The notes beneath the pieces are model-generated. The model saw nothing but the letters and a program-made list of their open reading frames with translations, searched no databases and was not told the origin of the DNA. Source: Bacteriovorax sp. BSW11_IV (GTDB taxonomy: Bacteria > Bdellovibrionota > Bacteriovoracia > Bacteriovoracales > Bacteriovoracaceae). Taken from it: DNA of 38,426 nucleotides. A program made the translations under genes and the position numbers. Positions within the stretch are counted from its first letter, which is position 1. Each line of letters starts with the position of its first letter. The stretch is taken from assembly GCF_000447755.1 (NCBI RefSeq), contig NZ_AUNE01000024.1, positions 1 to 38,426 on the forward strand, given 5' to 3'. Shown here one piece after another: positions 1-38,426 of the stretch.

Positions 1-240
1 CCATCGGGGCTGTCTGGTGGATCAGCAGGTGAATTAATGACTCAAATGCCTGGTAAGATCGTTAAGATCTCTGTTAACGTAGGTGACACAGTTGTTAAAG
101 GTCAAACTCTAGTGATTCTAGAGGCCATGAAAATGGAAAATGAAATCAAGGCCGGTATAGATGGCGTTGTTAAGGCCATACATATCAAAGAAGGGGATGC
201 TCTAGATCAGGGTGTTCTAATGATGGAACTTGAAGGATAA
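1..240 (+). CDS. Biotin carboxyl carrier domain, C-terminal part of a gene cut by the window edge
   Basis: The frame is open from base 1, so the gene begins upstream of the window; the ATG at 37 is internal. The sequence has a short Gly/Ser-rich linker and then a complete biotinyl domain with the signature EAMKMEN; the lysine codon at 130-132 is the expected biotin attachment site. Such domains carry CO2 between a biotin carboxylase and a carboxyltransferase. It may be the carrier of an acetyl- or propionyl-CoA carboxylase, or the end of a longer alpha subunit. The methylmalonyl-CoA mutase genes 10 kb away make propionyl-CoA carboxylase attractive, but that is inference. Only 3 bp separate it from hflK. 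Confidence 0.9.
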   Translation, partial: PSGLSGGSAGELMTQMPGKIVKISVNVGDTVVKGQTLVILEAMKMENEIKAGIDGVVKAIHIKEGDALDQGVLMMELEG

Positions 241-243
241 AAT

Positions 244-1221
244 ATGAATCAACCTCAAAATGATTTTGAAAAAATGAAAAGAGATTTGCAGGTGGCATCA
301 AAGTTTTTAGTGCCACTTGTAACTGTCATTCTCTTGCTCGTTGGAGCAAATACTACTTTTTATACAGTTGAACCTGATGAAGAGGCGGTAGTAATAAGAT
401 TTGGACGTTATTTGAATACGAATCCTCCGGGGCTACATTTCAAAATCCCATTCGGGGTTGATAAAGTTCTAAAAGTAAAAACAAAAAGAGTACTTCAAGC
501 TGAATTTGGTTTTAGGACCACTGATTCTCGCGGCAGAAGAAGCGAATACTCTGAAAGAACATTTGGTAATGAATCATTAATGCTTACAGGTGACTTGAAT
601 GTTGCAGATGTAGAGTGGGCAGTTCAGTACCAAATTTCTGATCCATTCAAATTTTTGTTTCAAACAAGTTCTCCTGAATCAAATATCAGAGATGTGTCAG
701 AGTCAATCATGAGACGTGTTGTTGGCGATAGACTTGTTTCTGATGTTCTAACAACAGGGAAAATTGAAATTGAAACTCAAGCACAAGAACTAATGCAGGA
801 AGTTCTCAATGTATATGACATGGGAATTAAAATTGTTTCAGTAAAGCTTCAAGATGTTAATCCTCCAAATGGAGTTAAACCATCTTTTAACGAAGTAAAC
901 GAAGCAAAACAAGAACAAGAGAAAGTTATAAACGTAGCTGAAGGTGAGTACAATAAAGTCATTCCAGAAGCTCGTGGTAAGGCCGAAAAACTTGTTTCTG
1001 CAGCTGAAGGTTACTCTGAAGCACTTGTGAATAGAGCGCTCGGGGATGCTGAAAAATTTGAATCAGTATTAAAAGAGTATCAAAGAGCTCCAAGTATCAC
1101 TAGAAAGAGGATCTACTTAGAAACTATGGAAGAGATTTTTTCTAGGATGGAGGACATAACGATAGTGGATCCATCGATTAAAGGCATTCTCCCAGTGTAT
1201 AGCGAAGGTAAGGTGAAATAA
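244..1221 (+). CDS. hflK: HflK-like SPFH/band 7 membrane protein
   Basis: This is the first of two adjacent SPFH-domain proteins, the arrangement of HflK and HflC, which form a large inner-membrane complex around the AAA protease FtsH and modulate it. The 325-residue product has a short cytoplasmic N-terminus, one membrane segment at about residues 20-38, an SPFH core beginning near the phrase EEAVVIRFGRY, and an Ala/Glu-rich helical region at about 220-290. The start follows AAGGAT a few bases upstream. The stop overlaps the hflC start by one base (TAATG), so translation is probably coupled. HflK is usually somewhat longer, with a Gly-rich N-terminus that is absent here. Confidence 0.9.
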   Translation: MNQPQNDFEKMKRDLQVASKFLVPLVTVILLLVGANTTFYTVEPDEEAVVIRFGRYLNTNPPGLHFKIPFGVDKVLKVKTKRVLQAEFGFRTTDSRGRRSEYSERTFGNESLMLTGDLNVADVEWAVQYQISDPFKFLFQTSSPESNIRDVSESIMRRVVGDRLVSDVLTTGKIEIETQAQELMQEVLNVYDMGIKIVSVKLQDVNPPNGVKPSFNEVNEAKQEQEKVINVAEGEYNKVIPEARGKAEKLVSAAEGYSEALVNRALGDAEKFESVLKEYQRAPSITRKRIYLETMEEIFSRMEDITIVDPSIKGILPVYSEGKVK

Positions 1222-2183
1222 TGAAAGTTTTAATTCCTATTATTGCAGTAATTGCGTTTATCGGTGCTAATACTTCATTATTCGTGGTTGATGAAGGAAG
1301 ACAGGCCATTATTACAGAATTTGGTAAACCTGTTGGAGAACCAATCACTGAAGCTGGTCTTCATTTTAAAGTACCGTTTGTACAAGAGATTCGATTTGTA
1401 GATAAAAGAATCCTATCTTGGGATGGCTATCCAAATCAAATCCCTACAAAAGATAAAAAATTCATCAAAGTTGATACAACAGCAAGATGGAGAGTTGTTG
1501 ATGCTCTTAAGTTTATCCAGACAGTAAGAAATGAATCTGGTGCAAAAGCTAGGCTAGATACAATTTTAGATTCAGCTACAAGAAATGTAATTTCATCTAA
1601 TAACCTTGTTGAATCTGTTCGAAACTCAAACGCTATTATAGATGTTATTGAGAAACAAAAAATCGAACTTGATAAAAGAAAGGCAGATGGTGAAACTATT
1701 GTAGAAGAAGAAATATCTGGGGATATTGAAAAAATTACGATGGGGCGCGAGAAGCTTTCACAGTTGATTGTAGAAAGAGCAGATTCTGAATTGGCCGCCT
1801 TAGGGATCAAACTTGTAGATGTACAGTTAAGACGAATTTCATACGAGAAGTCTGTTGAAGCGAAAGTATATGAGAGAATGATTTCTGAAAGACAAAGAAT
1901 TGCTGCAAAAATTAGATCAATTGGACAGGGTGAAAAAGCTAGAATTGAAGGGCGTATTGAAAAAGATTTAAGAAAAATCGATTCCGAGGCCTATAGAAGA
2001 GCACAGCAAATTCGCGGTCTAGCTGAAGCCAAGGCCTCAGCAATTTATGCGAAGTCTCTTTCAAAAGATCCTGGTTTCTATGAGTTTCAAAGAACTATGG
2101 AGGCCTATAAAAAAACACTTGGGAAAAAGGCGAAATTTTTATTCTCTTCAGATAGCGAATATCTAAAATTTCTTAAAAATTAG
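1221..2183 (+). CDS. hflC: HflC-like SPFH/band 7 membrane protein
   Basis: Partner of the preceding HflK-like protein. The 320-residue product starts with an N-terminal membrane anchor (about residues 3-20) followed by an SPFH domain with the typical early phrase DEGRQAIITEFGKP. A long Arg/Lys/Glu-rich helical stretch (about 200-280) ends near FYEFQRTMEAYKK, a region well conserved in HflC. The start codon shares one base with the hflK stop, which suggests stoichiometric co-translation. The TsaC-family gene follows 9 bp later, so the four genes at the left end look like one transcript. Confidence 0.9.
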   Translation: MKVLIPIIAVIAFIGANTSLFVVDEGRQAIITEFGKPVGEPITEAGLHFKVPFVQEIRFVDKRILSWDGYPNQIPTKDKKFIKVDTTARWRVVDALKFIQTVRNESGAKARLDTILDSATRNVISSNNLVESVRNSNAIIDVIEKQKIELDKRKADGETIVEEEISGDIEKITMGREKLSQLIVERADSELAALGIKLVDVQLRRISYEKSVEAKVYERMISERQRIAAKIRSIGQGEKARIEGRIEKDLRKIDSEAYRRAQQIRGLAEAKASAIYAKSLSKDPGFYEFQRTMEAYKKTLGKKAKFLFSSDSEYLKFLKN

Positions 2184-2192
2184 GAATATTGA

Positions 2193-2816
2193 ATGATCTC
2201 ATACGTAATCGCAGAAAATCCGGATGATAGAGTACTACAGCGTGCTTCTGAACTTTTAAAAGAGGGCAAGTTGGTATGTGTTCCTACAGACACGGCATGG
2301 GTTGTCGTATGTGATCCTTTTAATAAGAAAGGAGTTGAGGCCCTTTATCGCTTTAAAGGAGTTAGCCCGCTTAAACACTTTTCACTCCTGTGTGATTCAA
2401 TCTCAAAAGCTTCAGAGGTTGCAAGTATTAGTGATAGTGCCTTCAGAATGATTCGTGGAAAAATTCCAGGGCACTATACTTTTATTTTTGAAGCAACAAA
2501 GAAGATAACTAAGGCCGTGCAGGCCTCTAAAACAGACCATCAAGTTGGGGTAAGATTTGTCCCACAAAAGATTGTGAACTCACTTCTTGATATTCATGGA
2601 GATGTATTGTTATCAACAAATATCTCTAATGAAATGATGGGATTAGAAGAAGATGAACTTTTTTATAGTTTTCAAATTAGTGAACGTTTTCCATCTGGAA
2701 TCGATATGATCATTGATCCAGGTGAATATGAATTTGCTGGTTCTAGTACGATCGTTGATTTTTCTCATGATGAAGCCCCAATTCTAGTAAGAGAAGGGGC
2801 CGGAGACTGGCCTTAA
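2193..2816 (+). CDS. TsaC/Sua5/YciO-family protein (threonylcarbamoyl-AMP synthase fold)
   Basis: This is a 207-residue member of the YrdC/Sua5/YciO family. TsaC and Sua5 make threonylcarbamoyl-AMP from threonine, bicarbonate and ATP for the t6A modification of tRNA. Visible features are the N-terminal phrase VPTDTAW in the nucleotide-binding region, LSTNISN in the middle, and a C-terminal STIVDF...VREGAGDW ending. By eye the spacing and the ending match the YciO branch better than TsaC itself; YciO is a homologue of less certain activity. TAGGA lies at suitable distance before the ATG. The stop codon directly abuts the stop of the convergent next gene, with no terminator hairpin visible. Confidence 0.85.
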   Translation: MISYVIAENPDDRVLQRASELLKEGKLVCVPTDTAWVVVCDPFNKKGVEALYRFKGVSPLKHFSLLCDSISKASEVASISDSAFRMIRGKIPGHYTFIFEATKKITKAVQASKTDHQVGVRFVPQKIVNSLLDIHGDVLLSTNISNEMMGLEEDELFYSFQISERFPSGIDMIIDPGEYEFAGSSTIVDFSHDEAPILVREGAGDWP

Positions 2817-3788
2817 TTAATTTTCGTCAGTCTCATCTTTTATGTCGATTCCAAGTAGAGATTCGATAATATCTTCAAGAGTGATAATACCCATAAAGTG
2901 GCTGTCTTCATTAATGACGGCCGCAATATGCTCTCTTCTTTTCATAAGTTTCAAGAACACTCGTCTGATTTTTTCATTGCTATCAACATGAAGGATTTTC
3001 TTCGCAACAGAAGTGATAGGAACTGATTCGTTTCTAATCTTATAATCGTAAACAACACTTCTAAGTACATAACCTTTTAAATCATCTTCATGTACACCAA
3101 GGATAGGATAACGAGAGTAGGATTCTTTCTTAAGAATATCGTATGCTTCAAGTGTCGATAAGTTTTCAGGTAGTGACTTAACGACTTCAATAGGTCTAAT
3201 TATGTCTTTTATTGGCCTATGAGGAAAAGATAAAAAGTTTTTTAGAGTGTTGTACTCATCAAGAGTCAATGCACCATCTTTGTAACCAATATCTGCTAGC
3301 GCTTTAACTTCATCACGAGTGATTTTATCCGCGGCTCCACGTTTGATGAAGCGAGAAATGTAATCACTTGCCCACACAAGTGGATAAGTAATAAAAATAA
3401 GTGAAGGAATGATTCTCGCACTCATTGGGGCCAGGCCTTTCCAGTAACGTGCACCAATAGATTTTGGAATAATTTCACTTAAAATTAAAATCGCCACAGT
3501 TAATACTGCAGAGAAGGCGGTAAGCCATTCACTACCGTAAATAACTTGAACTTGAGCACCTGCACCAGTTGCTCCAATTGTATGGGCAATTGTGTTTAGG
3601 CTTAGAATTGCGGCCAATGGCTTTTCAATATCCTTTCTAAGGGGATTGAGCTTTTTATAAATTTTCGGAGAGGACTCTCGAATAGATAAAAGATAGCTCG
3701 GCGAAATACTTAGAAGAACTGCTTCAAGAATGGAGCAAAGAAAAGAGACGGCTATTGAAATCGTTATAAAAAAAATTAGTAGACTCAT
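2817..3788 (-). CDS. CNNM/CorC-type membrane protein with DUF21 and CBS pair
   Basis: The 323-residue product has an N-terminal DUF21 (CNNM) region of about 170 residues with several hydrophobic segments, including the first about 25 residues and a stretch near residues 85-110. A CBS-domain pair follows at about 190-315 and ends near MGIITLEDIIESLLG, a typical CBS2 ending. Relatives are proposed Mg2+/Co2+ efflux or sensing proteins, often labelled hemolysins. The C-terminal CorC_HlyC domain found in many relatives is missing, so this is the short form. No clear ribosome-binding site precedes the ATG. The stop abuts the convergent TsaC-family gene. Confidence 0.85.
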   Translation of the reverse strand: MSLLIFFITISIAVSFLCSILEAVLLSISPSYLLSIRESSPKIYKKLNPLRKDIEKPLAAILSLNTIAHTIGATGAGAQVQVIYGSEWLTAFSAVLTVAILILSEIIPKSIGARYWKGLAPMSARIIPSLIFITYPLVWASDYISRFIKRGAADKITRDEVKALADIGYKDGALTLDEYNTLKNFLSFPHRPIKDIIRPIEVVKSLPENLSTLEAYDILKKESYSRYPILGVHEDDLKGYVLRSVVYDYKIRNESVPITSVAKKILHVDSNEKIRRVFLKLMKRREHIAAVINEDSHFMGIITLEDIIESLLGIDIKDETDEN

Positions 3789-3919
3789 GCTAATGTTATA
3801 GCAAGTATTTGCCCCTTAAGTCGAATGAAATCGGTAGGATAGGTGTGATATCTGATTATTGGTCAGGTGGAGTAAAATTTACACTTAAGGGCTTGGAAAC
3901 GCAGGTAAGTGCTATAAAG

Positions 3920-5311
3920 ATGGGCATGAAAAAACTAGTACCCATCCTCTGTTTGGCCACATCTATCAATGTTTTTGCTGTAAATAGCAGTAATTTTATA
4001 GAAATTGATATCAGTAAAATGGATTACAAGCTTCCAGAAAAAGGGAGTGGTGATGCAGGTATTTTAAATTTTAGACAGGTCAACCTTTCTTGGGATGGCA
4101 TGAATATTGGGATTAATAACTCCAATAAGATCTTTGATTCAAAAATCTTCTTTCGTCCTCGTTTCATCGGCTTTGCTGGAGAGCATTTAAACTTAGGTTT
4201 TCAACTAGAAGAAGAAAATGCACTTAAAACAATCAATACATTAAACATTCAAGAATCAAAGTTTCTAATAAACCCACAATTTTTCAGTTTTAACGGAAAA
4301 GAGTTTGCAATGACTGACGCTTCGATGAAATTGAAGCTAAAAAAATTCAACTTATATTGTGGTGGTAGTGCGAAGTATGATCTAACTACGGCAGATGGGA
4401 TTATCGCAGGCTGTTTAATGGAATCACTAATCAACGCACAGGAAGAAAATAGTCTATCTGCTGCTGAGGTCGAATACTACAGTGTATCAGAGACTGGTGA
4501 TATGAATCTTGTGAGTAAGCTCAATAATATTGAACTTTCTCCTGCACAAATTATTGCTGATACAACTCGTAACACAATCGATATTCCTGGGTATAAAATT
4601 GATACGGGGGCCGCAAAGGTTGCTTGTGCAAAAGACCCAGAACTTAAAGAATTAAATTCAGAGAAAATGACGAAAGATTGTCTTGGTGATCTTGAAGTCG
4701 TTGCCAGAAAAATAGTTTTCAACGATGAAAAAGAGGAAACGAAGTTCTTTATCGATTTAGAGAAACTACAAATTAAAGATGAGCGTTTAATATTCAAAAC
4801 CCCTTCAACTCAAATTGCTGATAAAGAATCAGTTACGACACTTTTTGATACGAAAGTGGCCTGTATGAAATCATTTGATAGCGATTTGTTTGATATGCAA
4901 CAAGTTCTTGCGGAGTGTTTTAAAGATGGAAATCTTGCCATTTCTAAGATCGCATCTAATGACGATGGGAAGAAGTACTTGGATTTATATGAGGGGATAT
5001 TTGAAAATGATCTTAATCCAGGTCAAAGGCAAAGAAGTTCTGATGCTGACGTTAAGAATATTTCCGTTGGATTTAAGAATAATAAGGTCTTTTTAAGTGC
5101 TGATGTAAAAGTTCTTATTAAAAACTTTACGATCACAGTACAGGCAGATGTAGAACATCACCCAAAAGATAATACAATAATTTTCCATGTTACTAAAACC
5201 AGGCTTCCATTCGGAATTGGTTGGAGAAAGTTATTGATGTACTTCTTAAAGAAGAATTTAGTCGGATCATTTATTACATATGAAGGTAATTCAATTATAA
5301 TTAAAATGTAG
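3920..5311 (+). CDS. Exported protein of unknown function with three Cys-bracketed modules
   Basis: I do not recognise a family. The ATG at 3920 (MGMKKL) gives a signal peptide of about 20 residues ending near NVFA, about 10 nt after an AGGTAAG ribosome-binding site; the longer open frame upstream lacks such features. The mature part (about 440 residues) looks beta-rich. It carries three similar modules in which a Cys follows a beta-like segment, a second Cys comes 16-19 residues later, and a KI or similar strand follows (second and third modules begin AKVACAK and TKVACMK). The C-terminal phrase FTITVQADVEH suggests a lipid-binding or AsmA-like strand pattern, but only weakly. The location is probably periplasmic. 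The next small gene follows 12 bp later, likely in the same transcript. Confidence 0.8.
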   Translation: MGMKKLVPILCLATSINVFAVNSSNFIEIDISKMDYKLPEKGSGDAGILNFRQVNLSWDGMNIGINNSNKIFDSKIFFRPRFIGFAGEHLNLGFQLEEENALKTINTLNIQESKFLINPQFFSFNGKEFAMTDASMKLKLKKFNLYCGGSAKYDLTTADGIIAGCLMESLINAQEENSLSAAEVEYYSVSETGDMNLVSKLNNIELSPAQIIADTTRNTIDIPGYKIDTGAAKVACAKDPELKELNSEKMTKDCLGDLEVVARKIVFNDEKEETKFFIDLEKLQIKDERLIFKTPSTQIADKESVTTLFDTKVACMKSFDSDLFDMQQVLAECFKDGNLAISKIASNDDGKKYLDLYEGIFENDLNPGQRQRSSDADVKNISVGFKNNKVFLSADVKVLIKNFTITVQADVEHHPKDNTIIFHVTKTRLPFGIGWRKLLMYFLKKNLVGSFITYEGNSIIIKM

Positions 5312-5323
5312 GAGAGGTAGAAA

Positions 5324-5602
5324 ATGAAAAAAGTTATTCTAGCAGTTATCGCTTTGGCTTCACTAAACTCAATGGCCGTTACTTGTACTGGTCAAGGTTA
5401 CACTGTAAGTGTAGATGGTGGACAAATTCAAGTGGCCGGAAACGGTTTAAATGTTACAGCTCCAGTTCAAGATTACGGAAGCTATTTTTCAGCTAACGTA
5501 GGACAACAAGGTGTAAGAAGTGTAACTCTTGCTCCATTTAGCGGTTCAATGACTCTTGTTAAAGAAAGAGGCGTTCAAACTGTTAAAGTTACTTGTAACT
5601 AA
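5324..5602 (+). CDS. Small exported beta-rich protein
   Basis: This 92-residue protein has a signal peptide (MKKVILAVIALASLNSMA) and a mature domain of about 74 residues rich in Val, Gly, Gln and Thr, as expected for a small beta-sheet protein. Cysteines sit near both ends of the mature chain (VTCTG and VTCN), so a disulfide closing the domain is likely. A strong AGGAGAGG site precedes the ATG. It lies 12 bp after the larger exported protein and before a strong terminator, so the two are probably co-transcribed. I cannot assign a function. Confidence 0.85.
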   Translation: MKKVILAVIALASLNSMAVTCTGQGYTVSVDGGQIQVAGNGLNVTAPVQDYGSYFSANVGQQGVRSVTLAPFSGSMTLVKERGVQTVKVTCN

Positions 5603-5605
5603 TTT

Positions 5606-5640
5606 TAAAAAAAAGGCACTTCCTAGGAAGTGCTTTTTTT
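5606..5640. terminator. Bidirectional intrinsic terminator
   Basis: A perfect palindrome GCACTTCCTAGGAAGTGC (5616-5633) is flanked by an A run on the left and a T run on the right. It lies between convergent stops at 5602 and 5639 and can terminate both transcripts. Confidence 0.9.
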
Positions 5641-5944
5641 ATTCTCTCGTCACTTTTATTAAATCAATCAGGCAATCTTCATCCTTTAAACTCAATTCAT
5701 GAATAAGTAGTCCCTGGGCCCCGAGATAGTATGTTACTTTCCAACGCTCATTTGTAGTATAGGCATTCTCATCATTAAATGCTTCTAGTTCAACTAGCCT
5801 GGAATATATATTTGTGATCCATGGCTCTTTATCAACGAGCTCATTAGAAAGGTTTATGGCCATTTCTCTACAAAGAGCGGCCTTTGGTTCATAAGCTTTT
5901 GTATAAAAACTTAGCATAAGAGACATGAGTAGCAATGTTTTCAT
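5639..5944 (-). CDS. Small exported protein, unknown
   Basis: The ATG at 5942-5944 gives a 101-residue product with a signal peptide (MKTLLLMSLMLSFYTKAY) and AAGGA 8 nt upstream; the frame extends further but without these features. The mature domain of about 83 residues has two cysteines (ALCREM near its start, EDCLID near its end) and a Tyr/Trp-rich middle. It starts 13 bp after the stop of the upstream exported protein on the same strand, so the pair is likely co-transcribed. No family recognised. The terminator at 5606-5640 lies directly downstream. Confidence 0.75.
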   Translation of the reverse strand: MKTLLLMSLMLSFYTKAYEPKAALCREMAINLSNELVDKEPWITNIYSRLVELEAFNDENAYTTNERWKVTYYLGAQGLLIHELSLKDEDCLIDLIKVTRE

Positions 5945-5957
5945 CTGTAGTCCTTGG

Positions 5958-6566
5958 TTAATGAATTGTACATGTGTACACTTCTGTTTTAGGTGAAAAT
6001 TTAATGAGTGGAAGGTAGTAGTTTTCATATTTATAAATTTCTACTTTTTTAACTTTCTGCTCATCATCAGTGATATAAATTCTGGCCCTGTCATTTATAG
6101 GAGTGAAACCTTTTGCGATAAAGCTTAGATATTTATTTCGTAGTCCTTTAAATTTTCCATCTCGAAGTGCTGAACCACAATTGCTACACCAACCTGCACT
6201 TTCCTTTTTCATGTTTAGTTCTTGATGAAAATATTTTCCAAAATTTTGTTCCAATATTTTGTTGAATTCAGTTTCTCTTGTAACCTCAAGGACCTCGATA
6301 GGTAATTGCTGTGAAGTGAGATAAAGATTGATTTTTTTATGGGGAAGTACTCCTCTTGTTACGGATTCTGTAGTGCCAGAAATAAGTTCTTTGACAAGAA
6401 CGTGGCACTCATCACCGTTTTGATCTAGGCCGTAGTAAAACTTTCCAGCAATCTCCTTTGTTTTTATATAAAACTTTTGATCTATTGTGTTTTCTAGGGC
6501 CATGGTCGAATACTGGCCAACAATGATTGAAATAAAGACGATGTATTTTTGTAATAAGATCTTCAT
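5958..6566 (-). CDS. Exported protein, unknown, with a CxxC pair
   Basis: Starting at the ATG at 6564-6566, the 202-residue product begins with a hydrophobic signal-like segment (about residues 5-24, ending near STMA). The ATG lies about 9 nt after AAAGGA; a GTG two codons earlier is too close to that site. The mature protein has a WCSNCGSALRDG motif, a CxxC pair that could bind a metal or be redox-active, plus a Cys near the start (DECHV) and one near the end (YTCTIH). No family recognised. It is followed 13 bp later by another small exported protein and preceded by the catalase-like gene (27 bp gap), so all three may be one reverse transcript. Confidence 0.75.
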   Translation of the reverse strand: MKILLQKYIVFISIIVGQYSTMALENTIDQKFYIKTKEIAGKFYYGLDQNGDECHVLVKELISGTTESVTRGVLPHKKINLYLTSQQLPIEVLEVTRETEFNKILEQNFGKYFHQELNMKKESAGWCSNCGSALRDGKFKGLRNKYLSFIAKGFTPINDRARIYITDDEQKVKKVEIYKYENYYLPLIKFSPKTEVYTCTIH

Positions 6567-6593
6567 AAACACTTTCCTTTGATAATTAGTTGT

Positions 6594-7733
6594 TTAGTCT
6601 CTTAGTTGTTCCACTATTTCCTTATTTGGTTCGGCCTTCGCTCCTCTGCCTATCTGACTTGCCTTGTAGGCAAAAATTCTTCCACGACCCATATTGCTTA
6701 GTGGTCTATGATCAGAAATGTAATTAGCAGGAGTGAAGCTTAATGTATTACAGGCATCTCTATATTTTTCGCTTGAAAAGTCTTGTTGATCAAAACTTAG
6801 AACTGCAACGTTAATAGAAGGAGATTCTTTTTCAGTCCATTCATTGAGGTTGTCTTCAATAGGTGTTTCTTGTGAATTTTTTTCTAATTGAACGGCAAGA
6901 ATAAAGCGAATCTTAGAGTTTTTAGTTCTTTCTAATAATTCTTCAGAAAGATAGTTTTCACCAAGTCTTCTAACTTTTGTCAGTGAAGGCTCATCATTTT
7001 GCAAAGGAATGACACTGAATTTCATGGCATTGTTTTCACCCAGCAAATAAGGATGACCACTCCAGTATCTTTGTGTCGCCAAACTTCTCACTTTATAGTT
7101 CTTAATTCCAACAGCGCTGAGTAGAGATTTCCCTGCTCGTGGATTCGCGAGAGAGTATTTTACTGTACCCAAGTTCACACCATACTTAACTACAGCTTCC
7201 ATAAAGTTTGCAAAGCCAAGAAGATTACTTGCCGCAGGAGTTGGAGAGTTCGTCATAAGTAGATCGACATTTTTTTCAATTCCATCGTTCTGGTCGTAGA
7301 CATCAAATACTTTCAGAGCGAGTCCACGTACATCTGGCTTTTTATCGTGTTGAGAAAAACCAACACCATTGGAAAATCTTGCTAGAACATCATATTCCTT
7401 AGGTTCTTTGAACATTCCTTCATAAGTTTTTCTTCCAGAGTCATTTGGCCTGTGCGGAAGAATCGTGAGTTTTCCAGTTAGGCAAGCATGTTGTTTTGCG
7501 TGGAAAACGCGAGTAGCTCTTCCATCGATTTGGTCTTTCTGTAGAATTTTTTGAACATTTAAAACCTTAGTTGCAACTTCATAGTAGCTTCTTAGCTCTG
7601 CGGTTTTTGAGCCACCTTCATATTGCTCACCTTTATATAAGGGAAAGTCATAGGCGATATTATATAAGTAGCTGGCCGAAGTTGTGAGAGCGCAGAAAGT
7701 TAAGAGCATTGAGTAAGTCATTAATTTTTTCAT
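6594..7733 (-). CDS. Exported catalase-like heme protein (SrpA-type)
   Basis: The 379-residue product has a signal-like N-terminus (about residues 1-20) and a catalase-fold core. Visible signatures are RVFHAKQHACLTG around residues 75-86, holding the candidate distal His78; LARFSNG near 118-124; PDVRGLALKVF after it; and a C-terminal GRIFAYKASQIGR, where Tyr356 would be the proximal heme ligand. The family consists of monofunctional catalase relatives that often act as small heme peroxidases; several are periplasmic. AGAGG precedes the ATG. It is divergent from a TIGR02147-type regulator with a gap of about 115 bp. Peroxide removal in the periplasm is inferred; activity may differ from true catalases. 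Confidence 0.85.
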   Translation of the reverse strand: MKKLMTYSMLLTFCALTTSASYLYNIAYDFPLYKGEQYEGGSKTAELRSYYEVATKVLNVQKILQKDQIDGRATRVFHAKQHACLTGKLTILPHRPNDSGRKTYEGMFKEPKEYDVLARFSNGVGFSQHDKKPDVRGLALKVFDVYDQNDGIEKNVDLLMTNSPTPAASNLLGFANFMEAVVKYGVNLGTVKYSLANPRAGKSLLSAVGIKNYKVRSLATQRYWSGHPYLLGENNAMKFSVIPLQNDEPSLTKVRRLGENYLSEELLERTKNSKIRFILAVQLEKNSQETPIEDNLNEWTEKESPSINVAVLSFDQQDFSSEKYRDACNTLSFTPANYISDHRPLSNMGRGRIFAYKASQIGRGAKAEPNKEIVEQLRD

Positions 7734-7848
7734 TTCATACCTCTATTTTTTGTTTAAGTGTAAGTATTATGAAATGGCGGCGCGCACAATTAATTTGTTT
7801 TTAAAAAATAACCATTTGTGTTACGATTACTTAACAAAAAGAGGGTTT

Positions 7849-8646
7849 ATGATATATAAGTATCTGAAATATAAAGACTATGTTAGGCTCAAAATTAAAG
7901 AAAATACTGATATCAGAGGTTACCAAAGCAAGCTCGCTCAGGCCGCAGGATGCCAAAGACCCTACATTTCTCAGGTTTTGAATGGGAGTGCAGAGCTAAG
8001 CTTAGAGCAGGCCATGGGCCTTGTTGAGTATTGGGAATTGAGTGAGAGCGAGGGCGAGTATTTCCTTACTCTAGTTCAGTATGCAAGAGCAGGTACGATT
8101 GCTTTAAAAAGACTTTTAAAAAAGAAAATCGAACGTGTTCAAGAAGAGCAGGAGAATTTAACGAAAAGATTTCAAAGCCCATCCGTGAAAACAATAGAGG
8201 CCCAAGCTTCATATTACTCATCATGGCTGTGGTCGGCGATCCATATTCTTTTGACTATTCCATCGTTCAATAGCATTGATAAAATTTCAAAGAAACTTTC
8301 AATTTCATCACAAGAAGTGAATTCAATAATTACGGGTCTTGAATCCATGGGACTTATTGAGAAAAAAGGAGTTGGCTGGAAACTTACAGATCTTCATATC
8401 CATTTGCCCAAAGAATCTCCATTTACATCGATCAATCATGCCAATTGGCGAAACCGCGCTATTCAAGATGTTTTGATGAATCAATCAGGCTCATTACATT
8501 ATACAGGTGTACATAGTCTAAGTTTAGATGACTTTGAAAAAGTGAAACAGATTTGTCTTAATTCAATAGATGAGGCCCATAAAATTATTAGGCCCTCTAA
8601 AGAAGAAGAGCTTGTGTTTTTTGGGATCGACTTTTTTAAAGTTTAG
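7849..8646 (+). CDS. TIGR02147-type transcriptional regulator with DUF4423-like region
   Basis: The 265-residue product starts at the ATG at 7849, next to AGAGGG; the upstream open extension does not resemble the family. The N-terminus (YLKYKDYVRLKIKEN) and the following helix-turn-helix (KLAQAAGCQRPYISQVLNGS) fit the TIGR02147 family common in Bdellovibrionota and Fibrobacteres. A second winged-helix-like region at about 155-200 (IDKISKKLSISSQEVNSIIT...LIEKKG) precedes a C-terminal domain. Targets are unknown for nearly all members. The divergent catalase-like gene is the obvious candidate target. Its stop overlaps the convergent next gene by 3 bp. Confidence 0.85.
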   Translation: MIYKYLKYKDYVRLKIKENTDIRGYQSKLAQAAGCQRPYISQVLNGSAELSLEQAMGLVEYWELSESEGEYFLTLVQYARAGTIALKRLLKKKIERVQEEQENLTKRFQSPSVKTIEAQASYYSSWLWSAIHILLTIPSFNSIDKISKKLSISSQEVNSIITGLESMGLIEKKGVGWKLTDLHIHLPKESPFTSINHANWRNRAIQDVLMNQSGSLHYTGVHSLSLDDFEKVKQICLNSIDEAHKIIRPSKEEELVFFGIDFFKV

Positions 8647-9749
8647 TTAGCATACCAATAGCTACAATTTGCTTCCCATGCTGTTTCGCATACGAGCTGG
8701 CCTGCGCTATTTTTTTTGCATGAAGAATCACCTAATGTGAATTTCGATAACTTTGCATACCGAAATTCTTGATTCTTTTTATTATGTTGTTCATATTCTG
8801 AATGACAAATGCGTGAAGCATATTGAACGGCCGCAACTGTAGCACAGTTCTTAAGTTCTTCTCTTGCTTTAGAGAAGGGACCTGTATATAGGTTTTCAGA
8901 ATGATCAAGTGCCTTTAGCTTCTCTTGCATCTCTCTAATTAAAACACATGAAGAATTCTTTTTAATTGTTACAGTTTCTTCTTTTGCTTGAGTATTGAAG
9001 CGAATTTTAGAATTTAGATGCTTCAAGTTATTCTTATCTAGGGTTAAGTCGGGAACTTCTTTGTTAGCAAGATAATCTAATATTCCAGGTATTTCATCTT
9101 GCTTACCAAGAACTCTTAGAAACTCTTTTAAAGGAATTGTATTTTCTTTTGGAGTCCAATTTTGAGAGAGGTAAATAACAAGTTCATTATTGTCAAAGAG
9201 TGCATTACGAGCAAAATATGCACTTTTCTTTTTTCCTGTTTCGTAGATAACACCGTTTTTCACTTGGGCCTGAATTTCATTTTTAAAATCTAGAATATTA
9301 AAATTGTGGCCTCGATCAAGTTCATAAACATGATCACCAAATTGTACGATAATTTCTTTAAGTTCTTGGGCCGTGACACTAATGCCATACTTATCTCTAT
9401 CTGCCTCTGTTAAATTCTCAAGATATGAAGAATAGATGTGACCGAGGGCCTTAAATCTTTCTGTTCGATCAGAGCCTCCACCTGTAGAGCTTCCACCCAT
9501 TTTAATATTAGAAAAATTCTTTTTCATTTCTTCAAGAATCATTTGAACTTGTTGAGGTTTCGTATCAATAAGAATTTCTTTGATTTGTTCAAGCTTTTCT
9601 TGTGCAGAAATATCAAACTTAAAATCATCCTGTTTTTCGGATTGTGGTAGTTCAAGTTTGAATTGCCCATAATCTGGAAACTGAACCCCTTTTTGGGCAA
9701 AAGTGATTGAACATACTAACAATAGAGGGAGATAAATAAGCTTTTTCAT
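8643..9749 (-). CDS. Exported protein of unknown function
   Basis: The 368-residue product has a clear signal peptide (MKKLIYLPLLLVCSITFAQ), then a charged, Gln/Glu/Lys-rich segment, a Gly/Ser-rich linker at about 84-93 (MGGSSTGGGS), a central domain and a C-terminal Cys-rich part (at least five cysteines in the last about 105 residues, ending near ANCSYWYAN). No family recognised; the linker suggests two domains. The ATG has no clear ribosome-binding site. It converges with and overlaps the end of the TIGR02147 gene by 3 bp. Cell envelope or secreted location is inferred from the signal peptide. Confidence 0.75.
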   Translation of the reverse strand: MKKLIYLPLLLVCSITFAQKGVQFPDYGQFKLELPQSEKQDDFKFDISAQEKLEQIKEILIDTKPQQVQMILEEMKKNFSNIKMGGSSTGGGSDRTERFKALGHIYSSYLENLTEADRDKYGISVTAQELKEIIVQFGDHVYELDRGHNFNILDFKNEIQAQVKNGVIYETGKKKSAYFARNALFDNNELVIYLSQNWTPKENTIPLKEFLRVLGKQDEIPGILDYLANKEVPDLTLDKNNLKHLNSKIRFNTQAKEETVTIKKNSSCVLIREMQEKLKALDHSENLYTGPFSKAREELKNCATVAAVQYASRICHSEYEQHNKKNQEFRYAKLSKFTLGDSSCKKNSAGQLVCETAWEANCSYWYAN

Positions 9750-9763
9750 AATTGCTTATTGTG

Positions 9764-9799
9764 CAAAAAAAATGCCATTTAAATCACTTTAAATGGCAT
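9764..9799 (-). terminator. Intrinsic terminator for the AgmX/PglI-domain gene
   Basis: The 12-bp arms ATGCCATTTAAA (9772-9783) and TTTAAATGGCAT (9788-9799) are separated by TCAC. On the reverse strand the hairpin is followed by a run of eight T. It lies 55 bp beyond the stop at 9854 and immediately upstream of the next reverse gene. Confidence 0.8.
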
Positions 9800-9814
9800 A
9801 AATCATGAGCAGAA

Positions 9815-9833
9815 GTGTCTAAACTTTAGACAC
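9815..9833. repeat. Perfect short inverted repeat
   Basis: GTGTCTAAACTTTAGACAC has 9-bp perfect arms around one central base. It lies between the stop at 9854 and the terminator hairpin, and about 65 bp upstream of the reverse gene starting at 9749. It could be a dimer-protein operator for that gene or a second hairpin in the 3' region. Confidence 0.55.
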
Positions 9834-9853
9834 AGTATTGAATGCTGTCTTTT

Positions 9854-10657
9854 CTATAGATCGTAAAATAGGGCGTCGTAATCTTCTTGTTCAATTTGCT
9901 TTGCAGACTTCACGACCTTATTTTTAATATTAAAATTTAGAACTTGTCTAAAAGTAACGCTCTCATAAGGACGATTGTTCAGTTGGATGTCATAAAGAAC
10001 TTTAGTGATACAATTTTGAATCTTTGTATCATAAAGACCTTTCATATTTTCAAAACCAACGTGAGTCGCTGTCCCTTCCTTACCAATTTTAACAAGAACA
10101 GTGATTGCATCTTCAAAAGGTTTCTGTGATTTTAAAACACTTTGGTAGCAGGCCTGGAGTTCAAAACGCTTATTTTGAATCACAGAAGAAAATTCATTAC
10201 GAATAGAAATGTTAAATGCTTTCTTCTCTTCATCAGATCTCGTATCGAGGTTTACACAATCTTTAGCATCTTTTGTTTTAAGACACTCTTGCTTCATTCT
10301 AAACGCAGAGATTGTCTTCTCGTACTCTGAACGACCTTTAAGATATTCATTTTGATTAGCAGTTAGTTTCGTCGCTGTTTCAGTCATTTCTTGAAAAGTT
10401 TCAGTCTTCTTTTCAAAACCAGTGTTCATATTTTTAATTTCTTTAAGTTCACCTTTCAGTTTTACAAGCTCTTCGTCATCAACGAATTCAGGTTCAGCTG
10501 TTTTTGTTTCAACGATAGTTTCAGGTTGAACTTTCTCGTGGAATTCTCCATCGATATTAATTGTTTCATTATTAACGTTAGTTGTACCACTGGCCTCATT
10601 GGCAAAGGCACTAGTAAGAGATAATGACACTAATATAAGGACAAGTGAGCGAAGCAT
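9854..10657 (-). CDS. Exported AgmX/PglI C-terminal-domain protein
   Basis: Starting at the ATG at 10655-10657 (after GGGAGAA, 4 nt spacing), the 267-residue product has a signal peptide ending near SAFAN, then an acidic, Thr/Glu/Lys-rich coiled region (about 30-120) and a C-terminal domain of about 95 residues. That domain follows the AgmX/PglI pattern: a helix with ELQACYQSVLK, strands around VLVKIGKEGTATHV, a conserved Cys in IQNCITKVL, and VTFRQVLNFNI at the end. AgmX and PglI were named from gliding motility complexes in Myxococcus; related domains also occur in TonB-like proteins. The role here is unknown, probably periplasmic. It lies 90 bp after meaB, with its own terminator. Confidence 0.75.
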   Translation of the reverse strand: MLRSLVLILVSLSLTSAFANEASGTTNVNNETINIDGEFHEKVQPETIVETKTAEPEFVDDEELVKLKGELKEIKNMNTGFEKKTETFQEMTETATKLTANQNEYLKGRSEYEKTISAFRMKQECLKTKDAKDCVNLDTRSDEEKKAFNISIRNEFSSVIQNKRFELQACYQSVLKSQKPFEDAITVLVKIGKEGTATHVGFENMKGLYDTKIQNCITKVLYDIQLNNRPYESVTFRQVLNFNIKNKVVKSAKQIEQEDYDALFYDL

Positions 10658-10747
10658 AAGATTCTCCCAAATAAACAAAATTTTCGTCACATTAGCACTG
10701 TGAGTCTTAATTTGTCACGCATTTAGTCGAAACGTATCTTGTTGATA

Positions 10748-11713
10748 TTACTGTTTAAAGTATTCTTCTATAATGAGCTTTGCTGCCCCAAAGGCCGTCG
10801 ACTTGCCCTCTGTGACGCTGTTTTCAAGGTCGCGCCACATTTTTTGAACGTTCGCGTTCTTCTTCAGGCGCATCTCCATCATTTCATGAATAAGCTTATC
10901 CATCCATTTCTTGTTTTGAACAGAGCGCTTTGAGAGAAGCTCACCATTTTTTTGTGCCTCAGTATGATAATCTGAAATCATCTTCCAGATATCTTCGAGT
11001 CCTTTTCTTTCAATTGAAGAGCATGAAAGCACGCGAGGAATCCAAAAGCTTGTAGGGTGAACAAGTCTAAGAGCGTTTGTATAATGAGATAGTGAAAGTT
11101 TAGCGAGATTGATTGAATCACCATCGGCCTTATTAATAATAATCGATGAGGCGAGTTCTAAAATTCCTTTTTTAATTCCTTGAAGTTCATCTCCAGCGTT
11201 TGGCAGCATGAGAACCATGAAGAAGTCTACCATTGAAGCAACTTCATATTCTGATTGCCCAACACCAACTGTTTCAACAAGAATAATATCGTATCCAGCG
11301 GCCTCACATAAAAGCATGGCCTCACGAGTTTTTTGGGCCACACCACCTAGAGATCCTGAGGCCGGACTTGGTCGAATGAAGGCCTCTTGTTGTTGCGAGA
11401 GAACTTCCATTCGTGTTTTGTCACCAAGTAAACTTCCGCCACTAATAGGTGAAGAAGGATCAACAGCAAGGACTGCGACTTTTTTACCAAGTGAGATAAG
11501 AAAGAGTCCAAAAGTCTCGATGAAAGTCGATTTACCAACACCAGGTACACCAGAAATACCGATGCGAAGACTCTTTCCAGTATGGGGAAGAATCTGTTCA
11601 AGGAGTTTTTGGGACTCATCTCTATGGGAATCGAGTTTTGACTCCGTTAGAGTGATGGCCTTGGCAAGACTTCTGCGATCGCCCGCAACGAGCTTTTGGA
11701 TATCTATACTCAT
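10748..11713 (-). CDS. meaB: Methylmalonyl-CoA mutase-associated GTPase MeaB
   Basis: This is a 321-residue G3E-family GTPase. The Walker A motif GVPGVGKST is at residues 55-63; VDPSSPISGGSLLGDKTRM and ETVGVGQSE follow as the switch regions, and NKAD is the guanine-specificity motif. MeaB loads and protects the adenosylcobalamin cofactor of methylmalonyl-CoA mutase and gates removal of damaged cofactor. Its ATG overlaps the mutase stop by one base (TAATG on the reverse strand), so it is translationally coupled to its partner, as is usual for this pair. Confidence 0.95.
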   Translation of the reverse strand: MSIDIQKLVAGDRRSLAKAITLTESKLDSHRDESQKLLEQILPHTGKSLRIGISGVPGVGKSTFIETFGLFLISLGKKVAVLAVDPSSPISGGSLLGDKTRMEVLSQQQEAFIRPSPASGSLGGVAQKTREAMLLCEAAGYDIILVETVGVGQSEYEVASMVDFFMVLMLPNAGDELQGIKKGILELASSIIINKADGDSINLAKLSLSHYTNALRLVHPTSFWIPRVLSCSSIERKGLEDIWKMISDYHTEAQKNGELLSKRSVQNKKWMDKLIHEMMEMRLKKNANVQKMWRDLENSVTEGKSTAFGAAKLIIEEYFKQ

Positions 11714-13869
11714 TATTTTTTATTCGCTTTTTTAATTTCTTCGATAACTTTTTTAGCACATTCAGGAATTGGAGTTCCTGGACCAAAGATTCCTTTTACT
11801 CCCGCATTCCATAAAAAGTCATAGTCTTGTTTTGGAATAACACCACCACAGAATACGATAATATCATCGGCCCCATGTTTCTTTAATTCTGCAATAAGAT
11901 CAGGGATCAATGTTTTATGTCCTGCTGCAAGTGAAGAAACCCCAACAGCGTGAACATCGTTTTCAATGGCCTGTTTTGCAACTTCTTCAGGAGTAGAAAA
12001 TAGTGGTGAAAGATCCACGTCAAAGCCAACGTCAGCAAAAGCCGTGGCGACAACTTTAGCACCTCTATCGTGACCATCTTGACCCATCTTCGCGATAAGG
12101 ACACGAGGTCTTCTACCAAAAGTATCTTCGAATTCTTTGAGTTCGTTTACCATATTGTTCCAATCGGCATCATCAGCATACGCACTACCATAGACGCCTG
12201 TTACTGTTTTTGTTGTAGCGTTATAACGACCCCAAATTTTTTCTAGAGCGTAAGTGATTTCACCAACTGAAGCGCGAAGACGAGCGGCCTTAACAGCAAG
12301 GTCAAGTCCATTACCAACACCAGTTTCAGCATAGTCTGTAAGAGCGTCAAGAGCAGCTTGGACGGCCTTGTCATCTCTATTCTTTCTAAGATTATCTAGA
12401 CGCTTAAGCTGAGAGTCGCGAACGGCCGTGTTGTCGATTTCAAGAATTTCAACTTCATCTTCTTTTTGAAGTTTGTATTTGTTAACACCAACAATTGTAT
12501 ATTCACCACGATCAATCATGGCCTGCTTTTGAGCAGCAGATTCTTCAATTTTTAATTTCGGGAGACCTGATTCAATGGCCTTTGCCATTCCCCCAAGATC
12601 TTTAACTTCTTTCATGATCTCACGAGCACGTTCAGAAATATCATGAGTTAATTTTTCCATTAGGTATGAACCACCCCATGGATCAACAACATTAGTGATC
12701 CCTGTTTCTTCTTGCAGGATGATTTGCGTGTTACGTGCAATTCTTGCAGAGAACTCTGTTGGAAGAGCAATCGCTTCATCAAAGGCATTTGTGTGAAGTG
12801 ATTGGGTTCCACCAAAAACTGCGGCCATGGCCTCAATTGTTGTTCTAATAACGTTGTTGTATGGGTCTTGCTCAGTAAGTGACCAACCAGAAGTCTGGCA
12901 GTGTGTACGAAGCATTTTAGATTTAATATCTTTTGGAGAGTATTCAGAAACGATCTCAGACCAAAGAAGTCTTGCGGCCCTAAGCTTTGCAATTTCCATA
13001 TAGAAATTCATTCCAATACCAAAGAAGAATGAAAGTCTTGGCGCAAACTCATCAATTTCCATTCCCGCATTAATGGCCGTTTCAATATACTCACGTCCAT
13101 CGGCAAGAGTATAAGCAAGCTCAAGAGCTGCATCTGCTCCAGCCTCTTGAATATGGTAACCCGAAATTGAAATTGAGTTGAACTTAGGCATATTTTTTGA
13201 CGTATATTCAAAAATATCTGCAATGATTTTCATCGATGGAGTTGGAGGGAAGATATACGTATTTCTTACCATGAACTCTTTTAGAATATCGTTTTGGATT
13301 GTTCCTGAAAGTTTATCTTGTGATACGCCTTGTTCTTCTGCCGCGATAATATAGTTGGCAAGAATAGGAAGAACGGCACCATTCATTGTCATAGAAACTG
13401 AAACTTTATCGAGAGGAATACCGTCGAAAAGAATTTTCATATCTTCAACAGAGTCAATTGCAACACCTGCTTTACCGACATCACCCTTAACTCTTGGATG
13501 GTCTGAATCATAACCTCTGTGTGTTGCAAGGTCGAAAGCAACAGATACACCTTGTCCACCGGCCGCGAGAGCTTTGCGATAAAAAGCGTTTGATTCCTCA
13601 GCAGTAGAAAATCCAGCATACTGGCGAATTGTCCATGGACGACCTGCATACATTGTGGCCTTAGGTCCACGAATGAAGGGTTCAAGCCCAGGCATTGTAT
13701 TTGTAAAAGGAAGATTCTCAGTATCTTCTTTTGTATAAAGTGGCTTGATGGCTATTTTTTCTTGGGTATCAATAGTTAGTGAAGAGAGCTCTTTACCGCG
13801 ACATTCTTTTGTCGCTAAATTTTGCCAATCTTCAACTGTTCTCGTTTTAGGAGAGTATTTCTCAGACAT
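11713..13869 (-). CDS. Methylmalonyl-CoA mutase, large subunit type
   Basis: The 718-residue product converts (R)-methylmalonyl-CoA to succinyl-CoA with adenosylcobalamin. The N-terminal TIM-barrel part contains [20 protein letters not shown] near residues 73-92. The C-terminal B12-binding domain (about 585-715) has D598-x-H600-x-x-G603, with His600 as the expected lower cobalt ligand. Its full length, with an intact cobalamin site, fits the catalytic MutB/ScpA type; no small MutA-like partner is in the window, so it may be a homodimer. AAGGTACCGT lies directly before the ATG and is also one arm of an inverted repeat that could hide the ribosome-binding site. Genes downstream: meaB; upstream: HAD phosphatase. 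Confidence 0.95.
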
Positions 13870-13945
13870 ACGGTACCTTGTTTTTGAATAATCTGTATTT
13901 AGTCTATTTTTAACAAATTATCCCAGATTAGTAAAAAGGTACCGT
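13870..13945 (-). promoter_or_regulatory. Inverted repeat that could sequester the mutase ribosome-binding site
   Basis: The arms 13870-13879 and 13936-13945 are perfect reverse complements (ACGGTACCTT / AAGGTACCGT), separated by 56 nt. In the mutase mRNA the 3' arm contains the AAGG ribosome-binding site and ends at the base before the ATG. The pairing is seen in the sequence; any regulatory effect is inference. Each arm is itself centred on the palindrome GGTACC, so the arms could instead be two protein-binding sites. Confidence 0.45.
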
Positions 13946-13952
13946 CAGTTTT

Positions 13953-14603
13953 TTAGAACCATAAGGCCTTGATAATAGCTTGAACACGGGCCTTAGTCGC
14001 CGCTTCGATGCCATGAACAGAGTCCTCAAAGACGATGGCCTCACTGGCATTTGAGCCAAGGCTTTCAAGGGCATGAAGATAGGGGTCGGGCTCAGGTTTA
14101 GAATTCTTGGTATCTTGTCTTGTGATAATGCGATCAAAATATTGTTTGAGACCAGAATTTTCTAGGATTGTATGAGTAATACTTCTCTCGCTTGCTGTTA
14201 CAAGAGCAATCTTAAATCCTTCATTTTTTGCCTTTTGCAAGAATAAATCAATTCCAACAAGTAGTGATGGAATGAGATTCTCTGAATTTAGATATTTATT
14301 TAATTCTAAATTTTTACGCTCAACGAAAGTATCGAAGTTTATAGATGGGAAAAGTGCATGATCTTGTTGCAGTTTAAAAAAGACGAGATTGTCTGGCATT
14401 CCACAAAAGGCATGAGTGATCTCGTCAGCACTTAGTGGAGCTTTATTTTCAAAATGAGCAATGGTCTCAACAATGGCCTTCGCGTGAAGAATTTCAGTAT
14501 TGATAATTGTCCCGTCCATATCAAAAAGCAGTGTCGTAACTTTTGGATATGTAGAGATGATTTCTTCGAGTTCAATGAGTTTTTTAGCTTCAAGTATTTT
14601 CAT
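13953..14603 (-). CDS. HAD-superfamily phosphatase, beta-phosphoglucomutase-like
   Basis: The 216-residue product is a HAD hydrolase of the beta-phosphoglucomutase/YcjU-like subfamily. Motif I LLFDMDGTI has the nucleophile and acid aspartates; motif II VTAS, motif III lysine in NSKPEPDPY and motif IV VFEDSVHGIEAA are all present, with an alpha-helical cap between I and II. It should dephosphorylate a small sugar phosphate or similar; the substrate cannot be read from sequence. The ATG at 14601-14603 has no clear ribosome-binding site; a TTG two codons earlier is less likely. It is 83 bp upstream of the mutase gene on the same strand, possibly co-transcribed. Confidence 0.85.
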   Translation of the reverse strand: MKILEAKKLIELEEIISTYPKVTTLLFDMDGTIINTEILHAKAIVETIAHFENKAPLSADEITHAFCGMPDNLVFFKLQQDHALFPSINFDTFVERKNLELNKYLNSENLIPSLLVGIDLFLQKAKNEGFKIALVTASERSITHTILENSGLKQYFDRIITRQDTKNSKPEPDPYLHALESLGSNASEAIVFEDSVHGIEAATKARVQAIIKALWF

Positions 14604-14755
14604 AGACAATAAATTAGCACAATAACAATAATTTGAGGCGCTTTATTCGAGGGGAACTGGGAAAAAATGGCTAAATTTCGATCTGTATCGTTTTTAGGGT
14701 AGAATAGAGGAGTGAGAGACGTTTAATTCTCCCCTAAGAAGGAGGGCCAAGTCTA

Positions 14756-15295
14756 ATGACGGATGAAAGAACTAGTATCATCTTAGAAACCAGCTTACAG
14801 TCATTTTTTTATGACGAACTCCAATCGGTGAATCGAAAGTCTTCTTCACCACTTCCTAATGAAACCATTTTTTATTCTTCTCTCGTTATGGATAAATTTA
14901 TTCATGCAAAAGAATATTTTGAAGTCGTCGAAGGAAAGGTTCGTGAAAAAACTTTGGGTCTAAAACTTTTAGAAACTCATCACCTTGAGAGTCGCAAAAG
15001 AAAAGTAGCACTCCAAGACATCGGGGATACGGCCCTAATGTTATGTGGGTATTTTTCTGATTCGGTAAATGAGAAAATTGTCGATGTGAAGTACTACCAC
15101 GATGTTGGGATGAGTGCCTATGGGCAACTCAACTCACTTGTGACTTCATTCTATGATGTTCAATATTTCTATAAGAAATTGGCCACACAATTCAATATGC
15201 TGACTAGATTGATACAGATTGTACAAAGCTCTCAGAGCTCAAATAGCTCTCAAGATAAGCAAGATGCTATCTATATCATTAATAATGCATCATAA
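14756..15295 (+). CDS. Conserved-looking cytoplasmic protein of unknown function
   Basis: The 179-residue product has no signal peptide or membrane segment and looks mostly helical, with a Ser/Gln-rich tail at about 160-170. I do not recognise a family. AAGGAGGG precedes the ATG with about 10 nt spacing, a strong site. The region before it (14610-14755) is the divergent gap from the HAD gene and holds a possible -10 element TAGAAT near 14701 without a convincing -35. The amidoligase-like lipoprotein gene follows after 41 bp on the same strand. Confidence 0.75.
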   Translation: MTDERTSIILETSLQSFFYDELQSVNRKSSSPLPNETIFYSSLVMDKFIHAKEYFEVVEGKVREKTLGLKLLETHHLESRKRKVALQDIGDTALMLCGYFSDSVNEKIVDVKYYHDVGMSAYGQLNSLVTSFYDVQYFYKKLATQFNMLTRLIQIVQSSQSSNSSQDKQDAIYIINNAS

Positions 15296-15336
15296 ATGAA
15301 GTTAATTTTTTTCATGGAAATGACGAAAAGAAACCA

Positions 15337-16521
15337 ATGAAATCACTCGTTATTTTTGTTTTTACCTTCTCATTCATTGTCAGCTGTTCAAACTTCAAAA
15401 CTGAGGTTCGAAAATCTCGTCGGCCAAGTTCTGTTTCAAACTTTGTGAATTCTTGCGTTGGGACAATTCAAAAATTCTTCGCAATCAATAATGAATTAAC
15501 ACCTGAAGAGATTGCGATAAGATCGCAACTAGACGAAGTTCGTAATATTGACGAGCTAAAAGTTGTACATAAAACACTTTCAAAATTGAAAGAAAAGAGA
15601 ATAAGAGCAATTATAGAAAGTAGTGAACTCGTTCATGCTCTAAATTTTGATCATCTTGATCGTGATCTCTATTCACAGATGATTAGAACCGGAACATTTA
15701 CTCCTGAAGAATTTGATATGCTCGGCTTTCCTACAAAAAGGCCATTGAATCAAATAAAATCTTTTAGAAGTATTGGTGTTGAGATTGAAGGACTTCTGGT
15801 TGATCCAGCTCACAATACCTATAAAAAAACGGCAGAGAAAATTAAAGAATTTTACGATAGTAAAAAACGCTACGCTACTGTTGAAAAAGAGTACACCTAT
15901 AACCTAAGTCGTGTGGATGAATATGGTGAGAGCGCACGAATGTCCTATAACTATTATTCCCCAGAGAACACTTCTCTTTATAAAGTTGAAACAAAATACG
16001 ATAGAAATTTTGAAGTGAAATTTGATGAGACTCTTACGGGATCACCAGAGAACACTTATGGAGTAGAAATCACAAGTCCTATTATTTCAAGACATAGAGA
16101 TAGAGAATTGTTCGAAGAGTTTTTAACGAAGTTAGATGAAATGAATATTGTTGCCTTTCCTGAAAAAGGAGGAATCCATATTCACATTGGAGCCAGTGAT
16201 TTAAGCGTTGGTGATTATAAAAAACTTCTTACAAAATTTATGGCAGACAAAGAAGAGCTATACTCACGATTTAAACCAAGTAAAGGTCGAGGTCTCCAAG
16301 ATGTATTTGTGACAATGCAATTAGAAAAACTAGAAGGTTTTGAGGACATCGCAAAAATTAATACTGTGGACAAGAGAATCTTTCAAAATCGAGGGCCAAT
16401 AGCTTATATACCGAGACTTGAAACAATTGAGTTTAGGCTTTTCAATTCAACCACGGATCCTGAACGAATCCGTGAGATGATTGATTTTTCTTTGGAATAT
16501 TTAGATCAAGTAGACAATTAG
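15337..16521 (+). CDS. Lipoprotein with amidoligase-type (Amidoligase_2-like) domain
   Basis: The 394-residue product begins with a signal peptide and lipobox (FSFIVSC, Cys17), so it should be a lipoprotein. After a helical region (about 50-140) comes a domain with the ordered motifs of the amidoligase branch of the glutamine-synthetase-like COOH-NH2 ligases: GVEIEG (147-152), GVEITSPII (242-250), GGIHIHIGA (278-286) and ETIEFRLFNST (362-372). These are the acidic and His metal/ATP-site positions of the family, which forms amide bonds using ATP. Such enzymes are normally cytoplasmic, so an exported version is odd: either ATP is not used, the substrate is in prey or host, or the export signal is misread. 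The ribosome-binding site is weak. Confidence 0.75.
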   Translation: MKSLVIFVFTFSFIVSCSNFKTEVRKSRRPSSVSNFVNSCVGTIQKFFAINNELTPEEIAIRSQLDEVRNIDELKVVHKTLSKLKEKRIRAIIESSELVHALNFDHLDRDLYSQMIRTGTFTPEEFDMLGFPTKRPLNQIKSFRSIGVEIEGLLVDPAHNTYKKTAEKIKEFYDSKKRYATVEKEYTYNLSRVDEYGESARMSYNYYSPENTSLYKVETKYDRNFEVKFDETLTGSPENTYGVEITSPIISRHRDRELFEEFLTKLDEMNIVAFPEKGGIHIHIGASDLSVGDYKKLLTKFMADKEELYSRFKPSKGRGLQDVFVTMQLEKLEGFEDIAKINTVDKRIFQNRGPIAYIPRLETIEFRLFNSTTDPERIREMIDFSLEYLDQVDN

Positions 16522-16679
16522 AATGAGAAGAACCAACCTGCTGGCATTTTTGGTGGATAACACATTCTTACGGCCTGCTCTACAGTAAAGCCCTTTGCTA
16601 CATATTTCTCAACGCAATCAGAAGCTGCAAGTGAAGAAGTCGCCATAACAATTGATGCAATTAAAATTAGTTTTTTCAT
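16518..16679 (-). CDS. Exported 53-residue peptide
   Basis: This small reverse gene starts at the ATG at 16677-16679, about 9 nt after AGGGA. The product has a good signal peptide (MKKLILIASIVMATSSLAA) and a mature part of about 33 residues with two cysteines (SDCVEKYVAKGF and RMCYPP) and an aromatic C-terminus (GWFFSF). The two Cys flank a helix and could form a disulfide. No family recognised. Its stop overlaps the convergent amidoligase-type gene stop by 3 bp. Codon use includes the locally favoured CAG GCC context. Confidence 0.75.
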   Translation of the reverse strand: MKKLILIASIVMATSSLAASDCVEKYVAKGFTVEQAVRMCYPPKMPAGWFFSF

Positions 16680-16699
16680 AATATTGAATCCCTAGATAA

Positions 16700-16720
16700 A
16701 TCGTTAATGAAGCTAACGAT
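16700..16720. repeat. Inverted repeat upstream of the 53-residue exported peptide
   Basis: ATCGTTA (16700-16706) and TAACGAT (16714-16720) are perfect 7-bp arms with a 7-nt centre. It lies 21 bp upstream of the small gene start, where an operator or a 5' UTR hairpin would sit. No function can be shown from sequence. Confidence 0.4.
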
Positions 16721-16872
16721 GTAAAACACTTCGAGATGAGAATCAACCCCAGTTAGAAAATAGGGTAAAAAGTATAAAATAATTGGCACTCCAGTCTCTT
16801 CTAAGTACTTGTAAAATTATGTTTTTTCACTCCCTTTTGGACTCTCTTCAGATAACTTCTATAATTGCTTCT

Positions 16873-17598
16873 ATGAATAAGAATATCGTCAAATCCCAAA
16901 AAAATGATCCTCTAAACTTACCCAAAAACGAGCTTTCCCCCCATTTATTTAAGGGTCACGGTATTGAGGTCTATAAATCGCGCTTACTCATCAATTGGTG
17001 GGCCATACTTGGTTTGTCATCTGTACTGTTAATAAGTGGCGTTTATATTGGCCATAGAATTACCTATAATCCCAACTTAGATGAAATTGTTTTGAAGCAA
17101 CAATTGCTATTGGAGAAGCTTGCTAATCAAACAGAAGGACCATCTACATTAGCGTCAGAAGCAATACTTTTAAAAGAGGCGAAAGAGGAATTTTCAAAAT
17201 CGTTAAAATTAACTTCAGAGGCCAAAGAAAGAGTTATCAGCAAACAACGCGAACAGATCATTCATCTGCAAAAAGAACTCTATGACTCTAATGAAAAATT
17301 GCGAAAGACTTCTAGGATACCTGCGAGTTATCTAAGTGGTGGTAAAGAGTCTATTCCGTACAACCCAAAGAACGCCTCCCTATTTGCTCATGAACAGAAA
17401 CTTTATTATCAAAGTACTGAAAAATTGTATGGAATTGAAAGAGAGAATTTTGTTAAAGGCCACGACATGAGTCTTTATGAGAATCAAGAACAACTAGAGG
17501 CCCTAATAATAAAACAAAAGCTCGCCTTAAACGAGCTTGAAGAAAAACATTCTGATGAGAGACTACAGTTTTACAAAAGGGGTTTTAGACTTAAATAG
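16873..17598 (+). CDS. Single-pass membrane protein with coiled coil, unknown
   Basis: From the ATG at 16873 the product is 241 residues: a cytoplasmic N-terminus of about 45 residues, one membrane segment (phrase WWAILGLSSVLLISGVYIG), then a Lys/Glu/Gln-rich coiled-coil region for most of the rest. The ribosome-binding site is poor; an in-frame ATG at 16819 is the alternative, and the longest frame starts at 16783. Membrane topology suggests a periplasmic coiled coil, as in spacer or tether proteins, but no family is recognised. The stop is 1 bp from the stop of the convergent next gene. Confidence 0.65.
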   Translation: MNKNIVKSQKNDPLNLPKNELSPHLFKGHGIEVYKSRLLINWWAILGLSSVLLISGVYIGHRITYNPNLDEIVLKQQLLLEKLANQTEGPSTLASEAILLKEAKEEFSKSLKLTSEAKERVISKQREQIIHLQKELYDSNEKLRKTSRIPASYLSGGKESIPYNPKNASLFAHEQKLYYQSTEKLYGIERENFVKGHDMSLYENQEQLEALIIKQKLALNELEEKHSDERLQFYKRGFRLK

Positions 17599-17599
17599 A

Positions 17600-17977
17600 T
17601 TACTTTAAAAGCTTAATTGCTGTCTTGTATTCCTCTGTCTTTTTACAAACAACTGCTTTTGTTCCGTAGTACATATTAAGATTGTAAACGAGATCTTCTT
17701 CTGCACAGTAAGCGTCCTGTGCAGTCTTGCAAACATTGTTTAGCTTATTTGGATTTAGCTCATATAAATAATCACAAGCGTTCGGCCCTTCATAAATGTC
17801 AAAGTCGGACAATTGAGCTTCTTGTTTCGAATTTTTAGATTCAAATTTATTTCCATAACATGCTCTAAGAGCATCCATTGCAGAAACTCTTTCTTGTAAT
17901 TTATTATAAAAACATTTTGCACTAGCAAAAGATGGTGAGATGTAAATTAGCGCTAAGGCCACTAAGAATGACTTCAT
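17600..17977 (-). CDS. Small exported Cys-rich protein
   Basis: Starting at the ATG at 17975-17977 with GGAG 6 nt upstream, the 125-residue product has a signal peptide (MKSFLVALALIYISPSFASA) and six cysteines in the mature part (AKCF, RACYG, NACDY, NVCKT, AYCAE, VVCKK), compatible with three disulfides. That pattern favours a stable periplasmic or secreted protein. No family recognised. Confidence 0.75.
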   Translation of the reverse strand: MKSFLVALALIYISPSFASAKCFYNKLQERVSAMDALRACYGNKFESKNSKQEAQLSDFDIYEGPNACDYLYELNPNKLNNVCKTAQDAYCAEEDLVYNLNMYYGTKAVVCKKTEEYKTAIKLLK

Positions 17978-18050
17978 TTTAAACTCCAATTTTTTTCTTA
18001 TTCTTAGTTCGCTTTGTGAACGAATTCAACTAAGTGGTAAAAAATATAAG

Positions 18051-18761
18051 TTAAAAATCAATCGGAATGGCAGGGACATCATTACAAATGATAGGAATCC
18101 CTAGGGCCTGAGTGTGTCGAGCTGTTTCGTCTATAGGAACAGAGTAGAAAAAAGAAATGAAAATAGATTTTAAATAACGATTAATGAGTGCACGTGGAGA
18201 CTTCATTCCTTTTTGATGGGCCTTTTCGATATGAATAGGTGCCAGCTTTGCGGAGCGAATAATGGCCTCGAGAAAATGGCGAGTTAGACAATTAAATCGA
18301 GGTTCTACGGAGAGGTAATCCATCCATTGATATGATGTTTTAATAAGAGAATCATAGGATTCATTTTTAAAAGAGTTTCTTAGGTCTTTGTAAATTTCAA
18401 GGCGTTTAATAAATCTGTAGTCTTTGATATGGGGAGCACCATTGTCGTAAATATTTTTAAAAGAAGGTGTTTCATTCATAGAAATTAAATCTTCACAAAA
18501 TAAATCCAATCCGACCTTTTGATATTTTTTAGCGAGGCCATCAAAAATATAAGAGATGGGAAGCATCTGCTTTTCTAGAGAGATGAGAGCATTCGAAGTT
18601 CTAGTTGAAATTCCTTGTGAGAGATCCGTGTAATAAACTTTTCTTTCTTTATTTAATTGGATGGCCTCATTTATGTGTGTGACAATACATTTTTCGTAAG
18701 CAAAGGATTTGCCAATAAAAGTTAGAGCTATGAATAAAAAGAAAACTCGTTTCAGATTCAT
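18051..18761 (-). CDS. Exported protein, unknown
   Basis: The 236-residue product has a signal peptide (MNLKRVFFLFIALTFIGKSFA) and a mostly helical mature part with four cysteines (YEKCIV, LFCED, FNCLT, IICND). No family recognised. GAGG precedes the ATG at a long 13-nt spacing, so the start is moderately certain. It is separated by about 70 bp from the downstream small Cys-rich gene on the same strand, so the two may share a transcript. Confidence 0.75.
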   Translation of the reverse strand: MNLKRVFFLFIALTFIGKSFAYEKCIVTHINEAIQLNKERKVYYTDLSQGISTRTSNALISLEKQMLPISYIFDGLAKKYQKVGLDLFCEDLISMNETPSFKNIYDNGAPHIKDYRFIKRLEIYKDLRNSFKNESYDSLIKTSYQWMDYLSVEPRFNCLTRHFLEAIIRSAKLAPIHIEKAHQKGMKSPRALINRYLKSIFISFFYSVPIDETARHTQALGIPIICNDVPAIPIDF

Positions 18762-18921
18762 GAACGAGAGATTACCTCATCTATCAAGCTAGGCGAGAGG
18801 GTCTGTCTTTTTTTCAGCTTTTATTATCTAAAACTCGCTCCGAAAGGACGTCGCAATTATAGACGGCCCTATAGAATTACATGACTTTCTGACCTGAATT
18901 CAGAATGTTACATGGTCGTGT

Positions 18922-18938
18922 TTGGCCCCTTTTTTGCT
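18922..18938 (+). promoter_or_regulatory. Sigma54-like -24/-12 promoter
   Basis: TTGGCCCCTTTTTTGCT has GG at 18924-18925 and GC at 18936-18937, exactly the 12-base spacing of sigma54 promoters, and matches YTGGCACG-N4-TTGCW except for two bases. Transcription would begin near 18949, leaving a short leader with AAGGA before the cytochrome ATG at 18966. No activator site was identified. Confidence 0.5.
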
Positions 18939-18965
18939 TAAATATTAGCAAACAAAGGACTAACA

Positions 18966-20492
18966 ATGAAATACGCACTTGTGCTTACTCTATCGTTCAT
19001 TTCTTTAAACGGGCATGCATTGCCATTCAAAGAAGCGAAAGAAATCGTCGAAAAAAGAAATAGCGATAAAAATCCAGACAATGATGTGCGCACTGTTGAG
19101 GCCTTCATAAAAATGTTACCAAATGATTATCGAGAAATCTTTTCGATGATGACCGACTCAAAAAGCTTGCAAACATCAGATGAGGAAAATCCTCGTATTC
19201 TCATGTATGGAAAAGATAGAAGAACTGTTTATACCTTCAATTCTCCCCACGCGACTTCGGGGGGCGATGCCATTGAACTTATGGATACTGTTAGTAAAAA
19301 TGGTAAAACGATTTTTGAGTTTAGAGAAATAAATTTCAAAGACGGTAAAGTGACATATTCACAGGCCAACCCACAAAAATGTATCCGCTGTCATACTCAC
19401 AATACAAATGATGTTCAATTTATGAGACCTAATTGGCAGCCTTACAGTAGATGGGATGGGGCGCTTGGGTCGAATGATGATATTCTTGGCCTTTCTTTTG
19501 GGAGAGGAAACTATGAGCTTGATCTCTACAGGAAAATGCAACAAGAATTTCCAAACAAAGAACGTTATCGCTTATTAAACCTGGAAACTTTCAATAAAGA
19601 TGATGGTAAGGTCACGATTCTTTTTGGCCATGCCAATATGACTTTGACATCAGTTTTAACGCAACTCAATTATGAACGAATTATTACGAGATTAAAAACC
19701 AGTTCGTTTTACGAATATTACAAATATGCTATTTTTGGTGCATCTGCTTGTCGTATGTTTGACGATGGAAAAGATGATGATTTAGAAAAATTTAAAAATA
19801 TGTTTTTCCCTCAAGAGATAAAAGAAAAGCATGATCAACGATATACAAAGGCCATGCGCTATGATTGGTTAGATGAATCGTATAGAGTTAAAGGTACAGA
19901 CTTAGTCATGCCATTGATTAATTATGTCCTAGGTCCTTTGGGAGAGAATACATTTTATTGGTCAATGAATTTCAAACCTAGGCACTTACTCCCAGATCCT
20001 CGTTTTCAAACACCAACAGATTCGAGATCAAATTTCCTAGGAGTATTCCTAAATGAAGATAAAGAATTATTAGAACTTTCTGGGAATCGCATTATCCCTC
20101 AAGACGTCCACGGACAGATGACGATTAAATCTTCACAAATTCACACTGAAGTGTGCGAGAAGTTTGCTCAAAAGAGTATAGAAAAATTAAATGAGCTTGT
20201 TGAAAGCGGCAAGTTGGATTCATACTACGGGAATAGGGCGATATCACTACTTCCAAAAAATATTCAGTCATGCGTTGGCTGCCATAGCGTTGGAGAAGGC
20301 TTTGCTCCTGAAATCCCATTTGCTGATGTCGGTAAGTTTAGGAATGCCCTCGATAAAAAATGGAGAGATTACGACAAAACTCTTCTTGAAATGATTCAAT
20401 ATAAAGTTTCAACGAAGCAAATGCCTAAAGGCATTGACATAACAGATCAACAGCGAGAAGAGATTCTACGCTATTTTGAAAATTTACTATAA
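18966..20492 (+). CDS. Exported two-heme c-type cytochrome (paralog A)
   Basis: The 508-residue product has a signal peptide (to about HALP, residue 20) and two c-type heme motifs, CIRCH at 139-143 and CVGCH at 436-440. Met486 in STKQMPKG, followed by a helix QREEILRYFENL, is the usual axial ligand and final helix of a cytochrome c domain; this C-terminal part is therefore a standard cytochrome c fold, whereas the long middle part is not recognised. The protein should be periplasmic and carry electrons or oxidise a substrate. It is a close paralog of the reverse gene at 21475-23010 (33 of 59 identical over one stretch aligned by eye). AAGGA and a sigma54-like promoter lie upstream; the DUF1456 gene follows 12 bp later. 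Confidence 0.85.
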   Translation: MKYALVLTLSFISLNGHALPFKEAKEIVEKRNSDKNPDNDVRTVEAFIKMLPNDYREIFSMMTDSKSLQTSDEENPRILMYGKDRRTVYTFNSPHATSGGDAIELMDTVSKNGKTIFEFREINFKDGKVTYSQANPQKCIRCHTHNTNDVQFMRPNWQPYSRWDGALGSNDDILGLSFGRGNYELDLYRKMQQEFPNKERYRLLNLETFNKDDGKVTILFGHANMTLTSVLTQLNYERIITRLKTSSFYEYYKYAIFGASACRMFDDGKDDDLEKFKNMFFPQEIKEKHDQRYTKAMRYDWLDESYRVKGTDLVMPLINYVLGPLGENTFYWSMNFKPRHLLPDPRFQTPTDSRSNFLGVFLNEDKELLELSGNRIIPQDVHGQMTIKSSQIHTEVCEKFAQKSIEKLNELVESGKLDSYYGNRAISLLPKNIQSCVGCHSVGEGFAPEIPFADVGKFRNALDKKWRDYDKTLLEMIQYKVSTKQMPKGIDITDQQREEILRYFENLL

Positions 20493-20504
20493 TTCGAGGA
20501 AGAG

Positions 20505-20732
20505 ATGACAAATAACGATGTACTAAAAAAATTAAGAGTGGCCCTTTCTTTAAGAGACACAGATATTATTGAGATTTTAAAGCTTGTGGACTTTGAAATT
20601 TCTAAAACGGAACTTTCTGCGCTATTTAGAGCAGAGGATCATCCAAATTATAAGCTTTGTGGTGATCAAATCCTTAGAAACTTTCTTAATGGGCTCGTCA
20701 TCAAAATGCGCGGACCAATGCCCAAAAAATAA
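20505..20732 (+). CDS. Single-domain DUF1456 protein (half of YehS)
   Basis: The 75-residue product matches the DUF1456 repeat, e.g. NNDVLKKLRVALSLRDTDI, RAEDHPNY and CGDQILRNFLNGL. Escherichia coli YehS has two such repeats in about 156 residues; this protein has one, most like the second. Function is unknown for the family. GAGGAAGAG precedes the ATG, and the gene lies 12 bp after the cytochrome gene, so co-transcription is likely. A REP-like palindrome follows 17 bp after the stop. Confidence 0.85.
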   Translation: MTNNDVLKKLRVALSLRDTDIIEILKLVDFEISKTELSALFRAEDHPNYKLCGDQILRNFLNGLVIKMRGPMPKK

Positions 20733-20749
20733 ATCTAAAAAGCTAAAAA

Positions 20750-20789
20750 GTGCCACGTTCCCTTAAGACATCTTTAGGGTACATGGCAC
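20750..20789 (+). repeat. REP-like palindrome, copy A
   Basis: This 40-bp palindrome has 19-bp arms starting GTGCCACGTTCCCTTAAGA, three mismatches between arms and a 2-base centre. It differs from the reverse complement of copy B (21452-21491) by one base and from copy C (23140-23179) by three. Flanking A and T runs mean it may also end the upstream cytochrome/DUF1456 transcript. It marks the left edge of the RAYT unit. Confidence 0.9.
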
Positions 20790-20870
20790 CCTTTTTTCAA
20801 AAATGAATCTTTCTTGGCCAAAGAATATGAAATGATTTATTTTTCAAATTTCGCGAATTAATCACAATGA

Positions 20871-21467
20871 ATGCCAAGAAAAAAGTTAATCAGAACTAAT
20901 TTATACCCCTATCACGTAACAATAAGATGCAATAACAAAGAGTGGTTCGATGTTCCTCTTCATATTGTATGGAATATTTGTAAAAGAGCATTGTGTAGAG
21001 CAAATTCAAAACATCCCGTGAAAGTACAGGCCTTTGTATTGATGTCAAATCACTATCATCTAATGATTTGGACTCCTCTTGCGAATATAGATAAATTCAT
21101 GTTTGAGCTCAATCGTAGTATTAGTTTTGAAATTAGAAGTAAAACAGGAAGAATTAATAGAATTTTTGGAGATCGTTATAAATGGACTCTTATTGATAAT
21201 AGCGACTACTACTCAGTAGTGCTTCGATATATTTATCAAAATCCAATTAAGAAGGGGATTGTTGAAATATGTGAGGATTATCCGTTTAGCACTTTAAATT
21301 ATCTTGTAAAAAATAAATCATTTCCGTTAGAGCTTCACACTAGAGATACTTTAGAACTTTATCAGAAGAATTATTTTAACTGCTCGCGATCTCTCTCCAA
21401 CAGAGAAGAGTTTTCAAAGTCGTTTACACGATCAACTTTTAAACCTCCAAAGTGCCATGTTCCCTAA
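20871..21467 (+). CDS. REP-associated tyrosine transposase (RAYT, Y1/HUH family)
   Basis: The 198-residue product has the IS200-like Y1 transposase fold: N-terminal YPYHVTIRCNN, the metal-binding HUH motif in VLMSNHYHLMIW, and a YIYQNPIKKGIV stretch where Tyr in YIYQNP is the candidate nucleophile. RAYTs are single-copy, domesticated relatives of IS200/IS605 transposases that act on REP palindromes. Inverted copies of a 40-bp palindrome flank it at 20750-20789 and 21452-21491. Its last residues (KCHVP) and stop are read from the right palindrome. No ribosome-binding site is visible, suggesting low expression. Confidence 0.9.
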   Translation: MPRKKLIRTNLYPYHVTIRCNNKEWFDVPLHIVWNICKRALCRANSKHPVKVQAFVLMSNHYHLMIWTPLANIDKFMFELNRSISFEIRSKTGRINRIFGDRYKWTLIDNSDYYSVVLRYIYQNPIKKGIVEICEDYPFSTLNYLVKNKSFPLELHTRDTLELYQKNYFNCSRSLSNREEFSKSFTRSTFKPPKCHVP

Positions 21468-21491
21468 AGATGTCTTAAGGGAACGTGGCAC
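21452..21491 (-). repeat. REP-like palindrome, copy B
   Basis: The 40-bp palindrome is inverted relative to copies A and C. It contains the stop codon of the RAYT gene (TAA at 21465-21467, forward) and of the cytochrome paralog B (TAA, reverse, 21475-21477). The last residues of both proteins are encoded inside it. Confidence 0.9.
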
Positions 21492-23010
21492 CTAAGTTTT
21501 CGAAATATTGAATAACCTCTTCTCTTTGCATTGGTGTTAGAGAAATCCCTAGTGGCATTCTTCCTGTTGAAACTTTGTATTTTACAAGCTCAAGCAACGT
21601 AGCCCCTCGACCTTGCCATTCATTTGGTAGTGCTTGTTTTAGGATATTCTCATCATAAAAAGGAAGCTCTGGTGCGAAGAAGCTACCAACACTGTGACAA
21701 CCAATACATGACTGAATATTTTTATTAGGAAGTTTTCTAAAATCATTCTTATAGAAGCTCAAGTAGTCCTGAGTCTTTAAAAATTCTGTTAATGTTTTCT
21801 GGCTGATGGCCGCTAGCTCTTCACAGGCCATATCGTTCAGGGATTCTCCAAGAGACACATCTTGGCCATGAAGATTCGCCCACTGCACTCTTTGTCGTAC
21901 AACTTTTCTAAGCTCACGATCTTCCTTGTTAAATACGCCCGCAAGATTCATGCGCGAGTTTGTGACTGTTTGAAAGCGTGGGTCAGGTAAAATATGGCGA
22001 GGCATGAAATTCATTGACCAGTAGAATGTATTCTCCCCTAGAGGTCCAAGAATATAGTTAATTAAAGGCATTACGGGACTAGCGCTTGATACTTGAAAAT
22101 TTTCATTTAAAAAGTCGTAGCGCATATCTTTTGTAAACTTGCCATCATGAAGGGCAATAAGCTCTTTTGGTAAAAAATCCTTTTTGAAAGCTTCAATATC
22201 ACCGTCACGACCGCGGCCATACTTCTCACAAGAATTGGCGCCGTAAAGAGCATATTTAAAATAAGGATAATAACTTGCATTCATCAGACGAGTTACGATG
22301 CGTTCATAATTTAATTGAGTGATAACAGATGTAAGCGCACTGTTGGCATGACCAGTAAGGGTTGTGTGGCCAAAGTCTTGAACAAAATTATTGATATTCA
22401 AAAAACGGTATCTTTTCTTTGTTGGAAAAGATTTTTGCATTTCTCTATAGGCCTGAAGTTCTTTTTGACCATCTTCAGAAGGTAGGCCTAAGACGTCATC
22501 ATTTGATCCAAGGGCCCCTTGCCATCTGAAAAATGGCTGCCAGTTAGGTCTCATATACTGTTCATCAAGAGTATTATGCGTGTGACACTTAATACACTTT
22601 GCAGGATTTGGTTCAGAAAAACTTACCTTACCGTCATTGAAGGCAATTTCTCTAAATTGAAAAACTGTTTTGTCTCCATCTTTTACAGTATCCATTAACT
22701 CAATGGCATTTCCACCGCTGTAAGACATTTCACTGTTAAAAGTATAAATTGTTCTACGGTTAAGCCCATACATGATGACCCTTGGATTCTTAGAATTTGA
22801 AACCTGAAGGCTCTTCGACTTAATCATGAGAGCAAAATTATTCTTATAGTCTTCTGGAAGTACATTAATAAAATCTTCAACCGTTTTAATGTCATTGTTG
22901 GTGTCGGCATCGCTATTGTTTTTTTCAATAAGTTCTTGGGCCTCATTAAAAGAAAAGGCAAATGCTTGTGAAGTGAGAATATATAAAGAAAGAATTGCAA
23001 TTAATTTCAT
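21475..23010 (-). CDS. Exported two-heme c-type cytochrome (paralog B)
   Basis: From the ATG at 23008-23010 (a TTG one codon earlier is less likely) the product is 511 residues with a signal peptide (to about QAFA). It has the heme motifs CIKCH and CIGCH in the same positions as paralog A, and the Met ligand in STGRMPLG. The two proteins are alike along their whole length. The last five residues (GATFP after YFENL) and the stop come from REP-like palindrome B; paralog A ends YFENLL. The ribosome-binding site is weak (AGG) and no sigma54-like site was seen upstream, so regulation probably differs from paralog A. Confidence 0.85.
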   Translation of the reverse strand: MKLIAILSLYILTSQAFAFSFNEAQELIEKNNSDADTNNDIKTVEDFINVLPEDYKNNFALMIKSKSLQVSNSKNPRVIMYGLNRRTIYTFNSEMSYSGGNAIELMDTVKDGDKTVFQFREIAFNDGKVSFSEPNPAKCIKCHTHNTLDEQYMRPNWQPFFRWQGALGSNDDVLGLPSEDGQKELQAYREMQKSFPTKKRYRFLNINNFVQDFGHTTLTGHANSALTSVITQLNYERIVTRLMNASYYPYFKYALYGANSCEKYGRGRDGDIEAFKKDFLPKELIALHDGKFTKDMRYDFLNENFQVSSASPVMPLINYILGPLGENTFYWSMNFMPRHILPDPRFQTVTNSRMNLAGVFNKEDRELRKVVRQRVQWANLHGQDVSLGESLNDMACEELAAISQKTLTEFLKTQDYLSFYKNDFRKLPNKNIQSCIGCHSVGSFFAPELPFYDENILKQALPNEWQGRGATLLELVKYKVSTGRMPLGISLTPMQREEVIQYFENLGATFP

Positions 23011-23139
23011 CAATCAACCTAAAGTTTACTTAGTAAAACACTTCTACTGATTTAGCACTTTGCTTATTGTTTTAGAACAAAAAATCAACATCTTTTAAAA
23101 AGTTTTAAGGTAACCCTATGAAATTAAGAAGATATAAAA

Positions 23140-23179
23140 GTGCCACGTTCCCTTAAGGCATCTTTAGGGAACGTGGCAC
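23140..23179 (+). repeat. REP-like palindrome, copy C
   Basis: This 40-bp copy is oriented as copy A, and its 19-bp arms differ by one base. It starts 6 bp beyond the stop of the reverse M16 peptidase gene, where with the T-rich flank (TTTTA on the reverse strand) it can act as that gene's terminator. Confidence 0.9.
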
Positions 23180-23185
23180 TTATAA

Positions 23186-25747
23186 TTAAGCGTCTGAGCG
23201 ACCAACAACAACTGAGGCCCATTTTTTAGATAGGATCTTCTTCACTTGTTTTTGGAAATCGGCGTATTTTAGATCGTTAATTTCTTTGTTCGATCTGTGG
23301 TAATAGTCCACACCTTGTCCTTGTAGAGTTGGAACAGCGTAGATATTGGCGTAGTCCTCGTTTGTTTGAACACCAATAAGGTTATTACCTTCAATCATTA
23401 CTTTAATACGATCAAATTCTTCTTCAGTAAGACCGTTGTCTCTAATTTTTCCGATGAGGTCTTTAATGGCCTTGAATGCTGCCGGAACTTTATCGTGACC
23501 TGAGGCCATGTAGATTCCCCAGTATCCACCTTCAAGGGCGTTGAAGTGTACAGGTTGAGCAGCATAGCAAAGGCCTTGTCTGTCACGAACTTCTACGAAA
23601 AGTTCACTTGATTGACCAGATAGGTGGGCCGTGAGCATTTTAAGAACAGTATTGTCTTTTGAGTTAAGAGCGCCTGCACTTGTTCCGTAGAAGATTTGCG
23701 TCTGCTCTCTTTCAAATGGAATATACTCATGCTTGAATGATGATTTGAATGGCTTAACTTTTACTGCTACTTCTTTTCTCGCTTTTAGTTCTTTTGTTCT
23801 AGAATTTACAAGCTCGATAACATCTTCAAGAAGAAGGTCTCCACAATAAGTGAAAAGAAGCTCTTTCTTTTTCATATTCTTATCGTGTAGGGCACAAATA
23901 TCTTCGCGTTTAATTGATTTAATACTCTTAGCTGTACCATTTACATTTAGAGCGTATGGGTGTGAGCTAAAAATCATTTTATTGAAGGCCCTGAAACAGT
24001 GACGTACTGGATCTTCTTTCTGGCTTTCAATCCCTCTTAGAGTAATTGATTTTTCCTGCTTTAATTGATTGGCCGCAAATGCAGGATTAATAAAACAGCC
24101 TAGGAAGTGAGTTAATAACTCTTCCGCATGTTCTGTTTGTCCGTGCATTGTCATACCGTAGGCGTTCTTTCCAGTGAAACCTGAAAGTGAGGCAGACTTA
24201 TCTTCAAGATCGGCCTTCAACTTTTCGTAAGACATACCTTTGTATGATTTTGCAATGGTTGCTGCAAGAAGGTGATGGATACCGTTATTTTTTTCAGTCT
24301 CCTCAGTTATTCCACCTTTAACATAACCGTGGAATACAAATGTTGGAGTCATTGGGTTGTAACGATAGAGAAGTTTAATACCTTCTTTTAGTTTTACCAC
24401 TCTTACTTGTTGATCATACTTTGATTTTTCAGCTTTGATCACATCTGTTTTTTTCTTCGTCCCTTTCGAAAGATTTGCGATATTGTCTTGAAACTTTTTA
24501 AGCTCTTTTTTCACTTCAGCAGTTTTCACTTTTTTAGGAACTTGGAAGCTGATGTGGTAGGGGCGAGAAAGAATATTTTTAATAGCACTGTTAACTTCTT
24601 TTACCGAAGTTCTCTTTATTCTTCCAAGGAATACGTCATCGCTGTTTTCATCACCTGTTTGAACGTAGCTTGATCCCATAGAAAACGAGAATGATTCTAG
24701 AGATTCTCTATCGTAAAGTTTTGAAGCAATGTACTGATTTTTTATTTTTTGGATTTCTTCTTTTGTGAAACCATTGTTGAAAATTTCAGTAAATATTTGA
24801 TTCAATTTCGCGAGAACTTTTTTGAAGTTTTCTTCTGGGAAAGAAACTCTTAGTAAGTGAACCCCACCCTTGGCCATAAACATTGTCGAGCTGGCGCATG
24901 AGTTTGATAGAGTTCCATCAAGAATGAGGCTCTTGTAAAGTCTAGATGTTTCTCCGTGACCAAGTGTACTGTAGGCCAAATCTTCAGCCGCAGCTTTATA
25001 GTCATCGTACTCAGGAGCTTGAGTTGAAAGGGTAAGAGTCATCATTCTTACATCTTTATTGTGCACCTCAATTTGTGCTTTATTTTTAAGTTTGAATGAT
25101 GGAAATATTGAAGCATCACCAGTTGGCATCGAGAACTTTTCGATTTCTTTTACAATCTCATTACGTTTTTCTAAATCACCAGCAACAACGAGAAATGAAT
25201 TTCCTTGGTTGTAGAATTTATTTCTGAAGTAATGAAGTTGTTCTTGAGAGAAGTTTTTGATTGTATCTTCTCTTCCAAGAATTGGGTGAGCATAACCACC
25301 TTCAAAACAGCTTCCTTGAATTTTTTGGAAAGCATACTGGTTTGGATTATCTTGTGAACGTCTATATTCTTCGAAAACAACGCCTCTTTCTGGTTCAAGA
25401 TCTTCTTGAAGAAACATAGGGTTTGAAACCATGTCCATAAGAATATCGATCGTTTTCTTAATGTGTGAGTTTGGCGTATTAATATAGTAGCAAGTGTAAT
25501 CAAATGAAGTGAAGGCATTAATTTCTCCACCATAAGACTCTACATCGTGAGCAATTTGAGCACCTGGACGAGTTTTTGTACCTTTAAAGAACATATGTTC
25601 TAAAAAGTGAGCGATCCCTTCATTTGACTTTTCTTCCAGTGCACTTCCTGCTCTGAACCAAATTTGGACAGAAGCGGCCGTGGCACCTGGAGAGTCAATC
25701 AATATCGTTTCAAGGCCATTGGCCAATTTCATTTTTTCGTAATTCAT
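23186..25747 (-). CDS. Double-length M16 zinc metallopeptidase
   Basis: The 853-residue product has two M16-like halves. The N-terminal half has the inverted zinc motif H47-F-L-E50-H51 and a Glu at about 126 in VVFEEYRR, the normal third ligand, so it should be active. The C-terminal half (from about residue 430) lacks the motif and would form the other side of the cavity, as in pitrilysin-type enzymes. Substrate is unknown; M16 proteins degrade short peptides. No signal peptide is apparent, suggesting a cytoplasmic location. It is divergent from hemW (64 bp gap). REP-like copy C lies directly downstream. Confidence 0.9.
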   Translation of the reverse strand: MNYEKMKLANGLETILIDSPGATAASVQIWFRAGSALEEKSNEGIAHFLEHMFFKGTKTRPGAQIAHDVESYGGEINAFTSFDYTCYYINTPNSHIKKTIDILMDMVSNPMFLQEDLEPERGVVFEEYRRSQDNPNQYAFQKIQGSCFEGGYAHPILGREDTIKNFSQEQLHYFRNKFYNQGNSFLVVAGDLEKRNEIVKEIEKFSMPTGDASIFPSFKLKNKAQIEVHNKDVRMMTLTLSTQAPEYDDYKAAAEDLAYSTLGHGETSRLYKSLILDGTLSNSCASSTMFMAKGGVHLLRVSFPEENFKKVLAKLNQIFTEIFNNGFTKEEIQKIKNQYIASKLYDRESLESFSFSMGSSYVQTGDENSDDVFLGRIKRTSVKEVNSAIKNILSRPYHISFQVPKKVKTAEVKKELKKFQDNIANLSKGTKKKTDVIKAEKSKYDQQVRVVKLKEGIKLLYRYNPMTPTFVFHGYVKGGITEETEKNNGIHHLLAATIAKSYKGMSYEKLKADLEDKSASLSGFTGKNAYGMTMHGQTEHAEELLTHFLGCFINPAFAANQLKQEKSITLRGIESQKEDPVRHCFRAFNKMIFSSHPYALNVNGTAKSIKSIKREDICALHDKNMKKKELLFTYCGDLLLEDVIELVNSRTKELKARKEVAVKVKPFKSSFKHEYIPFEREQTQIFYGTSAGALNSKDNTVLKMLTAHLSGQSSELFVEVRDRQGLCYAAQPVHFNALEGGYWGIYMASGHDKVPAAFKAIKDLIGKIRDNGLTEEEFDRIKVMIEGNNLIGVQTNEDYANIYAVPTLQGQGVDYYHRSNKEINDLKYADFQKQVKKILSKKWASVVVGRSDA

Positions 25748-25811
25748 AGTTTTACTATCCTTCTTTTTTCTTCTGAGATATAGAATAGCCTAAACCTAGC
25801 AAAAAAGCACA

Positions 25812-26939
25812 ATGCAAAATTTGAATATTGACGGACTCTACATTCATTTCCCATTTTGTCGCCATCTGTGTAATTACTGCGACTTTTACAAAAAAGTCCC
25901 TACACAAAAAGCAGAAGAAGTGGCCAAATTTGAGAATCTTCTCGAAGAGTCTTTTCACGTTCATAAACAAACTTTAGATCACTACGGATACTCCTTCGCG
26001 CCGTTAAACACTGTCTATTTTGGTGGTGGGACGCCTTCATTGTGGGGTGCTGATGGTGCAAAATTCTTGCAGAACTTTTTCATTCGCCACAATCTTTCAA
26101 TGCGTGAAGATGGAGAATTTACCCTAGAAGTAAATCCTGGATCATGGACCGAGGAAGGCCTTCAGGCATTTAGAGAATTTGGTATTAATCGCTATTCGCT
26201 GGGGATTCAGTCATTGCGTTCAGATTTTATCAAAGTACTTGATCGTGTTCATACACTACAAGATGTCTATGATACTCTCGATTATTTTGGAAAGAATGAT
26301 TTTAACTTCTCTGTGGATTTTATGCTCGGTCTGCCAATGTCAGTTGAGCTTAAAAGAGATGTTCTTTCTGAGCTAGAAGAAATTTTAAAATACAATCCTA
26401 AACACATCAGTCTTTATATTTTAACTGTGAAGGGTGCTTACGTTCATATTGATAAACTTCCTGATGAAGAGTGGATTGAGAAAGAGTATCTTGCTGTTTC
26501 CCAATATTTGAAAGAGCGAGGCTATATCCACTATGAAGTGAGTAACTTTTCAAAACCAGGTTTTGAGTCAAAGCATAATATGGGGTATTGGCAATCCAAA
26601 TCAATTGCGGCCCTAGGTCCATCGGCAACGGGACTTCTAAGTGAAGTCGGTCTTCGCTACAAATGGAAGACAACAGGCCCTTCATTTGTCGAAGAAAAGC
26701 TCTCTGCACAAGAGATTCGTCTTGAAAAAATATATATGGCCCTTAGAACTACTTTGGGACTTTATCCTCATAGAGAGTTTTCTCCTGATATTGCAAAAAA
26801 TGTATTGGAGAAGGCACGTGATTGGCAGGCCAGAGGGCTTGCTCAAATAAATAAGGACCATATCGTTTTAACATCTAAAGGATATTTGTTGCTAGATAGC
26901 CTTATGGATGATCTTTTTATCATTGATAAAACTCTATAA
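25812..26939 (+). CDS. hemW: HemW-like radical SAM heme chaperone
   Basis: The 375-residue product is a radical SAM protein. The cluster motif C16-x3-C20-x2-C23 lies in IHFPFCRHLCNYCDFYK, with Phe two residues after the third Cys as in HemW rather than HemN. GGGTPS and a C-terminal HemN-like domain follow. HemW is a heme chaperone; older annotation calls it coproporphyrinogen III oxidase. No ribosome-binding site is visible before the ATG. The presence of several heme proteins in the window (two c-type cytochromes, catalase-like) is consistent but not informative. Confidence 0.9.
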   Translation: MQNLNIDGLYIHFPFCRHLCNYCDFYKKVPTQKAEEVAKFENLLEESFHVHKQTLDHYGYSFAPLNTVYFGGGTPSLWGADGAKFLQNFFIRHNLSMREDGEFTLEVNPGSWTEEGLQAFREFGINRYSLGIQSLRSDFIKVLDRVHTLQDVYDTLDYFGKNDFNFSVDFMLGLPMSVELKRDVLSELEEILKYNPKHISLYILTVKGAYVHIDKLPDEEWIEKEYLAVSQYLKERGYIHYEVSNFSKPGFESKHNMGYWQSKSIAALGPSATGLLSEVGLRYKWKTTGPSFVEEKLSAQEIRLEKIYMALRTTLGLYPHREFSPDIAKNVLEKARDWQARGLAQINKDHIVLTSKGYLLLDSLMDDLFIIDKTL

Positions 26940-26943
26940 TTAT

Positions 26944-26979
26944 AGATACTTGTATCTCCTGTTTTATTTTTTTTCACCA
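26944..26979 (+). terminator. Possible weak terminator after hemW
   Basis: AGATAC TT GTATCT forms a short hairpin (26944-26957), followed after seven bases by a long T-rich run (about 26962-26974). Stem and loop are small, so this is tentative. Confidence 0.35.
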
Positions 26980-26985
26980 CCACCA

Positions 26986-27013
26986 TTGACACTGGGCCAT
27001 GAGGTCCCATCTT
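26986..27013 (+). promoter_or_regulatory. Sigma32-like heat-shock promoter for grpE-dnaK-dnaJ
   Basis: TTGACA (26986-26991) and CCCATCTT (27006-27013) with a 14-bp spacer resemble the sigma32 consensus CTTGAA and CCCCATnT. The grpE ATG is 42 bp downstream. No CIRCE (HrcA) element was found in this region, so control by a sigma32-like factor is more likely than by HrcA. Confidence 0.5.
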
Positions 27014-27054
27014 GAGTCTGGATACGATATTAATGACGCAATGAGGAAAATGTA

Positions 27055-27636
27055 ATGAGCGATACGCAAAATGAATTTCAAAACGAAGAAGTAAAAACTG
27101 AAGCTAGCGAGGCCATGAAAGAGGCCAAAGAAGCTATGGAAGAGGTGCGTGAAATTCATGAAGAAGTTGAAGAGTTAAAAGAAGAAATTTCAGCAGAGAA
27201 AAAAGAATTAGAAGATTTTAAAAACAAGTTCTACTACCTTGCAGCTGAAATGGAGAATATGAAAAGACGCCATGACAGAGATCTTCAAAACAACGTTAAA
27301 TTCGGTAATGAAAAAATCCTAAAAGGACTTATCGATGTTGTGGATAATTTAGAGAGAACTCTTCAAGCGATCGAAAAAGATGAAGATGATAAAGTAAAAA
27401 ATATTTTTACTGGTATTGATATGGTGAGAAACCAATTTCTTGATGTTCTTAAGTCAAATGGTCTAGAGGTGATTGAAGCAGTTGGAAAAGAATTTGATCC
27501 TAACTTCCACGAGGCCCTAGCTCAACAACCAGCTGAAGGGAAGAAAGACCAAGAAGTTATTCTAGAGTATCAAAGAGGGTATATCTTAAACGGAAGAGTG
27601 CTTCGCGCATCTAAAGTAGTAGTAGCTAAAAATTAA
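27055..27636 (+). CDS. grpE: Nucleotide exchange factor GrpE
   Basis: The 193-residue product has the long N-terminal coiled coil (Glu/Lys/Ala-rich, to about residue 75) and the C-terminal domain with FDPNFHEALAQQPAEGK and GYILNGRVLRASKVVVAK, a typical GrpE ending. It releases ADP from DnaK. GAGGA precedes the ATG. It is first in the operon with dnaK (24 bp gap). Confidence 0.95.
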   Translation: MSDTQNEFQNEEVKTEASEAMKEAKEAMEEVREIHEEVEELKEEISAEKKELEDFKNKFYYLAAEMENMKRRHDRDLQNNVKFGNEKILKGLIDVVDNLERTLQAIEKDEDDKVKNIFTGIDMVRNQFLDVLKSNGLEVIEAVGKEFDPNFHEALAQQPAEGKKDQEVILEYQRGYILNGRVLRASKVVVAKN

Positions 27637-27660
27637 TTTATATATTTAAGGAGACAGAAA

Positions 27661-29577
27661 ATGGGAAAAATTATTGGAATCGACTTAGGAACAACAAATT
27701 CATGTGTAGCCGTTCTTGAAAACGGTAAATATAAAATCGTACCAAATGCTGAAGGACACAATACAACTCCATCAGTAATTGGTTTCGCTAACAATGGTGA
27801 AGTACTTGTAGGTCAAGTTGCAAAAAGACAAGCTGTAACAAACCCTGCAAAAACACTATACGGGATTAAGAGACTAATCGGACGTAAAGCTGATACAGCA
27901 GAAGCTAAGAAATTTGCTTCAGTTGCTCCGTTTGAAATTTTTGCAAACAAAAACGGCGATGCTTGGGTAAAAGTTGATGGAAAAGAAATGTCTCCACAAG
28001 AAATCTCTGCAAAAGTTCTTCAAAAACTGAAGAAAGCTGCTGAAGACTATCTTGGTGAAACAGTTTCTGAAGCTGTAATTACAGTTCCTGCATACTTCAA
28101 CGATGCTCAAAGACAAGCAACGAAAGATGCCGGTAGAATTGCTGGCCTAGAAGTTAAAAGAATTATCAACGAGCCAACTGCTGCTGCTCTAGCTTACGGT
28201 TTAGAGTCAAAGTCAGATAAGAATATTGCAGTATTCGACCTAGGTGGTGGTACGTTCGATATCTCAATCCTTGAAATTACATCTGACGGTGTATTCGAAG
28301 TAAAAGCAACTAACGGGGATACATTCCTTGGTGGGGAAAACTTTGACGAAGAAATTATTAATTTCTTAGCAGAAGAATTCCAAAAGTCAGAAGGTATTGA
28401 TCTAAGAAAAGATCAAATGGCCCTACAAAGACTAAAAGAAGCAGCTGAAAAAGCTAAGCACGAACTTTCAAACGTTCAAAGCACTGATGTAAACCTACCA
28501 TTCATTACTGCTGATGCTTCTGGTCCAAAACACCTTAACCTTCAACTTTCAAGAGCTAAGTTTGAAAGCTTAATCGCTAAAGACATTGAGGCCCTTGCTA
28601 AGCCATGTTTAACTTGTCTAGAAGACTCTGGTCTATCTAAGACTGAAATTGACGAAGTTATTCTAGTTGGTGGTTCAACAAGAATCCCAGCTGTTCAAGC
28701 TAGAGTAAGAGAAATCTTCGGAAAAGAACCTTCAAAAGGTGTTAACCCTGATGAAGTTGTTGCTGCTGGTGCTGCAATCCAAGGTGGTGTACTTGCTGGT
28801 GACGTTAAAGACGTACTACTTCTTGACGTAACTCCACTATCACTTGGTATTGAAACTCTTGGTGGTGTACTAACTAAACTTATTGAGAAAAACACTACGA
28901 TTCCAACTAAGAAATCTCAAGTGTTCTCAACTGCTGTTGATAACCAACCAGCTGTTACAATCCACGTTCTTCAAGGTGAGCGTGAGTTTGCAAAAGATAA
29001 CAAAACTCTAGGACGCTTTGACCTTGCTGGTATTGCTCCAGCTCCAAGAGGTGTTCCACAGATTGAAGTTATCTTTGACATCGATGCCAACGGTATCGTG
29101 CACGTATCAGCTGTTGATAAAGCGACTAACAAATCTCAAGAAATCAGAATCACTGCTGGTTCAGGTCTTTCTGAAGATGAAATCGCTCAAATGGTTAAAG
29201 ATGCAGAACTTCACGCTGCTGAAGATAAGCAAAGAAGAGAAGTTGTTGACGCTAGAAATGGTCTAGACGCTCTTATTCTAAGCGTAGAAAAAATGATTAA
29301 AGAAGGTGGAGATAAGATTGCTGCCAACGATAAAACAGAACTAGAAGCTGCAATCACAGAAGCTAAGGAAAAATTAACTTCTGAAAACCTTGATGAACTA
29401 AAAGCTGCAAATGAGAGACTACAAAATGCTTCTCATAAAGTTGCAACTCAAATGTATCAACAAGGTGGAGCTCCAGGTGCTGAAGCTGCACAAGGTGCAG
29501 GAGCAAACCCAGGAGCTGAAGCTGGTGCCAACAAAAATGACGATGATGTTGTAGACGCTGACTTTAAAGAAATCTAA
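27661..29577 (+). CDS. dnaK: Chaperone DnaK (Hsp70)
   Basis: The 638-residue product has all the DnaK landmarks: [13 protein letters not shown] at the N-terminus, [32 protein letters not shown], and the substrate-binding domain from about 390. The Gly/Ala/Asn-rich tail ends [10 protein letters not shown], close to the conserved EEVD-like bacterial ending. AAGGAGA precedes the ATG. Codon use is biased to GCT/GCA for Ala and it has few GGCC sites (3 in 1.9 kb), as expected for a highly expressed gene. DnaJ follows 68 bp later past a hairpin. Confidence 0.97.
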
Positions 29578-29596
29578 TTTTTAATTATGGAGGATG

Positions 29597-29634
29597 AAGG
29601 TACCAGTGGTTTTGAAAAAAGCTGCTGGTACCTT
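29597..29634 (+). promoter_or_regulatory. Hairpin in the dnaK-dnaJ gap
   Basis: AAGGTACCAG (29597-29606) and CTGGTACCTT (29625-29634) are perfect 10-bp arms around an 18-nt loop; TTTTC follows. It could be a partial terminator that lowers dnaJ output, an mRNA processing or stability site, or a structure that brings the GGAGG at 29589-29593 nearer the dnaJ start. The dnaJ ATG at 29646 has no ribosome-binding site of its own. Confidence 0.6.
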
Positions 29635-29645
29635 TTCTTGTTGAT

Positions 29646-30776
29646 ATGAGCAAAAGAGATTATTACGAAGTCCTTGGCGTTCAAAAGGGCGCTTCAAAGG
29701 ATGACATTAAAAAGGCCTACCGAAAGCTGGCCATGCAGTATCACCCAGATAGAAATCCGGGCGATGATGCTAAAGCAAAATTTCAAGAAGCTTCAGAGGC
29801 TGCTGAAGTTCTCTTAGATGATGGTAAGAGAAAGAGCTATGATCAATTTGGTCATGCTGGAGTTAACGGTCAAGGCGGCTTCGGCGGTTTTGGACAAGGT
29901 GGTTTCAGTGGTGACTTCGGCGATCTTGGTGATATTTTCGGCGACATCTTCGGAGATATTCTTGGAGGTGGCAGAAGACGTGGCGGTTCTCGTCGTTCTG
30001 GAAGACCTGGTAATGATCTACAAATGGTTCTTAATGTTTCTTTCGAAGAAGCGGCCTTTGGTGGTGAGAAAACGATTAGCATTACAAAGCTTGTTCAGTG
30101 TGAAACTTGTCACGGATCGGGTGGAAAAGACGGTGCTAGACCATCTACATGTGACATGTGTCACGGTGCTGGTGAAGTAAGACGTCAACAAGGTTTTTTC
30201 ACTGTTGCTTCTACATGTCCTAAGTGTCACGGCTCTGGTCAAATGATCAGTGACCCATGTGGAACTTGTCATGGTGATGGAAGAAAGAGAAAGAGTGTTG
30301 ATCTTGCTGTTAAAGTTCCAGCAGGAATTGATGATGGTCAAAGATTAAAGTTAAGCGGAGAAGGTGATTCTGGAGCACAAGGTGGACCAGATGGAGATCT
30401 TTACGTTGTTATTCAAATTGATGAGCACCAGATCTTTACAAGACATGGCTTCGATATTCATTGTACAGTACCTATTAGCTTTTCTCAGGCCGCGCTAGGC
30501 GCAGAAATTGAAGTGCCTACACTTGATGGTAAAGTTGCAGTTCAAATTCAATCGGGAACACAATCAGGTAAGAAAATGAGATTGAAAGGAAAGGGAATCA
30601 CTAAACTTGGTGGATATGGCCAGGGTGATTTAATACTTTCAATTCATGTTGAGACACCGACAAAACTATCTGGTGAACAAAAAGAACTTTTCAAAAAGTT
30701 AGCGGAGCTTGATCAGGGATCATCAAATCCAATGAGTCGTGGCTTCTTTGATAAAGTAAAAGAACTTTTTCAATAA
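29646..30776 (+). CDS. dnaJ: Co-chaperone DnaJ (Hsp40)
   Basis: The 376-residue product has the J domain with H33-P-D35, a Gly/Phe-rich linker (about 70-110), and four CxxCxGxG-type zinc motifs ([32 protein letters not shown]). The C-terminal substrate-binding domain is complete. The start is fixed by homology ([12 protein letters not shown]) even though no ribosome-binding site is adjacent. Stimulates DnaK ATPase and presents unfolded substrates. A strong terminator follows the stop. Confidence 0.97.
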
Positions 30777-30781
30777 ATAAA

Positions 30782-30814
30782 AAAACCAGCGGTAACTAAA
30801 CCGCTGGTTTTTTT
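30782..30814. terminator. Bidirectional intrinsic terminator after dnaJ
   Basis: AAAACCAGCGGT and ACCGCTGGTTTT form a 12-bp perfect stem with loop AACTAA, with A and T runs on the two sides. It lies between convergent stops at 30776 and 30816 and ends both transcripts. Confidence 0.95.
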
Positions 30815-30815
30815 C

Positions 30816-31799
30816 TTACTTTTTCTTCAATGAAACATAAACCATCGTCTGATTCAAAAGCACATAAGCAATTTCACCAAAAGTCATAGGTCCTTTAATT
30901 TCACCAGTCTTTTTGCCTTCTAATTCTGCATATAAATAGTTCAAGATACAATTACATGAGTAAATGGGCGAAACATTATGCGAATTAACTTCGGCCGTAA
31001 ATTCTTTCTCATAATTTGCAACCTGTGTAGCAAGCTTATACGGTGTGTTTTGAAAAACTGGGGCATAGAGATTTACCTTCTTGGCCTCATGATCTAGCGC
31101 TTGGAAACTTACGTTAATCATCGCACCAGAATAGTCGGCAACAAGGGGTTGTTCGAGGCTGATATTTTTTGATGTGAGGTAATCATAAAAATTTACTGAT
31201 TCACCGTTTACCAGAGCATTATCGATGACAAAACCATCGTTTGGAAATTCGATAGTATCTCCATCTCCTTGTTTGAAGAGATTGATGATTTCGATTTGTG
31301 CCGCGTATGCATCGTCAAGTTCGACATGCATAACAATAGCATCTTCACTTGAAGGCTCTAGTGTAGCCCCATTGAAAATGATTGGTTTTACTGATGCAAG
31401 ATCATCTAAGTGAACACCCGAAATCCAGCCCACAAGAGGAGAGTTAAATAAACTTGGATAAGTCATAATTTCGTTAGCGTATTTGATGTGAGTTTCACTC
31501 GTTGCGGGAATGATAATAAAGGAAACACCATTTTTCGGATAATCATCAGTGATTTTTTCAAGTTCATTACTTTTGTATTGTTTGATTGAAACAGACTTAC
31601 ATTCAGTAGGAAGAACGGTAACAAAGTACTTGTCGCGAATGCAGGCCCCGCCTTCGTCTCCCATAAAGTAAGGAATACTTCCAGCAATCCAATTTCCCTT
31701 TGGTAGACCTTTGAATAAGGCCTCATCTGCAGCAATTAATAAATTCTTGCCAGTATTAATTAGGTCGATGACCTCTTCTTTAGAGTAGAAATTTTTCAT
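30816..31799 (-). CDS. Unknown cytoplasmic protein, weak FIST-like pattern
   Basis: The 327-residue product has no signal peptide. The N-terminal part (about 15-110) and a C-terminal part with YSCNCILNYLYAELEGKKTGEI and GPMTFGEIAYVLLNQT recall the FIST-type sensory proteins, whose C-terminal domain carries a conserved Cys and a GxxTFGEI-like strand; this is a weak impression and not an assignment. It may belong to a separate DUF. AAAGGGG precedes the ATG, and the 72-residue gene upstream on the same strand is 13 bp away, so they form a two-gene operon. Confidence 0.75.
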   Translation of the reverse strand: MKNFYSKEEVIDLINTGKNLLIAADEALFKGLPKGNWIAGSIPYFMGDEGGACIRDKYFVTVLPTECKSVSIKQYKSNELEKITDDYPKNGVSFIIIPATSETHIKYANEIMTYPSLFNSPLVGWISGVHLDDLASVKPIIFNGATLEPSSEDAIVMHVELDDAYAAQIEIINLFKQGDGDTIEFPNDGFVIDNALVNGESVNFYDYLTSKNISLEQPLVADYSGAMINVSFQALDHEAKKVNLYAPVFQNTPYKLATQVANYEKEFTAEVNSHNVSPIYSCNCILNYLYAELEGKKTGEIKGPMTFGEIAYVLLNQTMVYVSLKKK

Positions 31800-31812
31800 A
31801 TATGCCCCTTTG

Positions 31813-32031
31813 TTATTTAATTAGGTTGAGATCGGCCTGAACGATATTGATATTTTTTTCAAAGAAACTGTGAGCAATATCAACGGCCTCTGCTTCAATC
31901 GCGGCATCTTTATTTCGCATCATCTGCTTTATACGTGTGTACATCATTTTTGTCGCAAGACAGGAAAAAGAATACTCCTGTTCTGAATTGACAAATTTTT
32001 TCCAAATTGGATCAGTCTTTGTTGGAACCAT
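31813..32031 (-). CDS. Small helical protein, unknown
   Basis: The 72-residue product is mostly helical, with no signal peptide and one Cys (FSCLATKMM). GAGG lies 5 nt before the ATG. It is the first gene of a two-gene operon with the FIST-like gene. Its function is unknown; the pairing suggests a partner or regulator of the downstream protein. Confidence 0.7.
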   Translation of the reverse strand: MVPTKTDPIWKKFVNSEQEYSFSCLATKMMYTRIKQMMRNKDAAIEAEAVDIAHSFFEKNINIVQADLNLIK

Positions 32032-32386
32032 TTAAACCTCATTTAGGAATTGAATTGATAATTTTTGGTTTGCGACATTTTGTTCGAGGTCGAAAATTTT
32101 TTTTTAAAAAAAAGAGAGAAAATTGAAAAATATAAGGATAATGAACATTTATATTTAGTATCTTTAGATGTATATCTGACTGTAATTATGAAGATTTGCA
32201 GGCATTTTTTTTATTCTGGCAAAAAATAGTGCTGTAGAGTGAAATTTATTTTTAACGAACATTACTCTATCTTTTACCTCGGTTATTCTGGTTAAAGAGT
32301 AAGCAAATTGGTTTCGCTGATATTTGACTGTTAAAAACAGCAGCACTGCCGTAAAATATTTTCAAGAATTTAAGTGGAGATTATTA
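32032..32386. other. 355-bp intergenic region between divergent genes
   Basis: AT-rich, with a long T/A tract near 32094-32115 and an inverted repeat TTACTCT / AGAGTAA around 32263-32303. It must contain promoters for the LpoA-like gene and the reverse operon, but I see no convincing -35/-10 pair. A reverse open frame of 60 codons at 32164-32346 looks spurious. Confidence 0.5.
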
Positions 32387-34435
32387 ATGGGTTTTAACTC
32401 AAAGGTTCTATTTTTATCTATTATCCTTTCAGCTCTTCTTCTTGGATCATGTGGTGGAATATCAATGATCTCTCGTGGTAGCTCGAAAGACTATTATTCG
32501 AAAGATTTTTTGGATCAAGTTTCTCTTATAAAAGAAGATTTCAAATTCGGAAGAACAGATCTGGCCATGTCTAAATTAAAAGGTATGAACGATCAAATGC
32601 TACTTCCTGCTGAAGCGGCCATGAAGCGCAACCTCATGGGTGTTATTCTTTTTGGAAAAGAAGATTTTGAACAGGCCGTTTATAATTTTAATTTGGCCCT
32701 TTCAACTTCTCGTCTCGACCCAGCTCTTAATGCTCAAATCCAATTAAACCTAGCGAGTACATATTATAAGATGGGTCTTTTAGATAAGACAATGTCAGTA
32801 TTACTACTTTGCGACTTTAAACAGCTAAATGATGAAGAAGCGACGAAGTTCCACAAGTTAAAGCATAAGACAGCAAAAGAGATGGGACAAGAAAGAGTCG
32901 CACTTGAGTCACTAGTTTGGCTACTTAAAGGAAAGAGCACTCTAACTGAATTAAAGAGTGAGTCTTATTTTGAATCTCTGCAATCAGAGTTTTACAAATT
33001 GAGTAATAGTGAAAGACTTCGTTTCATAGAAAAATTTGATGGCGATGATATTTTCTTAATTGGATACCTTGCCTATTTAGAGGCAGAGAAACTTTACTAC
33101 CAAGGTGAGAAAAGCAACGCTAAAGACCTGCTTAGCTGGATGAAAGATAAGTTTGAAAAGTATCAAGAGCTTGAAATTCTCGCGAATAATTTTACGGCGA
33201 GAATAGAAAATTTCGCAAAAATGAATCACTACAATATTGGTATTATTCTTCCATTGTCGGGTGAAAAAGCAAATTTTGGTAAAAGAGCAATGCTTGGAAT
33301 CGATAATGCTTTTAGAACATTTTTTAAATCTGTTGGCATGAATAAGCCTTACCAAATCTTTATTGAAGATTCTTCTGGTTCAGCTGCCGTTGGGGCCCAC
33401 AGAGTTAAAGAGTTAGTTGAAAAGCATCACGTTTCAGCAATCATTGGTGGTCTATTCTCAGATGAGGCCCAAAAAGAGTACCTAGAGGCCAGGAAAAATG
33501 GTGTGTTCTTTGTATCTTTGTCACAAATTTTCTTACCAAAAAATAGAAAAGATCATCTTCTAGTAGAGGTTCCTGGTTCAATTGAATCTCTTGTAAGTAA
33601 ATTATTTGATGAAAAAATGTTGAACCACTTCGGAAAAAGAGCGGCCATCATCTACCCACAATCGGAAAGAGGTCAATCTTACGTTGATGAGTTTTGGCGT
33701 TTAGCAAAAGAAAATGGTGTAAGCGTAAATGGGGCCTACTCATTTGATAAAGAGTCGACAGACCATAGAAAGACTGTTCAAAAACTTTTAGGTCTAAAGT
33801 TTAAGCGCGAAAGACAAGAAGAGTTTGATTTATTTAATGAGATCTACTCACTAGAAAAAAGCTCTTCAATCAGACGTATTCAAGTTTTAAAGCCACAAGT
33901 TGATTTTGATTGGGTCTTTATCCCTTCATTTCCACGTGAGGCCCTACAGATTGTTCCATCGTTCTCATACTATGATGCCTTTAATGTTAACGTTATTGGT
34001 GATCCATCATGGAGATCGAAAACATTATCAGAAGAAAGTTATAAGCTAGGACACCTAAGTTTCATTGGTGATGATATTACAACTATCCCAGATGAGTTTA
34101 ACCAAAAGTTCTTTGATCTTTATGGCAAAAGACCACTGTTGGTAGAAATCAGAGCACACGATTCATTGAAGATCATCTACTCTCTATTGAAAGATGGACA
34201 GTATGGATCACGCGATGAACTTGATGTTGTGATTAGAAGTAAAGAAACACTTCAAGGAATTTCGGGAAGTTGGCAGCTTAAAGATGGCGTTTGGATGAAG
34301 AATCTTGTGCCACTGCAGATGCGTCGCGGCAAGGTTGAGCCTTTAGTATTGCAAAACAAGACAATGCTTGAAGATCAAAATCTAGAAGTGAAAAATGAAA
34401 ATGCAGAACAGGAAAATGGAGAAACTAAAAAGTAA
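32387..34435 (+). CDS. LpoA-like penicillin-binding protein activator lipoprotein
   Basis: From the ATG at 32387 (GGAG 8 nt upstream) the 682-residue product has a signal peptide and lipobox (LLLGSC). The N-terminal region (about 30-275) has TPR-like helices, e.g. LNLASTYYKMGLLDKTMSVL. From about 280 (YNIGIILPLSGEKANFG) to about 650 it has a type I periplasmic binding protein (Peripla_BP_6-like) fold. This TPR plus PBP1-fold order is that of LpoA, which activates the peptidoglycan synthase PBP1A from the outer membrane. Orthology in this lineage is not certain. Its last codons and stop lie in a perfect hairpin shared with the convergent small gene. Confidence 0.8.
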   Translation: MGFNSKVLFLSIILSALLLGSCGGISMISRGSSKDYYSKDFLDQVSLIKEDFKFGRTDLAMSKLKGMNDQMLLPAEAAMKRNLMGVILFGKEDFEQAVYNFNLALSTSRLDPALNAQIQLNLASTYYKMGLLDKTMSVLLLCDFKQLNDEEATKFHKLKHKTAKEMGQERVALESLVWLLKGKSTLTELKSESYFESLQSEFYKLSNSERLRFIEKFDGDDIFLIGYLAYLEAEKLYYQGEKSNAKDLLSWMKDKFEKYQELEILANNFTARIENFAKMNHYNIGIILPLSGEKANFGKRAMLGIDNAFRTFFKSVGMNKPYQIFIEDSSGSAAVGAHRVKELVEKHHVSAIIGGLFSDEAQKEYLEARKNGVFFVSLSQIFLPKNRKDHLLVEVPGSIESLVSKLFDEKMLNHFGKRAAIIYPQSERGQSYVDEFWRLAKENGVSVNGAYSFDKESTDHRKTVQKLLGLKFKRERQEEFDLFNEIYSLEKSSSIRRIQVLKPQVDFDWVFIPSFPREALQIVPSFSYYDAFNVNVIGDPSWRSKTLSEESYKLGHLSFIGDDITTIPDEFNQKFFDLYGKRPLLVEIRAHDSLKIIYSLLKDGQYGSRDELDVVIRSKETLQGISGSWQLKDGVWMKNLVPLQMRRGKVEPLVLQNKTMLEDQNLEVKNENAEQENGETKK

Positions 34436-34457
34436 AAGCTAGGCTTTTACTTTTTAG
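34425..34457. terminator. Perfect 15-bp hairpin over two convergent stop codons
   Basis: CTAAAAAGTAAAAGC (34425-34439) and its exact complement (34443-34457) are separated by TAG. The left arm encodes the LpoA-like gene's last residues and stop, the right arm the same for the reverse 34-residue gene, so both proteins end in Lys-Lys. T-rich arms make it a plausible bidirectional terminator, although no separate U tract follows. Confidence 0.75.
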
Positions 34458-34551
34458 CTGCTTGAATTCTTTTTTGGATTCTAGCTTTTTTCTTAGCTTG
34501 AGCTTTCTTTCTGTTCATTTTTAGTTCTGATTTTTTACGACCCATACCCAT
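34447..34551 (-). CDS. 34-residue very basic small protein
   Basis: The ATG at 34549-34551 has AAAAGGA at about 7-8 nt. The product begins MGMGRKKSELKMNRKKAQ and is about half Lys and Arg, with no acidic stretch, no signal and no hydrophobic core. Such peptides resemble small ribosome-associated or nucleic-acid-binding proteins, but I cannot assign it. The good ribosome-binding site and the terminator support a real gene. Confidence 0.7.
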   Translation of the reverse strand: MGMGRKKSELKMNRKKAQAKKKARIQKRIQAAKK

Positions 34552-34616
34552 GACAGTATCCTTTTGCTATGTGTTATAAATGCACTGATTGATAATCCTA
34601 CGCATTCTGTTAAGAT

Positions 34617-34646
34617 TTGACAAGAAAAAAGAGAAGGTCCTGTAAA
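34617..34646 (+). promoter_or_regulatory. Possible sigma70-type promoter for the AMP nucleosidase/mreB operon
   Basis: TTGACA (34617-34622) is a perfect -35; TGTAAA (34641-34646) is a 4/6 match to the -10, with 18 bp between. The leader to the ATG at 34761 would be about 110 nt. Confidence 0.4.
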
Positions 34647-34760
34647 AGGCACATAAACGAAAAAAAGTGTTTTTATTTATCTGTTTATAAGAGTTGTCAA
34701 CAATTACAGGTAAATGGTAAATTTTATAAGAATAACGTAATGGAATACAAAGGTTGGATT

Positions 34761-35759
34761 ATGGCCAAAAAGAAGGCTACAACTGCAACGACAAAAGCGA
34801 CTAAGACTGCTGTTGCAAAAAAGACTAAAACGACACCTAAAAAAATATCAAAGTCGGTTACTGCCAAAACTTTGAAAAAATCTATTGAAAAAAATCTTTC
34901 TGAAGTTAAGAAGGCCACAAAAAAACAGGCCAGTGCACTTGACGAAAAAAGAGCTCAACTTCGCGCTAGAAGAATTCATTGGAACGATGAAAAAAAGAAA
35001 ATCGCAATTGATATGCTTGAGAGATATACAGGTCATAGAATTGAAGATTTTCAACAACAAATTATTCTTACAAACTTTCACTACTATGTTGAAAGATTCA
35101 ACTCACTACTAGACGACAATATTTATACTCAAGGTTCAGCCTTCAAAGCTTCTTCATCGAAAAAAGCAAGAGTAACAATTATCGAGTTTGGTGTAGGGGC
35201 TGCAATGGCCGCACTTATTGGAGAGTTGATTTCTGTCGTACAACCGAAGGCCGTTTTATTTTTAGGTCTAGCTGGTGCAGTACACGACTCATTAAAAGTA
35301 GGAGACTTCGTTTTACCGATAGCTTCTATTAGAGCAGAAGGGGTATCAAGTCACTTCTTGCCAACTCAAGTTCCAGCACTTCCAACTTTCAAAGTTCAAA
35401 AATTTGTTTCTCAAATTCTAGTAGAACATGAAATGGATTATAGAACAGGAACGATTCATTCAACGGATTACCGTTTCTGGGAATTCGATGATGACTTTAA
35501 AACTAAACTGATTGAAGAAAGAGTTCTTGCTGTTGAAATGGAAACTGCGGCCTTGTTTACTGCATGTTTTGTAAGTAAAGTTAATATTGGTGCATTACTA
35601 CTGATTTCAGATTGTCCTTTGAAAAAAGGTGGAATCAAAACTAAGAAATCAGCTAAATCTGTATTTAGAAAATATACTGATCTTCACATTGAGTTAGGAA
35701 TTGAGGCCATGGCCGATATTGCAGACCGAGGTGAAAATATCAGACACTATCACTGGTAA
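34761..35759 (+). CDS. amn: AMP nucleosidase with lysine-rich N-terminal tail
   Basis: The ATG at 34761 has AAAGG 7 nt upstream and gives 332 residues. Residues from about 78 match the short AMP nucleosidase type found in Bacteroidota: YTGHRIEDFQQQIILTNFHY, a PNP-like fold with FLGLAGAVHDSLKVGDFVLP, EGVSSHFLPTQVPALP, and AVEMETAALFTA near the active site. The enzyme splits AMP into adenine and ribose 5-phosphate. The first about 56 residues (MAKKKATTATTKATKTAVAK onward) hold about 19 Lys with mainly Ala and Thr, resembling bacterial histone-H1-like tails, not part of the usual enzyme. mreB follows after 24 bp. Confidence 0.88.
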   Translation: MAKKKATTATTKATKTAVAKKTKTTPKKISKSVTAKTLKKSIEKNLSEVKKATKKQASALDEKRAQLRARRIHWNDEKKKIAIDMLERYTGHRIEDFQQQIILTNFHYYVERFNSLLDDNIYTQGSAFKASSSKKARVTIIEFGVGAAMAALIGELISVVQPKAVLFLGLAGAVHDSLKVGDFVLPIASIRAEGVSSHFLPTQVPALPTFKVQKFVSQILVEHEMDYRTGTIHSTDYRFWEFDDDFKTKLIEERVLAVEMETAALFTACFVSKVNIGALLLISDCPLKKGGIKTKKSAKSVFRKYTDLHIELGIEAMADIADRGENIRHYHW

Positions 35760-36821
<1,062 letters not shown>

Positions 36822-36854
36822 TTTTGTAGAAATTTCTTTCAAGGATGAGAAAAG

Positions 36855-37664
36855 ATGCCAGGAGGCCTCGCTACAAGATTTCAGGAATTTCAAATTTCTG
36901 AAATTATTCCGAAAATTGCTCGCGCAATTAGAGAACAAAAGAAAATTAAAATCTGGAAAAAAGAGGAAGGAGTCGCTTCCTCTTTTTTGCTTTCTTTAGA
37001 TGGCAATCAGCTAATATTTGAAAAATTCCCTGACTTCATTAAAGATGAAGATGAATTTCTCTTCAGCTTCTCTCTAGATGAAATGACTTATTTGTGTAAA
37101 GGATATGTTCTCGATTTAGTGGACGGTCTATGCAATGTGAGTGGGAAAGTTTATCGAACAGAAAAAAGAAGTAAGGAGAGACTTCTAACTTATCCAACAC
37201 ACAGAATTTTTATTTCATTTTTCATTAAGAATCAGGCCGATGGTGGTAACGTCCTTTCCTTCCAAGGTCACAAGAATAGTGAGTTAAAATTTTTAAAGGA
37301 TTTTGATTCAGAAAATCCAACTCCAATGCAATTCAGAGTAGTCGATCTCTCTATGGAGGGGATGTCTATTTTCGCCAATAAATTTGAAGCACCGTTTTTT
37401 GAAGAAAGAATTGGAAATTATGTCGATGTCCTAAATCTTCTATCATTCGAAAACAGAGAAATTCAACTCGAGGGTTTAAAAGTAATCTACTCTGTGGATT
37501 ATATGAATCCGAGGGCAAAAGATGCTTCGATGAAAAAAATTGGCCTTCAATTTGTGAAGAATGAATTTATCACTGACTTTTTACAAGATAAAATTGATTC
37601 AGGTGAATATCTCGTGGAGACAGAAGAACAATTTGAATTGTTTTTAAATGATTTAGGGGAATAG
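36855..37664 (+). CDS. PilZ-domain protein
   Basis: The 269-residue product has no signal peptide. The candidate c-di-GMP motif RxxxR is R105-SKE-R109, followed by DxSxxG as D164-L-S166-M-E-G169 and strands ending IGLQFV, the PilZ pattern. The two motifs are farther apart (about 55 residues) than usual, so there may be an insert and binding is uncertain. The N-terminal about 95 residues look like the YcgR-type flagellar-brake N-domain layout. AAGGA precedes the ATG. It sits between mreB and a lipoprotein gene, so a link from c-di-GMP to cell shape or envelope is possible. Confidence 0.7.
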   Translation: MPGGLATRFQEFQISEIIPKIARAIREQKKIKIWKKEEGVASSFLLSLDGNQLIFEKFPDFIKDEDEFLFSFSLDEMTYLCKGYVLDLVDGLCNVSGKVYRTEKRSKERLLTYPTHRIFISFFIKNQADGGNVLSFQGHKNSELKFLKDFDSENPTPMQFRVVDLSMEGMSIFANKFEAPFFEERIGNYVDVLNLLSFENREIQLEGLKVIYSVDYMNPRAKDASMKKIGLQFVKNEFITDFLQDKIDSGEYLVETEEQFELFLNDLGE

Positions 37665-37665
37665 T

Positions 37666-38424
37666 ATGCTTAAAAGAGTATTATTGCCACTTTGTTTGGT
37701 GTTACTTGGTTCATGTGCAACAAATCCATCTAATAATCTAATTTCTAAAGAAGAAAAATCTTTTAGATTAGAAGATAAGAATGGAGAGTTTCTCATCAAG
37801 AGAAAAAGAGTATTTAAAGAGAATAAAAATATTCTCGTTGTTTCTAGAACAATTTATTCTGATACAACGGCAACTGCTAAAGTTTTAGAAAAATCAGCAA
37901 CAGGTAGTACGCCAGGATTGTTTAAAAATAGAAAAATGTTACGTCCAAACTCTTCATACTATGAAGTATGGTTTGATGGAAAAAAATATCTATCTTCTTC
38001 AAAAATAAATATTAAAAGAAAATCATTAGAATATCTTCTCGATTCACCTGAAGCTCAGTGGAAAGGTCAAAGAGAGTATCCATTCCCGCAAGATAGTGAT
38101 GTCTTTTGCTATTATAATCAGGTCATCGAATGTATCGGTTATACAGGTTTTTTTGAATCGGCCATTAAAGAGTCGACGGGAATTAAAAAGTTCTACATTA
38201 TTTGGGACGGCTTTCCTTACTATGAAGAATTATATCTCAATATGCCAAACACTCCGTTTGAAATGGCCGAAATGAGCTTCGATGGAACAACTCCTGAAGG
38301 GTATTATCGCTTTTCACTTAAAACTGGTGAAAATCTACAATTTTATTTTTTGAATAAGAACTTTGAGATCAAAAGACATTTCTGGGTTGCTCAAGGCATA
38401 ACAATTATTGATAAAGAATCTTAG
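37666..38424 (+). CDS. Lipoprotein, unknown
   Basis: The 252-residue product begins MLKRVLLPLCLVLLGSCATN, with Cys17 in a lipobox. The mature part is beta-rich with many Lys and Tyr residues (phrases FDGKKYLSSSKINI and FYIIWDGFPYYEE). No family recognised. AGGGGA precedes the ATG, and it starts 1 bp after the PilZ gene stop, so translation is probably coupled. The gene is complete two bases before the window ends. Confidence 0.8.
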   Translation: MLKRVLLPLCLVLLGSCATNPSNNLISKEEKSFRLEDKNGEFLIKRKRVFKENKNILVVSRTIYSDTTATAKVLEKSATGSTPGLFKNRKMLRPNSSYYEVWFDGKKYLSSSKINIKRKSLEYLLDSPEAQWKGQREYPFPQDSDVFCYYNQVIECIGYTGFFESAIKESTGIKKFYIIWDGFPYYEELYLNMPNTPFEMAEMSFDGTTPEGYYRFSLKTGENLQFYFLNKNFEIKRHFWVAQGITIIDKES

Positions 38425-38426
38425 GT

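Follow-up and report, generated by a model that had tools for sequence, protein, structure and literature searches.

An exported clade of amidoligases, to which the protein encoded at this locus belongs, raises the question of the source of ATP outside the cytoplasm. ATP is scarce outside cells, ATP-dependent ligases are, to our knowledge, held to be cytoplasmic, and ATP-dependent amide ligation is itself a prediction for the Amidoligase_2 family as a whole. In the window (the whole stretch of 38,426 nucleotides from Bacteriovorax sp. BSW11_IV analysed here), the first-pass annotation had read an amidoligase-type domain with four ordered motifs in a predicted lipoprotein with a signal peptide and lipobox, and had regarded missing active-site residues or a cytoplasmic location as evidence against this reading. 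The open reading frame lies exactly at the positions given there, on the + strand (Table 1).

Table 1. Features of the gene for the predicted amidoligase-fold lipoprotein (positions in the window; a slash marks the predicted cleavage site).
Feature	Positions	Strand	Basis
Amidoligase-fold exported lipoprotein, 394 aa	15337..16521	+	ORF list and PF12224 match
Lipoprotein signal peptide, residues 1-16 MKSLVIFVFTFSFIVS	15337..15384	+	sequence, lipobox IVS/C, strict-rule 'lipo' flag
Cys17, predicted lipidated residue, Ser at +2	15385..15387	+	sequence
Tether motif R-R-P-S-S, residues 28-32	15418..15432	+	R-x-P-[AS]-S then Cys (here C40), common to clade lipoproteins
Amidoligase_2 (PF12224) domain, residues 144-386	15766..16494	+	profile match and GS-like fold (VIA-align)
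Motif 1 G147-V-E149-I-E151, predicted metal ligands	15775..15789	+	G147, E149, E151 invariant, n=41
Motif 2 G242-V-E244-I-T-S-P248, E244 predicted metal ligand	16060..16080	+	E244, P248 invariant, n=41
Motif 3 G279-I-H281-I-H283	16171..16185	+	H281, H283 invariant, n=41
Motif 4 T363-I-E365-F-R367-L-F-N370-S, predicted metal ligand and phosphate-binding Arg	16423..16449	+	T363, E365-N370 invariant, n=41

The N-terminus (MKSLVIFVFTFSFIVS/C17SNF) had the layout of a bacterial lipoprotein signal, with Lys in the n-region, then a hydrophobic core and then the lipobox I-V-S-C; it was recognized both by eye and by a strict in-house rule (positive n-region, hydrophobic core, and cleavage site or lipobox), and a lipobox was also present in the same-genus ortholog of 38% identity (LFLIIS/CQS). 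The signal peptide annotated earlier was thus borne out, and the conserved lipobox speaks against a cytoplasmic location, for which no sign was found. The window protein is likely a membrane-anchored lipoprotein with a predicted lipid on Cys17, probably in the outer membrane because the residue at +2 is Ser and not Asp. An N-terminal part of approximately 125 residues precedes the amidoligase domain, and C40 is the single further cysteine of the mature protein. The tether motif, which lies a short way C-terminal to the lipidated Cys and consists of R-x-P-[AS]-S with a Cys after it, was found in seven of the eight clade lipoproteins and in L005, a lipoprotein that shares the N-terminal part alone, without the ligase domain, versus one of 12 other lipoproteins; the N-termini with the motif are those of the window protein, L004, L005, L014, L058, L061, L062 and L168. 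The motif may place the protein, as a sorting tag, or bind a partner.

The PF12224 profile of Pfam matched the window protein with E=2.3e-19 and 70.7 bits over model positions 3-242 of 245, and this strong match is not due to chance because the score is more than three times the curated cut-off (22 bits). A match to TIGR00106 of NCBIfam was below the cut-off and outside the amidoligase domain, and was discarded as noise. The four motifs were all present in order (V-G-V-E149-I-E151-G, Y-G-V-E244-I-T-S-P, G-G-I-H281-I-H283-I-G and T-I-E365-F-R367-L-F-N-S-T), and the domain assignment of the first-pass annotation therefore stands. Forty relatives of 19-30% identity, taken from named genomes, were aligned with the window protein; the cytoplasmic ones among them belong to Bacillota, Lentisphaerota and Spirochaetota. 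Sixteen residues were invariant in the 41 sequences (G147, E149, E151, D230, E244, P248, H281, H283, R352, T363, E365, F366, R367, L368, F369 and N370). The motifs G-x-E-x-E, E-x-x-x-P, H-x-H and E-x-R were also invariant in 13 exported proteins of the window's clade. In glutamine synthetase, two metals and the ATP phosphates are bound by E-x-E, a further Glu, a His and E-x-R; the metal and ATP roles would be assigned residue by residue in the window protein by likeness to this enzyme. All the expected catalytic residues were present, and the active site, not the fold alone, appears to be conserved, since the sixteen residues are shared with cytoplasmic members at such low identity. Positions 353-355 are G, P and I in the window protein, versus nearly invariant Y, N and L in the cytoplasmic members.

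The structure was predicted with AlphaFold2 from the 41-sequence alignment (mean pLDDT 73; mostly 75-92 in the domain's strands and helices), and residues ~137-394 of the model were compared with VIA-align against the candidates of Foldseek; Z values of 8 to 10 are to be read as moderate, as is the model itself. The best match was glutamine synthetase with ADP and phosphate (Z 10.2, 3.3 Å, 173 residues), followed by YbdK (PDB 1r8g; Z 9.7, 189 residues), Dop (Z 8.2, 3.9 Å, 181 residues; entries with ADP and phosphate in the site) and arginine kinase (Z 7.8). Foldseek alone gave no match to the model at E<=0.001, and its low-TM-score hits to S-adenosylmethionine decarboxylase and phosphoglucomutase were rejected as noise; no chain was matched convincingly in the sequence search against solved structures. 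That the top structural matches are known superfamily members is reassuring for the predicted fold. The structure prediction that had been suggested for this protein thus returned the glutamine-synthetase-like fold expected of Amidoligase_2, by VIA-align though not significantly by Foldseek alone; the same fold is expected of Dop/PafA, as a feature common to the whole superfamily. With glutamine synthetase, the E-x-E, Glu, His and E-x-R residues are shared in addition to the fold, although that enzyme forms large rings in the cytoplasm and is ~8% identical to the window protein. YbdK, a glutamate-cysteine-ligase-like carboxylate-amine ligase, shares the fold but is cytoplasmic, of a different family, and 14% identical. 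The whole domain and all the catalytic motifs are shared with the cytoplasmic type of Amidoligase_2 (putative amidoligases of Bacillota and phages); however, the PF12224 members of other phyla that were examined start at motif 1 without a signal, whereas the window protein is a predicted lipoprotein of a separate clade.

PF12224 was found in 56 of the 291 genomes sampled across the phylum. A further copy, of 334 aa and with a signal peptide of the ordinary kind, lies on contig C57 of the window's genome (E=1.6e-10), and both copies have orthologs in the sister genome. The scan of named genomes for relatives, made with a 4-row alignment, gave the best 80 of 199 relatives; the scan of genome contigs with the window protein alone as the query gave no match, nor did that of the plasmid collection, and the phage amidoligases were distant and of the cytoplasmic type only. 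In the tree of 62 PF12224 domains, two cytoplasmic groups, A (eight proteins of the phylum) and F (26 proteins of Bacillota, Lentisphaerota and Spirochaetota), were apart from two exported groups, B and C. Fourteen of the 15 members of group B, which contains the window protein, were placed together (SH-aLRT 98), and the fifteenth, L054, had a very long branch; the 11 members of group C (SH-aLRT 99) were placed with cytoplasmic group A. Two separate export events in the phylum are likely but not proven, because the root is a midpoint root used for drawing only.

An earlier, loose signal rule had flagged approximately half of all the ORFs and was replaced by the strict one, which flagged none of the window's known cytoplasmic genes (e.g., DnaK, DnaJ, GrpE and MreB). 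Under the strict rule, an export signal was found in 13/15 members of group B and 10/11 of group C, versus 0/8 of group A and 0/26 of group F (0/34 cytoplasmic relatives); these counts are of related proteins and are not independent observations. The two group B proteins that were missed, L059 and L061, have plain signals by eye, and the signal of L056 is perhaps a membrane anchor. Four more members of group B, all with signals by eye, came from a profile search of 369 genomes, so that the clade has export signals by eye in 19/19 members, including these four found after the claim had been made. Proteins at the 78 loci of other phyla begin near motif 1, and the four flags of the loose rule fall inside the domain. 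Export, as predicted from the signals, is conserved in the clade through deep divergence, and the clade has so far been seen only in its phylum, as judged for other phyla from the best 80 of 199 relatives in the scan of named genomes. It is patchy (~15/369 genomes) and hence not core to predation. The first-pass annotation was right about an exported amidoligase; the clade, the second genomic copy and the ATP-grasp clade described below were beyond its view. No report of exported amidoligases in the phylum was found in the papers searched, although a key 2009 amidoligase survey may mention signal peptides, and this exported branch of Amidoligase_2 with its active site apparently intact would be an undescribed variant within a known family.

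In group C, an R2K-like ATP-grasp domain with its E-x-N signatures kept occurs in the same exported chain or in the next exported gene; the matches are weak but consistent (e.g., L047, E=9.9e-5; L076 6097-7437, E=0.0066; below the Pfam cut-offs). The exported PF12224 loci joined to ATP-grasp are L042:1-2217, L047:1381-3630, L049, L052, L011 (1150 aa; one ATP-grasp part before the amidoligase and another after it) and L076:5009-7443. Successive peptide ligations have been proposed for ATP-grasp and COOH-NH2 ligases that are linked (PMC4431377), and the term 'signal peptide' is absent from the text of that paper. Group C resembles the R2K ATP-grasp clade described there in joining PF12224 to an R2K-like ATP-grasp domain, whereas the window protein itself has none. 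The phylum thus has two folds of ATP-dependent ligase-type domain among its exported proteins. Two other architectures were seen. Exported proteins of ~800-1100 aa, widespread in the window's family (L065:1984-4998, L068:3302-6124, L069:4309-7554 and L066:3593-6037), have apparent tandem amidoligase-like domains, two by motifs by eye versus one, weakly, by Pfam. In two genomes of the phylum (L012:145-3003 and L055:181-2517), a PF12224 amidoligase is fused to a ResIII/DEAD helicase, possibly as a defence or mobile-element protein.

The gene upstream of the amidoligase gene (14756-15295) encodes an uncharacterised 179-aa protein with no Pfam match. An operon of the two genes was rejected as they are unlinked in the sister genome, and since the upstream gene is also widespread (26/30 genomes searched across the phylum), gene context gives no substrate. 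PF12224 genes elsewhere have glutamine-amidotransferase-like or AIG2-like neighbours; neither reading nor the Pfam scans made turned up any such gene among the ORFs of the window. The promoter and terminator scan was no better than shuffles. Elsewhere in the window, two convergent genes for exported cytochrome-c-like proteins (18966-20492, +; 21475-23013, -; 54% identical) flank a Y1 (IS200-like) transposase gene (20871-21467).

The presence of the amidoligase domain and the export of the window protein are close to certain, and the protein is most likely a membrane-anchored amide ligase or Dop-like amide hydrolase outside the cytoplasm. For a ligase, we propose the following. The C-terminal domain of the lipid-anchored protein, which has the glutamine synthetase/carboxylate-amine-ligase fold and lacks none of the predicted metal and ATP residues, would activate a carboxylate outside the cytoplasm by phosphorylation from ATP and would link the activated carboxylate to an amine of a peptide-like molecule, such as a peptidoglycan peptide or a protein. 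ATP might be drawn from prey: while the predator grows inside a prey cell, or when that cell is lysed, the cell contents would be accessible at the predator surface; this use of prey ATP is the least certain step. Modification of peptidoglycan or prey proteins, as well as a predatory lifestyle of this organism, is presumed here. An ATP transport system is reported for Bdellovibrio (Ruby and McCabe 1986, as cited in PMC4834554), and predators of the phylum can therefore meet prey ATP at their surface. The nucleotide transporter family PF03219 had no more than a weak match in the window's genome (1.5e-10), which was not taken as a sign of ATP parasitism because such a match is not diagnostic; a clear ATP/ADP translocase (PF03219, E=3.9e-180), L159 (G002:C221:3-1418), occurs in the genome of one family member only, and the matches in other genomes were weak. 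Taken as a whole, an amide-bond-forming enzyme at the cell surface supplied with ATP from damaged prey is a tentative reading, to which we give somewhat less than an even chance.

The first-pass annotation, sound as to domain and lipobox, had left out of account a hydrolase with the same fold and residues. Dop (depupylase/deamidase) of the pupylation system retains its nucleotide and performs hydrolysis, an example of amide-bond cleavage by this fold; a protein of this kind would use bound nucleotide and phosphate as a cofactor, cleave amides (acting as a deamidase or isopeptidase) and consume little ATP on balance, or none. This would suit an ATP-poor place and a predator dismantling prey proteins or peptidoglycan, and the structural match to Dop, with ADP and phosphate in its site, is consistent with it. 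However, glutamine synthetase and YbdK scored higher (though the differences are small), the likeness is at the level of the fold, and Dop is cytoplasmic, Pup-specific and found in bacteria with Pup. Moreover, a Sec-exported protein crosses the membrane unfolded and would yet need to acquire its nucleotide outside. We consider a Dop-like hydrolase possible but rather unlikely. An ATP-free reuse of the fold, for metal-dependent binding or hydrolysis by a lipoprotein that retained the metal site and lost carboxylate phosphorylation, would accord with the scarcity of ATP outside the cytoplasm and with the altered positions 353-355; but the window protein retains E244, R352, the two His and the E-x-E and E-x-R pairs, and the second exported clade carries additional ATP-grasp domains, for which we know of no use without ATP, so that this explanation is unlikely. 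Delivery as a secreted effector into the prey cytoplasm, where ATP is millimolar, would solve the ATP problem directly and has a precedent in the Sec-dependent secretion of degradative enzymes into prey by Bdellovibrio (PMC2797640); nevertheless, the lipid anchor ties the window protein to the membrane, which makes this highly improbable here, and it could apply instead to those clade members that are soluble exported proteins without the anchor. A cytoplasmic enzyme with a chance hydrophobic start or a misassigned start codon is barely credible even though the signal prediction rests on in-house rules, given the lipobox kept in the ortholog, the export signals throughout the clade, including the four later finds, and a start ~145 residues before motif 1, near which the cytoplasmic members begin.

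Beyond the surface amide ligase proposed for the window protein, ATP-dependent peptide ligation may have left the cytoplasm on two or more occasions in the phylum, once with the amidoligases (lipoprotein and soluble) and once with amidoligase plus ATP-grasp, for extracytoplasmic ligation or tagging on prey ATP; we put this forward as doubtful. If it is true that the active-site-intact proteins act outside the cell, either ATP-driven chemistry takes place there, plausibly on prey ATP, or the fold has found a second, ATP-free trade. Both alternatives rest on the conserved, exported, active-site-intact branch and on the parallel exported branch with ATP-grasp.
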